Below are positions 1 through 64,000 of a stretch of DNA of 64,000 bases, piece after piece (position 1 is the first letter of the stretch; every line of letters begins with the position of its first letter). The stretch covers positions 1 through 64,000 of the forward strand of contig NZ_FRBE01000009.1 of NCBI RefSeq assembly GCF_900142535.1. Direction: 5' to 3'. The stretch is from Fibrobacter sp. UWEL. GTDB lineage: Bacteria; Fibrobacterota; Fibrobacteria; Fibrobacterales; Fibrobacteraceae. The notes under the pieces were generated by a model. It ran no database searches and had not been told where the DNA came from. It saw only the letters and a program-made list of their open reading frames with translations. The translations under genes and the position numbers were made by a program.

Positions 1-2
1 TC

Positions 3-239
3 ACCGTAAACACCGAACGCGATAAGAAAATCCTGGAGGATCAAGTGGCCTGTACAATCAGTATTGACGAACAGATCGGACGCCTGTTCCTTTCTTACGT
101 TGAAGGGGAGAATAAGGCTAGGCTTGAAGATGCTGAGGCTCTCCTTCGCGAAGGGGATTCCGTAGAGCGTGTGGCTCGCGTGCTCAAACTTCCCGTAGAA
201 AAGGTCAAGGAGCTGGCGGACAAGATTAAAAACGCTTAG
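3..239 (+). CDS. C-terminal end of an unidentified protein (cut by window edge)
   Basis: The reading frame is open from the first complete codon of the window to a stop at 239. The GTG at 45 is therefore probably internal, and this is the tail of a longer gene. About 79 residues are visible, rich in charged residues. They end in a helical, HTH-like segment (roughly EGDSVERVARVLKLPVEKV) that resembles the C-terminal tails of PD-(D/E)XK nuclease-type transposase (Rpn-like) proteins. That resemblance is weak and no catalytic core is visible, so the family is a guess. It is followed directly by the hairpin-rich tRNA-Gly trailer region. Confidence 0.5.
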   Translation, partial: TVNTERDKKILEDQVACTISIDEQIGRLFLSYVEGENKARLEDAEALLREGDSVERVARVLKLPVEKVKELADKIKNA

Positions 240-261
240 GCTTGTCGCAGTCGTTTTCGCA

Positions 262-545
262 GCCCCCTGCTTCGCAGGGCTGCTCCCACATTCCATTCGC
301 AGCTTCGCTGCGAGAGCGGGAAAAGGGAATGCTCAGTCGTGGTCCCCTCGCTACGCGAGGCCACTCGCTCACATTCCATTCGCAGCTTCGCTGCGAGAGC
401 GGGAAAAGGGAATGCTCAGTCGTGGTCCCCTCGCTACGCGAGGCCACTCCTTCGCCCTTCGGGCTTGCGGCTTCGCCGTAAGCTCATTATTTGACTCCAC
501 GGGCTGCGCCCACGAGGCAAATAATGCCGCACCCTCTTCGAGGGT
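262..545. repeat. Array of short perfect hairpins with three-base loops
   Basis: About nine short perfect palindromes lie in 280 bp, nearly all with a 3-nt loop. They are CCCTGC-TTC-GCAGGG (265-279), CGCAGC-TTC-GCTGCG (298-312, 381-395), CCTCGC-TAC-GCGAGG (346-360, 429-443), GCCC-TTC-GGGC (454-464), CGGC-TTC-GCCG (468-478), GGGC-TGC-GCCC (501-511) and ACCCTC-TTC-GAGGGT (531-545). A longer inverted repeat, ATTATTTG/CAAATAAT (486-525), encloses one of them. No gene is supported in 240-571. Confidence 0.8.
287..449. repeat. Tandem 80-bp direct repeat carrying a tRNA-Gly 3'-end fragment
   Basis: Positions 287-366 and 370-449 are identical over 80 bp, separated by 3 bp. Each copy contains a short hairpin CGCAGC-TTC-GCTGCG (298-312 and 381-395), another CCTCGC-TAC-GCGAGG, and a 16-bp stretch AGAGCGGGAAAAGGGA. 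The 16-bp stretch is identical to the 3' end and immediate trailer of the tRNA-Gly gene at 615-687. The copies lie just downstream of that tRNA in its direction of transcription. Confidence 0.9.
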
Positions 546-571
546 CCGGTCCCTTCTCTTCACGTTCCAAG

Positions 572-612
572 AAAAAAGAAGAAGCACCACAAAGTGGTGC
601 TTCTTCTTTTTT
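572..612 (-). terminator. Rho-independent terminator of tRNA-Gly (bidirectional)
   Basis: A perfect 19-bp inverted repeat (572-590 / 594-612) has a 3-nt AAA loop on the plus strand. Its core is GAAGCACCAC/GTGGTGCTTC, flanked by A and T runs on both sides. It starts only a few bases beyond the 3' end of tRNA-Gly on the minus strand and would work in either direction. Confidence 0.85.
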
Positions 613-614
613 AG

Positions 615-687
<73 letters not shown>

Positions 688-698
688 GGGGTGACCCA

Positions 699-727
699 TA
701 TATAGCTAAATAATTTCAGCTTGTAAA
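699..727 (-). promoter_or_regulatory. Sigma-70-type promoter of tRNA-Gly
   Basis: Read on the minus strand, TTTACA (-35, 722-727) and TATATA (-10, 699-704) are separated by exactly 17 nt. The -10 lies 11 nt before the first base of the tRNA. The match to the consensus and the position are both good; activity is inferred. Confidence 0.75.
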
Positions 728-772
728 GGGATATGGGCCATTTTTTTGAACTTTTTTTCTTTTTATGCGGTT

Positions 773-2200
773 TTAGTACTCCAGTTCAGTCACTACGCTG
801 ATAAAGGAGGAAATTTCCACGGAATCGGCGATGTTCATTGCGGCGGATCCACCACCCAGGAGCCCACTAAGAGCCATTTTCCCTCTAGGAGGAGACTTGC
901 GCAGCACGGCTGCATCATTATAACTATCAAATTCGTTTAGCACCATTTCATCCAGGCCACTTTCCGCATTATCGGCAACGTTCACCACGTCCCCCATCTT
1001 GCCGCCGAAGCCTTCTGCCAAGGCTTTCGCGCGGGCGAGGGCCTTCTGTGCAGCCATGTGAGTCACCTGGACTCGCAAGGAATCCTCATTGGTCAAAGCA
1101 GGGGTCGCCTCATTCATCATGACGTTCTCGATTTCAGCAAGAGCGGAGTAGAACGCAACCGCCGCAGCCTTGGAGGTGAAGTTCACAGTTACCGCCTGAG
1201 TCGCCATCACAGGATTTTTCGCCTGTTCAGCTTCACGCAGCTCCCATTTGCCCTTCTTGCGAATGTATATGGATTTTACATCGATTTCAGATTCCGCAAC
1301 CCCCAAGTTTTTCGCAAGTTCTACAATCTGGCTGCGTTTTTCCGCCACCTGCTTGTAGAGAGCCTCTTTGCTTTTTCCGTCAATGGAAACACTAGCAGAC
1401 ACAATAAACTTATCCGCAAGGAACATTTTCTGTTCATGCTGATTGACCGTGATATAGGAATTCTTGGAATCGTTCTTTCCAACCAGGCGCATATCCGTTT
1501 GAACGATTGCATTCACTCTAACAGAATCAGACTGGCTGTAGTATTCATCCGCAAAGGAATAACCCTTCACCGTAATTGCGGTACCAACCTTAGCGCCCAC
1601 ACTCTGGGCGTATTCATCCGCTTTCAGCTTAGCTTTTTTGCAGGCGCTCTTAATCGTTTCCATTTCCATGGACTCTGCGTTTTTCAGTTGTCCCTTGGAG
1701 CGAACGCCATCCACAAATGCGAATTGGGTCAGTTCCTGTTCCAACGCTTCGGACGCATCCTTGCTGGGCAAACGGACTTCAAAACTCTGCACAGCCAGGA
1801 AGCCATCGTCTACACGTTTGTTTTTTACATAGGTCCATTCCTTGTTCACATTGACGCTAGCCTGTTCCACACTTTTCTCGTCGATTTTCAACTTCTTGAA
1901 CAGGGCGAGAACCTTATCCCGATCTTCACCAACTTGAACAAAAGCCTTGTTCTTGACCTTGTTCTTTTCGGTAATGACGAAACTGGTTACGTACTCGTCT
2001 GCAACAAACATACGCTGGTCATCACCCGATACGGAGATGGATCCTCGGCCAGTCTTTTCAATTACTGGCTTTGCAATTCCCAGGGTCTGGTGATTCAATG
2101 AAACCGTTTCCGGGGTTCCGCTTTTTTGCTGGTTCCACAGCAAGCCCAAACATACTGCGGACAAACCAGCGACTGCGACTAAAGATGTTTTGTTAGACAT
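773..2200 (-). CDS. SIMPL-domain (DUF541) envelope protein
   Basis: The 475-residue protein has an N-terminal hydrophobic segment (residues 4-20) that could be a signal peptide or membrane anchor. It contains two consecutive SIMPL/DUF541-like units, each beginning with a G-x-I-x-V or SYITV strand followed by a D-(Q/E)-(R/K)-MF-x-AD motif (about residues 53-230 and 250-470). Single-SIMPL proteins such as E. coli YggE are linked to oxidative-stress tolerance; the role of this tandem form is unknown. The start at 2200 was chosen because AAGGAGGTCTAT precedes it; a longer frame upstream has no such site. It is separated from the symporter gene upstream by a terminator. Confidence 0.8.
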   Translation of the reverse strand: MSNKTSLVAVAGLSAVCLGLLWNQQKSGTPETVSLNHQTLGIAKPVIEKTGRGSISVSGDDQRMFVADEYVTSFVITEKNKVKNKAFVQVGEDRDKVLALFKKLKIDEKSVEQASVNVNKEWTYVKNKRVDDGFLAVQSFEVRLPSKDASEALEQELTQFAFVDGVRSKGQLKNAESMEMETIKSACKKAKLKADEYAQSVGAKVGTAITVKGYSFADEYYSQSDSVRVNAIVQTDMRLVGKNDSKNSYITVNQHEQKMFLADKFIVSASVSIDGKSKEALYKQVAEKRSQIVELAKNLGVAESEIDVKSIYIRKKGKWELREAEQAKNPVMATQAVTVNFTSKAAAVAFYSALAEIENVMMNEATPALTNEDSLRVQVTHMAAQKALARAKALAEGFGGKMGDVVNVADNAESGLDEMVLNEFDSYNDAAVLRKSPPRGKMALSGLLGGGSAAMNIADSVEISSFISVVTELEY

Positions 2201-2236
2201 ATAGACCTCCTTGTCTTTGTTTGCAATATACGCAAT

Positions 2237-2268
2237 AAAAAAATTGCCGAGCACAAAGTACGCGGCAA
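2237..2268 (-). terminator. Terminator after the sodium symporter gene
   Basis: On the minus strand TTGCCG (2263-2268) pairs with CGGCAA (2244-2249). An inner GTAC/GTGC stem extends it, and a run of seven T follows (complement of 2237-2243). It sits just past the symporter stop and before the SIMPL gene. Confidence 0.65.
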
Positions 2269-2293
2269 AATTTTACTTACACAATTTGGAATA

Positions 2294-3787
2294 TTACTTT
2301 TTGGAAGTGGCCAGATTTGCCACCGCATTGACGACTAGCGCAACCGCGATGGTGGTGGTCATGCTGATGAGAGGCATCCAGGGCCAGCTAAAGATTCCAC
2401 CAAGCACCGCGGGCACATGGAAGGCGGGAATTCCCTGAACCAGGATGAGGCTACCCATACCGCAGAGTACAGCCACGATGACGCACCAGCCACGAAGTCT
2501 CTTTTCCGCAAATCCAAATACTTTATCAGCAAAGAAAGCCAGCAGGAACATGCCAAGAAGAGGACCTGTAAAGAGACCAGTAAAGAACACAGCGTTCTTC
2601 AGGAGGCTTCCCTGCTGGGTGGCAGCAAAGAGTGCACCGAACACCCCAAGGACACCCCACAAAACCGTCCACAATTTTGCACGTTTGAGACCGCCCAGGC
2701 CTTCATTTTCCTTCCAGCCAAAGAAGTCTCTTTCGGAAGTATTGCTGAGAGAATTGATGGCGCCGGAAAGGGAACTCATGGCGGCAGCACAGATAGCAGC
2801 AACGATCAAGCCCGTCACGCCTTGAGGAAGCCCGTTTACAATAAAGTAAGGAAACACATCGTTCTGTCCGAGGCCATCGGGAAGCACTGCAGCGTGAGCG
2901 CTCTGGTAGTAAACGTAAAGGGCCGCGCCCACCCAGTAGAACAAGATGGAAACCACAACGCCAAGCACCATGGAGAGAACGCTGGAACGGTTGGCCGCCT
3001 TCACGTCCTTACAGCTGAGGTAGCGCTGGACAAACTGCTGGTCGCAACCGCGGATGGCGATTTCCAGAATGGCGTAAGCAAAGCCAGCAGAGATCAGCGT
3101 GCGGGCGTTGGAAATATCAAGGCTTCCGTCAAACCATTTCGTCTTACCGGCTTCCCCAGCCATACGGGCCATCTCGCCAAAGCCACCTACGGAATTGGAA
3201 ATGATCAGGAGCACCAAGGCGCCACCGCCAAAGAAGACAATGAACTGCATCACGTCGGTCCAGATTACCGCCTTGATGCCGCCAAACCAGGTGTAGAAAA
3301 TGGCAACGGCCGCAGACACGATGATAGCCACCTTCAGGTCGATATGCAGGATCTGCGCCAACACAAGCGAAGGAGCGTACAGCAAAATGCCCGTACGAAG
3401 CAACAAGTGCATACAGTAGAAGACAGCGGCCAAACGACGTACAGGTCTGCTAAAGCGAACCTCAAACAGTTCGTATGCGCTGGAGATTCCGGAATTCTGG
3501 AAGCGGGGAATAAAGACTTTGCCCACCACAAAAATACTGATGAAGGCGCCAATCTGGAACATGAGGAATGTCATGTTGTCGCCATACACATCCGCAGGCG
3601 CACCCAGGAAAGTGGTCGCACTGACGGAGGTTGCAATGAGGCTAATGCCCACGGCAATCCAAGGCATGGAGCCGCCGCCCAGCATGTATTCTTTCAGGTT
3701 CTTGTTTCCGCGGGAGACCCACAGTCCAATAAAGAGGGAAACCAGAAGGTAGCCCACCAGGACTAGCCAATCAACAGCAGTAAACAT
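2294..3787 (-). CDS. Sodium:solute symporter (SSS family)
   Basis: This 497-residue integral membrane protein has about 13 hydrophobic helices. The SSS-family features are clear: an early YMLGGGSMPW segment after helix 1, ISLIATSVSATTFLGAPADVY in helix 2, and GCDQQFVQRYLSCKDVKAA (about residue 250), the family signature around the central helices. Such proteins use the Na+ gradient to take up sugars, amino acids, vitamins or sialic acid; the substrate cannot be read from the sequence. The start follows GAGG at a good distance. It is the last gene of the lptF-lptG-GGDEF-symporter series, 14 bp after the GGDEF gene, and a terminator follows. Confidence 0.9.
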   Translation of the reverse strand: MFTAVDWLVLVGYLLVSLFIGLWVSRGNKNLKEYMLGGGSMPWIAVGISLIATSVSATTFLGAPADVYGDNMTFLMFQIGAFISIFVVGKVFIPRFQNSGISSAYELFEVRFSRPVRRLAAVFYCMHLLLRTGILLYAPSLVLAQILHIDLKVAIIVSAAVAIFYTWFGGIKAVIWTDVMQFIVFFGGGALVLLIISNSVGGFGEMARMAGEAGKTKWFDGSLDISNARTLISAGFAYAILEIAIRGCDQQFVQRYLSCKDVKAANRSSVLSMVLGVVVSILFYWVGAALYVYYQSAHAAVLPDGLGQNDVFPYFIVNGLPQGVTGLIVAAICAAAMSSLSGAINSLSNTSERDFFGWKENEGLGGLKRAKLWTVLWGVLGVFGALFAATQQGSLLKNAVFFTGLFTGPLLGMFLLAFFADKVFGFAEKRLRGWCVIVAVLCGMGSLILVQGIPAFHVPAVLGGIFSWPWMPLISMTTTIAVALVVNAVANLATSKK

Positions 3788-3801
3788 AGGACCTCAAAAG
3801 G

Positions 3802-5634
3802 TTAGGATGCAGAAGGAGTTGCATCAAGGGGGCGTTCTTCAAACTGCACCACTCGATTACGTCCACCTTCCTTAGCCTTATAGAGAGCCTGGTCAGCGTT
3901 CTGCACAGCCTTCTCCATGTCAACAAAGTCAGGGCCCACCAAGTAAGCGCCAACGCTCACCGTAACCTTAAGCGGTTCAGCCTGGTGGATATCGAATACC
4001 AGCTTTTCAACAGCCTTACGAATACGTTCTGCAGTTTCAATCATGCCTTCGGCGGTAGTTTCAATCAGGCCCACCACAAATTCTTCACCACCATAACGAC
4101 CCACCACGTCGATTTCCTTACGGATTTCATCGCTGATGGTCCTTGCAAAACCGTTAATCACTACGTCACCGATGTTGTGACCGTAGGTATCGTTCACATT
4201 CTTGAAGTGGTCAATGTCCATCATCAAGACACCGATGTTATACTTCTTGCGAGCAGCGCGGGTCTTTTCAGAACGGAGGCGTTCATAGAGAGTACGCTTG
4301 TTCATAAGACCGGTCATGCTATCGCGGGAAGCCATTTCCTTGCCGTGTTCAAATTTGCGTGCACGGTCATAAGCAAAGCCTGCAACACCTGCAAATGCCT
4401 TCAGCAGTTCCTTTTCGTGTTCGCTGTAGGGATGAGCCTTGCTGCTTTCCAAGCAGATAGCGATATCAGCCACCGCGGAATCCGGTTCCGTCGCAATAGG
4501 CATGATAAAGAGCTGGCGGAGGTTGGTATTACGCTTTTCGGAATCGTTCAGACGAGGAACGTAATCATTGAATCCCGGCGGGAAGCTACGTTCGATAGGA
4601 CGGTTGCGCATGAGAGCCAGGACAAAGATGCCCTTGTCGGACAGAGTAAAGCGCTTTTCTGCAAATTCCTTGGCATCCACGCCATCACAGAACACAACGC
4701 GTCCGGAATTTTCGGTACCCTTGTTCAACACCAGAATGGTCAGGCGGTCATAGGCCACGTTATCGCGAACGTAATTAATGATTTGCTTGTAAATGTCCTT
4801 CACCGTCATGGTCTGGAAGAACTTGCGCTGGTAATTATACAAGCCGCTATACTGCTGCAGGGCAATATGCTTCTGGGCAGAAAGGAAGCCCTTATAGTCC
4901 AGCAAGGAAATGGCGCTAGCGATATAGGTCATCGCCTGGGCGGTCACGTCCGTAAAGGCACTGGGGTGAGTAGAGTCCATGACCAAGGCGCCAATACGCT
5001 GGCCGTTGTGATCCAGCATGGGAACAGCCACCACGGATTTAATGGGCGGATGGTCGATGTAGTAAGAAAGAATCTTGCTACCAGGAAGGTCACCTTCCAG
5101 CAGGCGATTCACACCAGAACGGAACAGCTGGCTTACGATACCCGAATTTTCGGAAATACGTACGCAAGGATCCACAGAGGCTTCCTTGTCGTTCACAAAA
5201 TTACGAACGCCCCATTCCCTCGGGCTATTCAGCTGGGTAAAGACGATGATGGTATTGACGTGAGGAACCACGGCCTTGAAGGAACGAAGGATATCGCTCA
5301 TGCCCTTGTTGATGTCCGCATTGGCACGTGCCCAGACCTGGCTTACCTTCAGGGCAGATTCAGGTTCGTTGATCATGCCATTTTCGTTACGGAATTCAGA
5401 GCGAAGATCCGGAGAAACCACAGGAACATTACCAGTGGAACGAGCCTTCAGGGAAATAATGGGAAGTGTTGCCGTAGGATTGGCAGAATTAGGGCCAGCA
5501 AGGCGGGGGCGATTCATCATGCCCAAAAGCAAGGCCACCACCGCAAAGGGGATAGCGAAAAGGAACATTCCGCCCTGGAACGCAAGTCCAACCAACAGAC
5601 CTGCCACCACAAACATTATTTCGGACACTGACAT
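3802..5634 (-). CDS. Membrane-anchored GAF-GGDEF diguanylate cyclase
   Basis: The 610-residue protein starts with two close hydrophobic helices (about 5-42). Two GAF-like sensory regions follow (about 110-250 and 280-440), then a GGDEF domain. The active-site motif is RYGGEEF (513-519), preceded by SRDSMTGLMNKR and MMDIDHFKNVNDTYGH, so c-di-GMP synthesis is likely. The inhibitory-site position reads K-x-x-D instead of R-x-x-D, so product inhibition may be weakened. The start at 5634 was preferred over the upstream in-frame start because the upstream extension lacks membrane character and overlaps the neighbouring gene. It lies 23 bp after lptG, which ties c-di-GMP signalling to LPS export genes. 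Confidence 0.88.
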   Translation of the reverse strand: MSVSEIMFVVAGLLVGLAFQGGMFLFAIPFAVVALLLGMMNRPRLAGPNSANPTATLPIISLKARSTGNVPVVSPDLRSEFRNENGMINEPESALKVSQVWARANADINKGMSDILRSFKAVVPHVNTIIVFTQLNSPREWGVRNFVNDKEASVDPCVRISENSGIVSQLFRSGVNRLLEGDLPGSKILSYYIDHPPIKSVVAVPMLDHNGQRIGALVMDSTHPSAFTDVTAQAMTYIASAISLLDYKGFLSAQKHIALQQYSGLYNYQRKFFQTMTVKDIYKQIINYVRDNVAYDRLTILVLNKGTENSGRVVFCDGVDAKEFAEKRFTLSDKGIFVLALMRNRPIERSFPPGFNDYVPRLNDSEKRNTNLRQLFIMPIATEPDSAVADIAICLESSKAHPYSEHEKELLKAFAGVAGFAYDRARKFEHGKEMASRDSMTGLMNKRTLYERLRSEKTRAARKKYNIGVLMMDIDHFKNVNDTYGHNIGDVVINGFARTISDEIRKEIDVVGRYGGEEFVVGLIETTAEGMIETAERIRKAVEKLVFDIHQAEPLKVTVSVGAYLVGPDFVDMEKAVQNADQALYKAKEGGRNRVVQFEERPLDATPSAS

Positions 5635-5657
5635 ATTTTCTCTCTTCTTTTCTTCTT

Positions 5658-6791
5658 CTACAGGCGGAAAGAACGATACAACATTACGGAAGCGACACCC
5701 CCATAAATGAAGTGGCTGATCCATGCCGCCCAGAAGGGGGTCAAGGCTCCGTTCTCACCCATCTTAAGTCCAATTCTTTCAACGATATAATAGCTAAATA
5801 CAATCAACAGGCCAACGCCAAACTTCTGGGAAAGGCCCCCAGAACGGCTATATCGATGACAGAGGGCGGCGCCAATCAAAAGCACAATCAAGTTCATCCA
5901 GTGAGCAGACCTCTTGAAGTGCAAGGCGGTCTCCATGGCCCTAGTGTCTTCACCTGAACGTTTGAGTACTTCAATACGGTTCTTCACCATCTTGGAGTCC
6001 ATTTCATCGGAAATCTGACGTTCGTTAATCAAGTCGTCGGGATGAGTGGACACCTTCCCGCACAGGGTTTCGTTACGTAGCTTGTGGGCAACAATTTCAC
6101 CATCCCGATGGAACTCACGAAGGTATCCGCGGTCAAACTGCCAACAGCCTTCCGTACGTCCTGCGATTTTCGGGGCGGCAGAATCTCCCGCGGGGTTCTT
6201 TTCGATCCAGCGGACTACGCGGGCATCCACACGTTCTTCAAGGCGACCCTGGTTACGGATGAGAAGGACAACATCTCGACCGGTACGGCTCTTTCCGGAA
6301 TAATACTTGAAGAACCAGCTGGCCCGTTCGCTATCGATGAAGGTAAAGTCCTGCTTTTCCTTGATTCGGGGGTTCTTCTTTTTCTGGGCGTTGGTCTCCA
6401 TGATTTCCAGGCGTCGATGGTTTGCATCGGGCAGGACAATCTCGCTCATTTCGTAAGAGGCAACGGACATGAAAATGCCGAAGAAGAAGATGGGCATCAA
6501 GGTCTTGAAGGGACTCTGGCCCGAGCTCTGCATGGCGCTCATTTCCAGATGGCGAGCCATGTTACCGACAGATGCAAGAACGGCGATGAACAGAGCCACA
6601 GGCGTAATCAGGTACACCATGTAGGGAATGTAGCTGACATAGTAGTCTATGGCTTCCTTAGTATCGCGGGCAAGCCATGTCTTGATGTTACCCACAAAGT
6701 CGATCACTGCAAACATGAGGATCGCGCCAAGAAGCACGATCAGGAACATCTTCAGGAAGTTCCACATCAAGTACCGGGGGAAACGCATCAT
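5658..6791 (-). CDS. lptG: LPS export ABC permease LptG (YjgP/YjgQ family)
   Basis: The 377-residue protein has the YjgP/YjgQ layout. Two or three N-terminal helices (RYLMWNFLKMFLIVLLGAIL and following) come first, then a periplasmic beta-jellyroll region (about 115-290), then three C-terminal helices. The conserved D-N-K/P-A-N-type element appears as EIVLPDANHRRLE. With LptF and the ATPase LptB it extracts LPS from the inner membrane and passes it to the periplasmic bridge. The ATG at 6791 overlaps the lptF stop (ATGA) and has GGAGG 5 nt upstream; a second ATG at 6788 is possible. Assignment as LptG rather than LptF rests on gene order. Confidence 0.85.
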   Translation of the reverse strand: MMRFPRYLMWNFLKMFLIVLLGAILMFAVIDFVGNIKTWLARDTKEAIDYYVSYIPYMVYLITPVALFIAVLASVGNMARHLEMSAMQSSGQSPFKTLMPIFFFGIFMSVASYEMSEIVLPDANHRRLEIMETNAQKKKNPRIKEKQDFTFIDSERASWFFKYYSGKSRTGRDVVLLIRNQGRLEERVDARVVRWIEKNPAGDSAAPKIAGRTEGCWQFDRGYLREFHRDGEIVAHKLRNETLCGKVSTHPDDLINERQISDEMDSKMVKNRIEVLKRSGEDTRAMETALHFKRSAHWMNLIVLLIGAALCHRYSRSGGLSQKFGVGLLIVFSYYIVERIGLKMGENGALTPFWAAWISHFIYGGVASVMLYRSFRL

Positions 6792-8206
6792 CCGAACCTC
6801 CGGGTCAGTTTCTTGAAGATTCTCCCGAAGAAGCCCTTCACCGCACGCAGTGCACGGAAGAACTTGGAATCGCCGGAGAAGCGGTCTCGAACCATGGCGA
6901 TGGTAATGAACACGCCGAAAACACCGATGATGATGTTGCTCATCCACATGGCAAGAACCGGCGACATCAGAAGCCTATCGGCCATATTTTCCCCGCCAAT
7001 GAGGCAAATCCAGTAAATGACGAAGAACGCAAGACTGTAAAGAATACCCGTGCCAATACCGCCCTTACGGGCCATAATACCTAAAGGAGCTCCAATCAGG
7101 ATAAACACGAAGCAGGCAAAACCAGTACTGTACTTTTTGTGGATTTCCACCCGGTATTGAGCCTGACGTTTCTTTTCGGCATCCATACGGCCAAAAAGAC
7201 GTTCCGTAGTGCGAAGAGCGGCAATTTCCTGGATGCGCAACCTCTGGAGAGACCTCCTACGCTGGATAGAATCCATAGGGGCAACATTGTCATCGCCTTT
7301 CAGTTTAGGGGCGATAGAATCCCCTTCCAGCTGTTTCTGCAAAGTCACCAGAGTTGCCAATCGGCGAGGCAGAGCCTGTTCCAAGGCCTCCCCGTACTTT
7401 TTCTCCGCATCCTCCACCACGTCCATCATCATCTCGATGGGCATTTCACGATCACTGCGGTAACTGCGACTGCGGCGTTCCAGACGGTCATCCACATTCT
7501 TCATGGCCAGTTCCTGAGAGAAGAAGCGAATACGGAAATAGTTTTCCGGATTATCCGCATCCGTCATGTGGGTTTCACCGCTCTTCAGGCGCAACATCAA
7601 GGTGGCGCCGTTATCCGCATATTCCATGGAGGCGCTATCCGCATAGATAATACGGGGAGCACCCTTCTTTTCCATTTCGTAAATCTGGACGCCATAGAGG
7701 GAGCCGGACACAGGGTCAATGCGGGTCACCCAAAGCTGGACATCCGGGAACTGCGTAATCAGTCGTCCCGCATCGATAAAGGCGTGGGGCTTCTTGCGGG
7801 AAACCGCATTCATCAACTCCACGGAACGGTGGTTGGCCTCGGGCAGCACCCAGTTGTTAAAGCATACCATCAGTACAGACACCAGCATGGCAACGATCAG
7901 TACCGGACGCATCAAGGACAAGGGCGAAATTCCCGCAGCCTTGCAGGCGGTCACTTCCTGGTCGCCCGAAAGACGTCCAAAAGCCATCAGGCTAGCAACA
8001 AGCACAGCCATAGGAATGGAAAGAGAAAGCATCCACGCCAGATTCAAGACGAAGATTTCCAACACCGTAGAAGCAGGCAAGCCCTTGGACAGAACATTGT
8101 CCAGAATCTTCACCAGAAAGTCCACTACGAAAAGGAACGTAATGCCAAAAAGTGCGGCCAAAAAGGGGCCGACAAGCTCTTTCAATACGTAGCGGACTAA
8201 AATCAT
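6788..8206 (-). CDS. lptF: LPS export ABC permease LptF (YjgP/YjgQ family)
   Basis: This 472-residue member of the YjgP/YjgQ family is longer than the usual 360-390. The extra length lies in a charged middle region (about 215-350, rich in R, E and K) that looks partly helical. N-terminal helices include LAALFGITFLFVVDFLVKIL and the coupling-helix-like FGRLSGDQEVTACKAAGIS; ANHR follows at VLPEANHRSVEL. Three helices close the protein. It is first in the operon and translationally coupled to lptG. LptB is not nearby. It diverges from bamD, so two outer-membrane biogenesis systems face each other across 65 bp. Confidence 0.87.
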   Translation of the reverse strand: MILVRYVLKELVGPFLAALFGITFLFVVDFLVKILDNVLSKGLPASTVLEIFVLNLAWMLSLSIPMAVLVASLMAFGRLSGDQEVTACKAAGISPLSLMRPVLIVAMLVSVLMVCFNNWVLPEANHRSVELMNAVSRKKPHAFIDAGRLITQFPDVQLWVTRIDPVSGSLYGVQIYEMEKKGAPRIIYADSASMEYADNGATLMLRLKSGETHMTDADNPENYFRIRFFSQELAMKNVDDRLERRSRSYRSDREMPIEMMMDVVEDAEKKYGEALEQALPRRLATLVTLQKQLEGDSIAPKLKGDDNVAPMDSIQRRRSLQRLRIQEIAALRTTERLFGRMDAEKKRQAQYRVEIHKKYSTGFACFVFILIGAPLGIMARKGGIGTGILYSLAFFVIYWICLIGGENMADRLLMSPVLAMWMSNIIIGVFGVFITIAMVRDRFSGDSKFFRALRAVKGFFGRIFKKLTRRFG

Positions 8207-8271
8207 TTTTCTCGAAGACTAAATTTTTCTACTTTACGGGTGTAAAAATTAGAATTAACCAAAGAAAAAAA

Positions 8272-9126
8272 ATGACCTTGCTTAAAAAGATTCCCCTGTT
8301 CTTCGGCTTTTTGACTACTGCCTTTTTAATTAGCTCCTGCGCATCGGGAAGTCAAGAGAAAATGACTCACACCCAATGGTGTGGCGCTCGCTACGAAAAA
8401 GCAGAACAGCTGTTCAAGGCGGAAAAGTATGGACGCGCTATCGAAAAGATGGAAGACATCCTTTCCACTTGCGCAGGCACCGGCTATATGGAACAGGCTC
8501 AGTTCCTCATTGCAGAAAGTCATTTTAACATGGAAGACTGGATCGAAGCCCGCGGAGAATACGGCAGCTTCATCGTGAACTTCCCCGGCTCCCCCTTCAT
8601 CGAGACTGCGGAATTCCGTAAGGCAATTTCCTCCTTCAATATGGAATTCCGTGTATCCCGCGACGAGGCTAACACCACCATCGCCATGAAGGATTTTGAA
8701 CGTTACCTTTCCAATCATCCGGATACTCCCCTCCGCGATTCCGTAAACTACTATTACGGGCTCCTGGTAGACCGCATGGCCGAAAAGGAATTCCAGACCG
8801 CACGCCTTTACCTGCGCATGGAAAAGCCCCAGGCAGCCGTCATTTACTTCAAGGAATTCCTGGAAACCTATCCCTATGCCAAGCGCCGTCCGGAAGCCTT
8901 GATCATGATTTCCCAGAGCTACAATGACCTGGACCAGTTCGAAACCGCAAAGCTCTACCTGAACATCGCCAAGAAGGAAGCTCCGGCTGACAACAAGGAT
9001 TTCCAGAAGCAGATCGAAAAGACCGAAAAGAATATCGCCAAGTCCGAGGAAGCCTTCGAGAAGCGCTTGAAGAAGGACTCCGAAAAGAAGCGTATCCTGA
9101 AGGAAGAAAAGGAACTGCAGAACTAG
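8272..9126 (+). CDS. bamD: BamD-like outer membrane assembly lipoprotein
   Basis: The 284-residue protein has a lipoprotein signal ending LISSC (Cys about residue 21), followed by repeated TPR-like helix pairs. It matches BamD in size and layout: ARYEKAEQLFKAEKYGRAIEKMEDIL, then AQFLIAESHFNMEDWIEARGEYGSF and FPGSPF. In the BAM complex BamD helps insert beta-barrel proteins. The C-terminal 40 residues are strongly charged and probably coiled-coil (EKTEKNIAKSEEAFEKRLKK). The start at 8272 is set by the signal peptide; the RBS is weak. It precedes a predicted beta-barrel protein by 15 bp. Confidence 0.8.
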   Translation: MTLLKKIPLFFGFLTTAFLISSCASGSQEKMTHTQWCGARYEKAEQLFKAEKYGRAIEKMEDILSTCAGTGYMEQAQFLIAESHFNMEDWIEARGEYGSFIVNFPGSPFIETAEFRKAISSFNMEFRVSRDEANTTIAMKDFERYLSNHPDTPLRDSVNYYYGLLVDRMAEKEFQTARLYLRMEKPQAAVIYFKEFLETYPYAKRRPEALIMISQSYNDLDQFETAKLYLNIAKKEAPADNKDFQKQIEKTEKNIAKSEEAFEKRLKKDSEKKRILKEEKELQN

Positions 9127-9141
9127 TTCCTTCGTGTAAGC

Positions 9142-10020
9142 ATGCGGCTTGATCGTTTTTTCCAGAAGTTTCTTATTGCGTTCACCGCAATCTGCGTATT
9201 CTCCGGAATTGCGCTAGCCGATGACGATAGCAAGATTGAACACGACCGAGCAAAACTTTCCATTTTTGCACAGCCCTCCGTTTCTTTCCTTAGCTTTGAC
9301 CAGCGTAAATATTTCCAGTCCGCCATCGACACCCTCTACAAGAGTTTCAGGGAAGACGCCGTTACCGAAAGCGAATCCTTGAACGTGGCAAAGCAGGACT
9401 TCCAGAAAGTCAACTTCTGTTTCCCTATTTCCGCAGGTATTCAATACCAAGTATTCCAGGACAATTTTATTAGCGCAGGTGTGGGATTCATTTACGACAA
9501 CGAATCCGTAGTCCTTACCGACCGCAAGAACCGAACCCACAACTACAGCTATACCATCCAGGGCATTCCCCTCTTCCTGGAATATCGATTGGGCATTCCT
9601 AAAAATTTCATGACCTTGTCGGGAGAATCCCTTTTCAGCATTTCTCTCCGCTGGTATTGGGTTTTGCCGGGCACCGAGATTTACACAACCTGGGGCAAAA
9701 TTGACGCCAAGACACCCATCACAGGCTCCGGCTACGGCGTAAGCCTTGGCTACCTGGTGGCCAGCTGGAAAGACTTCAAGGTCTACGGGGATGTGGGATT
9801 CAGTTCCATCAAGGTCGAGTCCAAGAAATCCTTCGCAGACATCGTTCCCGACGGTCCCGAGGGCAAGGCCAAGTGGAACATTGGCGGCCTCCTGATGCAG
9901 GTCCGCGTGAGCTTCGGTCTGATTAATGAACCCGAAGTAAAAGATGACGACGATGATAAAAAGGATGGCGACAAGCCTGCATCAACAGCAGCTCCCATAA
10001 AGCACGCTCCGGAGGAATAA
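9142..10020 (+). CDS. Predicted outer-membrane beta-barrel protein
   Basis: The 292-residue protein has a signal peptide ending near SGIALA (about residue 25). Alternating hydrophobic/polar strands follow (for example FISAGVGFIYDNESVV, IPLFLEYRLG, FSISLRWYWVLPG, YGVSLGYLVASW, GGLLMQVRVSFGL), typical of a small outer-membrane barrel. The C-terminal tail is acidic and low in complexity (DDDDDKKDGDKP). No specific family is recognised. It lies between bamD and the PHP gene, and the PHP start overlaps its stop by one base, so the three are probably cotranscribed. Confidence 0.7.
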   Translation: MRLDRFFQKFLIAFTAICVFSGIALADDDSKIEHDRAKLSIFAQPSVSFLSFDQRKYFQSAIDTLYKSFREDAVTESESLNVAKQDFQKVNFCFPISAGIQYQVFQDNFISAGVGFIYDNESVVLTDRKNRTHNYSYTIQGIPLFLEYRLGIPKNFMTLSGESLFSISLRWYWVLPGTEIYTTWGKIDAKTPITGSGYGVSLGYLVASWKDFKVYGDVGFSSIKVESKKSFADIVPDGPEGKAKWNIGGLLMQVRVSFGLINEPEVKDDDDDKKDGDKPASTAAPIKHAPEE

Positions 10021-11690
10021 TGAGTATCCTACCGGGCGAAAAACTGCATTACGCAGAAACCCACTTCAAGTTCAAGCTTCCCTGGTCCCTACTGTACAAG
10101 CCATGGCCCGAAATTCTCGTGGACGCCCCTTTCCAATTCATTCCCGGCGTTACACCGAAACTCTGGATGGTAGTACGTGACGCCCATCGATTTCCTACGG
10201 AAATCCAGGAAATAACCATCCGGATCGAGAAAGAAAGTGATTCAGAAGAACCTAAGGAATTAAAATATTCCCTAGGAATTCGGGCCGAGGAACAGTTTGC
10301 ATTTTACCCTGTGGAGATAGGCAATCTTGCTCCCGGCGTATACAAGGTCCATTGCAAGATTACCGCCAGCCGTAACGGCAAGGTTCGCGAATTTTCCCGC
10401 TGGAATTATCCGGGATTAAAGCCAAAGCCGCTGCGCATTCACGTTCTTAGCGAGATGCCGCCGAAGCCCGCAGGCTTTATCGCAGGCGAGATGCATTGCC
10501 ACACCCACTATTCCGCAGACCATGTGGAGCACGGAGCCACTCCCGCCGTTTTTCAAGAGGCGGCAAAAGCTATCGGTCTGGACTTCGTCAGCTGTACGGA
10601 TCACGCCTATGATTTCGCCTTCCTGACAGAGGACTACACCAAGGAGGCGCCCTCCCCCCTGCCCCGTTTTGAAGCCCTCCGCAAGGAGATTGCAGAATGC
10701 AACTCTCGCAACGTTTGGATGGACGCCGGCTCGAGCAGCATAGTCCCTCTGATGATCGCCGGCGAGGAAGTGTCCGTCGGGAATTCCAAGGGCGAAAACG
10801 TCCACATGACGGTTCTAGGTCCGTCGGGTTATTTGCCGGGTCTGGGAGACTGCGGCAGAAACTGGCTGGATAACAAGCCTACCTTCAGGATTCCGCAGGT
10901 CTTGAAAATGACGGAAGCCCCCTGCTTTGCCGCTCACCCCCATCAGCAAATGGGATATCTGGAAAAGTTCGTTTTCCGTCGCGGCTACTGGAAGTCCGAA
11001 GACCTCCAGACAAAAACCGCCCATCCCGTTCGCGGCATCCAGTTCTGGAATGGCCTTAGGGATGAAGGTTTCATGTTGGGTCGTGAATGGTGGATTCAGG
11101 AACTGGGTAAGGAGAACTACGTGTTGCCCATTGGCGGGAACGACGCCCACGGCGACTTGAACGATACCACCGCAGTGGACCTGCCCCTGTTCTCCTTAAA
11201 GAACAACAGGCATCATGTCTTTGGCAAAGTCCGCACCGTCGTGCAGCTGCTCCTAAGTTCACCGAGCGTAGCCGAGGTGCCGAGCGAAACTGAGGTGCAA
11301 GACGTAAGATTGCCGAGCGCAGCCGAGGCACTAAGCGTCGCCGCGGTGCAGCAGGCATTCGCCGGCGAAAACTGCTACGTGACAGATGGCCCTGCCCTCT
11401 GGTGGGAACGCTCCTACGACAGCAACGGCCGCAACAGCGGCCTCACGTTCCACGCCCGCAGTAATCCAGACTTAGGCGGTTGCTTCCGATACATCAAGAT
11501 ATTTGGCAGGCGCCGCCTTCCCGGCGGCAAGCTCTCCCCCAGGGAAGAACTTCACCTGGCAAGCCAGGTCGCCACCCTCCCCACAGTAGACATTCCCGTA
11601 GACTTCGAAAACTACGTCTACCTGCGGGCTGAATGCGAAACCGCCACCGGCAAATTCGCCCTCACCTCCGCCGCCAAAAGCAGCAACTAG
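10020..11690 (+). CDS. PHP-domain metal-dependent phosphoesterase-like protein
   Basis: The 556-residue protein has an N-terminal Ig-like beta region (about 1-145) followed by a PHP-type core. The metal-ligand motifs are in order: EMHCHTH (157-163), SCTDHAYDF (191-199), AAHPH (304-308) and GNDAH (373-377). PHP proteins hydrolyse phosphoesters or act on nucleotides and sugar phosphates; the substrate here is unknown. There is no signal peptide. GGAGG precedes the start. Residues 412-441 (11253-11342) are a low-complexity insert built from a repeated DNA motif (see findings) lying between the catalytic core and the C-terminal domain. Confidence 0.75.
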   Translation: MSILPGEKLHYAETHFKFKLPWSLLYKPWPEILVDAPFQFIPGVTPKLWMVVRDAHRFPTEIQEITIRIEKESDSEEPKELKYSLGIRAEEQFAFYPVEIGNLAPGVYKVHCKITASRNGKVREFSRWNYPGLKPKPLRIHVLSEMPPKPAGFIAGEMHCHTHYSADHVEHGATPAVFQEAAKAIGLDFVSCTDHAYDFAFLTEDYTKEAPSPLPRFEALRKEIAECNSRNVWMDAGSSSIVPLMIAGEEVSVGNSKGENVHMTVLGPSGYLPGLGDCGRNWLDNKPTFRIPQVLKMTEAPCFAAHPHQQMGYLEKFVFRRGYWKSEDLQTKTAHPVRGIQFWNGLRDEGFMLGREWWIQELGKENYVLPIGGNDAHGDLNDTTAVDLPLFSLKNNRHHVFGKVRTVVQLLLSSPSVAEVPSETEVQDVRLPSAAEALSVAAVQQAFAGENCYVTDGPALWWERSYDSNGRNSGLTFHARSNPDLGGCFRYIKIFGRRRLPGGKLSPREELHLASQVATLPTVDIPVDFENYVYLRAECETATGKFALTSAAKSSN

Positions 11691-11751
11691 ACAAGCAGCG
11701 AGCGACGCTACAAGTTCTTCTCAAGACGAAAAGCGAGCGGTCTTAGTAAGC

Positions 11752-11782
11752 AAAAAGACTCCGTTGTGAACGGAGTCTTTTT
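11752..11782. terminator. Bidirectional terminator
   Basis: AAAAAGACTCCGTT (11752-11765) and AACGGAGTCTTTTT (11769-11782) form a perfect 14-bp stem with a 3-nt loop. It lies between the convergent PHP gene and the TPR gene and carries A/T runs on both sides, so it can end both transcripts. Confidence 0.88.
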
Positions 11783-11838
11783 AGCGAGAGCGAGCGCAAA
11801 TCGTAGGTACTTATCCCCACGTACTGCGCGAGCGGTCT

Positions 11839-12522
11839 TTATTCCGCCAGGAACTTCTTAGCCTTGTCAGCGTAGTTCTGGCTGTCGCCGTAAACCTTCA
11901 GGAGCTTTTCTGCAGTAGCCTTAGCCTTGTCAGCCTGGCCCAACTGCTGATAGACGAGAGTCAGCTTCCACATGGCGTCTGCAACAGTGGGAACCTCATC
12001 TGCAGGTTCATCCTTCTGGTAACGATCCTTCAGGTCGCCAGTACGCTTACCGAATTCGCCAACGAACTTTTCCAGCAAGGAAGCAGCGGCAGCATAGTCT
12101 GCCTTTTCAATCTTCACAGAAGCAAGACCGTGCATTGCAGCGGAACGGATCAAAGCAGAAGAACCAGCATTGTCCAGAGACTTCTGGAACATGTCAGCAG
12201 CAGCGTCGAACTCACCCTTTTCAAACATGGTGTTACCGGAAAGGAGAGCAGCCTTAGCCAGAGCCAAGCCCTTCAGCTTACCAGAGTTCATCTGAGCCTG
12301 GAATTCAGTCAGGGCGCTGTCGTTCTGTGCGGCATACACATAGGACATTCCCTTACCGAGCAGGTTAGCCTGTTCTGCAGATTCAGACTTCTGGAATTCA
12401 AAGTACTTGTTCACGCCAACAACAACAGCCATGACCACCAGCACTGCTGCGATGATCTTGGAACCGTGGTTCGCAAAAAATTCCTTCATTTCAGAATTCT
12501 TGGTATTAGATTCGTTTGCCAT
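11839..12522 (-). CDS. YfgM-like membrane-anchored TPR protein
   Basis: The 227-residue protein has a short cytoplasmic N-terminus, one transmembrane helix (about 22-40, IIAAVLVVMAVVVGV) and a periplasmic TPR-like helical domain. The layout matches the YfgM / TPR_21 family, which associates with the SecYEG translocon and periplasmic chaperones in E. coli. Helix pairs such as ALAKAALLSGNTMFEKGEF and AAMHGLASVKIEKADYAAA are visible. It is transcribed alone, away from tRNA-Thr, and ends at a bidirectional terminator. The exact function is inferred from layout only. Confidence 0.7.
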   Translation of the reverse strand: MANESNTKNSEMKEFFANHGSKIIAAVLVVMAVVVGVNKYFEFQKSESAEQANLLGKGMSYVYAAQNDSALTEFQAQMNSGKLKGLALAKAALLSGNTMFEKGEFDAAADMFQKSLDNAGSSALIRSAAMHGLASVKIEKADYAAAASLLEKFVGEFGKRTGDLKDRYQKDEPADEVPTVADAMWKLTLVYQQLGQADKAKATAEKLLKVYGDSQNYADKAKKFLAE

Positions 12523-12591
12523 AATTAGACGTCCGTTTTTAAAATTTTGTGACCCAATTCTAGAAAAAATTTAGGGGCTTGTCAGCCAATC

Positions 12592-12620
12592 TTGACAAAA
12601 AGGGGCTCACTTACTAACTT
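12592..12620 (+). promoter_or_regulatory. Sigma-70-type promoter of tRNA-Thr
   Basis: TTGACA (12592-12597) and TAACTT (12615-12620) are separated by 17 nt. The -10 ends 12 nt before the tRNA. The -35 is a perfect consensus. Confidence 0.75.
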
Positions 12621-12632
12621 TGTCCCCACTAC

Positions 12633-12705
12633 GCCACTCTAGCTCAGCTGGTAGAGCAGCTGATTCGTAATCAGCAGGTCGGCAGTTCAAGTCTGCTGGG
12701 TGGCT
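12633..12705 (+). tRNA. tRNA-Thr (CGT)
   Basis: A 73-nt cloverleaf has acceptor GCCACTC pairing with GGGTGGC, D-arm AGCTCAGCTGGTAGAGC, anticodon arm CTGATTCGTAATCAG (anticodon CGT), and T-arm GGCAGTTCAAGTCTGCT. The discriminator is T and the CCA is not encoded. Confidence 0.97.
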
Positions 12706-12713
12706 TATTAAGA

Positions 12714-12740
12714 TTAGGGAGGGGTTATACCCCTCCCTAA
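12714..12740 (+). terminator. Hairpin directly after tRNA-Thr
   Basis: TTAGGGAGGGGT (12714-12725) pairs perfectly with ACCCCTCCCTAA (12729-12740) around a 3-nt TAT loop. It starts 9 nt after the tRNA. There is no strong T run, so it may be a processing or stability hairpin, with termination at the next one. Confidence 0.6.
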
Positions 12741-12808
12741 AACCTTTCCCGGCCCTTGCTATTGCGAGTCCGTTGTCATTTTAGTACTGCAGGATTACAC
12801 AATATATT

Positions 12809-12836
12809 GGAGGGGGTCCAACCCCCTCCCTTTTTA
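12809..12836 (+). terminator. Terminator of the tRNA-Thr transcript
   Basis: GGAGGGGGT (12809-12817) and ACCCCCTCC (12821-12829) form a 9-bp stem with a CCA loop, followed by CTTTTTAA. Its sequence echoes the hairpin at 12714-12740. A third perfect hairpin, GCTCTCGC/GCGAGAGC, follows at 12847-12866. No gene is seen in 12706-12873. Confidence 0.65.
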
Positions 12837-12873
12837 ACCCTCCTGGGCTCTCGCACTCGCGAGAGCGGGGTGG

Positions 12874-13098
12874 TTAGAAGCTGCAGCCTAGGGCGCTGAG
12901 GACATAGGTTTCGCTTTCGCCCATGCGGTAGAAGGGGCGCAGGTCATCGTCATCGACGATAAAGTCTGCATTGTTCAGCTGGAGCTGTTCGTTAATGCGA
13001 CGCTTGAAAGCCGCAAATCCATCATCCCAAGGCCTCTGTTCGGGAATTTCTACAACTCGGTTCTTAACACTCAGGGCCTTAACTTTATTCTTTCTCAT
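12874..13098 (-). CDS. Small hypothetical protein
   Basis: The 74-residue ORF has an AAAGGAA site 5 nt upstream of its ATG. Its N-terminus is basic (MRKNKVKALSVKNR) and its middle acidic (IVDDDDLRPF). It resembles no family I recognise. It lies alone between the tRNA-Thr trailer hairpins and a terminator belonging to the lipoprotein gene. The RBS and distinct composition argue for a real gene, but its small size leaves doubt. Confidence 0.45.
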   Translation of the reverse strand: MRKNKVKALSVKNRVVEIPEQRPWDDGFAAFKRRINEQLQLNNADFIVDDDDLRPFYRMGESETYVLSALGCSF

Positions 13099-13182
13099 TT
13101 TGATTCCTTTAAGACACCGTTATTATCGTTGTTTCTTTCACTTTTTCATCAGTGTCTTTCTGTGCAGTAAATATAAAAACAA

Positions 13183-13205
13183 AGGATGTCAAATAATGAC
13201 ATCCT
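13183..13205 (-). terminator. Terminator after the TPR lipoprotein
   Basis: AGGATGTC (13183-13190) and GACATCCT (13198-13205) form an 8-bp stem with a 7-nt loop. On the minus strand it is followed by TTGTTTTTAT, about 28 bp past the stop of the TPR lipoprotein gene. Confidence 0.75.
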
Positions 13206-13232
13206 CTGATTTTCCAAAAATTTCAGGATTTT

Positions 13233-15146
13233 TTATTCGAAGTCGTACATACTGTTGTATGTATTCTCGAGGATTTCGTCTTCCTTGCTCTTGACTTCCG
13301 CCTGCTTTTCTTCCGGAGCCTTGTTCAGCTGCTCGTAGTACTTCGCAGAAAGACGATTGATGTGTTCCTCGCTGCTCTTCAGGCGCTTACGGAGTCGTTT
13401 GATGTCCTCATCCGTAACCGTCAGGCGGGTATTCAACATCTTTGCAGCCTGCTTGCCCCAGGGAGTCTGCCCATATTCACTGCGAAGCAGCTTATACACG
13501 GCCTGGGTGCTGTCCATACGTTCCGGATTCATCTGGAAGTACATGGCCTTCATATAGAGTGCCTGAGCTCCGGACTGGGTTTCAGGATAGGCCTGATAGA
13601 GGCTGTCAAACTGTTCAAAGGCGCGGGCATAGGCGGAGTCCACCAAGTCCATCTGGTCCAGCGGAATCTCGGATGCCACCGTCCAGAGGCTTTCAGCCAC
13701 CAGGTAACGTTCCTTAGCCTCATCCTCACGAGTTTTCAAGGTAACGCGCATACCCAAGTTCACCTGAGCCTGCTTGGCGTACTCCGTATTGGGGTACTTT
13801 TCAATCACTTCCTTGTACAGTTCCTCGGCAGAATCAGGATCATGCTTAAATTCATCGTAGATGAAAGCCTTTGCATAGAGAGCTCGCAATACTCGAGCAC
13901 TGTCCTTGGAATCCTGGATGATATTGTCCAGACGGGCCACTGCACTGTCCGTTTCGTCCAATTTGAACAAGAACAATTCCGCAATCTGGAACTCCGAACT
14001 AAAGAAGGAATTCATATTGGGAATGGAATCCTTAGCCTTATCCTCATCATTCTTGGAGCGCATGGCGATCAGGCGCTTCAGAGCATCACGACGTTCACGG
14101 CTTTCCTGACCATACTTACTGATGGATCTCGAAAGGAAGCTACTATCGTAATAGACCACGGCCCGGTCATAATTCATGGTCCTGGATTGCTCGTAGTCAC
14201 CCAGGCAGAAATAGCTACGGGAAGCGTGTTCCGTTTTGGGATAATCCGTATTCACCTTTTGCAGGATCACCATGGCATCGGCCACCTTATCCCCAAGCAT
14301 GGTCAATTCGCCAATACGTACCAGGAATTCAGGCTGCTTGGATTCAAATTCAGGATTCTTGAACAATTCCTTGTATTCATCAGCAGCAGGCAAATACTGT
14401 TTCTGGTTCGCCAGACATTCTGCAGCCTGTTCGCCGGCAGTCTGTCGTTCGCGAACATTCAGGAGCTTGATTTCTTCGGCAGTGTAGTGTTCACGAGCCT
14501 TCTCCCAGTCATCCTTCTTGAAGTATAGACCTGCCAGACGGAAATGAGCCTTCGCCCTCATGAAGGGAGTGCCGGCGGTATCTGCAAGGACCGCCTCCAG
14601 GGAGGCAATGGCCTGATCCGGGAACTCAGCCTGTTCATCCAGAAGGGACAGAAGATTCAATCCCTGGAAATAATAGGGATGGTCCTTGGAGGCAACCACC
14701 GGTTCCAAGGCAAAACGGCTGATGTTATATTCGTGGTTCTTGTAAAGGCAATAGGCACGTTGGTATTCCACAGCAGGCATGGAATCATGGTCTGCGAAAT
14801 AACGTTCAAATTCGTCATACTTGGTAATGGCCTTATCCCATTCCAGCTTGTGACGGAAAGATTCGCCAATGAGGAAAACAGCTTCGGCAGAACGTTTCTT
14901 GTTCTTGGGGAAACGTTCCAAAACGCGGGAGCCCTTTTCGATAATCTTGTCGTATTTCTTGCGTTCTTCTGCGCCAGGCCTGGAGTTATCCGCCTCCGGG
15001 ATGCTGTCCAAACGGGCTGTTCGCATTTCGGCAGCCTGTTCATCCAGACGTTCTGCATTGAACATATGGTTCAAGTAGGCGCAGCAAGTGCATCCCTCAA
15101 AGAGGAATGCCACAAGAGCAAGTATGATGAACCGAATACGAAGCAT
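13233..15146 (-). CDS. Large TPR-repeat putative lipoprotein
   Basis: The 637-residue protein has a short hydrophobic N-terminus ending in GC (about residue 19), probably a lipoprotein signal although the lipobox is imperfect. Many TPR/Sel1-like helix pairs follow, for example SAEAVFLIGESFRHKLEWDKAI, AKAHFRLAGLYFKKDDWEKA, HASRSYFCLGDYEQS and LRALYAKAFIYDEFKHDPDSA. A charged coiled-coil (about 575-625) ends it. The repeat pattern resembles BamD-like and gliding or secretion-associated TPR proteins, so a scaffolding role in the envelope is likely. The ATG at 15146 was chosen over TTG codons upstream; no strong RBS is visible. It is last in a sigma-TPR-TPR series. Confidence 0.75.
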   Translation of the reverse strand: MLRIRFIILALVAFLFEGCTCCAYLNHMFNAERLDEQAAEMRTARLDSIPEADNSRPGAEERKKYDKIIEKGSRVLERFPKNKKRSAEAVFLIGESFRHKLEWDKAITKYDEFERYFADHDSMPAVEYQRAYCLYKNHEYNISRFALEPVVASKDHPYYFQGLNLLSLLDEQAEFPDQAIASLEAVLADTAGTPFMRAKAHFRLAGLYFKKDDWEKAREHYTAEEIKLLNVRERQTAGEQAAECLANQKQYLPAADEYKELFKNPEFESKQPEFLVRIGELTMLGDKVADAMVILQKVNTDYPKTEHASRSYFCLGDYEQSRTMNYDRAVVYYDSSFLSRSISKYGQESRERRDALKRLIAMRSKNDEDKAKDSIPNMNSFFSSEFQIAELFLFKLDETDSAVARLDNIIQDSKDSARVLRALYAKAFIYDEFKHDPDSAEELYKEVIEKYPNTEYAKQAQVNLGMRVTLKTREDEAKERYLVAESLWTVASEIPLDQMDLVDSAYARAFEQFDSLYQAYPETQSGAQALYMKAMYFQMNPERMDSTQAVYKLLRSEYGQTPWGKQAAKMLNTRLTVTDEDIKRLRKRLKSSEEHINRLSAKYYEQLNKAPEEKQAEVKSKEDEILENTYNSMYDFE

Positions 15147-15171
15147 ATGGGTCAAAAGATACAAAATCTGA

Positions 15172-16890
15172 CTAGAACTGATTCAAGTACGTGATATAAT
15201 CACAGAGTTTCAGTCCCGGCGGCATCACCGTCTTGTCGAAACGAATCATGCGGACTTCGGCAGGCTTACCCACCACGCGGGCGATCATCTCGAAGTTGTC
15301 CTGGGTTTCCCATACAGCTGCATCCAGCACAAGACCGTCACCGCAGTCCGTTTCGCCGGTGCTATTGCCAATGCCGGAAATTCTGGAATTCTGCTTCAGC
15401 AAGCGGGTAAATACTTCGGGAGCCATGCCCAGATGGTTGGAACTGGAGGAAGAATCATACACCACTACATGAACCTGTCGGAAATGATTCAGGGAGTCAA
15501 ACACCACCGTATAGGTGTGCTTGTAAGGTGCATTGTAGAAGGATTCCTGCCAGACGTTATTCTTTACCGGCTTGAAGTTGGAGATGGAATACTTCTTGAA
15601 GAATTCCTTGGGAGTGGCACCATAGCGAACCACATAATGTCCCAGCATGGTGGTAAAGTCATGACTGGATGTGGGTCTGGATGCTTCACGAAGGCTATCC
15701 ACCGCACGGCTCAAGTTGGCAGCCAAGCCGCTGGTTTCTCTAGAAACGGGAGCGGCACGAGTAACGTTCGCTTCCTGAATACGCTGCTGGATTTCCGGAT
15801 ACTCGGGATTGTTGCGCTGGATTTCCTGGAACTGCAGGCGAGCGCGATCATACTGGCGTCCCTTCAGGAAGGCTCGACCCAAAGCTTCCCTCAAGGGAAG
15901 ATTATCGGGATAGCGTTCCACGAGAGGTTCCAGAATGTCGCAAGCGACCTGAGCGCGGTCCTGCGGAGACATAGCCATTCCAGCACCTGCTCCCGGCGGG
16001 GTCTTTTCGCCAAGGGTATTGGCCGCTTCCCGTGCAGGCAAGTATTCCGGACGGAAAGCCAAAATACGCTGGTAGATTTTCTCTGCAGTATCAAAATGGC
16101 CGTTGTATTCATTTAGGTAGCCCTGGAGCAAAAGCAGGCGGGCGTCCACCGGATACTGGGAAAGTGCATATTCCACCACTGCGGTACAACTATCCAAAAG
16201 TCCACTCTGGTGGTAAAGTTCAGCCAGCAGTTCATAAGCCTTGGGAGAATCTCCGTTGGAAAGGCTAATGACAGTTTTCAATTCCGTGGTGGCCTGGACG
16301 TTTCTGGATTCCTTCATCAGAAGTTCGCCATACCAGAGTCTCGTCTCATAAAGTGCCGGGGCTTTTTCGGTAGCAACACGAGCCAGTTCCTGAGCAGCGC
16401 CCATATTTCCAGACGTGTAAAGGGAACGGCTTTCCAGATAGGAAGAAATGCCGGAGCTGGGATAGCGTCCCTGAAGCTTGCCCGTAAGCAGGGAAAGTCG
16501 GTCCCTCTGGTTATCCGTCAGGGAGTCCATTTCAAACAAAGTATTAACAGCACCCCAGAGAGCGGGAGTGAAATCCGGATAGAGAATCACCACTCCATCG
16601 TAAATATCAAAGGCACTATTAAAGGATCCGTTACGAAACAATTCCTGGGCACGGCGCATCTCCGTCTGGACCTGAACCGGCATGGAGGTTATTTCGGACT
16701 TCAGGTCCGGGGTGTCACCACGGGCCACGGATGAACCCGCGGAAAGACCATAAGGGATGCCCCCTACGGTAATCTTGGAGGGGCCGTAATATTGATAGGC
16801 ACGAAATCCTCCAAAGGCAAGGAGGGTTCCGCAGCACAATGCAAGGAAAAGGTATGCAGCCTTTTGAGCGGCAGAAGATGAAGTCGCCAT
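15172..16890 (-). CDS. Membrane-anchored TPR protein
   Basis: The 572-residue protein has an N-terminal transmembrane helix (about 11-33, YLFLALCCGTLLAFGGFRAY). It is followed by a TPR array (about 70-370, e.g. AQELFRNGSFNSAFDIYDGVVILYP and AYELLAELYHQSGLLDSC). A C-terminal globular domain (about 430-572) does not look like TPR and matches nothing I recognise. It starts 14 bp after the sigma factor gene and ends 25 bp before the TPR lipoprotein. The ATG at 16890 has AGG upstream; a TTG two codons earlier is possible. The two TPR proteins are probably partners. Confidence 0.75.
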   Translation of the reverse strand: MATSSSAAQKAAYLFLALCCGTLLAFGGFRAYQYYGPSKITVGGIPYGLSAGSSVARGDTPDLKSEITSMPVQVQTEMRRAQELFRNGSFNSAFDIYDGVVILYPDFTPALWGAVNTLFEMDSLTDNQRDRLSLLTGKLQGRYPSSGISSYLESRSLYTSGNMGAAQELARVATEKAPALYETRLWYGELLMKESRNVQATTELKTVISLSNGDSPKAYELLAELYHQSGLLDSCTAVVEYALSQYPVDARLLLLQGYLNEYNGHFDTAEKIYQRILAFRPEYLPAREAANTLGEKTPPGAGAGMAMSPQDRAQVACDILEPLVERYPDNLPLREALGRAFLKGRQYDRARLQFQEIQRNNPEYPEIQQRIQEANVTRAAPVSRETSGLAANLSRAVDSLREASRPTSSHDFTTMLGHYVVRYGATPKEFFKKYSISNFKPVKNNVWQESFYNAPYKHTYTVVFDSLNHFRQVHVVVYDSSSSSNHLGMAPEVFTRLLKQNSRISGIGNSTGETDCGDGLVLDAAVWETQDNFEMIARVVGKPAEVRMIRFDKTVMPPGLKLCDYITYLNQF

Positions 16891-16904
16891 AGGCAAAACC
16901 TAGC

Positions 16905-17756
16905 TTAGGTATCGAGGAAGTCAGCCAGCTTTTCTTTGTGTTCCTTGCTCTTCTGCAGGCGACGCAAAGTCTTGTTCTTGATCTGGCGGACGCGTTCACG
17001 GGAAAGTTTCAAGTCTTCGCCGATGTCCTTCAGGGTAGTATCTTCCACCGTATCCAGGCCGTAGAACATGCGAAGGATTTCTTCTTCACGCTGGGGCAGG
17101 CTGGACAAGGTTTCCTGGATGAGTTTCTTGCGTTCTTCACGTTCCAGATCTTCGTTCTGGTTACCGTCGGAACCCAGCACATCCATCAAGGTGCTCACGG
17201 ACTCGCTGCTGCTAGAAACAGAAGCACTGTCACCGATGGGAGCATCCAGGGAGATATCCACAATTTTTTCCATCACTTCCACGATGTCCTTCTCATACGG
17301 GGAGAATTCATCCATGGCGATGGTACGTTCATAGTCACCATCATTCTGCATGAGGGCGCGCTTAAAGCGATTTACGAGGGCAAGCTTGTTAGGCGGAATT
17401 CGGACCGCCCCTACCTGTTCAAACAGGGCCTTCTGGATAGACTGACGGATCCACCACACTGCGTAGGAGATGAACTTCACGTCCTTGTCCATGTCAAAGC
17501 GCTTGGCAGCCTTGAACAGACCCAGGTTACCTTCGTTAATAAGATCCAGGAGAGAAAGACCGCGACCCTGATACTTGCGGGCAACACTGACCACAAAGCG
17601 AAGATTGCCGCGGATTAGGCGCTGAAGAGCGGACTTTCGAATTTCTTCTGTAGCTCCGGTCTTGATAATCGAAAGAAGAGCCGACTCTTCCTGAGGAGTA
17701 AGAGTCGGGAAACGATTCAAGTCCCGAAAGTATAGTGCTTCGTTTGCATCACTCAT
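16905..17756 (-). CDS. Sigma-70 family RNA polymerase sigma factor (RpoD/SigA-like)
   Basis: The 283-residue factor has region 1.2 (NEALYFRDLNRFPTLTPQEE), full region 2 (GNLRFVVSVARKYQGRGLSLLDLINEGNLGLFKAAKRFD, then KFISYAVWWIRQSIQ), region 3, and region 4 ending in an HTH (LKDIGEDLKLSRERVRQIKNKTLRRL). It lacks region 1.1 and the long non-conserved region. It is therefore the size of the compact primary sigma factors of Bacteroidetes or of RpoS-like group 2 factors; the sequence alone does not say which. The start is fixed by AGGTGA 5 nt before the ATG at 17756. It heads the operon with the two TPR proteins. Confidence 0.9.
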   Translation of the reverse strand: MSDANEALYFRDLNRFPTLTPQEESALLSIIKTGATEEIRKSALQRLIRGNLRFVVSVARKYQGRGLSLLDLINEGNLGLFKAAKRFDMDKDVKFISYAVWWIRQSIQKALFEQVGAVRIPPNKLALVNRFKRALMQNDGDYERTIAMDEFSPYEKDIVEVMEKIVDISLDAPIGDSASVSSSSESVSTLMDVLGSDGNQNEDLEREERKKLIQETLSSLPQREEEILRMFYGLDTVEDTTLKDIGEDLKLSRERVRQIKNKTLRRLQKSKEHKEKLADFLDT

Positions 17757-17824
17757 ATATTCACCTATCAATCCAAATTGTACTTCTTTGGAATAATCCA
17801 ATGAAGTTGCACAAATATGGTTTT

Positions 17825-18121
17825 TTATCCCAAATCCGTCAAATCTTTTAGTTTATCGTAAGGGTATATTCCCGAACTATGTCCATCACTGAAGGACAAA
17901 GTTGCGGCATAACGGCCTACAGACTGCACCTTTACAAGCTTTATATCGTTAGAAACGGTAGAATCATCAAGAGTCTTTACGCCAGTATGCTCATCCACGC
18001 ACAGCGCACAGGGGCAAGCACAGCGCAAATCTCGGATAGAACAAGCACCGCGGGTACCGTCATTCCATTCCACGCCAAGTTTTCCATCGGGAGTTCTAAA
18101 GAATTTCTTCGGCTGTAACAT
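17825..18121 (-). CDS. DUF971 (gamma-butyrobetaine-hydroxylase-like N-domain) protein
   Basis: The 98-residue protein has the DUF971 pattern: a WNDGTRGACSIRDLRCACPCALCVDE core with clustered cysteines, and VGRYAATLSFSDGHSSGIYPYDKL near the end. DUF971 domains bind metal and are often next to, or fused with, Mrp/ApbC-type Fe-S carriers. Here the gene follows mrp by 9 bp, which supports an Fe-S role. AAGGAG precedes the ATG at 18121. Confidence 0.85.
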   Translation of the reverse strand: MLQPKKFFRTPDGKLGVEWNDGTRGACSIRDLRCACPCALCVDEHTGVKTLDDSTVSNDIKLVKVQSVGRYAATLSFSDGHSSGIYPYDKLKDLTDLG

Positions 18122-18130
18122 AAACACTCC

Positions 18131-19258
18131 TTAGACGTTTTCTACCGGCAGCTGGTCAAATTCGTAATTGTAGCTCTTCAGGGTATCTGCGTTCTCGTGA
18201 TCAAAAACAGAGATCGTACGGACCATGGAATCAGCCACCTGCATAAACACCTTGGCAGATTCAGAATTGGGGTACTTCAGCACAGCGGGAGTACCAGCAT
18301 CACCACAATCGGCCACAGCAGGTTCCAGAGGGACCTTGCCAATGAGAGGCACGCCCCACTTCTTGGCGATGGATTCGCCGCCCCCCTGACGGAAGATGTA
18401 ATGATGCTTCTCGCACTGGTCGCAGATAAAGTAACTCATGTTTTCCACGACGCCAATCACAGGCACGCCCACGTTATCAAACATGGCAATTCCCTTACGG
18501 CAGTCCGCAAGAGCAACTTCCTGAGGAGTGGTCACCACGACTGCTCCGGACATGGGGCAGTTCTGGGTGAGCGTCAGCTGGATGTCACCTGTTCCTGGAG
18601 GGAAGTCCACCAGCAGGTAGTCCAGCTTGCCCCAACGCACATGGTGGATGAAATGCTGGATCATCTGGCTTACCATAGGGCCGCGCCAGATGGTAGCCTT
18701 ATCGGAGTCAGCAAACATGCACATGGACACAATGCTGATGCCGCCCTTGGCTTCCACAGGAGCGATGGTGTTATCCTCAAACACTTCGGGAGCCTTATCA
18801 ATACCGAACATGAGGCCCATGCTGGGTCCATAAATGTCAGCATCCAGAATACCCACGCGGGCACCGGAGAGGCTCAAAGCCATTGCCAAATTTGCAGTCA
18901 CAGTAGACTTACCCACGCCACCCTTACCGCTGGCCACCGCCACCACATGGGAAACTTCACCAATGTGGGAATCCTGGGGAGCCTTTGCCGCAGAGTTACC
19001 CGTTGCAGAGCCGCCTTCCTTGGCGGTAAATGTCACGTTCACTTCGGATGCACCCAGGCTCTTTACGATAGCAATACACTGGTCCTTGAACTGGTCACGG
19101 ATCGGGCAAGTGGGCGTAGTAAGACGCAGGTCAAAACTAACCTTGTCCCCTTCGATTTTCAGATTCTGCACAAAGTCCAGTTCCACAATGTTTCTGTGGA
19201 GGTCAGGATCCTGCACGGCGCAAAGCGCCTTCAAAATGGTTTGTTCGTTCAGCTGCAT
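18131..19258 (-). CDS. mrp: Mrp/ApbC-type iron-sulfur cluster carrier ATPase
   Basis: The 375-residue protein has an N-terminal MIP18/DUF59 domain (1-80, including TPTCPIRDQF) joined to a P-loop ATPase. The deviant Walker A motif SGKGGVGKST lies at 110-119, followed by LDADIYGPSMGLMFG and VDFPPGTGD. C279 and C282 (ICDQCEKHHYIF) form the C-x-x-C needed to bridge an Fe-S cluster at the dimer interface. It is expected to load Fe-S clusters onto target proteins. It lies one base after the ABC ATPase gene and just before DUF971. Confidence 0.93.
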   Translation of the reverse strand: MQLNEQTILKALCAVQDPDLHRNIVELDFVQNLKIEGDKVSFDLRLTTPTCPIRDQFKDQCIAIVKSLGASEVNVTFTAKEGGSATGNSAAKAPQDSHIGEVSHVVAVASGKGGVGKSTVTANLAMALSLSGARVGILDADIYGPSMGLMFGIDKAPEVFEDNTIAPVEAKGGISIVSMCMFADSDKATIWRGPMVSQMIQHFIHHVRWGKLDYLLVDFPPGTGDIQLTLTQNCPMSGAVVVTTPQEVALADCRKGIAMFDNVGVPVIGVVENMSYFICDQCEKHHYIFRQGGGESIAKKWGVPLIGKVPLEPAVADCGDAGTPAVLKYPNSESAKVFMQVADSMVRTISVFDHENADTLKSYNYEFDQLPVENV

Positions 19259-19259
19259 A

Positions 19260-20726
19260 TTAACCTAAGGAGAACTTCGGCATGCGAAGCAAATGAGTCA
19301 TGCAAGGAGGCCATTCCTCTTCGTAATGGCTTACCAAAATAATAGTCGTTTCTGTAGACAGGAGCTGCAACAGATGGAAAATCTTTTCCCTATATTCACC
19401 CTTGAGTCCTTGGGACGGTTCGTCCAGTAATAGGACTTTCGGCGGGCGGATTGCCGCACGAGCCATTAGAACCAAGCGCTTGTCGATGGGAGACAAGGTA
19501 CGAATATTCTGGTTCACATCTTCGAAACCCAAGTACTTCAACCATTCGCGGGCCTTGGACTTTTCTTCCCAAGTGGGATTGGCAGCCTTGCAGAGGTTGG
19601 GAGTAAAGCCCGTGAGAAGAACTTCCAGAATACTCAAGTCTTCGCGATACTGCAATGCCAGTTCCGGAGAGAAGAAACCCAGCTTGGCCTTGTGATCCCA
19701 AATGTTGAGACCATGGCCCGGGCGTTCTCCCAGGAGGGTAATGTCGTTGTTGTAAATCTGGGGATGGTCTGCGGTCAGCATGCCCAAAAGCGTACTCTTG
19801 CCGGCACCGTTCTCCCCCATCACGGCCCAATGCTCGCCCTTACGGACCGTCCAGTTCAAATTCTTAAGGACGTCTGTTTCACCGAAACGGACATTGATGT
19901 TCTTAAGGTCGAAAAGAACTTCAGCTTCTTCAACGCTAGATTCCTCACTGCGTTCGGAATGACACTTTGGCATGTCATCCTGAGCGGAGTCGCAAAGCGA
20001 CGAAGTCGAAGGATCTAGCATTCCATTCAGTCGAACAACCTCGTAATCCTTCAGTTCCTTCTTGGTGAACTTCGGTTGTGCCGCAGCCTCGGGCAACTTA
20101 CCCTCGTACTGAGTAAAGGTCTTGTCCCCGTAAACGAAGGCAGGGATTTCCGGCAGCAGTTCATCTTCGCGGGCCAGGCGCACCGCAATCTTCAGGCCGG
20201 TACCGCGGCTGCGGGCCAATTCAGCAACACAGCCAGCCAAGTGAGCACGATATTCCGGATCCAGACCGCCAAACAAATCATTGAAGTAAACCCATTCCGG
20301 ATTTTCCATCCACATGCGGGCCAGCAGGACGCGACGCAATTCCCCGTTGGAAAGGCTCAGCAACTTGCGGTCCAGAATACCCGCTGCCAAGTCGGCAATT
20401 TTCAGGGCCTCGTCAAGTTTCGTGGGGTCCGTTTCCGGCCATGCCATATCGTCAATGTAACGATCAGTCTGCAAGAAGAATTTCTTATTCAACAGCAGGT
20501 TCTTTACCAGCGGAGCCTCTTCATCGTGAAGGCTAATAAAACGCTGCTGGAAGAAGGGAGCCAAAGCCTGCTGGATTTTTCGCTGAATAGCCTCCGACAT
20601 AGTGGAGACCTTTTCTCGCTGATTCAAGAAATGAGTAATGACTCGGTCAAGATCCTCGCCTTCCGTGCTAAAAATCTGCACCTGCGGGAACTTCTCGATC
20701 AAAGCCTCAAAACGTTTAAATTCCAT
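19260..20726 (-). CDS. Double ABC ATPase with degenerate first domain (ModF-like)
   Basis: The 488-residue protein has two ABC domains and no membrane segment, as in ModF/PhrA-type ATPases. The N-terminal domain keeps a signature-like SLSNGELRRVLLAR (124-137) but has no Walker A and an altered Walker B (WVYFNDLFGGLD). The C-terminal domain has Walker A GENGAGKST (304-312), Walker B VLLLDEPSQGL and the switch histidine VSHYEEEW. Its signature is replaced by LSPIDKRLVLMARA. Residues about 236-268 are a translated interspersed repeat (19929-20021; see findings). The function is unknown; it is cotranscribed with mrp. Confidence 0.8.
   Translation of the reverse strand: MEFKRFEALIEKFPQVQIFSTEGEDLDRVITHFLNQREKVSTMSEAIQRKIQQALAPFFQQRFISLHDEEAPLVKNLLLNKKFFLQTDRYIDDMAWPETDPTKLDEALKIADLAAGILDRKLLSLSNGELRRVLLARMWMENPEWVYFNDLFGGLDPEYRAHLAGCVAELARSRGTGLKIAVRLAREDELLPEIPAFVYGDKTFTQYEGKLPEAAAQPKFTKKELKDYEVVRLNGMLDPSTSSLCDSAQDDMPKCHSERSEESSVEEAEVLFDLKNINVRFGETDVLKNLNWTVRKGEHWAVMGENGAGKSTLLGMLTADHPQIYNNDITLLGERPGHGLNIWDHKAKLGFFSPELALQYREDLSILEVLLTGFTPNLCKAANPTWEEKSKAREWLKYLGFEDVNQNIRTLSPIDKRLVLMARAAIRPPKVLLLDEPSQGLKGEYREKIFHLLQLLSTETTIILVSHYEEEWPPCMTHLLRMPKFSLG
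19929..20021 (-). repeat. Interspersed repeat read in frame inside the ABC ATPase
   Basis: On the minus strand the segment holds GATCCTTCGAC...CTCAGGATGAC and GTCATTCCGAACGCAGTGAG...GAATC, two inverted halves of a GTCATTC-type palindromic element. It is translated as a stretch including CHSERSEESS. Related fragments occur in intergenic DNA at 26118-26158 and 45281-45308. Confidence 0.75.
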
Positions 20727-20757
20727 GGCGCCAAATGTAGCATTTTCGCAAAATGAA

Positions 20758-20784
20758 AAACTCCCGACGAACCATCGGGAGTTT
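20758..20784 (-). terminator. Terminator after the esterase gene
   Basis: AAACTCCCGA (20758-20767) and TCGGGAGTTT (20775-20784) form a perfect 10-bp stem. On the minus strand it continues into TTTTTCATTTT. It lies between the esterase stop and the ABC ATPase start. Confidence 0.88.
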
Positions 20785-20813
20785 CCAAAACAAGAGAGAA
20801 ATCAGAACGGTCT

Positions 20814-22259
20814 TTAAAACTGTGTAAAGAATTCCCATGTAGCCTTGGGTACCCAAGACGTGGTAGAGCCAGGATCCTTATGATCCCAGATATGGCCACC
20901 ATTCTGAGTACACCACTTCACAGGGAAGCGTTCATCCACAGTCTTGTAGTCATAGCAGAGATGAGGACCGGAGCCAGAGTATTCCTGAGCCTGTTCGCCA
21001 CTAGCGTCCGTAAAGTTCGGACCGTTATGCTTCAAGGCTGTGTTACGTGCAGCACGTCCAAGGTCCGGGCGACACAGGTCATCCTGCAAGCCCAACACAC
21101 CCATCCAGGCGATAGACTTACCAGAATGTTCCGGGACCCAGATATTGATTTCTGCAGTTTCGTAAACAGCTACGCCACGAAGCACATGCTGACGATTACG
21201 AGACAAACCATTGGTGAACATGGAACCATAGCTAAAGCCAGAGGAGAATACGCGAGAGGAGTCAATACAGAGATTGCTCTGGAGATCTGCCAGAAGTTCA
21301 TCGAACAAGGTGTAGTCATCCTGAGCCCAGGGAGCCTGATTACCATTACCTTCCGGAGCCACGAAGATGGTGGTCTTTTCGGTATCCAGCGGTTTCATGC
21401 CATAGTAACCTTCCTGCTGGACGCCACCGGCCCAACCGCCCATGCAGTGCATACCGAACACAAGACGATAAGGCTTGTTGTTATCGTAGTTGTCAGGAAT
21501 ATCGATGCGGATGGTACGCTTGCCCTTGCTCCACTGGAAATCATAGCTGCCAGACTTCACGCGATTCCAAGTCTTGCCACAACCACGAGTAGGAACAGGA
21601 GCATTACCCTTAGCCCAACCAAATTCATAAGTTTCTTCAGTACCGGCAGCTTTTTCCAAAGTCAATTCCACGTTGGTATCAAGATTTGCCAAGGCAACAG
21701 TCAATGTATCGTAGCCCTCGGCAATGACCCGCAGGTTATCGCCGGTCTCTTCTTTCTTGAGGGTCTTAACAGCGGGGACTCCATAAGTGGCGCCATAAGA
21801 GCCATGAGCCGTAAATTGAACATCCTGCACAGCGGAACCCATCTGGACCTGACCAAAATAGGATCCTTCAGCCTTCACGTAACCGCGAAGATCCACCTCG
21901 CCGGAACCGTAAAAAGACTTGCTCATCACACTGTTACCAAGAGCATCGAAAATTTGGACTTTCACAGGGCCAGAACTGCTCTGAGCAAAGGAAAGCACGC
22001 CGTTGTTCACGCCCACAAAACCAGGAGCAGAAAGGGTACGAATTCCATCGGTACCACTACCCATAGGCTTGTCGCGAAGAGTGAAACTTCCAACGCCATC
22101 AGTTGTTGTAGAAAGATTATTCTTTACCAAACTGACAGAAGCACCCTTAACCGCCTTTCCCTTGGCGTCAGAAACTGAACCTGTCAAAATGAATGCATTA
22201 GCCGACGTGGCAGAAATAGCCAGTGCAAGGCCCATTGAGGCAAAACCCAAAAATCTCAT
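20814..22259 (-). CDS. Secreted CE1-type esterase (feruloyl/acetyl-xylan esterase-like)
   Basis: The 481-residue protein has a signal peptide ending SATSANA (about residue 22). A carboxypeptidase-regulatory-like beta domain (about 23-75, LTGSVSDAKGKAVKGASV) and a linker beta domain follow. The C-terminal half is an alpha/beta-hydrolase of the feruloyl esterase / PHB depolymerase (LpqC-CE1) type. Motifs include FGMHCMGGWAGG (oxyanion region), the nucleophile elbow SSGFSYGSM and a late histidine in CTQNGGHIWDH. It probably cuts ester-linked side groups from plant hemicellulose, fitting a cell-wall-degrading bacterium. Its transcript has a strong RBS (AAGGAG) and an upstream inverted repeat (22272-22291). 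Confidence 0.85.
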   Translation of the reverse strand: MRFLGFASMGLALAISATSANAFILTGSVSDAKGKAVKGASVSLVKNNLSTTTDGVGSFTLRDKPMGSGTDGIRTLSAPGFVGVNNGVLSFAQSSSGPVKVQIFDALGNSVMSKSFYGSGEVDLRGYVKAEGSYFGQVQMGSAVQDVQFTAHGSYGATYGVPAVKTLKKEETGDNLRVIAEGYDTLTVALANLDTNVELTLEKAAGTEETYEFGWAKGNAPVPTRGCGKTWNRVKSGSYDFQWSKGKRTIRIDIPDNYDNNKPYRLVFGMHCMGGWAGGVQQEGYYGMKPLDTEKTTIFVAPEGNGNQAPWAQDDYTLFDELLADLQSNLCIDSSRVFSSGFSYGSMFTNGLSRNRQHVLRGVAVYETAEINIWVPEHSGKSIAWMGVLGLQDDLCRPDLGRAARNTALKHNGPNFTDASGEQAQEYSGSGPHLCYDYKTVDERFPVKWCTQNGGHIWDHKDPGSTTSWVPKATWEFFTQF

Positions 22260-22271
22260 TACATACTCCTT

Positions 22272-22291
22272 TTGAACACACCACTGTTCAA
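22272..22291 (-). promoter_or_regulatory. Inverted repeat in the 5' leader of the esterase gene
   Basis: TTGAACA (22272-22278) and TGTTCAA (22285-22291) form a perfect 7-bp inverted repeat. It slightly overlaps the A-rich start of the Shine-Dalgarno sequence (22266-22273). It could be an operator or an RBS-controlling hairpin; no regulator is visible nearby. Confidence 0.45.
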
Positions 22292-22391
22292 GCTATAAAG
22301 TATATCCGATGGCAATCCGAATCCATAGCCACAGCAATCATTTCATGGACAATCTATCCAAGCCTTCAAAACTTTGCTATTTTGCGAGGAA

Positions 22392-23462
22392 ATGAACGAT
22401 TTACTGCAAAAAGCAATTGACGGAGCCAGTAGCTCCGATGCAAAATACCGCCTTACCCCTGCCGAGGGACTGAAACTCCTTACGGAAACTCCCTGGACCG
22501 AAGTTGTGGAAGCGGCCAACAAGGTTCGCCACATTCGCCTCCCCGGCAACAAGGTGGGCTATACCGCTTTTCGCATCGTCAACTACACCAACGTCTGTGA
22601 AATCACCTGCAGTTTCTGCAGTTTCTGTCGGCCCGAAAAAAGCCCCGAGGCATACGTCCTAAGCCTGGACGAAATCCGCCAGAAAACCATCGAGGCAAAA
22701 GCAAAGGGCGCCGACCACATTTTCCTGCAGGGTGGCGTCAACAAGAACATTCCTCTTTCCTACTACACCGACGTACTCCAGATGCTGACCCAGGAAATGG
22801 GTGTTAGAGTCCGCGGATTCTCCCCGGTGGAGCTGGTAAGAATTGCAGAGTTTAATAAGATCAGCCTGGACGATCTGCTTGAGATTTTTAAACAAGCTGG
22901 ACTGAGTTCCGTCCCTGGCGCAGGAGCAGAAATTCTCAGCGATCGCATGCGTCAATTCCTAAGTCCCAAGAAGTTAACCGCCCAGCAATGGTGCGACACT
23001 CTGGCAGCCTGCCACAAGAAAGGCCTTCCCGGAAGCGCCAACATCGTGTTTGGCAGTATGGAAACCCCCGAGGAAATTATCGAACATCTTGAATTTGTTC
23101 GTAAAACCCAGGATAAGGCTGTCGCCGCAAACGTCTCCGGCTTCAATAGTTTTGTGGTCTGGACCTTCCAACCTCAAACGGACAAGTTCCCCATCCGCCA
23201 CGTTCGGGGAGACGAATACCTGAAACTTCTGGCACTTTCCCGCCTCTATCTGGACAATGTCCCCCACATTGAAGTTTCCCTGCTGGGAATGGGCCTCTCC
23301 CTAGGTGAATTAGGGCTCCACGCCGGCGCCGATGACATCAACAGCATTGTCATTGAGGAAAACGTGCTGACCAATCACGGTCTCACCTCCATCGAGGCAG
23401 CCGAAAAGTTTATTCAGGACGCAGGATTTACCCCCTACCGCCGTAGTCTGAATTTCGACTAA
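22392..23462 (+). CDS. mqnC: Cyclic dehypoxanthine futalosine synthase (MqnC)
   Basis: This 356-residue radical SAM enzyme has the cluster motif NVCEITCSFCSF (C69, C73, C76). MqnC-type signatures follow: FLQGGVNKNIPLSYYTDVL, GFSPVE, SVPGAGAEILSDRMR, LSPKK, FGSMETPEEIIEHL, WTFQPQTDKFP, LALSRLYLDNVPHI and ADDINSIVIEENV. These distinguish it from MqnE and CofH. It makes the cyclic intermediate of the futalosine menaquinone pathway. GAGG lies 3 nt before the ATG at 22392, and a TTG upstream is an alternative. Other mqn genes are not in the window. Confidence 0.92.
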   Translation: MNDLLQKAIDGASSSDAKYRLTPAEGLKLLTETPWTEVVEAANKVRHIRLPGNKVGYTAFRIVNYTNVCEITCSFCSFCRPEKSPEAYVLSLDEIRQKTIEAKAKGADHIFLQGGVNKNIPLSYYTDVLQMLTQEMGVRVRGFSPVELVRIAEFNKISLDDLLEIFKQAGLSSVPGAGAEILSDRMRQFLSPKKLTAQQWCDTLAACHKKGLPGSANIVFGSMETPEEIIEHLEFVRKTQDKAVAANVSGFNSFVVWTFQPQTDKFPIRHVRGDEYLKLLALSRLYLDNVPHIEVSLLGMGLSLGELGLHAGADDINSIVIEENVLTNHGLTSIEAAEKFIQDAGFTPYRRSLNFD

Positions 23463-23477
23463 ATTCAAAAGTCTCGC

Positions 23478-23502
23478 GCCTAAAAATTTGGTATTTTTAG
23501 GC
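23478..23502 (+). promoter_or_regulatory. Perfect hairpin covering the batD ribosome binding site
   Basis: GCCTAAAAAT (23478-23487) and ATTTTTAGGC (23493-23502) form a 10-bp stem with a 5-nt loop. It ends one base before the batD ATG. The only SD-like bases (TAGG) are inside the stem, so it may restrict batD translation or attenuate readthrough from mqnC. Confidence 0.55.
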
Positions 23503-23503
23503 C

Positions 23504-25327
23504 ATGAAAAAATTGTTGACAGCTTGTATGGCTCTTGCAGCCATGACTTACGCCCGTCCGTCCCTGCAGTTTGACAGGGATCGTATTGAGATGGGCAATA
23601 CTTTTGGCGTCCAGCTTATTTTCCCCCTGCAGGACTTACCCGAAGATCACAGTGACCTGCAGTTTGAAACCCAGAATGGTTTTTCCCTCGTAAAGTTGGA
23701 TAGTGCAGACCAGGTCATCCGCCAGCAATCCGATCCCTTTGAAGATTTCTTTGGTGGTAGGCACAGCCGAGGCAGTTACAAGGCCCGCGTTTACACGTTC
23801 ACTCTTAAGGCACCGAAAAAAACAGGACGAATCAATTCCGGCACCATTTTTATGACCATCAATGGTCAGAAGGTGAACATCACCGGAGACATCGCTGTCA
23901 GCTTACAGCGTTCCTATAACGACGACGCTCTGGCCATCTCTCTAAAGCCAAACAAGACCACCATCTACGAAGGTGAACAGATTTACTTGAACCTGGGTTT
24001 CCACGCCTATGAACATTTCGCAGGCAACCTGCAGGCTCTGGATATGAGCACAGGTAACGACTTTATTGTCCACCGCAACGAAATGAACACCATCGAATGG
24101 AGCCCCGTAGAAGGCAATCCTCGTGAAAGAGAAGCAAGCTTCAAGTTCGCCTGGTTAAGCCCCACCAAGAGCGGCAACCTCCAGATTCCGCCCTTCAAGT
24201 TCAAGTACACCAAGGTCGGTGAACCTAAGGTTGTAGAAGAAAAGAAGCAGATGGGAGGTATGTCCTTCTCCAGCAGAACAGTAAAGCAGGAACCCGTCGA
24301 TACGGAAACCGCATCCCAGCCCATCAAGATTACCGTAAAGCCTTTGCCTACCGAAGGCAAGCCCGCAGACTTTAGCGGCATGGTAGGTAACTACAGCTTT
24401 AAGGCAGAGCTGGACAAGACCAACCTGAAGGTGGGCGAAGCCATGACCCTGACCATTACCCTGAAGGGTGACGGAACTCCGGGCACCATCACGGACCCCA
24501 AGCTTCCCGACTTTAGCGACTTCCGCGCTGTCCCTCCCGAAAACAACATTACCAAGAAAATTTCTGGACAGAAGGTGGTTACCACCAAGACCACCAGCAT
24601 TTTCCTCTACCCCAAGAAGAAGGGGGAATTCACCATCCCCGCCATTTCTTACAGCTGGTTCAATCCCGCCAAGAAGAAATATGAAACTACAACAGAAGGC
24701 CCCTGGAACATTGTAGTTGAAAAGGGTGAAACTCCTACTGCCGACGCCATCTTCCAGCCTCAAGTTGCAGCAAGCCCTGCAGGCGGCCCACCCGCCGTGC
24801 AGAAAAAGGAAATTGAAGCCCTGGGCTCCGACATCCGCTTTATCCATTCCATAAAAGGCATTTCCGCCAACAAGGCTCCTTACAAGGAACTCTGGTACTG
24901 GATTGCATTCCTAGCAGCAATCCCCGCTTACTTCGCCGTAGTATTCACCGTACGTAGCAAGCGCAAGCGTAATAGCAATACCGCACTGGTCCGCAAGAAC
25001 CAGGCCAACAAGATGCTCAAGCAGCGCTTCGCCAAGGCCAAGGAAGCGCTCTCCAAGGGAGACGCCAAGGCTCTTTATGCAGCATTGGAAAACGGTCTGG
25101 TAGATTACCTCAGCGACTTGACCAACCAGGAATATAAGGGCATGACCCGCGACCAGATGAAGGCCGACCTGAAATCCAGAGGCGTCAAGGAAGAAACCAT
25201 CGCCTCCATCGACAGCTGGCTGGAGAAGTGCGCATTCGCAAGATTCGCCCCCGTCAATCCTTCCGCTAGTGAACAGAGCCAGATGTTAAGCGATGTGGAA
25301 AAACTTTGCGAAAGCCTGAAGATTTAA
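23504..25327 (+). CDS. batD: BatD-family protein
   Basis: The 607-residue protein has a signal peptide (1-17), a large beta-rich extracytoplasmic region with repeated Ig-like units, and one transmembrane helix (about 463-483, LWYWIAFLAAIPAYFAVVFTV). A cytoplasmic helical tail of about 120 residues follows. This is the BatD layout; family phrases include DRDRIEMGNTFGVQL near the N-terminus and VGEAMTLTITLKGDGTPG in a middle domain. Bat proteins accompany MoxR/VWA systems linked to aerotolerance and envelope stress. batE follows 16 bp downstream; batA and batB are at 59-61 kb on the other strand. Confidence 0.88.
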   Translation: MKKLLTACMALAAMTYARPSLQFDRDRIEMGNTFGVQLIFPLQDLPEDHSDLQFETQNGFSLVKLDSADQVIRQQSDPFEDFFGGRHSRGSYKARVYTFTLKAPKKTGRINSGTIFMTINGQKVNITGDIAVSLQRSYNDDALAISLKPNKTTIYEGEQIYLNLGFHAYEHFAGNLQALDMSTGNDFIVHRNEMNTIEWSPVEGNPREREASFKFAWLSPTKSGNLQIPPFKFKYTKVGEPKVVEEKKQMGGMSFSSRTVKQEPVDTETASQPIKITVKPLPTEGKPADFSGMVGNYSFKAELDKTNLKVGEAMTLTITLKGDGTPGTITDPKLPDFSDFRAVPPENNITKKISGQKVVTTKTTSIFLYPKKKGEFTIPAISYSWFNPAKKKYETTTEGPWNIVVEKGETPTADAIFQPQVAASPAGGPPAVQKKEIEALGSDIRFIHSIKGISANKAPYKELWYWIAFLAAIPAYFAVVFTVRSKRKRNSNTALVRKNQANKMLKQRFAKAKEALSKGDAKALYAALENGLVDYLSDLTNQEYKGMTRDQMKADLKSRGVKEETIASIDSWLEKCAFARFAPVNPSASEQSQMLSDVEKLCESLKI

Positions 25328-25343
25328 GTCAAGAGTTTTGAAT

Positions 25344-26111
25344 ATGAAGAAAATGATTTGGATTCTAGTTGCAGCCGTCGCCATGATGAGTAGCGCCGCC
25401 TTCGCAAATGAAAGTTGTGCAGGCGTTGCCGCAGGCGAAAAGGCCTATAACGAAAAAGACTACGAAAGAGCCATCGACGAATGGCGTACCTGTGTCGACA
25501 ACGGCATGGAAGATCCGGACTTATACTACAATCTGGGCAACGCCTATTTTAGAAATGGTAAGCTGGGATTTGCAGTCTACTACTATAAATCCGCCCTGAG
25601 ACTTCGTCCCAACGATCCGGACATCCAGCACAATCTGGGATTCGCCACCGCCATGACCAAGGACAAGGTGGAAGAAGACGAGGAGGAAAACCCGCTTCTC
25701 TCCGGGCTCTTCAAGATTCACCACGCCCTTTCCCTGAAGGTTCAGCTATTCATCCTTCTGGGGCTGTTCTGGTGCTTCGTGATTTTCGCCATCGCAAGAC
25801 GCCTGACTGGTAACGAAAAGACCCGCAACATTCTGGTGGGATCATCCTTCATTCTGGTATTCGCCTTCTGCATTACTGGAGCAAGCGCAGGCTACAAGAT
25901 TTTCATTGCAGAAACGGAAGCCATCGGTGTCGTCACCGCAGCAGACGCAGATGTGACCAGCGCTCCGGACCACAAGTCTCAAACCTTGAATACCCTTTCC
26001 GAAGGAACCTCCTTTGAAGTTCTATCCGAACAAGGCCAATTCCTTGAAATCAAGCTTGGAGATCGCATCAAGGGTTTCGTCCACAAGAAAGATGTAGGCG
26101 TCATCAAGTAA
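25344..26111 (+). CDS. batE: BatE-like TPR and SH3-domain membrane protein
   Basis: The 255-residue protein has a signal peptide (1-22), two TPR-like helix pairs (about 28-105, including DLYYNLGNAYFRNGKLGFAVYYY) and two transmembrane helices (about 128-148 and 162-182). A C-terminal bacterial SH3-like domain (about 192-255, TAADADVTSAPDHKSQTLNTL then GDRIKGFVHKKDVG) completes it. The TPR-membrane-SH3 order is that of BatE. The ATG at 25344 was chosen over a TTG two codons earlier. A terminator ends the batDE transcript. Confidence 0.85.
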   Translation: MKKMIWILVAAVAMMSSAAFANESCAGVAAGEKAYNEKDYERAIDEWRTCVDNGMEDPDLYYNLGNAYFRNGKLGFAVYYYKSALRLRPNDPDIQHNLGFATAMTKDKVEEDEEENPLLSGLFKIHHALSLKVQLFILLGLFWCFVIFAIARRLTGNEKTRNILVGSSFILVFAFCITGASAGYKIFIAETEAIGVVTAADADVTSAPDHKSQTLNTLSEGTSFEVLSEQGQFLEIKLGDRIKGFVHKKDVGVIK

Positions 26112-26117
26112 ATCCTT

Positions 26118-26158
26118 CGTCATTCCGAGCATTAAATACATTCCGTCATTCCGAGCAT
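26118..26158. repeat. Two copies of a GTCATTC-type interspersed repeat
   Basis: CGTCATTCCGAGCAT occurs at 26118-26132 and again at 26144-26158. It is followed by an inverted partner TGACGCGAAGAATCC near 26164. The motif family matches the element inside the ABC ATPase gene. Confidence 0.7.
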
Positions 26159-26189
26159 CAGTATGACGCGAAGAATCCTGGATATGAGA

Positions 26190-26217
26190 AAAGCACGGTG
26201 AATACCGTGCTTTTTTT
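26190..26217. terminator. Bidirectional terminator between batE and sprA
   Basis: AAAGCACGGT (26190-26199) and ACCGTGCTTT (26204-26213) form a perfect 10-bp stem with a GAAT loop. A T run follows on the plus strand and TTTTCTC on the minus strand, between two convergent genes. Confidence 0.9.
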
Positions 26218-26223
26218 CTTTCG

Positions 26224-29200
26224 TTAGTTGAATCTCAGCATCAAGGCGATTTCGAATTGTAGAATCTGTCTCAGGTGAGGCGTTTCGTCATCCAGCTTTT
26301 CGTGAATCTGACGGTATTCAATGAAGGAACTCATGGAAGCCATCTTATTGAACTGATAACTTGCGCTAGGTCTCAGGAACCATTCATGAGTTCTAGAGGG
26401 GACCGTACGTTCAGTCAGGTGAAGTTCAGGACTATAGACCGTAGCCTCTTCCTTCTTGCCTGTGGTAGGTGACACGTAAGTCCACTGTTTGAATACACCA
26501 TCCGTACCACGTTTCTTGTTCCACTTATCGTAGCCTTCATCAGGATCGTACTGTTTGCGGATTGTCTTCTTGTAGTCGTAACCGGCGGTAAACTTCAAGT
26601 CAATGCTATTCTTGAACTTGTAGAACCAACGCCACAGCTTTACCACCTTGTCTATCTTCAGCGGGTAAGTAATGGTAATGTCATCGCCAATGTTGAAGGC
26701 AAAGTCATTATACAGGGATGTAGGAATCCAGGGAGTTTCCCAGAAGTAATCCGTCGTGTCCTTGCCTGCGCGAGAAGAATCCGGCCAGGAGGTAACACCA
26801 ATCACTTCTTCCTTCGGGCGACGATCCGTAGATTCAATCTTCATGCGAACGCTGTTTTCGATGCGCATGTTATTCTGCAGCAAGAAGGAAATGCGAACCA
26901 GCGGGTTGAAGTTGATGGCATGTCCCCAGGAGTCTTCAGCACTCTGGAAGGGATGAACCGTAGTGGTCTTGGTATACTCAAAGCGATGGGTGGTAGAAAC
27001 GCTGCGGAAACTGTTCAAGAAAGACACACGCTGGGAGAAGTTGGGAATAGTAACACCTACACCAATCTTCGGCCATACCGTCGTGGTATCCGTATACAGC
27101 GGATATTCACGAGACTGGGAGAAGTCCTGCTTCCACTGTAAATCGCCGGTAAGACCAATATCCCAAATAGGCAGGGTAATACCACTGGACACCTGGAAGT
27201 TTCTAGATACAGAGTGACGGAAGTTGCCCTGATAGACAAGAGTATCCACATTATGGCTACGATACTGAGCAAAGCCTCTGTAATCGTCACGATCATCCAA
27301 TCCCATATCACCGGAAACAATGTTCCAGAAACCGCGATTGCGATAACCGTTACCAAGTCCTAAACCATACAGATAGTACTGCAGCGGAGTCACACCCTGA
27401 TCTTCATAAAGCTGAGACAGGGTAAAGTTTTCACCCACCGTATTTGTACTTGCAGACCAGTTGAATTTAATTTCACGCCACTTGATCTTTTCAAGAGCCT
27501 TGGCAGGTGCGGATTCCTTACCGAAGTTTCTCACCAAGTCCAGAACCTTCAAAGTGGGGTTAAACTCAAAGCGGTTGGTCTGAGAAATGGTCCAGAAGTT
27601 CTTTTCAATGCTAGACTCATCCATAAAGTCATAATCATTGGGAATTGTCTTCTGCTGATTCAAATCAGAGCTGAAGGAAGTGGTAAAGGGAATAAATGGA
27701 ATCAACCTGGGGTTGAATGCAATTCTAAACTGCTGGGAACGGGCGCGTTCGTTACGGAGAATACCATAAGAACGACCATATTCACGACGGCCTACGCTAT
27801 CCACCTTATAGAAAGTGGTGCTATCATACAGAATCTCATAGGAATCCGGATTCTGCATGTCGATGGTCATTTCCTGGCCATCAGCATTAACCTTAGGAAT
27901 GGTATCATAAGGAATAGCCACAACGCTGTCGGGAGAAACGTACACCTTGCGATCAGAATGGTCAAAGTCAAAGACATAACCCTTTGCGAAGAGGCCGCCT
28001 TCTCCAGAACTGAAGAAGTTTTCCTTTGTAAAGCCTTCACGATCTCCACCACCATACATATCACGCTTTACGTTGATACCGTAGTTCACAGACAGGAAGG
28101 AAAGGATGTTCCAGCGCATGTTCAGCTTGTGGTTCAGTTCAGTGGTATAGGTCACCACCTTGTCCACCTGCGGATCCACATAATCCGGATCGCGGCTCTG
28201 GTTCACGTAGCGAACATAATTGAAGTCGAACAGAGTCAAGTCCAAAGTCTGGGGCCAAGGTTCAAATTCCGTCTTAGCCAATTCCTTTGCCCAACCATAC
28301 TTAGCCAAACTACTGAAGGGTTTCAGCTTGAACATGCTGAAGGTACCCAGCTTATATTCCAAGATCGTGTGATAGGAATAAGAGGAGTCGGCTGCAGTAG
28401 TAGATCTGCCTTCGGATTCATGATAGGAATAGCTAAATGCAGGTCTTTCCAGGAACATCTGGGAAAGGACCTCTCCCACCTTGGATTCGCTAGCCTTGTA
28501 ATCCTTGCGATAGCTAATGCCAAAACTCTTTTCACGAACATAAGACTGATAGCCCTTGGATTTTGCGCTATCACGAAGTTCCTGTTCACGAGTCTTGGAA
28601 TCCACCTTCAATTCGTTCTGGAACATGTCGCTGGTCATTTCGCCGAAGTTACTCTTATCCAGGAGCAAATCATCAGTGGGCTTCATGTAGGGGCGTTTCG
28701 TAGAGCTATGATAGCCTAAAGAAAGCGGAATATGGAATCCAGCGCTATCATCCAGGAACTTATTCAAGTTCATCGTGAAGTCACCAGCAATATCCAGCTG
28801 GGAGGCTGCTTCAGAAATTTTCGGCTTTGGAGATCCGTTGGAAGTAGAAAGGGTCGCGAAGGAACCATCCTGATAACGAACCGTACCAGAAAGGGAAATA
28901 AAGTCAGAGAAGTTCACCTGCCCGCCAACACGAGCAGCATAACCCCAGTCCGTATCCATATCAGAAAGACGCAGGTCGTCAAGCCAGAACGTACCTTCCA
29001 GATCATCAGCAGAAGCAGAGGAATCCGCAATAATGACAAAGCGAATCCAGTCAATGCTAGAGACAGAGGGATTACCCACCAGGCGAATCTTTTCTTCGCG
29101 ATCTCCACCCAGGTCCTTTTCCACCGCATTGATGTAAGGCGGACGACGGCCACGCTTCAAGTCGGAGAAATCAGAAATATTCATGGCGAAGGCGTTGTCC

Positions 29201-32200
29201 AGCCAGTTTTCTTCATGGCAATCCTGAATGCGAGGGCTGCAAGTTGAATCAAGAACTGCCGGGCGGAAGCTCCATTCGTAATAGTCGGAAGAACCTTCAA
29301 GAGAACCGTCACCGAACTGCAATGCAAATCGGACAGGAGCCTTTTCCATTGTTTTCTTCGTTACATAGTGGATTTCCATCTTGATGGACTTGTAACTGGA
29401 GAAATCCTTCTTATCCGTATCAAAAATGCGAGTCACGCCCACTTCCTGACCAGGGCTCATGTCCTTATAATCCAGTACAAGAGCAGTTTCCTTCAAGGGA
29501 GCGTTCGTATCGGAATCACGTTCCGTCTTGGTATTGGGAGACTTGTGGTAAGTCTTGGAATTTTCACGGTTGTTAAGAGTAGAGACAGTAACATAGGTTG
29601 CATCTCTTGTGGAGGTAGCCACAGATGCAGTCTGTTCCACGCCATTCACTTCTACAATCTGGGAGTTTTCAGAAGAGCTGGTCTTATAGAAATCAGCAAC
29701 CGTCGTTTCTTCCCAGGAGTTGCCCACCACAGCAAGACTTGCCACCTGAACCTTCGCTTCGGAAACGCCACGATTCAGGGAGCCAATCCACATTCTGGTA
29801 TACTGAGCTTCACCAAGAATCGCACGATAGTCGCTACCCGTTGCAGAAACAATCGTATCATACTGGTCCAGCGGAATACGCCACTTGCGCCAACCATTTT
29901 GCAGTTCTTCAAAATGCAGAAGGTTCGTATCGGAGAGGTCTACACGATAGCGGACAAAACTAATGTCCATATCCAGAGAACCATTCTTGTTAATGTCTTC
30001 CGTATCGTAAGCGCGTTCACCAGAGTTGTTTTCCGTACCGTTAATATTTACGGGAGGATCGCTATCATCGTCCAGATTGTCATTGAAGTTATCCAAGGCA
30101 ATATCGTTAGAGGATGCATCCGTATTCAGAGTATTCTTTTCATGAGGAATACATTCTGTAGAACGGCAGTCCCAATCAATGCGGGATTCATTATCACCCG
30201 TTTTGTCATCCAGACCTCTATCATGCAAGGCGATGGTCGTACCGATGTCATTTTCACCGTCATACTTTCCGTTAGGAGCATAGCCATTGATAGACAAGTC
30301 TTCGCTTACAAGACCCAAGTCAAGATAGATGGAACCCACATTACCGCGAGCGACCACTTCAATGTACTTCATATCGCTCATGTCTTGATAATAGGCGCTA
30401 TTGGGACGCATGACACCGCCCCAGGAATTGCCGGACAAGTTGTCGTTCGCACGCAGAGTCATCTTCAACACCGTCAAGTGCTGGTTATCTACGTCGGAGT
30501 TTCCTACAGCAGGATAGATATGCTTGTACAGTTCCGTATTGTTGCTGTGCCAAATGAATTCGCCCTTATGCTTATAATCCTGATTCGGGATATAAGTAGA
30601 CATATTGGTAGAATCACCACCCGGAGGAGAAGCCTGATACCAGGACAGTCTAGACAAGGAATAGGTAAGACCAGATGTGGTGGATTCGAAGTCTTCCACC
30701 AAAGCTTCAGCATCGTCGCTGGTATTTGCATTATGACGGCTGGCAGCAAATTCAGCTTCAAATCTCCAGGAAGACTGAGCCGTAGCGTTAATGCCAGGAA
30801 TTGCATTCACCAATTCCGTCAGGGCAGGAATGGTATCCTGCAGACGAAGGTTCATACCCCACAGGACACTGGAGTACGGTTCATTACCAAGAGTAGGAGT
30901 TTTTGCAGTTGTGCTCTGGCTCTTATACAAAGCTGTAATACCAAAGACAGAGCCAGCGCCCAAACCATACAGATCCAGGGGCAGTTCCGCACGAGCGCCA
31001 AGCAAAAGCTTGTTATCGATTTCGAACAGCGGTTCGCATTCGAAGGTAACCTTAATTTCCTTGTTGGGATCCAGAGCACGTTCACTGAGAAGTTCAATCT
31101 GTCCCAGTTCATAGTTCACTTCGTAGTCCGTACCGCGAATAAGGGTAGTAGAACCGGCGGTCACCTTTTCGGTACCGGGAGAAATATCCATACAGGAACT
31201 ACCATTCACAGCATAGCTGGAGCTGGGATCGCGGACACTTAAAGTTGAACTACGACGCTTACCCACAGATTCAAAATAGAATCGGTTCGTGTAGCGGTTC
31301 AAGTTGTAGACGGGCAGCGTATAGAGCTGAGCCATCGCTGCAGTCGAATCCAGCAAGCGAAGCGGTTCCAAGCAGTTCTCGCGAGCCTTTTCCGTCGAGA
31401 TATTGGCAGACTTGTCGTAATCACCAAGAGCCTTACAAGGCAGCCACATTTCACCAGTATAGCTACCAGAAGCATCCTTTTTAAAGATCGTAGCGTCATT
31501 GACAAGAGGAGTACCTGTGGTGGTATCTGCAAGGCCAAGAGTTTTCAAATAAGTACTGGCAATGCCAGACTTATTCTTCATGCGCAAAACGAAGTTGGAA
31601 GCACTTGCGTCCGTAATGCCAATATTATAAACATTGCGGAGCATCAGCTTATCAATATCCGTCAATTCAGAAAGAGTTGCATCCCACTGGATCAGCACCA
31701 CCTTGGAGCCGTGGTTCACAGTCGTTCCAACACGTCCAGTCGAGTCTTCGCTCCAGCTGGCGGCAATCAAGGTATTGCGGTTAGCCGTATTAATCTTCAC
31801 AATACCCGTACGAGAATCATAAGAGTATTCCGTGCTGGGAATTTCAATCAGGCGGTCAACCTGTTTTTCAATAATCTTATGTGAAGGCGTCGTATAGACC
31901 ACAGTCACATTTTCAATGACGTTGGTCGTTGCGTTAGTTGCGGCACGACGGTAAAGCTTCAGGTTCGTTGCCTTATAGGAGGGAGAAGAATTTCCAGCGA
32001 TACCAGCGTTGATATAGTTCTTCCTCACTTCCTGATTCAGGAAGTAATAGCGGTAAGCAACGAACTGTTTATCCAATATCTGGAATTCGGAAGTGGATTC
32101 GTTCGCCTTCAGGGAATACTCTTCCTGGGAGCCACCATCCTGAGATGCGATGGTTGTCAGACGCCAGTCCCCCAGTTTCCAGTCCGCCTTAATACCGAAC

Positions 32201-33081
32201 AGGCCCTGGTGGTTTTCAGAATAACCCGTCAGTTCCGTACCCGTCAAGGCAAGATTGGTAGTACCCGCTTCCACACGCTGAAGGATGTAGTCTTCAAATT
32301 CATCCTTATAGGATTCCTCATACACCACGCGAACCTGGTTCTGGGCACCAAGGCCCTGTTCCACGTTATTGATTTCCACGGTAATGTACGGGCCAATCTT
32401 ACCCTTCACCATGAAGTTGGGTGTATAATCCAACGTCGGACTGGGCCACAGGCTAGTTTTCGTACTGCCTTCGGCATCATCCTTTTCTCCGTATCCCTTC
32501 AATCGGATATCCATGGTACCCTGAAGCATCAGCTTCGGCTTATCCAAGCCGAAATCTCGCATCCAGGCAGGCATGGTTACAGGGATGGTAATGTCGAATA
32601 CGGAACCTGTTTCAGGTGTTTCGTAGCCATCGTTAGCCTGACCAACCAGACCATTAAGCCACAGTCCCTTACGGCCAATATCATACATGTCAGCCACATA
32701 ATCCGTCAATTCAGGATAATGAGCGGACCACAGAGGAATCGTATCTCTGGAAACCGAGTTAATGCGTTTCTCGCTAACATCCATTTCACGAGTGGCAACG
32801 TCCACATCATGAGTAAAGACCTGTCCCCTGGAATCGTTCATCAAGCGCGGGCTAGCGCCAATGCCACCAAAGGGCAGCATTCCGTTCAACGGATTCACAG
32901 AGGGCGGTAGAGAAATGTACTGGAGAGTAGGCTGCCACTCCGTTTCTGCGGGATCAGGATCGCCCACCTCAGCATCGGATGCAGAAACAACAGACGTGGT
33001 ATCACCCTGAGACCAGGCAAAGCCAGCGGTCAGAGCTACACCTACAGCATAAAACCAATATTTCAAATCAGCAAAAGACAC
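26224..33081 (-). CDS. sprA: SprA-like outer-membrane translocon of type IX secretion
   Basis: This giant 2,285-residue protein has an N-terminal hydrophobic signal (about 8-25, WFYAVGVALTAGFAWSQ). Long stretches of alternating beta-strand sequence lead to a final aromatic strand (EIALMLRFN). Size and regional phrases match SprA, the roughly 36-strand barrel through which T9SS cargo leaves: LPLDLYGLGAGSVFGITALYK, an AEALVEDFESTTSGLTYSLS segment, and repeated VRYRVDL/WRKWRIPLDQYD domains. It starts with GTG without a clear RBS; a TTG five codons later is the main alternative. No other T9SS gene is in the window. It ends at a terminator shared with batE. Confidence 0.88.
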   Translation of the reverse strand: MSFADLKYWFYAVGVALTAGFAWSQGDTTSVVSASDAEVGDPDPAETEWQPTLQYISLPPSVNPLNGMLPFGGIGASPRLMNDSRGQVFTHDVDVATREMDVSEKRINSVSRDTIPLWSAHYPELTDYVADMYDIGRKGLWLNGLVGQANDGYETPETGSVFDITIPVTMPAWMRDFGLDKPKLMLQGTMDIRLKGYGEKDDAEGSTKTSLWPSPTLDYTPNFMVKGKIGPYITVEINNVEQGLGAQNQVRVVYEESYKDEFEDYILQRVEAGTTNLALTGTELTGYSENHQGLFGIKADWKLGDWRLTTIASQDGGSQEEYSLKANESTSEFQILDKQFVAYRYYFLNQEVRKNYINAGIAGNSSPSYKATNLKLYRRAATNATTNVIENVTVVYTTPSHKIIEKQVDRLIEIPSTEYSYDSRTGIVKINTANRNTLIAASWSEDSTGRVGTTVNHGSKVVLIQWDATLSELTDIDKLMLRNVYNIGITDASASNFVLRMKNKSGIASTYLKTLGLADTTTGTPLVNDATIFKKDASGSYTGEMWLPCKALGDYDKSANISTEKARENCLEPLRLLDSTAAMAQLYTLPVYNLNRYTNRFYFESVGKRRSSTLSVRDPSSSYAVNGSSCMDISPGTEKVTAGSTTLIRGTDYEVNYELGQIELLSERALDPNKEIKVTFECEPLFEIDNKLLLGARAELPLDLYGLGAGSVFGITALYKSQSTTAKTPTLGNEPYSSVLWGMNLRLQDTIPALTELVNAIPGINATAQSSWRFEAEFAASRHNANTSDDAEALVEDFESTTSGLTYSLSRLSWYQASPPGGDSTNMSTYIPNQDYKHKGEFIWHSNNTELYKHIYPAVGNSDVDNQHLTVLKMTLRANDNLSGNSWGGVMRPNSAYYQDMSDMKYIEVVARGNVGSIYLDLGLVSEDLSINGYAPNGKYDGENDIGTTIALHDRGLDDKTGDNESRIDWDCRSTECIPHEKNTLNTDASSNDIALDNFNDNLDDDSDPPVNINGTENNSGERAYDTEDINKNGSLDMDISFVRYRVDLSDTNLLHFEELQNGWRKWRIPLDQYDTIVSATGSDYRAILGEAQYTRMWIGSLNRGVSEAKVQVASLAVVGNSWEETTVADFYKTSSSENSQIVEVNGVEQTASVATSTRDATYVTVSTLNNRENSKTYHKSPNTKTERDSDTNAPLKETALVLDYKDMSPGQEVGVTRIFDTDKKDFSSYKSIKMEIHYVTKKTMEKAPVRFALQFGDGSLEGSSDYYEWSFRPAVLDSTCSPRIQDCHEENWLDNAFAMNISDFSDLKRGRRPPYINAVEKDLGGDREEKIRLVGNPSVSSIDWIRFVIIADSSASADDLEGTFWLDDLRLSDMDTDWGYAARVGGQVNFSDFISLSGTVRYQDGSFATLSTSNGSPKPKISEAASQLDIAGDFTMNLNKFLDDSAGFHIPLSLGYHSSTKRPYMKPTDDLLLDKSNFGEMTSDMFQNELKVDSKTREQELRDSAKSKGYQSYVREKSFGISYRKDYKASESKVGEVLSQMFLERPAFSYSYHESEGRSTTAADSSYSYHTILEYKLGTFSMFKLKPFSSLAKYGWAKELAKTEFEPWPQTLDLTLFDFNYVRYVNQSRDPDYVDPQVDKVVTYTTELNHKLNMRWNILSFLSVNYGINVKRDMYGGGDREGFTKENFFSSGEGGLFAKGYVFDFDHSDRKVYVSPDSVVAIPYDTIPKVNADGQEMTIDMQNPDSYEILYDSTTFYKVDSVGRREYGRSYGILRNERARSQQFRIAFNPRLIPFIPFTTSFSSDLNQQKTIPNDYDFMDESSIEKNFWTISQTNRFEFNPTLKVLDLVRNFGKESAPAKALEKIKWREIKFNWSASTNTVGENFTLSQLYEDQGVTPLQYYLYGLGLGNGYRNRGFWNIVSGDMGLDDRDDYRGFAQYRSHNVDTLVYQGNFRHSVSRNFQVSSGITLPIWDIGLTGDLQWKQDFSQSREYPLYTDTTTVWPKIGVGVTIPNFSQRVSFLNSFRSVSTTHRFEYTKTTTVHPFQSAEDSWGHAINFNPLVRISFLLQNNMRIENSVRMKIESTDRRPKEEVIGVTSWPDSSRAGKDTTDYFWETPWIPTSLYNDFAFNIGDDITITYPLKIDKVVKLWRWFYKFKNSIDLKFTAGYDYKKTIRKQYDPDEGYDKWNKKRGTDGVFKQWTYVSPTTGKKEEATVYSPELHLTERTVPSRTHEWFLRPSASYQFNKMASMSSFIEYRQIHEKLDDETPHLRQILQFEIALMLRFN

Positions 33082-33221
33082 AAAAAGAAGCCGTAATAAA
33101 AACCTTGATAGTCACTCTCCAGCGGAGTCCCCACAAAATACTGAATTTTGAATTCAAAAATTCAGCATAAATACAGATAAACCACTAGAATTTACGGGAA
33201 ATTAGCTTTTTTTACAGAACG

Positions 33222-33248
33222 AAAAAGCCCTCGGCTTTCACCGAGGGC
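33222..33248 (-). terminator. Terminator after the carboxyltransferase gene
   Basis: GCCCTCGG (33227-33234) and CCGAGGGC (33241-33248) form an 8-bp GC-rich stem. On the minus strand it is followed by TTTTTCG, about 42 bp past the stop. Confidence 0.88.
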
Positions 33249-33289
33249 CAAAATCACGTAATTTTTTAAAATATTAATTTATTCTAAAA

Positions 33290-34912
33290 TTACAGCGGAA
33301 TGTTAGCGTGCTTTTTCCAGAGGCGCTTCTGATCCTTGGTCTTCAGAGCGTCGAAGGCAGTCACAAGGCGCTTACGTACGTCTTCCGGCTTGATGACTTC
33401 GTCAACCACGCCCATAGCAGCGGCAACGTAGGGGTTCATCAATTCTTCTTCGTACTTAGCGATGCAAGCGGCGCGTGCGGCAACCGGATCCGGTGCAGCA
33501 GTGATTTCCTTCTTGTTGATGATTTCAACAGCACCTTCAGCACCCATCACAGCCACCTGAGCAATAGGCAGGGCGAACACGTAGTCTGCGCCCACGTCCT
33601 TAGAGTTCATGGCGATGTAAGCACCACCGAAGGCCTTACGGAGAATGAGGGTAACCTTAGGAACGGTAGCTTCGGCAAAGGCGTAAAGGAGCTTAGCGCC
33701 ATGACGGATAATGCCGGAGTATTCCTGCTTGCTGCCCGGCATGTAACCCGGAACGTCAACGAGAGCAAGGAGAGGAATGTTGAAAGCGTCGCAGAAGCGA
33801 ACGAAGCGGCCAGCCTTAGAGGAGCCGTCAACATCCAGAGAACCAGCCAGAACCTTGGGCTGGTTAGCCACGATACCGATGACTTCACCGTTCAGGCGAG
33901 CAAAGCCGATCACAACGTTCTTGCCCCAGTCCTTCTGGACTTCGAAGAAGCTTTCCGCATCAGCGAAAGCGGCGATCACGGCGCTAACGTCGTATGCCTG
34001 CTTGTAGTTATCCGGAACGATATCCTGGATAGTGGCGCTCTTGTCTTCGGCAGCTTCGCAGGTAGCTTCCTGCTTGTTCAGGAACTTCTTGAAAAGCTTC
34101 TTGATGCCGGATTCGTCGGCCTTTTCTTCCATCTGTTCTGCAGCGGGAATAGGCTTGCACTTGTTACCCTGAGGCAAATAAGAGAGAAGCTTGCGGACAC
34201 CTTCCAGAGTCTGCTTGTCATCGGGGTACATGAAGTGAGCCACACCGGACTTTGCGGTATGAACAGGAGCACCACCCAGTTCAGCAGCGGTGATGTTTTC
34301 GCCCATGACCTGCTTCACAACAGCGGGGCCAGTGAGGAACATCTGGGAAGTAGACTGTGTCATGAAAATAAAGTCAGACAGAGCCGGAGAATAGCAAGCA
34401 CCACCAGCGCAGGGGCCCATGATCACGGCAATCTGGGGAATCACGCCAGAAGCCCAAACGTTACGAGCCATGATAGCGCTATAGCCAGCCAGGGAGAACA
34501 CGCCTTCGTCAATACGAGCTCCACCGGAGTCGTTCATGGCGACGAACGGGCAGCCAGCTTCAACAGCCATGTCCATGACGCGGCAAATCTTTTCAGCATG
34601 GCACTGACCAAGAGCGCCACCGCCAACGGTAAAGTCCTGAGAGGAAGCAAAAACCAGACGGCCATTCACCTTGCCGTAACCGGTAACCACGCCGTCACCC
34701 AGGATGACCTTGCTTTCCTTAAGAACGCGGTTGCTGGACTTACGAAGGCCACCAACTTCCACGAAAGTGCCCGCATCAAACAGCATTTCCATGCGTTCGC
34801 GAGCAGTGTACTTACCGGACTGATGCTGCTTATCAATACGAGCAGCGCCACCAGCAGCCTGAGACTGGCTCAGGTACTCATTCAGTCTGTTCAAATGTTT
34901 TTCGTTCCACAT
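33290..34912 (-). CDS. Biotin-dependent acyl-CoA carboxyltransferase, beta subunit (MmdA/PccB-like)
   Basis: The 540-residue protein has the two crotonase-fold halves of a carboxyltransferase. The N half has YTARERMEMLFDAGTFVE, FASSQDFTVGGGALG, MNDSGGARIDEGV and GPCAGGACYSPALSDF. The C half has GIVANQPKVLAGSLDVDGSSKAGRFVRFCD, DVPGYMPG, GGAYIAMNSKDVGAD and EEELMNPYVAAAMG. These fit propionyl-CoA carboxylase beta or methylmalonyl-CoA decarboxylase alpha, likely in succinate/propionate metabolism. Which one cannot be told, since no biotin carrier or sodium-pump subunit is adjacent. A charged insert (about 257-294) makes it longer than the usual 510-520 residues. AAGGAG precedes the start. Confidence 0.87.
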   Translation of the reverse strand: MWNEKHLNRLNEYLSQSQAAGGAARIDKQHQSGKYTARERMEMLFDAGTFVEVGGLRKSSNRVLKESKVILGDGVVTGYGKVNGRLVFASSQDFTVGGGALGQCHAEKICRVMDMAVEAGCPFVAMNDSGGARIDEGVFSLAGYSAIMARNVWASGVIPQIAVIMGPCAGGACYSPALSDFIFMTQSTSQMFLTGPAVVKQVMGENITAAELGGAPVHTAKSGVAHFMYPDDKQTLEGVRKLLSYLPQGNKCKPIPAAEQMEEKADESGIKKLFKKFLNKQEATCEAAEDKSATIQDIVPDNYKQAYDVSAVIAAFADAESFFEVQKDWGKNVVIGFARLNGEVIGIVANQPKVLAGSLDVDGSSKAGRFVRFCDAFNIPLLALVDVPGYMPGSKQEYSGIIRHGAKLLYAFAEATVPKVTLILRKAFGGAYIAMNSKDVGADYVFALPIAQVAVMGAEGAVEIINKKEITAAPDPVAARAACIAKYEEELMNPYVAAAMGVVDEVIKPEDVRKRLVTAFDALKTKDQKRLWKKHANIPL

Positions 34913-35240
34913 AATGTCGAACTCCTTCTTGTGTAATTTTCATCGCCAAAGATAAAAAAAAGCAACAAAGGCGGTCAACAAGAATCGTACGAATTTATCC
35001 GTATAAGCAAGATGTGACATAATTTTAAAGTTTCACACCTCACCCACTCCATTTTCTCACAAAAACACACAAAAAAGACCCAAGCACCAGCCAGAGTCTT
35101 CTTTAAATAGTCCGAGAGTTCTCGCCCCCAAGATGATCGACGTTTGGGGAAAGGAAGAGCTCGAGGAGGGCGAAGCCTTCCAACATCCTAACGTTTGGGA
35201 AAGGAGGAGCTCGAGGAGGGCGAAGCCTTCCTCGTTCTCA
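34913..35240. other. Intergenic region with a 41-bp tandem repeat
   Basis: No gene is supported here. The stretch holds the carboxyltransferase promoter side and two near-identical copies of about 40 bp (35141-35181 and 35192-35231, one indel and one substitution). Each copy contains AGCTCGAGGAGGGCGAAGCC and ends just before the AIPR gene stop. A weak A/T-flanked dyad near 35071-35106 might be a terminator for the AIPR gene. Confidence 0.6.
35141..35231. repeat. Direct repeat, 2 x about 40 bp
   Basis: CGTTTGGG(G)AAAGGA(A/G)GAGC followed by TCGAGGAGGGCGAAGCCTTCC occurs at 35141-35181 and 35192-35231, with a period of about 51 bp. It resembles the GAAGCC-rich interspersed repeats elsewhere in the window. 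Confidence 0.8.
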
Positions 35241-37133
35241 TTAGATAAATGCTTCGATGCCTTCGCGGCACTTTTCCCACTGCTTGTTCTTCTTGCACAG
35301 AAGGTCAAGCATCTTTTCGTAGGTAGCCGTGTTGGAGAAGCCCTTCCACAGGCGACGTTCCACAGATTCACCGCTATCCTTGTCGATGGTGGTAATGGTG
35401 TCGTAGTAGTTGGAGTTATCCTTGAATTCGCTAATCAAGATACCCTTCAGGTCGTCGGTATAGATCTTGGAGGCATACTTCAGGATGGATTCATTGAAGT
35501 TCAGTTCGTTTTCAACCAGCCAGTCGAAATCCTGGATAGGATCGCCGTAGATGAGCCAGTGCTTGAGGGCGAGAGCCACAACCAGGTCCTTGACGGCACT
35601 GCGGAAGATGAACTTGTCTTCGAGACGGCCGTTCCAAGTGATGCGGGTCAGCGGATTATCGTCGTTAGCTTCGATGGACACGCCCTTACCCGGGGTCACC
35701 TTACGGATCTTGATGGGAAGGCGAGAAAGGAGCTGCCAAGCCTTGGTGAAAGCGATGGTCTTGCGAACGAAATCGCGTTCCTTTTCCGGAGCCACGCGAA
35801 CGAAGGCGCCGAAGCAACGCTGGTAAAGAGTTTCCTTGTCGAAGATGCAGTCGGAGGAACGGCATTCAGAAAGTTTGCCATCCATCATGAACAGGGTCTT
35901 TGCAAGTTCCGGACGCATGCGGACTTCCAGCTTACGAGTACGAGCCTTCAGACGGACGCCATCCTTATAAACGTAGGTAAAGCCTTCTTCCTGGTAACGC
36001 TGCCAAATGAAGAACTGCAGATCGTCAGCAGCACGCAGGTGGTAGCTGAACACAGGGTTCTGACGGTTGTTAGCCATGGTCACCTGGTTCAGGAAGCTGT
36101 CAGCACCAGGATAGGGCACCACAACCTTAACGAGAACATAGGGGTTCACCGGCTTCTTGCTCTTCTTAGCATACTGTTCGTAGGTGAACAGGGACTGAGC
36201 ACCGTTAATAATCTTGGGACGTTCAATGAACAGAACCTTCTTACCATCGCGATCCTTCAAGCGAAGGTCATCACCGGTAAGGGTCATACCGTTGTGCAGG
36301 AACGGGAAATCGTCCACGTTCACATTCTGGTCATCATTGCGTTCCATGGTCTGGAAAGCATCAATGAGGGCAGCGTTAGTATGAGTGAGGTTACCGAGGT
36401 AAGTACGAATATTGGAGCTGACGATAGCCATGTTATGCTTAGTCTTGAGGCGCTTGCCCAGAGCAACATGGTAGTCAAAAATGGTACGGATGGGGCAGAA
36501 ACCGAGGAACAATTCACCGTGATCGCTGGTGAGGTGCAGCGGTTCGGATTCCATCACAATTTCAAGCTTATCATCAGCGGAGCGGAAATCACGGGTCAAA
36601 TCGTCGTGTTCTGCAGAAATTTCAAGCTTAGCCTTGACTTCGTCCTTCCAGAGAGTCAGCTTACGGCGCATGTCCTTAAGAGAACGTTCCAGTTCGGAGT
36701 CGGTAATATCGCGGCTAGCGCGGGTACGGAGGACAGTGATTTCCAAAGTTTCCATGTAGGGGCGGCTTGCCGGTGCATCGGAATCTTCTTCTTCAGCGTC
36801 ATCGTTAATCTTATTCACAGCCCAGGGATCAGCCTCTTCACGGAGAGACATGAAGAACGGGTTGGTAGGATCGCTGGTACGGAACACAGCAATCTGGAGC
36901 TGCTTCAGGTCGGCATTCAGGTGAGCCACAACCTTTTCGAGGGGAGTATCTTCATCCAGGAAGATGAAGAATTCCATATAGCCCTGGGAGTACTGGAAGC
37001 CATGGAAGCAACCATTTTCATCCAGGTTTAAGTGCCGGAGTGCCTTAATACGATCAGTAGGATCGTTAGGATTGAGACTCAAGAGACTAGCGACGAAAGC
37101 TAGACGGCGTTCCTGTGATTTGGTTAATTCCAT
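35241..37133 (-). CDS. AIPR-family protein (candidate abortive-infection/phage defence)
   Basis: The 630-residue soluble protein carries the AIPR (abortive infection phage resistance) core. The order is VSSNIRTYLGNLTHTNAALI, then FPFLHNGMTLTGDDL, then RPKIINGAQSLFTYEQY, then VKVVVPYPGADSFLNQVTMANNRQNPV. This is the characteristic NIR-x-YLG, NNG-like, IINGAQ(T/S) and NNRQN series. AIPR proteins are associated with phage defence and with methylase/Z1/nuclease conflict islands; their biochemistry is not settled. Here the gene stands alone, with no methylase, nuclease or antitoxin beside it. GAGG lies 5 nt before the ATG, and the promoter is AT-rich with a palindrome at 37166-37182. A mutated nuclease or a housekeeping role cannot be excluded. 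Confidence 0.75.
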   Translation of the reverse strand: MELTKSQERRLAFVASLLSLNPNDPTDRIKALRHLNLDENGCFHGFQYSQGYMEFFIFLDEDTPLEKVVAHLNADLKQLQIAVFRTSDPTNPFFMSLREEADPWAVNKINDDAEEEDSDAPASRPYMETLEITVLRTRASRDITDSELERSLKDMRRKLTLWKDEVKAKLEISAEHDDLTRDFRSADDKLEIVMESEPLHLTSDHGELFLGFCPIRTIFDYHVALGKRLKTKHNMAIVSSNIRTYLGNLTHTNAALIDAFQTMERNDDQNVNVDDFPFLHNGMTLTGDDLRLKDRDGKKVLFIERPKIINGAQSLFTYEQYAKKSKKPVNPYVLVKVVVPYPGADSFLNQVTMANNRQNPVFSYHLRAADDLQFFIWQRYQEEGFTYVYKDGVRLKARTRKLEVRMRPELAKTLFMMDGKLSECRSSDCIFDKETLYQRCFGAFVRVAPEKERDFVRKTIAFTKAWQLLSRLPIKIRKVTPGKGVSIEANDDNPLTRITWNGRLEDKFIFRSAVKDLVVALALKHWLIYGDPIQDFDWLVENELNFNESILKYASKIYTDDLKGILISEFKDNSNYYDTITTIDKDSGESVERRLWKGFSNTATYEKMLDLLCKKNKQWEKCREGIEAFI

Positions 37134-37401
37134 TTTTTCCTCAGCTTCTAAATGGGTAAAAATCGGGTATACTTTATATACCTTTATATTACCTATATAT
37201 TTACGCCCCTAAAAATAGCTTCAAAAAGGGGACTTTGAGCATAAAAAAGTCAAAAAAAGTCAAAACCAGCTACTTTTTTTTCAAAACAGCGCCCTTTTTA
37301 TAAACATTTGAGCACCAAAACTTCCTTTTTTACGTTTTTTAGCAATACGCAATCTCTTTTCAAATTAAAAAAGCTATGATTACTTCTATAGGAGTTTTAC
37401 T
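37134..37401. other. AT-rich divergent intergenic region
   Basis: This 268-bp spacer lies between the divergent AIPR and LRR genes. It is much richer in A/T than its surroundings, with repeats AAAAAGTCAAAA (37245-37265) and several T and A runs. It presumably holds both promoters; no RNA gene is seen. Confidence 0.6.
37166..37193 (-). promoter_or_regulatory. Palindromic AT-rich promoter/operator before the AIPR gene
   Basis: GGTATA (37166-37171) and TATACC (37177-37182) form a perfect inverted repeat with a 5-nt spacer. A related TATTACC follows at 37187-37193. On the minus strand this gives GGTAATATAAAGGTATATAAAG, which contains TATAAA/TATAAT-like -10 candidates about 30-60 bp before the start codon. 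Confidence 0.5.
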
Positions 37402-38154
37402 ATGAATTTGCTCGACGTCATTGCAAAAGCTAAGGCAGACAAGGCCACTACCCTGGACTTGTCTCAGCAGAATATCCGTATTCTTCCCCAGGAACTTTTT
37501 GAACTGACCCAGCTGGAAGAGCTGAATCTCGACCGCAACATGCTGGTGGAGATTCCCGACGATATCGGTAAACTGAAAAACCTGAAGAAACTCTCCATTA
37601 GCGAAAACGACCTGATGGAACTTCCCGAAGCCATTGGCGAACTGACCAAGTTGGAACACCTGTACCTAGGTTACAACAGTCTGTCCGAACTTCCGGACAC
37701 CGTCGGTAAGCTGACCAAGCTCCAGAACGTGAACATTGCCAAGAACCAACTTCTGGATCTGACCAACGAAGTGGGCAAGTGGGTGAACGTGACCAAGCTG
37801 TCCCTCCACGACAACATGCTCTCTGAAATTCCCGCCACCCTGGGCAAGCTCAAGAAATTGAAGAAGCTCTACCTGGATAACAATGACCTGAGCAGCATCC
37901 CCGCCGCACTGGGACATCTGGAATCCCTGGAAATTCTCATGGTCTCCGGCAACAGCCTGGGAGCCATCCCCTCCGAATTCAGCAACCTGAAAAAGTTGAA
38001 GGAACTGGTGCTGGACGCCAACCAGTTGGCAACCCTCCCCGAAAGCCTGGCAGAATGCGACAGCCTGGAAACCATCTCCGTCATCGAAAATCCGCTGGAA
38101 GTCGGCATCCCCCGCGTCCTCCAGGACAAGAAGGGTCTCAACATTGACCAGTAA
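37402..38154 (+). CDS. Leucine-rich repeat protein
   Basis: The 250-residue protein consists almost entirely of about nine 23-residue leucine-rich repeats of the form LxxLPxxIGxLxxLxxLxLxxN (for example LEELNLDRNMLVEIPDDIGK and LKKLYLDNNDLSSIPAALGH). It has no signal peptide or membrane segment, so it is probably a cytoplasmic interaction scaffold. AGGAG precedes the ATG. Its 3' end overlaps the start of the first S41 protease by 11 nt, so the genes are translationally coupled. Confidence 0.9.
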   Translation: MNLLDVIAKAKADKATTLDLSQQNIRILPQELFELTQLEELNLDRNMLVEIPDDIGKLKNLKKLSISENDLMELPEAIGELTKLEHLYLGYNSLSELPDTVGKLTKLQNVNIAKNQLLDLTNEVGKWVNVTKLSLHDNMLSEIPATLGKLKKLKKLYLDNNDLSSIPAALGHLESLEILMVSGNSLGAIPSEFSNLKKLKELVLDANQLATLPESLAECDSLETISVIENPLEVGIPRVLQDKKGLNIDQ

Positions 38155-39418
38155 GTTTTTTCAAAAACTTGCATTAAAAGCGGCGATTCTCTTCGTCGCT
38201 TTTTTGCACTTTAGTTGTTCCGATTTTTTTGAACCCGTAAAAAGCACTCCTACCCCAACGGAGTACGAGTATAACTATTGGCTTTTGCAACGGCAGTATT
38301 TGTTCGAAGACGAGCTTGAAGCGCTGGATCCCGAAGGAGATTCCGTCCAAGCGCTTTACAGTCTGCTATCCGATCCCTATACCCGATATATTCCTCCCTC
38401 CAAGAGCGAGGCCGCAACCACCAGTATGAACACCAGTATCGTGGCAGGCGATGTGGGGATGGAATACTACTTGGGAGACACCGAGTACCCTCTCTTCGTC
38501 TATAGGGTGTACCCTAGCAGCCCAGCAGGCAGAGCAGGTATTCCCCGCTATGGAAACATTATCGAAGTTAACGGTATCCAGTTAACGGGCGAACGAGCCT
38601 ACGACATTTACGACTCCGTCCTTTCCCAGAACAAGGAAATCTCCCTGACCATCATCTACAAACGGGACTCCCTTCATTTCGACCTGACCAAGGAGGATGT
38701 CTACGCTCCTACTGTACTACTGGACACTTTGAACGAAACCGAGTTCATCATCATTCGAGGGTTTAAACAAACTACCGCGGACAAGGAATACGGATCCTAT
38801 GGTGAATTGAAGAGCCTTCTGGAATCGCTTCCCAACGACAACGTCCCCCGAGTTTTGGACCTTCGCGACAATCCTGGAGGCCACGTCAACCAGTGTGTTG
38901 CCATGGCGGATCTTTTCGTAAAGAGCGGAAAATTGTCTACTCGAAGCTGGCGTGACATTGAACCCGACGGAAAGTCCATTAAGAAAACAAAAACCATCGT
39001 AGCCTCAGCAGGTGATGCTGGCGAAGGAAAGCCCTTTATTATTCTGTTGAACAAATCCAGCGCCAGCTGCTCAGAGATTTTTGCAGCAGCAGTGGCAGAA
39101 GGCGCAGACATCCCTGTGGTGGGAACCGCCAGCTATGGAAAAGGCATCGGGCAAACCACATGGAGTACCATTGACAAGGGGCTAGCAATCATTACGAATC
39201 TGGAATTCCTTACCCCCAAGGGAAACTCTTACCATAAGAAGGGAATCCAGCCAGACTACGCCTGTGAATCCGGCGCGACCGTTCAATGCGCACTTGAGGC
39301 TATCCAAAAAATTTACGGAAAGAAATCTCTCGAAAAAATCGGAACTCACATCACTGAAGACATCCAACCGATTTCTCGTCAAAAGAATATATTGGGCGGA
39401 GCTTATTTGGATTTATAA
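38144..39418 (+). CDS. S41-family (C-terminal processing) protease lipoprotein
   Basis: The 424-residue protein has a lipoprotein signal ending LHFSC (about residue 25) and a PDZ-like region (about 100-155, VYRVYPSSPAGRAGIPRYGNII). The S41 catalytic domain has LRDNPGGHVNQC, the serine in SSASCSEIFAAA and the lysine in GTASYGKGIGQ. It should cleave protein C-termini in the envelope. The only start that keeps the signal peptide is TTG at 38144, with AAGAAGG about 9 nt upstream, inside the LRR gene. Its paralogue follows 14 bp downstream. Confidence 0.87.
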   Translation: MTSKFFQKLALKAAILFVAFLHFSCSDFFEPVKSTPTPTEYEYNYWLLQRQYLFEDELEALDPEGDSVQALYSLLSDPYTRYIPPSKSEAATTSMNTSIVAGDVGMEYYLGDTEYPLFVYRVYPSSPAGRAGIPRYGNIIEVNGIQLTGERAYDIYDSVLSQNKEISLTIIYKRDSLHFDLTKEDVYAPTVLLDTLNETEFIIIRGFKQTTADKEYGSYGELKSLLESLPNDNVPRVLDLRDNPGGHVNQCVAMADLFVKSGKLSTRSWRDIEPDGKSIKKTKTIVASAGDAGEGKPFIILLNKSSASCSEIFAAAVAEGADIPVVGTASYGKGIGQTTWSTIDKGLAIITNLEFLTPKGNSYHKKGIQPDYACESGATVQCALEAIQKIYGKKSLEKIGTHITEDIQPISRQKNILGGAYLDL

Positions 39419-39432
39419 ATTGGGAGGAACAA

Positions 39433-40887
39433 ATGAGTATTAAAATGAAAAAGAATCTTTTGGGCATAAGCCTTATTTCCGCATTAGCATTTGTAGGATG
39501 CTCTTCGGATAGCGACAACGAGGGAATCATTCTCCCCAGTACTACCGCAGGAGAACAAGTTGCAGGATCCAGTAGTTCCCAAAATCAAATTCCCGACGAA
39601 CTTGAATACAACTACGAGTTACTCAATTTCTACTACTTCTACGCCCACTTGGATAACGAGCTGAGCGAGGATATCCAGGATTACTACAACTCCCCCTTCC
39701 AAGATAGTTACGGATATAGCGCATGCACAATTAGGTACACCGACGTATGCTACATGTATTCTAAAATGCAGGATCGTTTTACCCGTTACTACGACCCCAA
39801 TTACGCAAGCCGCGTGTACGCCATGCTGAACGAATCTGAATCCGCGGTAGGTATCGGTGCAGAGATCGATTCCGTTGCCGCAGGTGACCAAGGCGCCCTG
39901 GTATTTTCCCAGGTCTATCCTAAATCCCCTGCAGAAAAAGCCGGGGTAAAAGCAAACGACACCTTGCTCACCGTCGAGAACACTGTTCCCGGCTCCACCA
40001 AGGCACTTGAAACTCTCCTGACAGGCAAGGAAGGGGATTCCGTCGCAGTGGAAGTAAAACGTGGACAAGACACACTAGCAATGAAAATCGAAATTGCCCA
40101 ATATCAGGTGCCTACGGTTTTCGTCAGCTACAAGGATTCCATTCCCGTCATCCACATTACAGAATTCACCAGTAAAACCGTCAACGACAGTGGTACCTAT
40201 GCCGAATTCAAGGAAGCACTTAGAGCAACAGAAGGCGCCAAGGCAACCATCATCGACCTTCGCGATAATCCGGGCGGAGACGTTGATCAGTGCAACAGCA
40301 TTTCTGCAGAATTGCTAAGCAACGGAGACACGGTTATCATCGACATCGAAACCAACGTGGATTCCACCTTCAAGAATGGGAAATTTAACTACGTCCAGGT
40401 ATTCGATACCGTCACTTACACAGCAACAAGAGATGGCATCGGCAAGGACCGTTACTATGTATTCCTGTCCAGCGACACCTCCGCCAGCTGTGCAGAAGTC
40501 TTGTTGTCCGCAATGACCGTCAACAGAAAATCTCCTGTGGTCGGCCTCAACTCCTACGGTAAGGGAATCGGCCAGTACCTACTACCCACCGTCAAGAACG
40601 GTCTAGCCCTAATCACCGGACTTCGTTCCATGGATAAGAACGGAGACGTTTACCACACCTTTGGCATCGCCCCGGACTTTGAAATCGAAGATCCTGATGA
40701 ACAGTTGGCAAAGGCTGTGGAATTGGCTAAGGATCCTTTCAAGATTGAACATACTGCAGGGTATGGAAAGGAAAATACGGGCAACTTCCTTAAGAAGGCT
40801 CGCCCTGCAAGCAGCGAAGGATTCTTCCCCAAGAACAGGAAGGAATTCTACAAATCTCTCAACGGCGCCTTACGCAACAAGAAGTAA
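39433..40887 (+). CDS. Second S41-family protease lipoprotein (paralogue)
   Basis: The 484-residue protein has a lipoprotein signal ending AFVGC (about residue 23) and an acidic Ser/Gly linker. A PDZ-like region follows (VFSQVYPKSPAEKAGVKANDTLL), then an S41 domain with LRDNPGGDVDQC, the serine in TSASCAEVLLSA and the lysine in NSYGKGIGQ. It shares domain order and several motifs with its upstream neighbour, so the two look like a tandem duplication that has diverged. GGGAGG precedes the ATG. A terminator follows the gene. Confidence 0.88.
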   Translation: MSIKMKKNLLGISLISALAFVGCSSDSDNEGIILPSTTAGEQVAGSSSSQNQIPDELEYNYELLNFYYFYAHLDNELSEDIQDYYNSPFQDSYGYSACTIRYTDVCYMYSKMQDRFTRYYDPNYASRVYAMLNESESAVGIGAEIDSVAAGDQGALVFSQVYPKSPAEKAGVKANDTLLTVENTVPGSTKALETLLTGKEGDSVAVEVKRGQDTLAMKIEIAQYQVPTVFVSYKDSIPVIHITEFTSKTVNDSGTYAEFKEALRATEGAKATIIDLRDNPGGDVDQCNSISAELLSNGDTVIIDIETNVDSTFKNGKFNYVQVFDTVTYTATRDGIGKDRYYVFLSSDTSASCAEVLLSAMTVNRKSPVVGLNSYGKGIGQYLLPTVKNGLALITGLRSMDKNGDVYHTFGIAPDFEIEDPDEQLAKAVELAKDPFKIEHTAGYGKENTGNFLKKARPASSEGFFPKNRKEFYKSLNGALRNKK

Positions 40888-40907
40888 TTCGCCAGTGATA
40901 AAAAAGC

Positions 40908-40938
40908 AAAAAGTCCGACATAAAGTCGGACTTTTTTT
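40908..40938 (+). terminator. Terminator after the S41 protease pair
   Basis: AAAAAGTCCGAC (40908-40919) and GTCGGACTTTTT (40925-40936) form a 12-bp stem followed by more T. It could also serve the convergent M23 gene. Confidence 0.9.
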
Positions 40939-40962
40939 TCTGGAAAAATTTAAGAGGGAGGT

Positions 40963-42273
40963 TTAAAGTTTGATCATTCGGACCATCACTTCCGTCGTAT
41001 CATTGGCCTTGACCGCAGGAGCAGCCAAGGTCTTTTCAATCTGACTTCGAATTTCAACTACCTGTTTCTGAAGACGAGCAAGGCGTTCACCCGTAAGCTT
41101 TGGTGCCGCAATCATCGTCTTGCTTGCAGGATTGATCCAGGCGCCCTTTTCGTTCTTGAAGCCCAAGTGAAGGTGAGGACCGGTGCTGCGGCCCGTATTA
41201 CCCACGCGGCCAATAACCTGACGTGCAGCCACATGAGTACCCACACCCACACCGCGGGTAGAGAGATGCATGTACCAGCTTTCAGAGTTATCACGATGAC
41301 GAATGGCAATCTTGTTACCGCTAAATTCGTCATATCCAGATACAGTAACGTTTCCTTCTGCAACAGCATAAACCGGAGTTCCAACGGGATTTCCACCGTA
41401 GTCAATACCATGATGGGCCTTACGCTGACCGGTAATAGGATGGATGCGAGAGCCGAAGGGGCTTGTAATGTGGAGGCGGTCCAGAGGGTAGCGAAGTCCA
41501 TCAAAAATCAGTGCTTCACCCTTTTCTGTATAATGAGTGTTGAAGGAACTCTTGGGATCTCCATCATCATAGCGGAAGGCCTCGTGATGTCCTACCACAC
41601 GGCCATTGAATTCTGCGTATACCACCTTACCGGAAATCCAGATAGAATCCTGATAGAACGTTTCCTCCAGAAGGATGCGGAAACTATCTCCCGGCTGAGC
41701 CTGAGCGAAGGCTACCTTACACTGGAGAACTCCACTGACAATGCCCACCATACGGCCAGGAATACCCACCTTAAAAAGAGTGCCATTCAAGGTACTGCCC
41801 GCAGCAAGAGTTCCCTCGAAAATGGACAATCTGCGAACAACAGGCTTATCCAATCTGCTGTAAACGTAGCCTCCATCGGTTTTGGTCAACATATGGACTG
41901 TAGCAGGATTGGTCGCATATCTGAAACGCTGGACGCTGCCAGCAGAATCAATGGCCGCATAAAAGACCTGTCCCACGCGCATGGCGGAAAGTTCTACACT
42001 GTCCTGCATGGCAAGGACAATCTTCCCGCGTTCCGTCTGGTTGATATGCATACGGGAGAGAACCTGGAATAAGCCATCACCCGCACGAACGGTATCGTTT
42101 TCAATATCCCAATTCACAGGCACAAACTGAGTGTTTTCAATAACAGACTGTAGAGAATCCACCTTAGCCTTCAGGACCTGCCCCTCGGCTTTTAAGGATT
42201 CAATCTTCTTTTCTTCATTACAGGCCGTAAATATTAAAGCAAGTATTGCACAAACGGCAAGCTTACGCACCAT
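40963..42273 (-). CDS. M23-family (LytM) peptidase lipoprotein
   Basis: The 436-residue protein has a lipoprotein signal (LIFTAC, Cys about residue 18), a short coiled-coil (20-45) and a middle domain. A LytM/M23 domain near the C-terminus has HHGIDYGGNPVGTPVYAVAEG, WYMHLS and PHLHLGF, all the metal and catalytic residues. It should cut peptidoglycan cross-links or regulate such cutting. The start at 42273 has GAGGTG 5 nt upstream. It is separated from the FKBP gene upstream by a terminator. Confidence 0.9.
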   Translation of the reverse strand: MVRKLAVCAILALIFTACNEEKKIESLKAEGQVLKAKVDSLQSVIENTQFVPVNWDIENDTVRAGDGLFQVLSRMHINQTERGKIVLAMQDSVELSAMRVGQVFYAAIDSAGSVQRFRYATNPATVHMLTKTDGGYVYSRLDKPVVRRLSIFEGTLAAGSTLNGTLFKVGIPGRMVGIVSGVLQCKVAFAQAQPGDSFRILLEETFYQDSIWISGKVVYAEFNGRVVGHHEAFRYDDGDPKSSFNTHYTEKGEALIFDGLRYPLDRLHITSPFGSRIHPITGQRKAHHGIDYGGNPVGTPVYAVAEGNVTVSGYDEFSGNKIAIRHRDNSESWYMHLSTRGVGVGTHVAARQVIGRVGNTGRSTGPHLHLGFKNEKGAWINPASKTMIAAPKLTGERLARLQKQVVEIRSQIEKTLAAPAVKANDTTEVMVRMIKL

Positions 42274-42330
42274 GAACACCTCAGTAAATATCAACAGAAA
42301 ATGCAAAAGTAAAGTTGGAGTTTACAAAAT

Positions 42331-42360
42331 AAAAAAATTCCCCGGATTGTCTCCAGGGAA
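42331..42360 (-). terminator. Terminator after the FKBP gene
   Basis: On the minus strand TTCCCTGGA pairs with TCCGGGGAA (9 bp with one G-U, 42338-42360) and is followed by a run of seven T. Confidence 0.8.
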
Positions 42361-42393
42361 CTTTCGAAAAGACTTTTCTAATCTAGGAAATCT

Positions 42394-43299
42394 TTACTGT
42401 GCTGCGGCAGCTGCGGGAGCAGCGGGTGCGGCAGGTGCAGCTGCAGGAGCTGCGGTTTCAGCCTTAGCAGGAGCAGCCTTCTTAGGGGCCTTCTTTTCTG
42501 CCTTAGGAGCAGCCTTCACTTCCGGCTTTGCAGGTTCTGCAGGCTTAACTTCTTCAGCAGCGTGGGTGTCGATCAATTCCATTTCGAACACGAGAGTGCT
42601 GTTACCCGGAATCTGCGGGCCACGACCACGAGGACCGTAAGCGATGTCGCTAGGAATCCATGCGGTAACCTTTTCGCCCACCTTCATGAGCTTCAGCATT
42701 TCGGTCCAACCCGGAATCACTGCGCCAATGGGGAATTCCAGAGGCTGGCCACGGTCAACAGAGCTGTCGAACTTGGTGCCGTCCAGAAGAGTACCAGTGT
42801 AGTGAACCTTGACGATGTGGCCATCGGCAGGAGTAGCACCATCAGCATTACCTTCGGTAATTACCTTGTACTGAAGACCACTTTCGGTGGTAATCACGCC
42901 TTCAGCAGTCTTGTTCTTTGCAAGGAATGCTTCACCGGCAGCCTTGTTAGCTTCTGCAGCCAGGCTATCCTTCATTTCCTTTTCCTTCTGGCGAGACTGA
43001 GAAAGATTATTGAGAGTTTCAAACACGACGGAGTCAACCATCAGGTACTTGGTGGAATCTTCGTTATAACGTTCCTTGAAAGCCTGAATGAACAGATCCA
43101 CATCCAGATCAATAGAGTCACGAGTGACCAGCTGGAAGTGAGCCTGGTTACCAAAGTGAGCACCGAGAGCGTAGCTATACTTTTCCTTTTCGGTAACCAA
43201 AGAAGTCTTAGTCTGAGCGGCACCACCCTGGCAGAACTGATCGCAACCGGTCATAGCCAAAGCAAGAGCGCCTGCAGCAATAATCAATTTCTTGTTCAT
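42394..43299 (-). CDS. FKBP-type peptidyl-prolyl isomerase lipoprotein
   Basis: The 301-residue protein has a lipoprotein signal ending AMTGC (Cys about residue 19), an FkpA/Mip-like helical dimerisation region (about 30-140) and a full FKBP domain. The FKBP motifs include VKVHYTGTLLDGTKFDSS, PLEFPIGAVIPGWTEML and PSDIAYGPRGRGP. The last 55 residues are an Ala/Pro/Lys-rich tail (AAPAAAPAAPAAPAAAAA), probably flexible and surface- or wall-interacting. It folds envelope proteins. The start has AAGGA at 7 nt. Confidence 0.93.
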   Translation of the reverse strand: MNKKLIIAAGALALAMTGCDQFCQGGAAQTKTSLVTEKEKYSYALGAHFGNQAHFQLVTRDSIDLDVDLFIQAFKERYNEDSTKYLMVDSVVFETLNNLSQSRQKEKEMKDSLAAEANKAAGEAFLAKNKTAEGVITTESGLQYKVITEGNADGATPADGHIVKVHYTGTLLDGTKFDSSVDRGQPLEFPIGAVIPGWTEMLKLMKVGEKVTAWIPSDIAYGPRGRGPQIPGNSTLVFEMELIDTHAAEEVKPAEPAKPEVKAAPKAEKKAPKKAAPAKAETAAPAAAPAAPAAPAAAAAQ

Positions 43300-43445
43300 T
43301 CTTATTCCTTTTTTTATAGACTTATGTCCATTTTTGTTTGTTTCCCGAAAAAATAACAAAAATCCCATACCAAAGGCACGGATAAACTCTTTTTTACCAA
43401 AAGTTTTTCATATATTGCCCTCAATAAGTAAATCAAGGAATTTTT

Positions 43446-45272
43446 ATGTGCGGAATCGTTGGTTACATCGGTCAAAATGAAGCATTGCCAATCCTCGTAG
43501 GCGGATTAAAGAAACTCGAATACCGTGGTTACGATAGTTCCGGCGTTTCCATCTTGAACGAAAACACAATTACCACAGTTCGAGCTTCCGGCAAGATTTC
43601 AGCCCTGGAAGAAAAACTGAAGGCAACTCCAGCTGTGGGTAATCTGGGTATTGCCCACACCCGTTGGGCCACCCACGGTGCTCCTACCGAACAGAATGCC
43701 CACCCTCACACCAGTTTTGACGGCAAGATTTCCATTGTCCATAACGGCATTATCGAAAACTACGCCGTACTGAAGAAACGTCTCCAGGCCGATGGCATCC
43801 AATTCAAGTCCGAAACCGATACAGAAGTGGTAGCCCATCTTATCGCCAAGTATTACAATGGCAACCTGAAGGACGCCGTTCTTAAGGCTCTTTCCCTGAT
43901 TGAAGGAACATTCGGCCTTGCTGTGATTTGCAGCGAACGTCCCGGCACCTTGATTGGTGCCCGCCGCGGAAGTCCCCTGATTCTTGGCATTGGCCAGAAT
44001 GAATTCTACTTGGCTAGTGACGTGTCCGCAATTATCAGCCACACCCAGAAAGTGGTCTATCTGGAAGACAACGATGTGGTGGAAATCCACAACGATGGAT
44101 ACAACCTGCTAAACATTCTGCGTCAGCCGGTGCAGCACGAAGTCCAGGATGTGGAATTCGATGCAGACTCCATTGCCAAGGGCGGTTTCGCCCACTTCAT
44201 GTTGAAAGAAATTTTTGAACAGCCCGAAGTACTGCGCAACACAATGCGCGGTCGTCTCCTGGCTGCCGAAGGTAACGCAAAGCTTGCTGGTCTGGACACC
44301 AACATCAAGGAACTGCGTAACATCAACCGCATTATCATTACAGCCTGCGGTACCAGCTACTACGCCGGTATGGTGGGTGAATACATGATTGAAGATCTGG
44401 CTGGGGTTCCCGTAGAAGTGGAATACGCTTCTGAATTCCGTTACCGCAATCCCATCATTAAGCCGGGCACCTTGGTCCTAGCCATTTCCCAGTCCGGTGA
44501 AACCGCCGATACACTGGCCGCCTTGAAGGAAGCTCAGCAGAAGGGAGCAACCGCTCTTGCCATCTGTAACGGAGTGGGTTCAACCATTGCACGTACAAGC
44601 GACGGTGGCGTCTACCTCCATGCAGGTCCCGAAATTGGCGTTGCCTCTACTAAGGCATTTACCTCCCAGGTTACTGTTCTAGCCATGATTGCATTGCTGT
44701 TGGGCCGTCAGCGCCGTCTCAGCTTCGAAAGCGGTATGGACATCGTGAAGTCCATGCAAGAACTTCCGGAACTTCTGGAACAAACCCTGAAGCTTTCCGA
44801 CCAGATTGCAGGCATTGCCCAGAAGTATGCCAAGGCAGGAAACTTCCTGTACCTAGGTCGTCACTACAACTACCCTGTGGCGATGGAAGGCGCATTGAAG
44901 CTGAAGGAAATCAGCTACATCCACGCCGAAGGTTATCCCGCTGCAGAAATGAAGCATGGACCGATTGCCCTTATCGACGAAAACATGCCGGTGGTAGTGA
45001 TTGCACCTAAGGACGCCCTCTTCGACAAGGTCATCAGCAACGTTCGCGAAATCAAGGCTCGTGGCGGCAAGGTCATCGCCATCACCACCGAAGATTGTCA
45101 CCCGCTGGACGAAATCGCAGACCATCTGATCAAGGTTCCCAAGACATTGAGCATGTTGATGCCCATCCTTACTTGCGTTCCCCTGCAGTTGATGGCATAC
45201 CACATCGCAGTCCTCCGCGGCAACGATGTGGACCAGCCCCGCAATCTGGCAAAGAGCGTGACTGTAGAATAA
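43446..45272 (+). CDS. glmS: Glutamine-fructose-6-phosphate aminotransferase (isomerizing)
   Basis: The 608-residue enzyme begins MCGIVGYIG, with the catalytic Cys at position 2 after Met removal. The glutaminase domain contains HTRWATHGAPTEQNAHPH and VHNGIIENY. Two SIS sugar domains follow (ITACGTSYYAG, ISQSGETADT, GPEIGVASTKAFTSQ) and the C-terminus ends NLAKSVTVE. It makes glucosamine-6-phosphate for peptidoglycan and LPS. AAGGA precedes the ATG. No glmS ribozyme is visible in the short upstream gap. A terminator and a repeat fragment follow. Confidence 0.98.
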   Translation: MCGIVGYIGQNEALPILVGGLKKLEYRGYDSSGVSILNENTITTVRASGKISALEEKLKATPAVGNLGIAHTRWATHGAPTEQNAHPHTSFDGKISIVHNGIIENYAVLKKRLQADGIQFKSETDTEVVAHLIAKYYNGNLKDAVLKALSLIEGTFGLAVICSERPGTLIGARRGSPLILGIGQNEFYLASDVSAIISHTQKVVYLEDNDVVEIHNDGYNLLNILRQPVQHEVQDVEFDADSIAKGGFAHFMLKEIFEQPEVLRNTMRGRLLAAEGNAKLAGLDTNIKELRNINRIIITACGTSYYAGMVGEYMIEDLAGVPVEVEYASEFRYRNPIIKPGTLVLAISQSGETADTLAALKEAQQKGATALAICNGVGSTIARTSDGGVYLHAGPEIGVASTKAFTSQVTVLAMIALLLGRQRRLSFESGMDIVKSMQELPELLEQTLKLSDQIAGIAQKYAKAGNFLYLGRHYNYPVAMEGALKLKEISYIHAEGYPAAEMKHGPIALIDENMPVVVIAPKDALFDKVISNVREIKARGGKVIAITTEDCHPLDEIADHLIKVPKTLSMLMPILTCVPLQLMAYHIAVLRGNDVDQPRNLAKSVTVE

Positions 45273-45309
45273 ACCAGAACGTCATTCTGAACTCGTTTCA
45301 GAATCTGCT

Positions 45310-45343
45310 AAAACACCTGAGGAAAAAGCCTTGGGTGTTTTTT
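45310..45343 (+). terminator. Terminator after glmS
   Basis: AAAACACCTGAGG pairs with CCTTGGGTGTTTT (about 13 bp, two G-U) followed by a T run. It lies just before scpA. The repeat fragment GTCATTCTGAACTCG...CAGAATCTG at 45281-45308 precedes it. Confidence 0.8.
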
Positions 45344-45359
45344 TCTACATTTGTGACCT

Positions 45360-46982
45360 ATGGAAGTGGAACAGGAACTTTTAGAACAGGATGAATACGA
45401 AGTCCGCATTGGAGCCTTCAACGGCCCCATGGATCTTCTGGTTTATCTAGTCCAGAAAAAAGAAGTTCCTCTAGAACAGATTTCCATTGCAGAAATTGCA
45501 GACCAGTTCCTCAAGTGGGTAAACGTCTATAGTCAATCCACCAGTATGGACCTTTCCAAGGCAGGTGACTTCCTTTCCATGGCAAGCCGCCTCATGGCAT
45601 TGAAGGTTCAGGAACTACTCCCCGCCGATGAACGTGATCCCGAAATGGAAGCGGAATACAACGAAGACCGCGAAGCCCTCATGAAGGAAATGTTGGAATA
45701 CCAGCGTTTCAAGCAAGTGGCCAGCGGCCTTCAGGAAATGGAAGGGGAAAACTTCGGAACCTATTCCCGTGGTCGTCTGGAAAAGACCCAGACCGACGAC
45801 GAAACCTTGGCGGATGCAAACATCTGGCAGCTTTTCCGAGCCTACCAGAAGAGCCTCAAGACAAAGATTTCCGAAACAATCCATCATATTGAGCTGGACT
45901 ACGTGACCATTCAGGACCGTCAGCAAGCCATTAACAACTTCCTCAGTGTAAATGGACGCGCGCTCTTCGAAGACCTGCTTGATAACGATTCCCATCCAAT
46001 TGTGGCAGCTGTGACCTTCATGGCCATGCTGGAAATGATCAAGACCGACGAAATCGTCTTTAGACAGAGCGAACTGTTTGGACCAATCTGGATTTACCGC
46101 AAGAAGAACAACGCAGACTACGCCGATGAAATGGCAAGAGAAACCGTATTCTTCAGTAAGGATCCGGACGTCAAACCTGGCCTAGTGGAGGCCATCCGTA
46201 ATCAGGCCCTGGCCCGCTCTAAGGAACAGACTGTAGGTGATCTGGCGGCCGTCATGCGCGAAGCCGTGCAGTGGACCGAAAGCGGCCGAAACGTTTCTGA
46301 AGATGACCTTACCGCCATGCTGGAAGGTAAGGTGGATATGTCCGACGTTCAGGAAAATCCCTTCGCCGAGATGATGAAGGCAGATGAAGCTGCCGAACAG
46401 CAAGCCGCAGGCGCCCAGCCTCCTGCAGAAAACGTTCCGACCGAAGTTTCTAACCTAGAACCCACCGCAGATTCCGCAGTGACAACTGAGGAAGAGCCAG
46501 CTGTTGATATCTCCGCAGAAGTCCCTACACTCTCTGCTACCGAGGAATCTTTTGAAGAAGAACTTCCCGCAGTTTACTCCTCCAACAACGATGATGACGA
46601 CGAAGACGTTCCCCCTGTGGTCATAACTTCCGCAGACGATGACGAGGAAGAAGAGCTCCCCACAGTCGTTTCCGCAAGAGAAGCGACTCAGGACCCCGCC
46701 CCCACGCAGGAGGCATCTTCCGAGAAGCAAATGTCTGACGAAGAATTTGCAGAATTCATGAAAAAGGCTCAGGAATTCTACAGTAACGGCGGCACCTCTC
46801 CGGAAGCACCTGCAGCCCCCATCATCCAACCCGATGTAGAAGAAACCCCTGTCATTCAAAAGGCTGCAGAACCTGAAGAAGACAAGGACGATGAACCATT
46901 CTTCGCAGGTAACGAAATGACAGATGCAGAGTACATTGCCTACCTGACGCGAAGCGCCAAGAACTTCGGCAAGAAAGACTAA
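45360..46982 (+). CDS. scpA: Segregation and condensation protein ScpA with long acidic tail
   Basis: The first 260 residues are a normal ScpA kleisin. They include FNGPMDLLVYLVQKKEVPLEQISIAEIADQFL, DFLSMASRLMALKVQELLP and a C-terminal winged-helix element (VAAVTFMAMLEMIKTDEIVFRQ, then FGPIWI). ScpA bridges SMC heads with ScpB in chromosome condensation. From about 290 to 540 comes a low-complexity tail very rich in Glu, Asp, Ala and Pro (DDDDEDVPP, DDDEEEELPTVV). It ends in a repeated motif M(S/T)D-(E/A)-E(F/Y). ScpA is normally 230-280 residues, so the tail roughly doubles it. scpB is not nearby. A terminator follows. Confidence 0.93.
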   Translation: MEVEQELLEQDEYEVRIGAFNGPMDLLVYLVQKKEVPLEQISIAEIADQFLKWVNVYSQSTSMDLSKAGDFLSMASRLMALKVQELLPADERDPEMEAEYNEDREALMKEMLEYQRFKQVASGLQEMEGENFGTYSRGRLEKTQTDDETLADANIWQLFRAYQKSLKTKISETIHHIELDYVTIQDRQQAINNFLSVNGRALFEDLLDNDSHPIVAAVTFMAMLEMIKTDEIVFRQSELFGPIWIYRKKNNADYADEMARETVFFSKDPDVKPGLVEAIRNQALARSKEQTVGDLAAVMREAVQWTESGRNVSEDDLTAMLEGKVDMSDVQENPFAEMMKADEAAEQQAAGAQPPAENVPTEVSNLEPTADSAVTTEEEPAVDISAEVPTLSATEESFEEELPAVYSSNNDDDDEDVPPVVITSADDDEEEELPTVVSAREATQDPAPTQEASSEKQMSDEEFAEFMKKAQEFYSNGGTSPEAPAAPIIQPDVEETPVIQKAAEPEEDKDDEPFFAGNEMTDAEYIAYLTRSAKNFGKKD

Positions 46983-47005
46983 GACAAAATTTCAAAATGA
47001 AAATA

Positions 47006-47030
47006 GCACCGCCGTGTAGCGGTGCCTTTT
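47006..47030 (+). terminator. Terminator after scpA
   Basis: GCACCGC (47006-47012) and GCGGTGC (47019-47025) form a 7-bp stem followed by CTTTTC. It lies between the convergent scpA and metallopeptidase genes. Confidence 0.75.
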
Positions 47031-47053
47031 CATATCTAATTGGAAGAGTTTCG

Positions 47054-47767
47054 TTAATCTCGCCTTCCGCCAAACAGCCCTGCTCGATAAGCCCAGTAAA
47101 GCAGCTGAAGGATGGAACCAATAGCGGCAGCCACGTAGGTAAGACCAGCGGCAAACAGGACTCCGCTCACCGTATTGTATTCACGTCCCTGGGACACAAT
47201 ATCCAGGCGGGCAAGAATCTTCTTGGCTCGGCTGGAGGCATCGAACTCCACAGGAACAGTCACCAGAGTGAACAACGTGGTAGCAGCGAACAGCAGGACG
47301 CCAACAATAGCCACATCCTGACCGAAAGCCTTACCCATACCCATGAGCATAATGCCCAGGATGACAATCAGCGGGCCAAAGTTAGATCCGATATTTGCCA
47401 CAGGCACAATTGCGGAACGAAGCCACATAGGGAAATAGCCCTGAGCATGCTGGATGGCATGACCAACTTCGTGAGCAGCAACTCCAGCAGCGCTGGCGCT
47501 ACGACCGTAATAAACTTCACGAGACAAGTTCAAAGTCTTGTTCATAGGATTATAATGGTCCGACAGGAATCCGTGATGTTCCAGAACCTGAACATCCGTA
47601 ATGCCAGCGTCCATCAGAATCGCCTTAGCAATGTCAGCCCCCGTCAAGCCGCTGGAAATACCCACTTTCTGGCCAGCAGCAAAGCGAGTCTTCACCATCA
47701 TGGAAACGCCGCCGGAAAGGAGCAGCGTAATGAGCAGAATTCCCATATAAAGGGGATCAAACATCAT
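47054..47767 (-). CDS. Membrane zinc metallopeptidase, YugP family
   Basis: The 237-residue protein has an N-terminal helix (about 6-25), the zinc motif AHEVGHAIQHA (about residues 98-108) after a DHYNPMNKTLNLS strand, and three further helices. This is the YugP-type putative neutral zinc peptidase layout. Substrates are unknown; membrane-protein quality control is a guess. GAGGT lies 7 nt before the first ATG. A 72-bp gap separates it from the efflux operon upstream. Confidence 0.9.
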   Translation of the reverse strand: MMFDPLYMGILLITLLLSGGVSMMVKTRFAAGQKVGISSGLTGADIAKAILMDAGITDVQVLEHHGFLSDHYNPMNKTLNLSREVYYGRSASAAGVAAHEVGHAIQHAQGYFPMWLRSAIVPVANIGSNFGPLIVILGIMLMGMGKAFGQDVAIVGVLLFAATTLFTLVTVPVEFDASSRAKKILARLDIVSQGREYNTVSGVLFAAGLTYVAAAIGSILQLLYWAYRAGLFGGRRD

Positions 47768-47839
47768 ATTATTACCTCTTTATCGTTATCGACAAAACCA
47801 CATGTCCTGTCAAATCTTTCTACCCTAAATGTACAAAAA

Positions 47840-49030
47840 TTACATATCGCCAGTCTTCAGCGGGGTATTGTCACGAATTCTGGTAAGAACCAGACCTAAC
47901 AGCATGTAGAACACCGCCTGCAGGGCCAAAGGATAAAGCAAGGAAGAAGCCTCGTAAATATCCGCACCGCGCTGTTCAATACTCAACCAAGCCGGAACAG
48001 CAAAGGTAGAAGGCAATAAAGCAGAAATACCATACATCCAGTTCGGAATCAATTCCGTGGGCCAGCTAAAGTTGGACAGGAACAAAATCGGAATGCTCAT
48101 ATACAGGAAGATCTGCATACTAGTCTCGCGGCGGAGGAATACCTGAGAAAGAACCATACCGAAATTGATGGTACTAAACAGGAACACCACAGCAAAGGCT
48201 ATCATGGGCAGAACTTGACCACGACGGGGGAAATCAAACACATTGTACACCACAAAGTGGTAGAACAAGATAAAGCTGCAATAGTGAAGGAAATATGCCA
48301 GAGAACGACCGAAATAACGGTAAGGCATCCGTTCGTTTTCCACTTCACTGTCACGAAGTTTCTTGCGGAACTTGCGATGGGCGCGAGCACCACCTAGTAC
48401 ACAAATACCAATGACCAGAGTCTGCTGGAGAATCAGCACCAATACACTGGGAACCACGTAATTGGAATAGCTGCCAGTATTATTGTACAAGGTCTGAATG
48501 CTAATCGGGGTTGGATCGCGCATGGCCATGGCCTTGGCGGCAGGAACCCTTCTTCCCAATGCAATTCGTTTCACCTTTGTGGTTGCACCCACGGTCAAAG
48601 CACATGTGGTAAATGCAGTACCGATGTTACCATGAAGCATGACGTATGCACCATGAGTATATACGTTCACCGTAGCGGTACCGCCATTACGCAAGGTCTT
48701 TTCCATGTCCTGGGGAATGACCATGAAACCGAAAATCTTATCATCGGCCATTGCGTTTTCCGCATCACGCAAGTCGGAGAATACATACTGCACATCAATC
48801 TGCTGAGCGGCAGCTGACATTTGCGTCAGCTGTCGAGACATGACCGTATGATCCAAATCCACTACAGCCACAGGAACCTTGGATACCGTCTGGTTCATGT
48901 AAGGCGTAGGATAGTAGAACGCATAAAGGATACCCGCAACTACCAGAAGCAACACTGCGGCGGCATCCGTATAGAACAGTTTCCATTCAGCGAAAGCTAC
49001 TTTAATGAGGCGTGTCAAAACTTCGATCAT
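47840..49030 (-). CDS. ABC-2-type permease, second of two
   Basis: The 396-residue protein has an N-terminal helix (about 22-42), an extracytoplasmic domain (about 45-190, including VPVAVVDLDHTVMSRQL) and five C-terminal helices. This is the YhhJ/YbhR-like ABC-2 layout used with HlyD-type adaptors and TolC. Its ATG overlaps the stop of the first permease (ATGA). The sequence has no ATP-binding domain, and no ATPase gene is in this operon. The exported substrate is unknown. Confidence 0.85.
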   Translation of the reverse strand: MIEVLTRLIKVAFAEWKLFYTDAAAVLLLVVAGILYAFYYPTPYMNQTVSKVPVAVVDLDHTVMSRQLTQMSAAAQQIDVQYVFSDLRDAENAMADDKIFGFMVIPQDMEKTLRNGGTATVNVYTHGAYVMLHGNIGTAFTTCALTVGATTKVKRIALGRRVPAAKAMAMRDPTPISIQTLYNNTGSYSNYVVPSVLVLILQQTLVIGICVLGGARAHRKFRKKLRDSEVENERMPYRYFGRSLAYFLHYCSFILFYHFVVYNVFDFPRRGQVLPMIAFAVVFLFSTINFGMVLSQVFLRRETSMQIFLYMSIPILFLSNFSWPTELIPNWMYGISALLPSTFAVPAWLSIEQRGADIYEASSLLYPLALQAVFYMLLGLVLTRIRDNTPLKTGDM

Positions 49031-50199
49031 TCTTTAACAGCCTCCCCCAAAATGTTTACAGCCTGCAAGCTCCATTCCTTTTCGCGCTTGGCAGCAACCT
49101 TCCAGCGGATAAAGAACAGACGAGTAGCAAGCAAATGCCAGAACAAGGCCATGAACATGAGAATCACGATGGATTCCCATGCGTGAGCCTTCCCCGCTTC
49201 TCCAAGAAGCATACTGGACTGAACCTTAAGAACGTGAGTCAAAGGCAAGCAGAATGCAAAACAGCGTACCGCGAAAGGCATGGCCATAATGGGGAACGTC
49301 TGACCAGCAAAAGCAAATGCGGGCCCAGCAATGACGCCAGCCACACTGGTTCCAAAACGCATGTTCCCCGTGATGGCAACAAAGGCAGCACCTGCGCCGT
49401 TACAAGCGAACACCATGGCCACCTGACCAGACGCGGTGATGATGAATTCGTCCAACGTCATGGGAGCCATAAAGCGGTGGGTATAAGCATACACACCCAC
49501 CATAGCCATGGATTGAATAATTCCCAGCGGAATAATGGTTGCAAGTCCTAGAATTGCACGAGAGCCGCCGGCAGCAGCCAGATATTCGCGAACACGATGG
49601 TCACGGAATGGCAAGCTAAACATGTACACCGCAGCCAAAATGCAAGCCAAATGGAAAATGGCGGTCACAAGACCCATCCCCAAAAAGCCCTGATAGTTTC
49701 CGGTGGAATTACCTACGGACTGAAGGGACACCTTAACCGGATCATTCATTCCCTTGGTAAAAAGGTTTGCCCCGATGGAAGAAATAACCGTACGGATTTC
49801 CTTTGTGGCAAAGGAATTGGTCAAGTAATTCTGTCCGCTGGAGTAAACAGGAATGACAGGGGTTTCAAAGCGAAGAGCACGGCGTTCCAGGTCGTAAGGC
49901 AAAAGCACGAAAGCTTGCAATTCGCCCTTTACCACCGCATGTTCACACTCGCTAAAATCACTGCATACCATCGCCACATCCACCACGGGATTGGCACGGA
50001 AGCCTTCCTCAAGTTCGTCTGCCAGCTGGCTACGATCCTGCTTGATGACACCAATAGGAATATGCTGGAGAATTTCAGCCGAAAACACGTCCACCATAAA
50101 GACAGACGTCGCAATAGGCAAGATAAGGATCACCAGCCACATCACCAGATTGTGGCCGAAATAAATCGTCCTTATCGTTCTAAAAAAACTAAGAAACAC
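49027..50199 (-). CDS. ABC-2-type permease, first of two
   Basis: The 390-residue protein has the same layout as its partner: an N-terminal helix (about 19-37), a periplasmic domain beginning IPIGVIKQDRSQLADEL and five or six C-terminal helices. The two probably form a heterodimer. The GTG start at 50199 is needed to keep the N-terminal segment; no clear RBS is visible, and translation may be coupled to the adaptor gene ending at 50218. Confidence 0.82.
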   Translation of the reverse strand: MFLSFFRTIRTIYFGHNLVMWLVILILPIATSVFMVDVFSAEILQHIPIGVIKQDRSQLADELEEGFRANPVVDVAMVCSDFSECEHAVVKGELQAFVLLPYDLERRALRFETPVIPVYSSGQNYLTNSFATKEIRTVISSIGANLFTKGMNDPVKVSLQSVGNSTGNYQGFLGMGLVTAIFHLACILAAVYMFSLPFRDHRVREYLAAAGGSRAILGLATIIPLGIIQSMAMVGVYAYTHRFMAPMTLDEFIITASGQVAMVFACNGAGAAFVAITGNMRFGTSVAGVIAGPAFAFAGQTFPIMAMPFAVRCFAFCLPLTHVLKVQSSMLLGEAGKAHAWESIVILMFMALFWHLLATRLFFIRWKVAAKREKEWSLQAVNILGEAVKE

Positions 50200-50217
50200 G
50201 AGAACCGTCCAGCGAGA

Positions 50218-51216
50218 TTACTGAATCTGATCCACGGGGAAAAGAACGCTCATGCCCGGGCGGAGATTTTCAATCTTTGCCTTCGGACGCATACGAACTT
50301 CAAAGCTCTTCAAATCAAAGCCACCACTTTCCTTGGAAGAACGCCAGGTGGCATAGTCACCCACAGAGGCGATGTAGGAAACTTCCATTTCCACATGCTG
50401 GTCCAGAGCGGGAATATACATGGAGAAAGACTTACCCTTGGACACATTCTTCAGCATATCTTCACGAAGGTGGAAAACAGCCCAGGAATCATCCAGATCG
50501 GTAACAGCAAGAATAGGCATACCGGAGCCAACCACTTCACCTTCTTCAATCAGCTTTACAGATACTTCACCAGAGATCGGAGCGCGGATCTTGGTTTCTT
50601 CCAGATAAGCATCCACTTCTGCATTGGCACCCTTAGCCTGGAGAACCAACGCATTTGCGGCGGCCTTGTCTTCGGAACGAGCACCAGCCAGAGCCTGATC
50701 ATACTGAGCCTTGGCAGCGTCTGCGGCAGACTGAGAAGCTCTCATCTGAGTTTCAGCCTCATCACGCTTCTGGAGAGGAAGAACACCTTCGCTGAAAAGT
50801 TTCTGCACGCGGTCGTAAGTATTGCGAGCAAGATTTGCAGCATCCTGAGCGCGATCTGCCATAGCCTTCAAGGCAGTCACATCTTCACTACGGGCACCAT
50901 TGCGAGCCTTGGATGCCTGAGCACGAGCGGCACCGAGAGCACCCTGAGCCTGCATCTTCTTTGCTTCAATTTCGGGGCTGCTGATAATGGCGACGATAGC
51001 ATTCTTTTCCACCATGTCACCTTCACGGAAGAACACAGTTTCTACACGACCAGGAACCTTACCGGCAACCAACACGCGACGAGCTTCCATCTGCCCCTGC
51101 AGGTATGCTTCACGAGGTTCAGTTGCAAACTTCTGCAAGGTGGAAATGCCCAGCACGATCAGTGCAATAAGGGCTGCAACCACAATCACTTTTCCGATAA
51201 CTTTCAGAGCTTTCAT
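50218..51216 (-). CDS. HlyD/EmrA-type membrane-fusion protein of the efflux operon
   Basis: The 332-residue protein has an N-terminal transmembrane helix (about 8-28). The barrel-sandwich (lipoyl-like) halves are VAGKVPGRVETVFFREGDMVEKNAIVA and IRAPISGEVSVKLIEEGEVV. A helical hairpin between them (about 85-205) is rich in Ala, Lys and Glu, and a beta-barrel domain follows. It links the inner-membrane permeases to TolC. GGAG lies 8 nt before the ATG at 51216; a GTG one codon earlier is less likely. Confidence 0.9.
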   Translation of the reverse strand: MKALKVIGKVIVVAALIALIVLGISTLQKFATEPREAYLQGQMEARRVLVAGKVPGRVETVFFREGDMVEKNAIVAIISSPEIEAKKMQAQGALGAARAQASKARNGARSEDVTALKAMADRAQDAANLARNTYDRVQKLFSEGVLPLQKRDEAETQMRASQSAADAAKAQYDQALAGARSEDKAAANALVLQAKGANAEVDAYLEETKIRAPISGEVSVKLIEEGEVVGSGMPILAVTDLDDSWAVFHLREDMLKNVSKGKSFSMYIPALDQHVEMEVSYIASVGDYATWRSSKESGGFDLKSFEVRMRPKAKIENLRPGMSVLFPVDQIQ

Positions 51217-51247
51217 CACTTATTCTCCATTTTCTAAAATCTTGATC

Positions 51248-53020
51248 TTACTGAGCCTGGGCAGGAGCTTCGACTACAGGCTGAGCAGCTTCTGCAGGAG
51301 CTGCGGGAGGGACAGGTTCATTAGCAGCATCTGCAGCAGGCATAGCCATAGGAGGCTGGACAGCCTGTGCCTCGGCAGGCTTGGCAGGCTCGACAACCTT
51401 AGCAGCCTCTTCAGCGGGAGCGGGTTCCACGGGCTTAACGTCCTTCAGCATTTCACCCGCATTAGCCACTTCGCCGCTTGCTTCCAGCAAACCAAGCCAG
51501 GCCACTACAGCGTCAAAATGAGCTTTCAGTTCGGCAACCTGCAGACGGGAAAGAGCCAGTTCGGCATCCACCACATCCAAACCAGTAGCAAGACCTGCTT
51601 CATAAGCAAGAGTCTGGCTGCGATGAGCTTCTTCAGCCAATTCGCGAGTCTTAGACAAGCTTACCAGACGGCTCTTGGCATGTTCCTTTTCGCGCCAACG
51701 CTTTTCCACAAGAAGCTTAATGTTATCAACAGTCTGTTCTTCCATGCTACCCAGGGAGCGGTCCAGAGCCTTTGCGTTTGCAACCTTGGAACGAGTTTCG
51801 CCGCCCTTGAACAAATCCCACTGGAGTTTTGCACCCACAGCCCATTCCGGTTCCAGAATGGTCAAATCCTTGGTATACAGTTCCTTATAGGCAAAAAGAG
51901 CAACCATAGGATAGTAATCACCCTGGGCGGCACTTACTGCAGCCTGGGAACGCTTACGTTCCGTACGGAGCTGGGCCAGACCAGGATGCTTTTCCAAAGC
52001 CATCTGTTTGAATTCTTCCATGGAATGCATGTTCTCGGGAGTGAGTACCGGAGTCACAGCAGTCAAGCTCGTATCTGTGTGAAGCAGACTTGCGAGAGCC
52101 ATACGGGCAAGGCTCTGATCTCGATAGGAATCTTCCAGAGCGTTTTCAGCTTCAGCCAAGGCAACTTCCGCACGGAGACGTTCGGCCTTACTAATCTGGC
52201 CACCTTCTTCCAACTTCTTGGAACGGGCAAGATGTTCTTCCAGGTTCTTCTTGGTCTCCTCACGCATAACGGTCAGTTCTTCTGCCAGACGCAAGGTGAA
52301 ATACTTGGTCGCCACATCCATCAGCACCGTATTCTGAGCCATTTCAAATGCGGCCTTCTTGGCAGTCACATTATCCTTGGCAGCACTATAGGCTGCAGTA
52401 CGCTTAAAGCCAGTAAACAAAGGCCAGATGGCGGTCAAGCGAGCGTTAAAGAACACATCGTCCTGAACCTTCATACTAAAGTCCTTGGAGTCCTTGATCT
52501 TTTCGGAGGCTGCGGCGCCATACTTTTCGGCCTGCTGGACAGCAGCGTCATTTGCATCCTTGCTAGACACAACCCCGCTCCAGATGTCCCCCATCTTGGC
52601 ATCCACTGCAGCCTTAGCCTGAGTTTTTGCAGCATCTTCGGTCATACCGGCGGCAACCATCTGCTTTACAGCACCATCATACAATTCACCATACTTCTTT
52701 TCGTAGGCGGCATTGTAAGTAGATACATAGGCCTTGGAATAGGCGGCGGCACCGGCAATATCACTTAGAGGGCCCTGCAGGGAACTTAAGTCAATTGTGA
52801 TAGGATCATTGATCTTTGTAACACTAGCTGTCAAGGTAAGCTGGGGCATAAAACGAGAACGAGCTTCGCTCTGGCCACTTTCAGCCATTTCGACCTTAGC
52901 CTTTTCAGCCTTAATCTGGGAATTGCTGCTTTTTGCCATTTCAATGGCGTCGGATAGCGTAATCGGAGCTGCAGAAGCAGCCATACAAGACGTAAGTAAG
53001 AGAGCCCAATACTTTTTCAT
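51248..53020 (-). CDS. TolC-family outer-membrane efflux protein
   Basis: The 590-residue protein has a signal peptide ending SCMAASA (about residue 17). Two TolC repeats begin with ITLSDAIEMAKSSNSQIKAEK and LEEHLARSKKLEEGGQISKAERLRAEVALAEAE, and long helices are evident. Extra residues (about 90-190) lie between the first helices. The C-terminal 90 residues are an Ala/Pro/Glu-rich tail that is unusual for TolC. The start at 53020 is set by the signal peptide; the longer frame upstream crosses a terminator. It heads the efflux operon. Confidence 0.88.
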   Translation of the reverse strand: MKKYWALLLTSCMAASAAPITLSDAIEMAKSSNSQIKAEKAKVEMAESGQSEARSRFMPQLTLTASVTKINDPITIDLSSLQGPLSDIAGAAAYSKAYVSTYNAAYEKKYGELYDGAVKQMVAAGMTEDAAKTQAKAAVDAKMGDIWSGVVSSKDANDAAVQQAEKYGAAASEKIKDSKDFSMKVQDDVFFNARLTAIWPLFTGFKRTAAYSAAKDNVTAKKAAFEMAQNTVLMDVATKYFTLRLAEELTVMREETKKNLEEHLARSKKLEEGGQISKAERLRAEVALAEAENALEDSYRDQSLARMALASLLHTDTSLTAVTPVLTPENMHSMEEFKQMALEKHPGLAQLRTERKRSQAAVSAAQGDYYPMVALFAYKELYTKDLTILEPEWAVGAKLQWDLFKGGETRSKVANAKALDRSLGSMEEQTVDNIKLLVEKRWREKEHAKSRLVSLSKTRELAEEAHRSQTLAYEAGLATGLDVVDAELALSRLQVAELKAHFDAVVAWLGLLEASGEVANAGEMLKDVKPVEPAPAEEAAKVVEPAKPAEAQAVQPPMAMPAADAANEPVPPAAPAEAAQPVVEAPAQAQ

Positions 53021-53124
53021 AGCATTGGATAAAATAATAAATATCGGGAAATAAGCACCAGCGTTTTTCTTACAATTTGGACGAAAACGCTTACAATAAG
53101 GATACAGAAGCTTTTTTAGGGGAT

Positions 53125-53150
53125 AAAAAAAGTCCCCTTTCTCAGGGGAC
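53125..53150 (-). terminator. Terminator after the lamin-tail lipoprotein
   Basis: GTCCCC (53132-53137) and GGGGAC (53145-53150) form a 6-bp GC stem followed on the minus strand by TTTTTTTAT. It separates the VTC operon from the efflux operon. Confidence 0.82.
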
Positions 53151-53167
53151 CCTAAAATCAAGTTTTA

Positions 53168-54820
53168 TTACTTACCTACAGTAGGTTCGGCAGCCTTCCA
53201 TGCAGAGGGACCGTAGCCCATTGTCGTCACATTGGTACGATGGAGGCTAAAGCCAGCGCCATCGGCGTCCGTAAGACCAGCCCAGGCGTCGGAATACAGA
53301 GTTGCATCATGCCAAACGTAGAAGTACTTTGTAGCACCACTCTTGTCCTTGGAAGTAGAATAAGGTTCCTTCACAGCAATGGTTTCACCTCGGTTAGAAA
53401 GCTTACCGGAATAGGTGAAAATCTGAACATCGGCAGGAACTCCATAGGAGGAACGAACCAGATCAGGACCATAGCCCGGAACATTCACATCTTCCAGAGT
53501 TGCAGGAATCAAGAGAATACGACCATTTGCAGGAATTACATCATTGGGGCCAAATTCAATGTTCACACCTTCAACCTTCCAGCCCTTCTTTGCAGTAGTG
53601 CTATAGAGGGTAATGGGAGCGGCAGTTGCATTTACCAGTTCCAGGAATTCAAAGGGAAGCAGGCCCTTTTCATTCGGATGGTAATGAATTTCATCAATGT
53701 AAACAGAACCCAGCTTGAGAGCGGAGTTTGCAGCACCCGGAGTAGCTTCTGCCAGAGGACCTTGAGCAATAGAGCCATCAGCCACATCCACAGTACCGCT
53801 AACACCAGTACCAGCAGGAATCCAAATACTAGATTCCTGACCTTCGGCAAGGCCGTACAGATAGATTTCACCACCCTGATCGGAAACAACCAATTCCTTA
53901 CTGAAGGCGGTTGCACCATCCAGAACCAGATAGCCACCTGCGGGAACAACGCCTGCATTTACAGTCAAGGTGTCATCACGAAGCTTTACATACAAAGTCC
54001 AGCCGGAAACGTCTACATCCACAGTTCCTGCATTGTACAATTCAATCCAGGATGCTTCATAGCCTGCGGCTCCCAGAGCAGAAGGCTTCACTTCGTTAAT
54101 ACGAACTGTGTTTACGGCCTCGATACAAGCATCGTTGCCAACACCCGGATTACCATTGGGTGCAGCACTTGCACACCAGGAAACAGACTGAGCAGCGATG
54201 CCACCAGTATAAACTAGAGAGCGACCCTTACCATCAGCAAGGCTAGGCCAAGGAGGTTCACTGCTGAATGCACAAGTCACGTCACCTTCGCCACGGACCT
54301 TCACATTCACCACGCCACCTTCGTTTACCATCTTGCCAGTCATGCCGCCAAAGACACGACCTGCGAAAGTGGGATAGGTAGACTTGAACAAAGTTTCATC
54401 GTTCGTAACCACCACGTACTCGCCCTTTTTCAAGGGCTCAGCGGGGAAAGTAAAGTCCACATCACCGCTCAAATGCAAGGCGTAGTTCACCATGTTGTCC
54501 ATGTCGGAACCACCAGCGATATAGATTTCCACCCATTCCAGAGCAGATCCGCCAGCGGAGTTATACATAATCTCGGAGCAGGCCATCTGAGGTTCATCGG
54601 TTTCAGACAAGGAAGAACTGGAAACCAGAACGCTGTTACCAGCGGAAGAAGAGGTAGGAACGGCAGTATTTGCGGAAGAAAGACCGCCTACACCTGCAGA
54701 AGAAGTTGCAACCGGGTCACCAGACGGCTGAGTCGGAGATGACGGATCGTCAGAGCATGCGGCCATCATGGAAACGAGGGCAACGCCAGCACCTGCAGTA
54801 ATAATCTTTTTGATATCCAT
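53168..54820 (-). CDS. Lipoprotein with lamin-tail domains
   Basis: The 550-residue protein has a lipoprotein signal ending MMAAC (Cys about residue 22) and a Ser/Thr-rich linker (about 25-75). It has two clear and one weaker lamin-tail-like (LTD) units, each starting with an I-x-E-(I/V) strand: CSEIMYNSAGGSALEWVEIY, VRINEVKPSALGAAGYEASWIELYN and VYIDEIHYHPNEKGLLPFEFLELVN. LTD proteins are often secreted and found next to CotH or VTC genes. It is the last gene of the DUF4956-HlyD-TolC-VTC operon, 34 bp after VTC. The start at 54820 has AAAGGA upstream. It may display or bind the operon product on the cell surface (inference). Confidence 0.82.
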   Translation of the reverse strand: MDIKKIITAGAGVALVSMMAACSDDPSSPTQPSGDPVATSSAGVGGLSSANTAVPTSSSAGNSVLVSSSSLSETDEPQMACSEIMYNSAGGSALEWVEIYIAGGSDMDNMVNYALHLSGDVDFTFPAEPLKKGEYVVVTNDETLFKSTYPTFAGRVFGGMTGKMVNEGGVVNVKVRGEGDVTCAFSSEPPWPSLADGKGRSLVYTGGIAAQSVSWCASAAPNGNPGVGNDACIEAVNTVRINEVKPSALGAAGYEASWIELYNAGTVDVDVSGWTLYVKLRDDTLTVNAGVVPAGGYLVLDGATAFSKELVVSDQGGEIYLYGLAEGQESSIWIPAGTGVSGTVDVADGSIAQGPLAEATPGAANSALKLGSVYIDEIHYHPNEKGLLPFEFLELVNATAAPITLYSTTAKKGWKVEGVNIEFGPNDVIPANGRILLIPATLEDVNVPGYGPDLVRSSYGVPADVQIFTYSGKLSNRGETIAVKEPYSTSKDKSGATKYFYVWHDATLYSDAWAGLTDADGAGFSLHRTNVTTMGYGPSAWKAAEPTVGK

Positions 54821-54854
54821 AGGAGACATCCTTTATGAGAGTATTTTCTCTATA

Positions 54855-55685
54855 TTACAAATTTTCTTCCAGAGTCGTACCAAGTTTTGTCCAGTAGGGG
54901 GTCTTGAAACGACGAGGATTTTCATAAATTCGCTGCCATTCCGCGGCGGCATTACCAAACTTGGAGAATCCGCCCTGTTTTAAGTTCAGGAATCGGATCA
55001 AGTCAATCATCCAGTAGGGCACCTGAGAGCAGGGACACTTCAGTTCCAATACGGCATCACAACCCGGCAAGAAGAATCGGGGAATACCCGTAGATTGCAT
55101 ATAGTGGGGATCCACCGTATAGTCGAAACCGTTTTCTTCGCGGAAACGCATGCCAGTATCGATAGTCACGCGGGAGTATTCTTCACGGAGGCCAAACCAG
55201 GCACGACGCTTATATTGAGTCAACAGACGAGGATGAGCGCCATGAAGTTCAGTCTTGTACAAGAAGTCCTTCAAATACTTACGGTCTTTTTCACCCTTGC
55301 AAGGCCATTCGTCTGGAGTCATATGCCAGACTTCGCCAGGATTAATTCCCTTAATAGTAGCGCGGCTCTTATAGCAAATGCTCTTAATCTTACGTTTCAC
55401 CTCAAAGTGGAACGTACCATCCTGTGCAGGATGCTCACCGTAAGTGCGGATACGCATATTAAAGCGATCCAACAACTGTTTTTTCTTCCAACCCAGGAAC
55501 GTCCAGGAGGGAGTATCCAAATACAGATTGGTAATCCAGTAGAATCCACCAGGTGTAATTTTGGAGTAGTAGTCTTCTTCGCAATAGGGAGCAATGAAGG
55601 CGCCGATCTTATCGGCCCATTCCACAGGGATGTGGTACTTCAGCTCGAAGCGTTCGAGAAGACTAAATCCGCGGGCTTCTGCCAT
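54855..55685 (-). CDS. VTC-domain protein, putative polyphosphate polymerase
   Basis: The 276-residue protein shows the VTC/CYTH-like tunnel-fold motifs in order: RFELKYHIP (12-20), MRIRTYG (77-83), HFEVKRK (93-99), KSRATI (106-111), SRVTIDTGMRF (171-181), AVLELKC (211-217) and a late FSKFG. The basic residues and the acidic E-x-K pairs match those that bind nucleotide, metal and polyphosphate in yeast Vtc4. It has no signal peptide, so it acts in the cytoplasm, perhaps docked to DUF4956. It starts 1 bp after the TolC-like gene. Activity is inferred from motifs only. Confidence 0.88.
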   Translation of the reverse strand: MAEARGFSLLERFELKYHIPVEWADKIGAFIAPYCEEDYYSKITPGGFYWITNLYLDTPSWTFLGWKKKQLLDRFNMRIRTYGEHPAQDGTFHFEVKRKIKSICYKSRATIKGINPGEVWHMTPDEWPCKGEKDRKYLKDFLYKTELHGAHPRLLTQYKRRAWFGLREEYSRVTIDTGMRFREENGFDYTVDPHYMQSTGIPRFFLPGCDAVLELKCPCSQVPYWMIDLIRFLNLKQGGFSKFGNAAAEWQRIYENPRRFKTPYWTKLGTTLEENL

Positions 55686-55686
55686 A

Positions 55687-57066
55687 TTACTTCAGGCCCT
55701 TCTGGAGGTGATTCAGCACGCCTTCCTCGGAGAGGACGCCTGCATACTGAAGCAAAGCCAAGTAGCGGTTATAGATTTCGTTTTCCAGCTTGATAGCTTT
55801 CACATTGCTGGCGATAGCGCTTTCGCGTGCACGAAGCTGCAGCAAGGGATCAGAGCCAGCGTTCTTGGCAAACTGTTCAAAAATGCTATTGGAAGTAACC
55901 TGTTCCACAAATTCCTTCTGGACCTTCCACTGGGATACCAGAGAATTGATTTCTTCCACCAGCTTTGCAACCTTCTGGTTGATATCACGGACATCATCCA
56001 TGTAATCACCTTCTGCATCCAGGTCTGCCACCTGAGCGCGAAGCTGACTATCCTTGTTACTATCGAAGAACGGCAGACGGAAAGCAAGGTTTGCAAAGAA
56101 CTTATCGGCAGTCTTGCGATTGTCTGTTTCGGGAACGAGAACTCGTGCGGTAGAAGTACAGCCTAGCTGGCTTGTACAACCCGTTTCCTTTTCAAATTCA
56201 CTCTTGTAATCGGAATAAGAACCAGTACCGTAAACATCATAGGCATCCAGGTCCTTATACTTTTCCATCATAGATTCAATCTTCATGGAATAGCCGATGC
56301 CAATGTGAGAGATGTAATCACGGTCGCTAGCCATATCCTGGCGAGCCTTGGACTTTTCTTCCTTCAGCTTACCGGCAGCCATAGCCATCAGGGGGAAGTT
56401 TTCGTCAACAGTAACGCCACCTTCCAGCTGCTTAATCACATCTTCAATGGAGGGGAGCCAGGAGGAATCCAGTTCTACAGTATCAAAATCAGGAACCCAC
56501 TGGTGGAGCTTCACTGTGTAGAATTCAAGGGAAGTGCTATCGCTAATCAGTTCTGCACGAAGGTCAGCTTCTTTCTCGATTGCATCCATCAGTTCCTGGG
56601 GATTAAAACTAGGAGAACCAGACTTCAGGTGAAGGACTTCAATACGATCCAGATTTACCTGGTACAGTTCCTTGGTCAGCTGATTCATACGCTGACGCAG
56701 CAAGTAGTGGATGCCACGTTCATAGCGGTCATACAGGAGAACACCACGGTCCGCAGCCAAATGGGCTTTCTGATAAGCAGCCTGTGCTTCCCAGTGATCA
56801 CGATCTGCAGAACCTTCGCCAAAGGCCTTGGGAACGACACGAAGTTCAAAGTCATGAGATGCAAAACTGAAGCCATCCAGCTTGTAGCGCAATTCCAACT
56901 TGTCCCAAAGTTTGGTACTTCTTCCAGTAGAAGTCATTTCTGCGCGTTTCTGGGCAGTCTGGTAACGCGGGTCATCATCCACAGACTTAATCAGCTTATC
57001 CCAAGTAAGGGGACTTGCAAAAGCTGCAGCGGACAATGCTAGAGTTGCCAAGCCAAACTTATTCAT
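55687..57066 (-). CDS. TolC-like outer-membrane factor of the VTC operon
   Basis: The 459-residue protein has a signal peptide (about 1-17, ending AAFAS). Long heptad-like helices (e.g. LLRQRMNQLTKELYQVNLDRIEVLHLK and DVRDINQKVAKLVEEINSLVSQWKV) are separated by beta-strand segments, the TolC-repeat pattern, although divergent. A short insert with two Cys (ETGCTSQLGCTSTA) could form a disulfide. It lies between the HlyD-like adaptor and VTC. AGGT precedes the ATG at 57066. Confidence 0.72.
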   Translation of the reverse strand: MNKFGLATLALSAAAFASPLTWDKLIKSVDDDPRYQTAQKRAEMTSTGRSTKLWDKLELRYKLDGFSFASHDFELRVVPKAFGEGSADRDHWEAQAAYQKAHLAADRGVLLYDRYERGIHYLLRQRMNQLTKELYQVNLDRIEVLHLKSGSPSFNPQELMDAIEKEADLRAELISDSTSLEFYTVKLHQWVPDFDTVELDSSWLPSIEDVIKQLEGGVTVDENFPLMAMAAGKLKEEKSKARQDMASDRDYISHIGIGYSMKIESMMEKYKDLDAYDVYGTGSYSDYKSEFEKETGCTSQLGCTSTARVLVPETDNRKTADKFFANLAFRLPFFDSNKDSQLRAQVADLDAEGDYMDDVRDINQKVAKLVEEINSLVSQWKVQKEFVEQVTSNSIFEQFAKNAGSDPLLQLRARESAIASNVKAIKLENEIYNRYLALLQYAGVLSEEGVLNHLQKGLK

Positions 57067-57120
57067 AAACACTACCTAATAATTAATTCTGGTTTCTACG
57101 ATTCAAACATCCACAAACAA

Positions 57121-57174
57121 TCTCTGAGCCCAATACTCAAAAATGTATTACTCAGAAAACGCACTACTCAGAGA
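57121..57174. repeat. Short direct and inverted repeats between HlyD-like and TolC-like genes
   Basis: On the minus strand TCTGAGTA recurs with a period of about 16 nt (TCTGAGTA, TCTGAGTA, TTGAGTA). The outer TCTCTGAG/CTCAGAGA (57121-57128 and 57167-57174) is an inverted repeat. It fills the 97-bp gap inside the VTC operon. Confidence 0.55.
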
Positions 57175-58228
57175 TAGTCACCATCTCACCCAAAAGGAAC
57201 GGATTCTCTTCGGGAATCTTGATAATCACTTCACGACCGTGGATAGGCATTTCAGGCATCTTCCACATACGCATGGGGAATTCAACGATACGGCTGGACA
57301 GACCAACCACTTCGCCCTTAATAGCCTTGCCGGTACCACCCAAGGTACGGACCTTAACCGTTTCGCCAACGTCCATACGCTGGTACATACGTTCGTGAAT
57401 GTAGCCACGAACCAGAGTGGGAGACTTATGGGTCAAGGTCACCACCGGAGCAAAGCTGGACATCTTTTCACCGTCGCGAGCATTCACAGAGCCCACAACC
57501 CAGTCTTCCTTAGCAACCTGAACCAGTTCTTCCTGCTGCTTCTGAAGTTCAGCAAGTTCCTTCTTCAGGTTTTCCACTTCGGTAGCACCGGCACTCTTCT
57601 GGAGGCGACCACTACTCTTGAGGAGCTTGATCTGTTCGTTAGCATTAGCCTGGAGAACAGCAAGTTCGTTCTTCAAGCTCTTGATGCGAAGGACTGTTGC
57701 GTCGCTGCCATCGTTCTGAGCGTTGGAACCCTTCAGGCTCTTCAGCTTGGCGGTAATTTCCTTGTTTCTCTGGTATTCAGTTTCCAGATTACGAATTTCG
57801 GACTTGAGGGTCAAGCTGCGAGAAGAAAGATCAGCCTTCACTTCGGCTACCTTCTGGTCAATTTCTGCAGTAGACAAGCTGCTGCGACCTTCAATAGCAT
57901 CCAGTTCGCGGGTCAACTCGGTAATACGGAGCACCAGATCCGGACGGTTCAGTTCTACAATGGTGTCACCAGCATGAATGGACTGGCCAGGCATCACATG
58001 TACCTTCACCACTTCAGTGGGGCTGGGCAGGCTAATGGTGGTTTCAGTAGCTTCAGCGATGCCCTGGAACATAGAGGCCTTGCCAGCAAACATGAAACCC
58101 ATCACAATAACAATCACAATGCTCAAGCACCAAGCGTAAATCAGTTTGTGCTTGTAGGCGTGAGCCACGCCAGCATTGGACTTGTGCTTATTCCAGAAAA
58201 TGTCGAAAGCTTCTTCAATCTTATTCAT
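57164..58228 (-). CDS. HlyD-family membrane-fusion protein of the VTC operon
   Basis: The 354-residue protein has a cytoplasmic N-terminus, one transmembrane helix (about 31-50) and a first biotinyl-lipoyl half with LPSPTEVVKVHVMPGQSIHAGDTIV. A long coiled-coil hairpin (about 100-245) follows, then a second half (EDWVVGSVNARDGEKMSSF) and a beta-barrel domain. It should span the periplasm between an inner-membrane partner and the TolC-like protein. The only inner-membrane candidate in the operon is DUF4956. GGAGAG precedes the ATG. Confidence 0.85.
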   Translation of the reverse strand: MNKIEEAFDIFWNKHKSNAGVAHAYKHKLIYAWCLSIVIVIVMGFMFAGKASMFQGIAEATETTISLPSPTEVVKVHVMPGQSIHAGDTIVELNRPDLVLRITELTRELDAIEGRSSLSTAEIDQKVAEVKADLSSRSLTLKSEIRNLETEYQRNKEITAKLKSLKGSNAQNDGSDATVLRIKSLKNELAVLQANANEQIKLLKSSGRLQKSAGATEVENLKKELAELQKQQEELVQVAKEDWVVGSVNARDGEKMSSFAPVVTLTHKSPTLVRGYIHERMYQRMDVGETVKVRTLGGTGKAIKGEVVGLSSRIVEFPMRMWKMPEMPIHGREVIIKIPEENPFLLGEMVTISE

Positions 58229-58240
58229 GATTCACTCTCC

Positions 58241-58924
58241 TTACATTTCCGTGGTGGCGTCCTGCATCATGAACGCGATGTCTGAGATACCTTCGATTGC
58301 AGAAAGTTCCTTAATGATTTCTGCAGCGGGCTTGTTAGCGCGAAGACGGATCTGATAAGCGCAATCCACACGAGCACCGCCATCCACCTCACGCATAGTG
58401 ATGAGAATGTAAGTCTTAAGATTCTTGCGAAGGACGTCTTCAATAGCCAGACGGGGAGCGGATTCGTTGGGCAATGCGAAACGGAGCATACCATCAAAGA
58501 AGTGCTTGGTACCAAGACCAGTACGGGAAATCAGGAAAGCAACGAGGCAGAAAGCCACAGTACCACCGAGAGCAGCACCCCAGGCATAAACACCGCAACC
58601 AATACCGGCGCCCAAGGAAGCGAAGATAAACATAATGTCGCGGGGATCCTTAAAGCTGGTACGGAAACGAACCACGGAAAGGGCACCCATCATACCAAGG
58701 CCACGGCCCACATTGTCACCGATGGCGGACATCACCATAGCGGCAACTACAGAACTCAAAACAATACCCTGAACGAAATTACGAGAGTAAGAAAGGCCAA
58801 GGAAGGTCTTTTCGTATGTCCAGGCGATGACGGAGGAAAGGATAAAGGCCAGAATGAGAGTATAGGCCAGAGTGATAAGAGATGCGTTGGCAGTGCCAGA
58901 TTGGACCGCTAAAAGGTCGAGCAT
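58241..58924 (-). CDS. DUF4956 membrane protein
   Basis: The 227-residue protein has about four hydrophobic helices in its first 130 residues: LITLAYTLILAFILSSVIAW, VQGIVLSSVVAAMVMSAIGD and IMFIFASLGAGIGCGVYAWG onward. A conserved MMGALSVVRFRTSFKDPRD loop lies between helices, and a soluble ferredoxin-like C-terminus (about 150-227) ends it. The loop R-F-R-T-x-x-K-D-P-R-D is typical of DUF4956. Members co-occur with VTC-domain proteins across bacteria, and a membrane partner or conduit role has been suggested but not shown. It is the first gene of the operon, with GGAG 6 nt before the ATG. Confidence 0.88.
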   Translation of the reverse strand: MLDLLAVQSGTANASLITLAYTLILAFILSSVIAWTYEKTFLGLSYSRNFVQGIVLSSVVAAMVMSAIGDNVGRGLGMMGALSVVRFRTSFKDPRDIMFIFASLGAGIGCGVYAWGAALGGTVAFCLVAFLISRTGLGTKHFFDGMLRFALPNESAPRLAIEDVLRKNLKTYILITMREVDGGARVDCAYQIRLRANKPAAEIIKELSAIEGISDIAFMMQDATTEM

Positions 58925-59107
58925 AGAGACTCCGTTTCGGTTTATAACAATTACACCCCATAATTTACTTTAAAAACGCCATTTTTCGGGCATTTTTTGT
59001 GTAAAAATGGTTGAACAAAAACCAAAGAAATCTCTAAATAGGAATCATTTTGGGAATAAAATGCCCTATTTTAACACACCCAAGTTCAAAATATAAAAAA
59101 GTGACAA

Positions 59108-59140
59108 TTTCGTACGTGAAGTTCATCACATTTTACGAAA
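59108..59140 (-). terminator. Possible terminator after batB
   Basis: TTTCGTA-C-GTGA pairs with TCAC-ATTT-TACGAAA (7 + 4 bp with an internal loop). On the minus strand a TTTTTTA run follows 7 nt later. It lies just past the batB stop. The rest of 58925-59147 is AT-rich and presumably carries the promoter of the VTC operon. Confidence 0.5.
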
Positions 59141-59147
59141 AATAAAA

Positions 59148-60176
59148 TTAACTAAATCGCCCTGCAGTCTGCTTACGACGACGACCTCTTTCGGAGATTA
59201 AGGCTTCCAGCAGGAACAGCAAAGCGGCCATTCCAAGGAAAATCTGATAGCGATCCTGATAGTTTTCCATACGGTCACTGGATTGTTCCTTTTTCTCCAA
59301 AGTTGCGATTTCGGTCAGCACCTTCTGGAGCTGGAATTCACCGGGACTAGCATAGAAGTACAGACCGCCAGTCACATTTGCAATTTCCTGAAGAGTTCCG
59401 TCTTCCAGGCGAGTTGTCACAATATTGCCCTGTGCATCCTTCTTGTAGGCTACATCTCCATTTCTGGAGGGAACAGGAATAGGCACGCCTTCGCGAGAAC
59501 CAATACCGATGGTATAAATGCGGATACCCATTTCGGCCGCTTCCTTGGCCGCATTTACAGCGGCAGCTTCCAGTTCTTCACCGTCACTCATGAGAATCAT
59601 GACAGAATACTGGCCGCCACTGTTGGAATTGCGATAAAGATCCATACCCTTGCGTATTGCACGTTCCAGATTGGTACCAGGCATAAGCCAGCCAGGATTC
59701 AATTCGCGCAGCATGGACTGAACCGTACCATAATCCAAAGTGAGAGGTACCATGACCTGAGCTTCGCCAGAGAAAGCCACCAGCCCCACACGGTCGCCAC
59801 TTAAGGATTCCAGGAATGCAGAGATTTCATGACGGCTACGAGTCAAGCGATTGGGTTTAATGTCTTCTGCCAACATGGAAAGAGAAATATCCTGCAAGAG
59901 AACAAGATCAAGGCCACGGCGTTCAATATGTTCCATCTTGTGCCCCCATTGCGGACGAGCAAGCGCAACAAACAGGAAAGCAATGGCTAAAAGAAGGATA
60001 AGAGCCTTAGCAAGACGACGCCAGGGAGAATGGGACGTGGAAAGCTTCGGCAACATGGTCAAGGACACAAATCGTGCAGCCAGTTTCTTACGACGATGGT
60101 TGGCGTACAGGAACAGAAGGGCAAATAACGGGAGGGAAAGTAAGCCCCACAAGAACATCGGTTCAGCAAAACGCAT
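59148..60176 (-). CDS. batB: BatB-like VWA-domain membrane protein
   Basis: The 342-residue protein has two N-terminal helices (about 8-25 and 58-76), a von Willebrand A domain (about 95-290) and a C-terminal helix (about 312-330). The MIDAS motif is DISLSM (about 97-102), with SGDRVGLVAFSGEAQ and MILMSDGEE following. It is preceded by the family-typical LARPQWGHKMEHIERRGLDLVLLQD. It lies 15 bp after batA. With MoxR, BatA, BatD and BatE such proteins support envelope integrity and aerotolerance. Confidence 0.88.
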   Translation of the reverse strand: MRFAEPMFLWGLLSLPLFALLFLYANHRRKKLAARFVSLTMLPKLSTSHSPWRRLAKALILLLAIAFLFVALARPQWGHKMEHIERRGLDLVLLQDISLSMLAEDIKPNRLTRSRHEISAFLESLSGDRVGLVAFSGEAQVMVPLTLDYGTVQSMLRELNPGWLMPGTNLERAIRKGMDLYRNSNSGGQYSVMILMSDGEELEAAAVNAAKEAAEMGIRIYTIGIGSREGVPIPVPSRNGDVAYKKDAQGNIVTTRLEDGTLQEIANVTGGLYFYASPGEFQLQKVLTEIATLEKKEQSSDRMENYQDRYQIFLGMAALLFLLEALISERGRRRKQTAGRFS

Positions 60177-60191
60177 AATTCGTACCTTCCA

Positions 60192-61292
60192 TTAGGGGAT
60201 TCGGACAAAGCGAGTATTGGCAAGCAGGAGTTCTAGGAGAATTAGGATTGCACCCACCAGAAGCCAGGGGTAGAACTTTTCTGCATAGCGGGCGTAGGCA
60301 ATAGTTTCGATTTCCGTCTTTTCCAATTCATCAATTTCGGAATAAATCTTTTCCAGATCAGCTTTATTCTGAGCGCGATAGAAACGTCCACCAGTCTTAC
60401 CCGCAATATTCTTCAAAGCATCTTCATCAATGCTCATTTCCGCAGGAACAGGCACTTCAACCCAGGAGGCGCCACCAAAGAAAGACGCCTGAGGAACAAG
60501 AACATTACCCTGCTTCAAGCCTACACCAATAGTATAAACCTTCACCCCCAGAGACTTAGCCACTTCTGCGGCACGGTCCGGAGAAACGATGCTGGCGTTA
60601 TCCTTACCATCCGTCAGGAGCACAACCACCTTGGATTTGGCATTGGATTTCTGCAAGCGAGCCAGAGCATTCATCAGGCCGTCGCCAATAGCAGTACTGG
60701 AACCTATGGTAGAATCCTTAGCCAGGTCATCCGTGGCCTTCAGGATTTCCAATAAGGAGCCATAATCCAAAGTCAAGGGACACTGAGTAAAAGCGCGAGA
60801 GCCAAAAGCGGAAAGGCCAATACGGTCCGCATGTCGCTTCTGGATGAATTCAGAAATCACGTCCTGTGCATATCCCAGACGGCTATACTTCCAGTATTCG
60901 CCAGACTTGTAGAACTTTTCAGCATCCATACGCTTCACCTTGGACATTTCCTCACGGGTCAGCATATCAATGGTACCCATGGAGCCAGAAACGTCCAGAG
61001 CAAGCATAATATCCACACCATCCGTAGAAGTATATTCCACTTCCATGGAATTCTGGGGACGGGCAAGAGCCACCACAAAGGCGCACAGGGCAAGAAGCCT
61101 CAAAGCGGGAACAATATGACGAAGACGAACTCGATTGCTGGGAGCAGCCTTACGGGCGATCGAAAGAGCAGGGAACTTAATAGTACTCTTGCGGCTACGA
61201 TTACGATAGATGTACGAAGCGATCAGAACAGGAACCAGAAGTAAAAGCCAGAAGGCTTCGGGATTCTGAAAATGTAAAGATCCAATATCCAT
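60192..61292 (-). CDS. batA: BatA-like VWA-domain membrane protein
   Basis: The 366-residue protein has the same layout as batB: helices at about 14-31 and 62-80, a VWA domain with MIDAS motif DVSGSMG (about 99-105), RIGLSAFGSRAFTQCPLTLDYG and VVLLTDGKDNAS, and a C-terminal helix (about 343-360). The start has GGAG five nt upstream. It lies about 55 bp after the amino-acid transporter ATPase gene, but there is no obvious terminator between them. moxR is not in the window. Confidence 0.9.
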   Translation of the reverse strand: MDIGSLHFQNPEAFWLLLLVPVLIASYIYRNRSRKSTIKFPALSIARKAAPSNRVRLRHIVPALRLLALCAFVVALARPQNSMEVEYTSTDGVDIMLALDVSGSMGTIDMLTREEMSKVKRMDAEKFYKSGEYWKYSRLGYAQDVISEFIQKRHADRIGLSAFGSRAFTQCPLTLDYGSLLEILKATDDLAKDSTIGSSTAIGDGLMNALARLQKSNAKSKVVVLLTDGKDNASIVSPDRAAEVAKSLGVKVYTIGVGLKQGNVLVPQASFFGGASWVEVPVPAEMSIDEDALKNIAGKTGGRFYRAQNKADLEKIYSEIDELEKTEIETIAYARYAEKFYPWLLVGAILILLELLLANTRFVRIP

Positions 61293-61346
61293 TATTTCTC
61301 CGAAAAAACAGCAATCAGTTTTCTAATGCGGAATGAATATACAAAA

Positions 61347-62120
61347 TTAGCCCTGGGCAAACCTGCTCAAGAAACTTGCCAATCTTTCGTTCCCGGACTG
61401 GTTAAACACGAAGTCCGGAGAGCCCTGTTCCACAATGACACCCTGATCCATGAAAATCACCTTGTTGGCCACATCGCGAGCAAAAGCCATTTCGTGAGTG
61501 ACAATAACCATGGTCATTTTCTGGTCTGCAAGGCCCTTGATAATCTTAAGAACTTCACCGGTCAATTCCGGATCCAAAGCACTGGTCGGTTCATCAAAGA
61601 AAAGGATTTTAGGTTGCATGGCAAGAGCGCGTGCAATAGAGACACGCTGCTGCTGGCCACCGGAGAGTTCGCAGGGATAAGCCTTTTCCTTAGAGCCCAG
61701 CCCCATCTGTTCCAACAGTTTGCGACCACGTTCACGGGCCTCCTGACGATTGATACCCAATACCCGTACGGGAGCAATCGTCAAGTTTTGAAGAACAGTA
61801 AGGTGGGGGAACAGATTGAAGTTCTGGAATACAAGACCCGTAGAAAGTCGAATTTCACGAAGGACACTAGCGGGAGCATACTTGGCCAAGCCCTTCTTAT
61901 CCACACCCACAATCATGTTCTTTCCGTTTACGGAAACTTCACCAGCATTCATAGTTTCCAGCTGGGTAATGCAACGGAGTAGCGTAGACTTACCAGACCC
62001 AGAAGGACCAATGATAGAGAGAACTTCTCCTTCGCACAAGTCAAAGGAGATATCCTTCAGGACATGATTATCCCCGAAGGATTTTTTCAAATGCTTAACT
62101 TCCAACACTGCGTTACTCAT
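61347..62120 (-). CDS. Polar amino-acid ABC transporter, ATP-binding subunit
   Basis: The 257-residue ATPase has Walker A GPSGSGKSTLLRC (about 38-50), a Q-loop, the signature LSGGQQQRVSIARALAM, Walker B ILFFDEPTSALDPELTGEV and the switch VTHEMAFARDVANKVIFMD. This is the GlnQ/HisP type. GGGAGG precedes the ATG. It lies 11 bp after its permease and is the last gene of the import operon. Confidence 0.95.
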   Translation of the reverse strand: MSNAVLEVKHLKKSFGDNHVLKDISFDLCEGEVLSIIGPSGSGKSTLLRCITQLETMNAGEVSVNGKNMIVGVDKKGLAKYAPASVLREIRLSTGLVFQNFNLFPHLTVLQNLTIAPVRVLGINRQEARERGRKLLEQMGLGSKEKAYPCELSGGQQQRVSIARALAMQPKILFFDEPTSALDPELTGEVLKIIKGLADQKMTMVIVTHEMAFARDVANKVIFMDQGVIVEQGSPDFVFNQSGNERLASFLSRFAQG

Positions 62121-62131
62121 ATTGCCCTCCC

Positions 62132-62791
62132 CTACTTATAGTAATTCAACTTCTTTTCGATGTAGGCGAAAAGGCAGCTGAGTAAAAGGTTTGCGATATA
62201 GTAGAAGATACCGGCAACAAACAGCGGATAGATGCTGGCGTAAGCGGCCTGCTGCTTTTTAGCCAGAGAGAACAATTCCGTCACTGCAATCACCTGCGCC
62301 AGAGAGGTATCCTTCACCAGAGTAATGACTTCATTGGCACTGGCGGGAACCACCTGCTTCACCACCTGAGGAAGGATAATACGGAAGAATGTCTGACCAC
62401 GGGTCATACCCAACATCTGGGCGGCTTCGTACTGTCCCTTGGGAATGGCCTGAATGCCACCGCGGAAAATTTCCGCAAAGTAGGCAGCATAGTTGATGCT
62501 AAAAGCGGCAATCACTGCAGGGAAACGATCGAAGGAAATTCCCAGTCCCGAATAATCGCTGAGGTAGTAGCTACCGAAATAGATAGCCACAATCTGCAGC
62601 AGAAGAGGCGTTCCTCGCATTACGGAAATGTAGAAGGACACCGGATAACGGATAACGCGATACTTGCTCATCTTGAGAACCGCAATCAGCAGTCCCAGAG
62701 GGATGGAGAACAGAAGCGTCAATCCGAAGATTTGAAGAGTGGTACAGAAACCACCCCAAAGAATCGGGAGGAGGGAGGATAAATCTGACAT
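62132..62791 (-). CDS. Polar amino-acid ABC transporter, permease subunit
   Basis: The 219-residue protein has about five helices and the HisM/GlnP pattern: GFCTTLQIFGLTLLFSIPLGLLIA, YISVMRGTPLLLQIVAIYFG, and the EAA-like loop EIFRGGIQAIPKGQYEAAQMLGMTRGQTF. TLVKDTSLAQVIAVTELF follows. It sits between the binding protein and the ATPase and completes a single-permease importer. Confidence 0.95.
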   Translation of the reverse strand: MSDLSSLLPILWGGFCTTLQIFGLTLLFSIPLGLLIAVLKMSKYRVIRYPVSFYISVMRGTPLLLQIVAIYFGSYYLSDYSGLGISFDRFPAVIAAFSINYAAYFAEIFRGGIQAIPKGQYEAAQMLGMTRGQTFFRIILPQVVKQVVPASANEVITLVKDTSLAQVIAVTELFSLAKKQQAAYASIYPLFVAGIFYYIANLLLSCLFAYIEKKLNYYK

Positions 62792-62936
62792 TTAGGTGCG
62801 AGGGACGAGGTACGAGTTATGAGTTATGAGATATGAGTTATGAGTTTCGAGCAGGAAATTATGATTTACAGAAATTTCTCAAAGCGTTCAAAAGAGCGCA
62901 TGCTCAAAACTCATAGGGCAAAGCCCTGGCTCGTCG
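62792..62936. repeat. Simple repeats and a long imperfect inverted repeat between importer genes
   Basis: The 145-bp gap holds a degenerate tandem of GAGTTAT(GA) units (about 62804-62848). It also holds an inverted repeat, ATGAGTTTCGAGCA (62840-62853) against TGCTCAAAACTCAT (62901-62914), matching at 13 of 14 positions with an inner GAAATT/AATTTC. The resulting hairpin lies in the mRNA between the binding-protein and permease genes. Confidence 0.7.
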
Positions 62937-63722
62937 CTATTTGCCGAACCACTTGGCGGAGATTTCTGCGAACTTGCCGTCAGCCTGCATGGCCTTCAGG
63001 GTTTCGTTCACTGCGTCACGGAGTGCCTGGTCCTTCTTGCGGAAGCCAATGGCGTAGACTTCATCGCTAAGGCCTTCTTCCATCACCACGAAATCCTTGG
63101 CATTGGAGGTAATCCAGAACTTGGCAACGATTTCATCCAGGAATACAGCGTCCACACCACCCTTATCCAAATCCATCATAGCAGTCTGATTGTCGTCAAA
63201 GGGAATGATTTCCTTGGCAGCCTTACCAGCGTCAGAAGCTTCCAACAGTTTTTGGGCTGTGGAACCGTTCTGGACAGCAATCTTCTTGCCAGCAAGAGCA
63301 GCAAGATTTGCAAGAGACTTATCCTTCACGGAGAAAATCATACGATTCTTCAGATAAGGATCGCTGAGGTTCATGGCGGCGGCACGGGCAGAGTCCACAC
63401 TCATGCCATTCCAAATGCAGTCAATCTTGCCGGTATTCAATTCCTGTTCCTTGGCATCCCAGGAAATGGGCTGAGTCTTCAGCTTGACGCCGAGACGTGT
63501 GCAAACTTCATTTGCCAGGTCAATATCGAAACCCACAATGTTATTGTCCTTGTCACGGAAGCCCATGGGCGGGAAAGAATCATCCAAGCCCAGCACAAAT
63601 TCACCAGCACTCTTCACCTTTTCCAGGGACATATCACCCTGAGTCTGAGTTTCCTTGTTTTCGTTACAGCCAGTAAAGACCAATGCTGCAGCAACAGCAA
63701 GACCAGCGAAAAGCTTTTTCAT
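62937..63722 (-). CDS. Amino-acid ABC transporter substrate-binding lipoprotein
   Basis: The 261-residue protein has a lipoprotein signal ending FTGC (Cys about residue 19) and a family 3 solute-binding fold. Its motifs are LGLDDSFPPMGFRDKDNNIVGFDIDLANEV, IDCIWNGMSV, LSDPYLKNRMIF and AVQNGSTAQKLL. These fit polar amino-acid or cystine/glutamine-type binding proteins. It is the first gene of the importer operon and diverges from the GH13 gene across 72 bp. Confidence 0.95.
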   Translation of the reverse strand: MKKLFAGLAVAAALVFTGCNENKETQTQGDMSLEKVKSAGEFVLGLDDSFPPMGFRDKDNNIVGFDIDLANEVCTRLGVKLKTQPISWDAKEQELNTGKIDCIWNGMSVDSARAAAMNLSDPYLKNRMIFSVKDKSLANLAALAGKKIAVQNGSTAQKLLEASDAGKAAKEIIPFDDNQTAMMDLDKGGVDAVFLDEIVAKFWITSNAKDFVVMEEGLSDEVYAIGFRKKDQALRDAVNETLKAMQADGKFAEISAKWFGK

Positions 63723-63740
63723 ATAATCTCCTTGATATAA

Positions 63741-64000
<260 letters not shown>

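Follow-up and report, generated by a model that had tools for sequence, protein, structure and literature searches.

Five closely spaced genes on the minus strand of the window (64,000 nucleotides of Fibrobacter sp. UWEL, contig NZ_FRBE01000009.1) encode a DUF4956 protein, a HlyD-type adaptor, a TolC-fold channel, a VTC-domain protein and a lamin-tail lipoprotein, and lie on one strand and in one order in 92 of 92 related loci, a count that covers only loci holding all five genes. We propose, as a tentative reading that falls just short of an even call, that this operon couples the synthesis of polyphosphate, or of a closely related phosphate polymer, to its export to the cell surface. VTC and DUF4956 proteins occur widely in bacteria, and here the gene order alone proposes a role for them: polyphosphate export by its own polymerase.

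The five-gene block and its conservation

An ORF check placed all five reading frames on the minus strand at 53168–58924, where the first-pass annotation had put them. Its description of their composition also stood, as the Pfam scores of all five proteins exceeded the curated cut-offs (DUF4956 30.6, HlyD_3 22.2, OEP 22.0, VTC 23 and LTD 34.3 bits), the OEP match being marginal (22.4 versus 22.0). The features are as follows:

58925–59147, minus strand: upstream intergenic region, A+T-rich, presumed to hold the promoter
58241–58924, minus strand: DUF4956 protein, 227 aa, with predicted MgtC-like membrane domain and cytosolic ACT-like domain (PF16316, 46.5 bits)
57164–58228, minus strand: HlyD-type periplasmic adaptor, 354 aa (HlyD_3, 37.7 bits; hydropathy)
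55687–57072, minus strand: predicted TolC-fold outer-membrane channel, 461 aa, with signal peptide (OEP, 22.4 bits, and fold comparison)
54855–55685, minus strand: VTC-domain (triphosphate tunnel) polyphosphate polymerase candidate, 276 aa, soluble (PF09359, 103 bits)
53168–54829, minus strand: lipoprotein with three lamin-tail (LTD) domains, 553 aa (LTD, 91.9 bits)
53129–53153, minus strand: terminator-like hairpin with T-run, 3′ of the last gene

The intergenic gaps in transcription order are 12, 91, 1 and 25 bp, and the operon character ascribed to the genes was supported. The ATG start of the TolC-like gene is more likely at 57066 than at 57072. A consensus-like promoter at 59097–59068 was no better than chance. 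The hairpin (53153–53129) lies 15 bp past the LTD stop, in agreement with the terminator claimed there; the terminator scan overall gave fewer terminators than shuffled sequences, and the hairpin call rests on position.

The loci with all five genes span at least 16 genera in four families of the Fibrobacter phylum, and the flanking genes vary while the order stays fixed. The predicted conservation of gene order was thereby confirmed, and the neighbours were kept far beyond the genus; their loss, named beforehand as a refuting outcome, did not occur. The linkage of VTC with DUF4956 noted beforehand was supported: the two occur together throughout the phylum, with mismatches mostly in fragmented genomes. 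A 674-aa ORF in locus L032 that appeared to be a TolC–VTC fusion was rejected, as it consists of two genes in different frames.

The polymerase candidate and the putative conduit

The motifs MRIRTYG, FEVKRK, TIDTGM and LELK, claimed as VTC tunnel motifs, are all present in the VTC protein and their key residues are conserved. A single-protein phmmer search of the PDB gave no match and a 23-member profile was needed; this profile matched yeast Vtc4 (3g3q) with E 2.9e-7. VTC residues R78, R80 and E214 align with Vtc4 R264, R266 and E426, whose mutation has been used to abolish the activity of yeast Vtc4 (PMC9911596), and these equivalents are invariant in the 23 aligned VTC sequences. Mutated catalytic residues in relatives had likewise been named as a refuting outcome; conservation was seen in all type-1 relatives aligned. 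The protein consists of the VTC domain only, with no SPX domain, TM domain or hydrophobic segment.

Neither PPK1 nor PPK2 was found in the genome (99.98% complete), and VTC is therefore its only recognised polyphosphate synthase candidate; PPX/GppA is present. A survey of 80 genomes of the genus found VTC in 76, PPK1 in three and PPK2 in none. On these sequence comparisons, VTC is likely the polyphosphate-making enzyme of Fibrobacter bacteria. No measured activity of any bacterial VTC protein and no report of polyphosphate in Fibrobacter were found in the literature searched. The standing of VTC as sole synthase candidate would also suit an enzyme making an ordinary intracellular store, with hitch-hiking envelope genes as neighbours. 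This is very improbable, given that the order is fixed over at least 16 genera despite changing flanks and that a gap of 1 bp parts TolC from VTC in the window.

The HlyD-type adaptor has a single N-terminal TM helix (27–55), and its lipoyl halves flank a coiled coil. The AF2 model of the TolC-like protein (pLDDT 81) matched TolC and SilC in Foldseek with E of about 1e-10, and its comparison with TolC (VIA) gave Z 23.8 over 387 residues with rmsd 4.7. A TolC profile found no relative in the PDB by sequence; only the fold comparison found one. Structure settled the assignment left marginal by the OEP score: as modelled, the channel protein has the TolC fold (a two-repeat helical barrel with beta strands), which bears out the TolC-like helices noticed earlier. 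At the position of the TolC aperture (Arg414) the charge is inverted in family f1 only, and this was given no weight as evidence.

No ABC, RND or MFS inner-membrane pump is encoded among the five conserved genes; DUF4956 therefore occupies the pump's expected position. An adjacent ABC-2 operon carries its own HlyD and TolC; as a candidate for the missing pump it was discarded, since it is not beside the set in most other genera. The adaptor and channel thus resemble HlyD/MFP–TolC tripartite efflux and type I secretion systems, whereas the pump of those systems is lacking from the set.

Profile comparison of DUF4956 with MgtC by hhalign gave prob 27 with a noisy first alignment, 94 with a cleaned set and 97 with a wider DUF4956 alignment (E 1.3e-10 for one comparison), and there is a gene with matches to both families. 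Scanned against Pfam as a single sequence, the window's DUF4956 protein gave no MgtC match. By this comparison DUF4956 is a distant MgtC homologue across the membrane and ACT-like domains. R86, R88 and G107 are invariant in 27 of 27 diverse DUF4956 members; the resulting R-x-R motif is absent from the MgtC consensus (PF02308) in the hhalign alignment, and DUF4956, unlike MgtC, pairs with VTC. The AF2 model of DUF4956, built with 25 close homologues, was poor (pLDDT 53) and unsuited to a fold search or to the examination of a pore.

HlyD–TolC pairs normally serve efflux. With DUF4956 they might export ions or small molecules here, while VTC only regulates the efflux or buffers phosphate or metal in the cell. 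However, we know of no transporter fold in DUF4956, which is otherwise tied to VTC; VTC sits inside the operon, with TolC and LTD on either side, across the 92 loci; and this reading does not account for the lamin-tail lipoprotein. It gains from the homology of DUF4956 to MgtC, which is linked to magnesium and phosphate homeostasis (PMC12345266), and from Hymenobacter, in which HlyD-like and TolC genes surround DUF4956 with no VTC nearby. On balance, efflux is unlikely.

The lipoprotein has the claimed lipobox and LTD units: its lipobox, MAAC, is slightly unusual, with a relaxed pattern fitting 87 of 99 relatives, and three LTD units were recognised by Pfam. The acidic nature of the protein (61 D+E versus 32 K+R) makes direct binding of polyphosphate unlikely.

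A proposed route for polyphosphate export

In the scheme that we infer, from enzyme activity and docking to passage, surface location and the purpose of the set, VTC docked under the inner membrane would move ATP gamma-phosphates onto a growing chain. DUF4956, its ACT-like domain facing the cytoplasm, would hold VTC and let the chain through, with the invariant Arg-x-Arg pair as a possible anion contact. With the HlyD-type adaptor linking DUF4956 to the TolC-fold channel, a single conduit would take the chain through the periplasm and the outer membrane; as with the yeast VTC complex, polymerisation would be the driving force. On the outer surface, the lipoprotein may hold or use the product, and since it is itself acidic the hold would perhaps be through divalent cations.

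Counting for polyphosphate export are the conserved order, the Vtc4-like residues, the absence of PPK1/PPK2 and of a conventional pump, the TolC fold, the MgtC homology of DUF4956, the co-occurrence of VTC with DUF4956 and with CotH, the recurring outer-membrane partners of DUF4956 and the phosphate genes beside VTC–DUF4956 elsewhere. Counting against it are the partnerless pairs of Alphaproteobacteria and Deinococcus, the deletion results from Streptococcus intermedius described below, the Hymenobacter set without VTC and the acidic lipoprotein.

In synthase-dependent polysaccharide secretion (Pel, alginate), a polymer is made at the inner membrane and leaves through dedicated periplasmic and outer-membrane parts. 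The proposed system would share this plan, but its polymerase is of the polyphosphate type rather than a glycosyltransferase and its conduit is HlyD–TolC. It also resembles the yeast VTC complex (Vtc1/3/4), in which polyphosphate synthesis and translocation are structurally coupled (PMC9911596): both have a VTC-type tunnel polymerase with equivalent catalytic residues, and the placing of the polymerase beside a membrane passage, with such coupling, is proposed for Fibrobacter. Unlike in yeast, the Fibrobacter polymerase stands alone as a soluble protein that lacks SPX and TM domains, the MgtC-like DUF4956 is the candidate for the passage, and the route would continue in a conduit through periplasm and outer membrane.

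If true, the scheme would add a new way of exporting polymers and give the yeast VTC complex a counterpart in bacteria. It would also provide a route for extracellular polyphosphate, by way of a three-part envelope conduit that has no classic pump, in a gut lineage that is a dominant degrader of cellulose. The first-pass annotation knew of no described system composed of these five parts. This needs a qualification: the CotH–VTC–DUF4956 cassette is published (PMC7112168, PMC12345266), but neither its extension by HlyD, TolC and LTD into a five-part envelope-spanning form nor TolC-dependent polyphosphate export turned up in the papers searched.

Pel, CotH and VTC–DUF4956 pairs in other genomes

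That published cassette is a Pel accessory beside Gram-positive pel operons of streptococci, clostridia and bifidobacteria, and loss of DUF4956 or CotH alters the amount of Pel (PMC7112168, PMC12345266). In Streptococcus intermedius, DUF4956 deletion changed Pel amount and aggregation, and no such change is reported for VTC deletion (PMC12345266); the module may thus serve a polysaccharide rather than polyphosphate. In Fibrobacter, VTC could then, as the Gram-positive cassette may, phosphorylate or charge a carrier or glycan of a surface polysaccharide or adhesin layer, with HlyD–TolC secreting the material, and the Cthe_2159 carbohydrate-binding proteins of type-2 loci would fit. We consider this improbable, given that the conserved set has no glycosyltransferase and the genome no PelG. 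Both systems combine a VTC-type polymerase with DUF4956 and are linked to CotH in many genomes, whereas in Fibrobacter HlyD and TolC separate DUF4956 from VTC, a lamin-tail lipoprotein is added and CotH adjoins the operon in only part of the phylum. The window does not show the arrangement defining the Pel cassette, with VTC and DUF4956 adjacent and beside pel genes.

The co-occurrence of CotH with VTC/DUF4956 claimed earlier was seen again: 134 genomes had both VTC and CotH, two VTC only, eight CotH only and 24 neither (relatedness not corrected), and in family f4 joint presence numbered two and joint absence eight. In the source genome, 10 matches to CotH were counted. Several loci of f7 and f10 carry CotH immediately upstream of the five genes, and CotH adjoins VTC–DUF4956 in Deinococcus, Planococcus and Pseudobutyrivibrio. 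These observations would suit a module supplying extracytoplasmic phosphate or phosphoryl groups to secreted CotH-type kinases, the exported chain being a phosphoryl donor and not a structural or storage polymer. However, CotH proteins are ATP-using kinases whose use of polyphosphate is hypothetical, CotH lies outside the operon in the window's genus, and two genomes have VTC without CotH; the donor role is accordingly a doubtful one.

Comparisons outside Fibrobacterota were drawn from plasmid records. In Alphaproteobacteria and Deinococcus, which have an outer membrane, the VTC–DUF4956 pair had no adjacent outer-membrane partner. In other genomes the pair adjoins phosphate genes, namely those for a PiT transporter, a phytase-like protein or an acid phosphatase. 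Phytase-like proteins from Alphaproteobacteria could not be aligned directly with those from family f7 Fibrobacterota (hhalign prob 4.6), and a link between them is suggestive. It is conceivable, and we hold it with some reserve, that the set is a pump-free machine in which VTC threads the chain via the MgtC-like protein into HlyD–TolC and on to the surface, while other pairs use exits such as OprO/P porins. In other Fibrobacterota, OprO/P-like porins lie beside DUF4956 (a weak match, in seven of nine members), and a porin profile from the type-2 loci found no relative in the PDB. In Pseudoalteromonas, an OprO/P-type porin (162 bits) lies 1 bp after DUF4956.

The five-gene set and its conservation

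The five minus-strand open reading frames, read by the first-pass annotation as one operon closed by a terminator, were found where it had placed them, with gaps of 12, 91, 1 and 25 bp from gene 1 to gene 5 and a terminator-like hairpin 15 bp past the last stop codon. The efflux-type operon listed second lies past this terminator and is separate.

53168-58924, minus strand: DUF4956 protein, HlyD-type adaptor, TolC-like channel, VTC protein, lamin-tail (LTD) lipoprotein
49027-53020, minus strand: longer TolC (ATG about 53019), HlyD, ABC-2 permease; operon of ordinary efflux type

DUF4956, HlyD_3, VTC and three LTD units all scored above the curated Pfam cut-offs, and OEP did so marginally, in agreement with the assigned domains. 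Hydropathy showed a single N-terminal transmembrane helix in the adaptor and several hydrophobic stretches in DUF4956. Despite the marginal OEP score, the channel is a TolC fold as modelled by AF2 (pLDDT 81; against known structures, Foldseek E about 1e-10, VIA Z 23.8 over 387 residues). Its second-repeat motif, residues 406-417, reads GSDPLLQLRARES in place of the usual vLdAq type, and we take Arg414 to correspond to the aperture Asp of E. coli TolC; this Arg is confined to family f1. The acidic LTD lipoprotein carries the proposed lipobox (MAAC), and a relaxed form of the lipobox pattern fits 87 of the 99 LTD relatives.

A VTC profile search covered 168 genomes of the phylum Fibrobacterota, from which loci were then fetched and 63 named loci found. 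All loci with all five genes share one strand and one order (35/35 and 57/57, two sets with some genomes in common), so the gene order is conserved as proposed. The full set occurs in at least 16 genera and four families; in a fifth family, f10, the first four genes are present and LTD was not detected. Flanking genes vary: the TolC-HlyD-ABC operon lies downstream only in the window's genus and a few others, and VWA genes lie upstream only in close relatives. Median identity is highest for VTC (86%) and DUF4956 (81%), and lower for adaptor (67%), channel (56%) and lipoprotein (48%).

The claim that no such system had been described held in part. A CotH-VTC-DUF4956 cassette has already been described next to the pel loci of Gram-positive bacteria (PMC7112168, PMC12345266), outside of which the authors of a 2025 paper found the arrangement nowhere (PMC12345266); the form with three envelope parts is undescribed in the literature searched. 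We regard the Fibrobacterota set as this cassette in a new version, differing from the pel-linked one in its three added envelope parts and in lying outside a Pel context; no PelG was found in the window's genome. Export, if shown, would make it a new kind of secretion machine.

The VTC protein and polyphosphate genes

The catalytic residues are kept in relatives, as the polymerase assignment implied: an alignment of 23 sequences retains, in the numbering of the protein, R78, R80, E95, K97, K106, R108, R160, R172, E214, K216, S241 and K242. The profile of these relatives matches yeast Vtc4 (E 2.9e-7), and by position count along the profile alignment R78, R80 and E214 equal Vtc4 R264, R266 and E426, which were mutated to make Vtc4 inactive for cryo-EM of the yeast complex (PMC9911596); in that structure the polymerase tunnel opens towards the membrane channel. 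Unlike Vtc4, the window's protein has neither SPX nor TM domains; it is 97-98% identical to that of Fibrobacter MAGs from horse faeces, which marks the window as Fibrobacter. Profile searches of the window's genome (3.53 Mb, 99.98% complete) found one Ppx-GppA and neither PPK1 nor PPK2. Among 80 genomes of the genus, VTC is present in 76, PPK1 in three and PPK2 in none, and over the phylum VTC and PPKs are anti-correlated in raw counts uncorrected for kinship.

DUF4956, the absent pump and other contexts

HlyD-type adaptors normally link an energised inner-membrane pump to TolC. The five conserved genes encode no such pump, and DUF4956 is the sole polytopic membrane protein. On a Hymenobacter volaticus plasmid (L125:4754-7994) an HlyD-like protein, DUF4956 and a TolC protein (OEP 5e-41) are consecutive with no VTC nearby, an independent hint that DUF4956 replaces the pump; the HlyD-like protein has HlyD-like anatomy, a weak hhalign match to the window's second HlyD (E 5.5e-5) and no Pfam hit. 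Ion or small-molecule efflux is a main rival to polyphosphate export.

DUF4956 aligned with same-phylum MgtC relatives over membrane and ACT-like parts (hhalign probability 97), and a short bridge gene adjoining VTC (G167:C57:8833-9201; L046:8788-9309) matches both families; the same view was reached for a Streptococcus member (PMC12345266). R86, R88 and G107 are invariant in 27/27 DUF4956 members from Fibrobacterota, Bacteroidota and Bacillota, which is new here, and the Arg pair was not seen in the MgtC consensus of the DUF4956-MgtC alignment. Judged from sequence, the pair may naturally be read as an anion contact. The AF2 model of DUF4956 was poor.

Other Fibrobacterota carry another type of VTC (L022, L023, L024, L025, L026, L039, L040, L043, L045, L049), which adjoins a DUF4956 that matches its family better and an OprO/P-like outer-membrane protein (weak Porin_O_P matches in 7/9 members, best E 2.9e-5, near cut-off), with CotH and Cthe_2159 proteins. 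On a Pseudoalteromonas plasmid (L160:5276-7654) an LTD gene and a short remnant of VTC come directly before DUF4956, and a porin clearly assigned to Porin_O_P (162 bits) comes directly after it. DUF4956-VTC-phytase-like arrangements occur in Aminobacter, Shinella and Nitratireductor, the last with a PiT phosphate transporter; in Deinococcus an acid phosphatase and phn-type transporter, or CotH, lie near VTC-DUF4956. Family f7 has a weakly phytase-like beta-propeller domain:

L035:5691-7667, L037:11149-13110, L051:11331-13298; L050:6712-7668, L053:3826-4626, L054:6971-7891: C-terminal fusion to the HlyD adaptor, or own gene between adaptor and TolC

These contexts suggest phosphate and, in several outer-membrane-bearing lineages, an outer-membrane exit; no exit lies next to the genes in the alphaproteobacterial and Deinococcus loci, which argues against a strict exit rule.

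Proposed export to the surface, and CotH

VTC would likely make polyphosphate at the inner membrane, DUF4956 would pass it and HlyD-TolC carry it outward; more speculatively, the lipoprotein might use or hold it at the surface. Since four inferred steps are chained, we hold the whole reading tentatively, at slightly below even chances. Surface polysaccharide modification is another main rival: in Streptococcus, DUF4956 deletion altered Pel and aggregation, and no such effect was reported for VTC deletion (PMC12345266).

VTC and CotH occur together in 134 of the 168 genomes (VTC only, 2; CotH only, 8; neither, 24) and in 27 genera (1, 2 and 11, respectively); within family f4, two genomes have the two genes together and eight have neither. 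CotH lies immediately upstream of the set at several f7 and f10 loci. This co-occurrence and adjacency support a shared task outside the cytoplasm. Phosphoryl supply to CotH kinases is a further main rival to surface export. The window's genome has ten CotH-kinase matches, most in long open frames (at most a dozen per genome across the genus), two of them on the window's contig:

C9:94788-95741: CotH
C9:116698-117639: CotH
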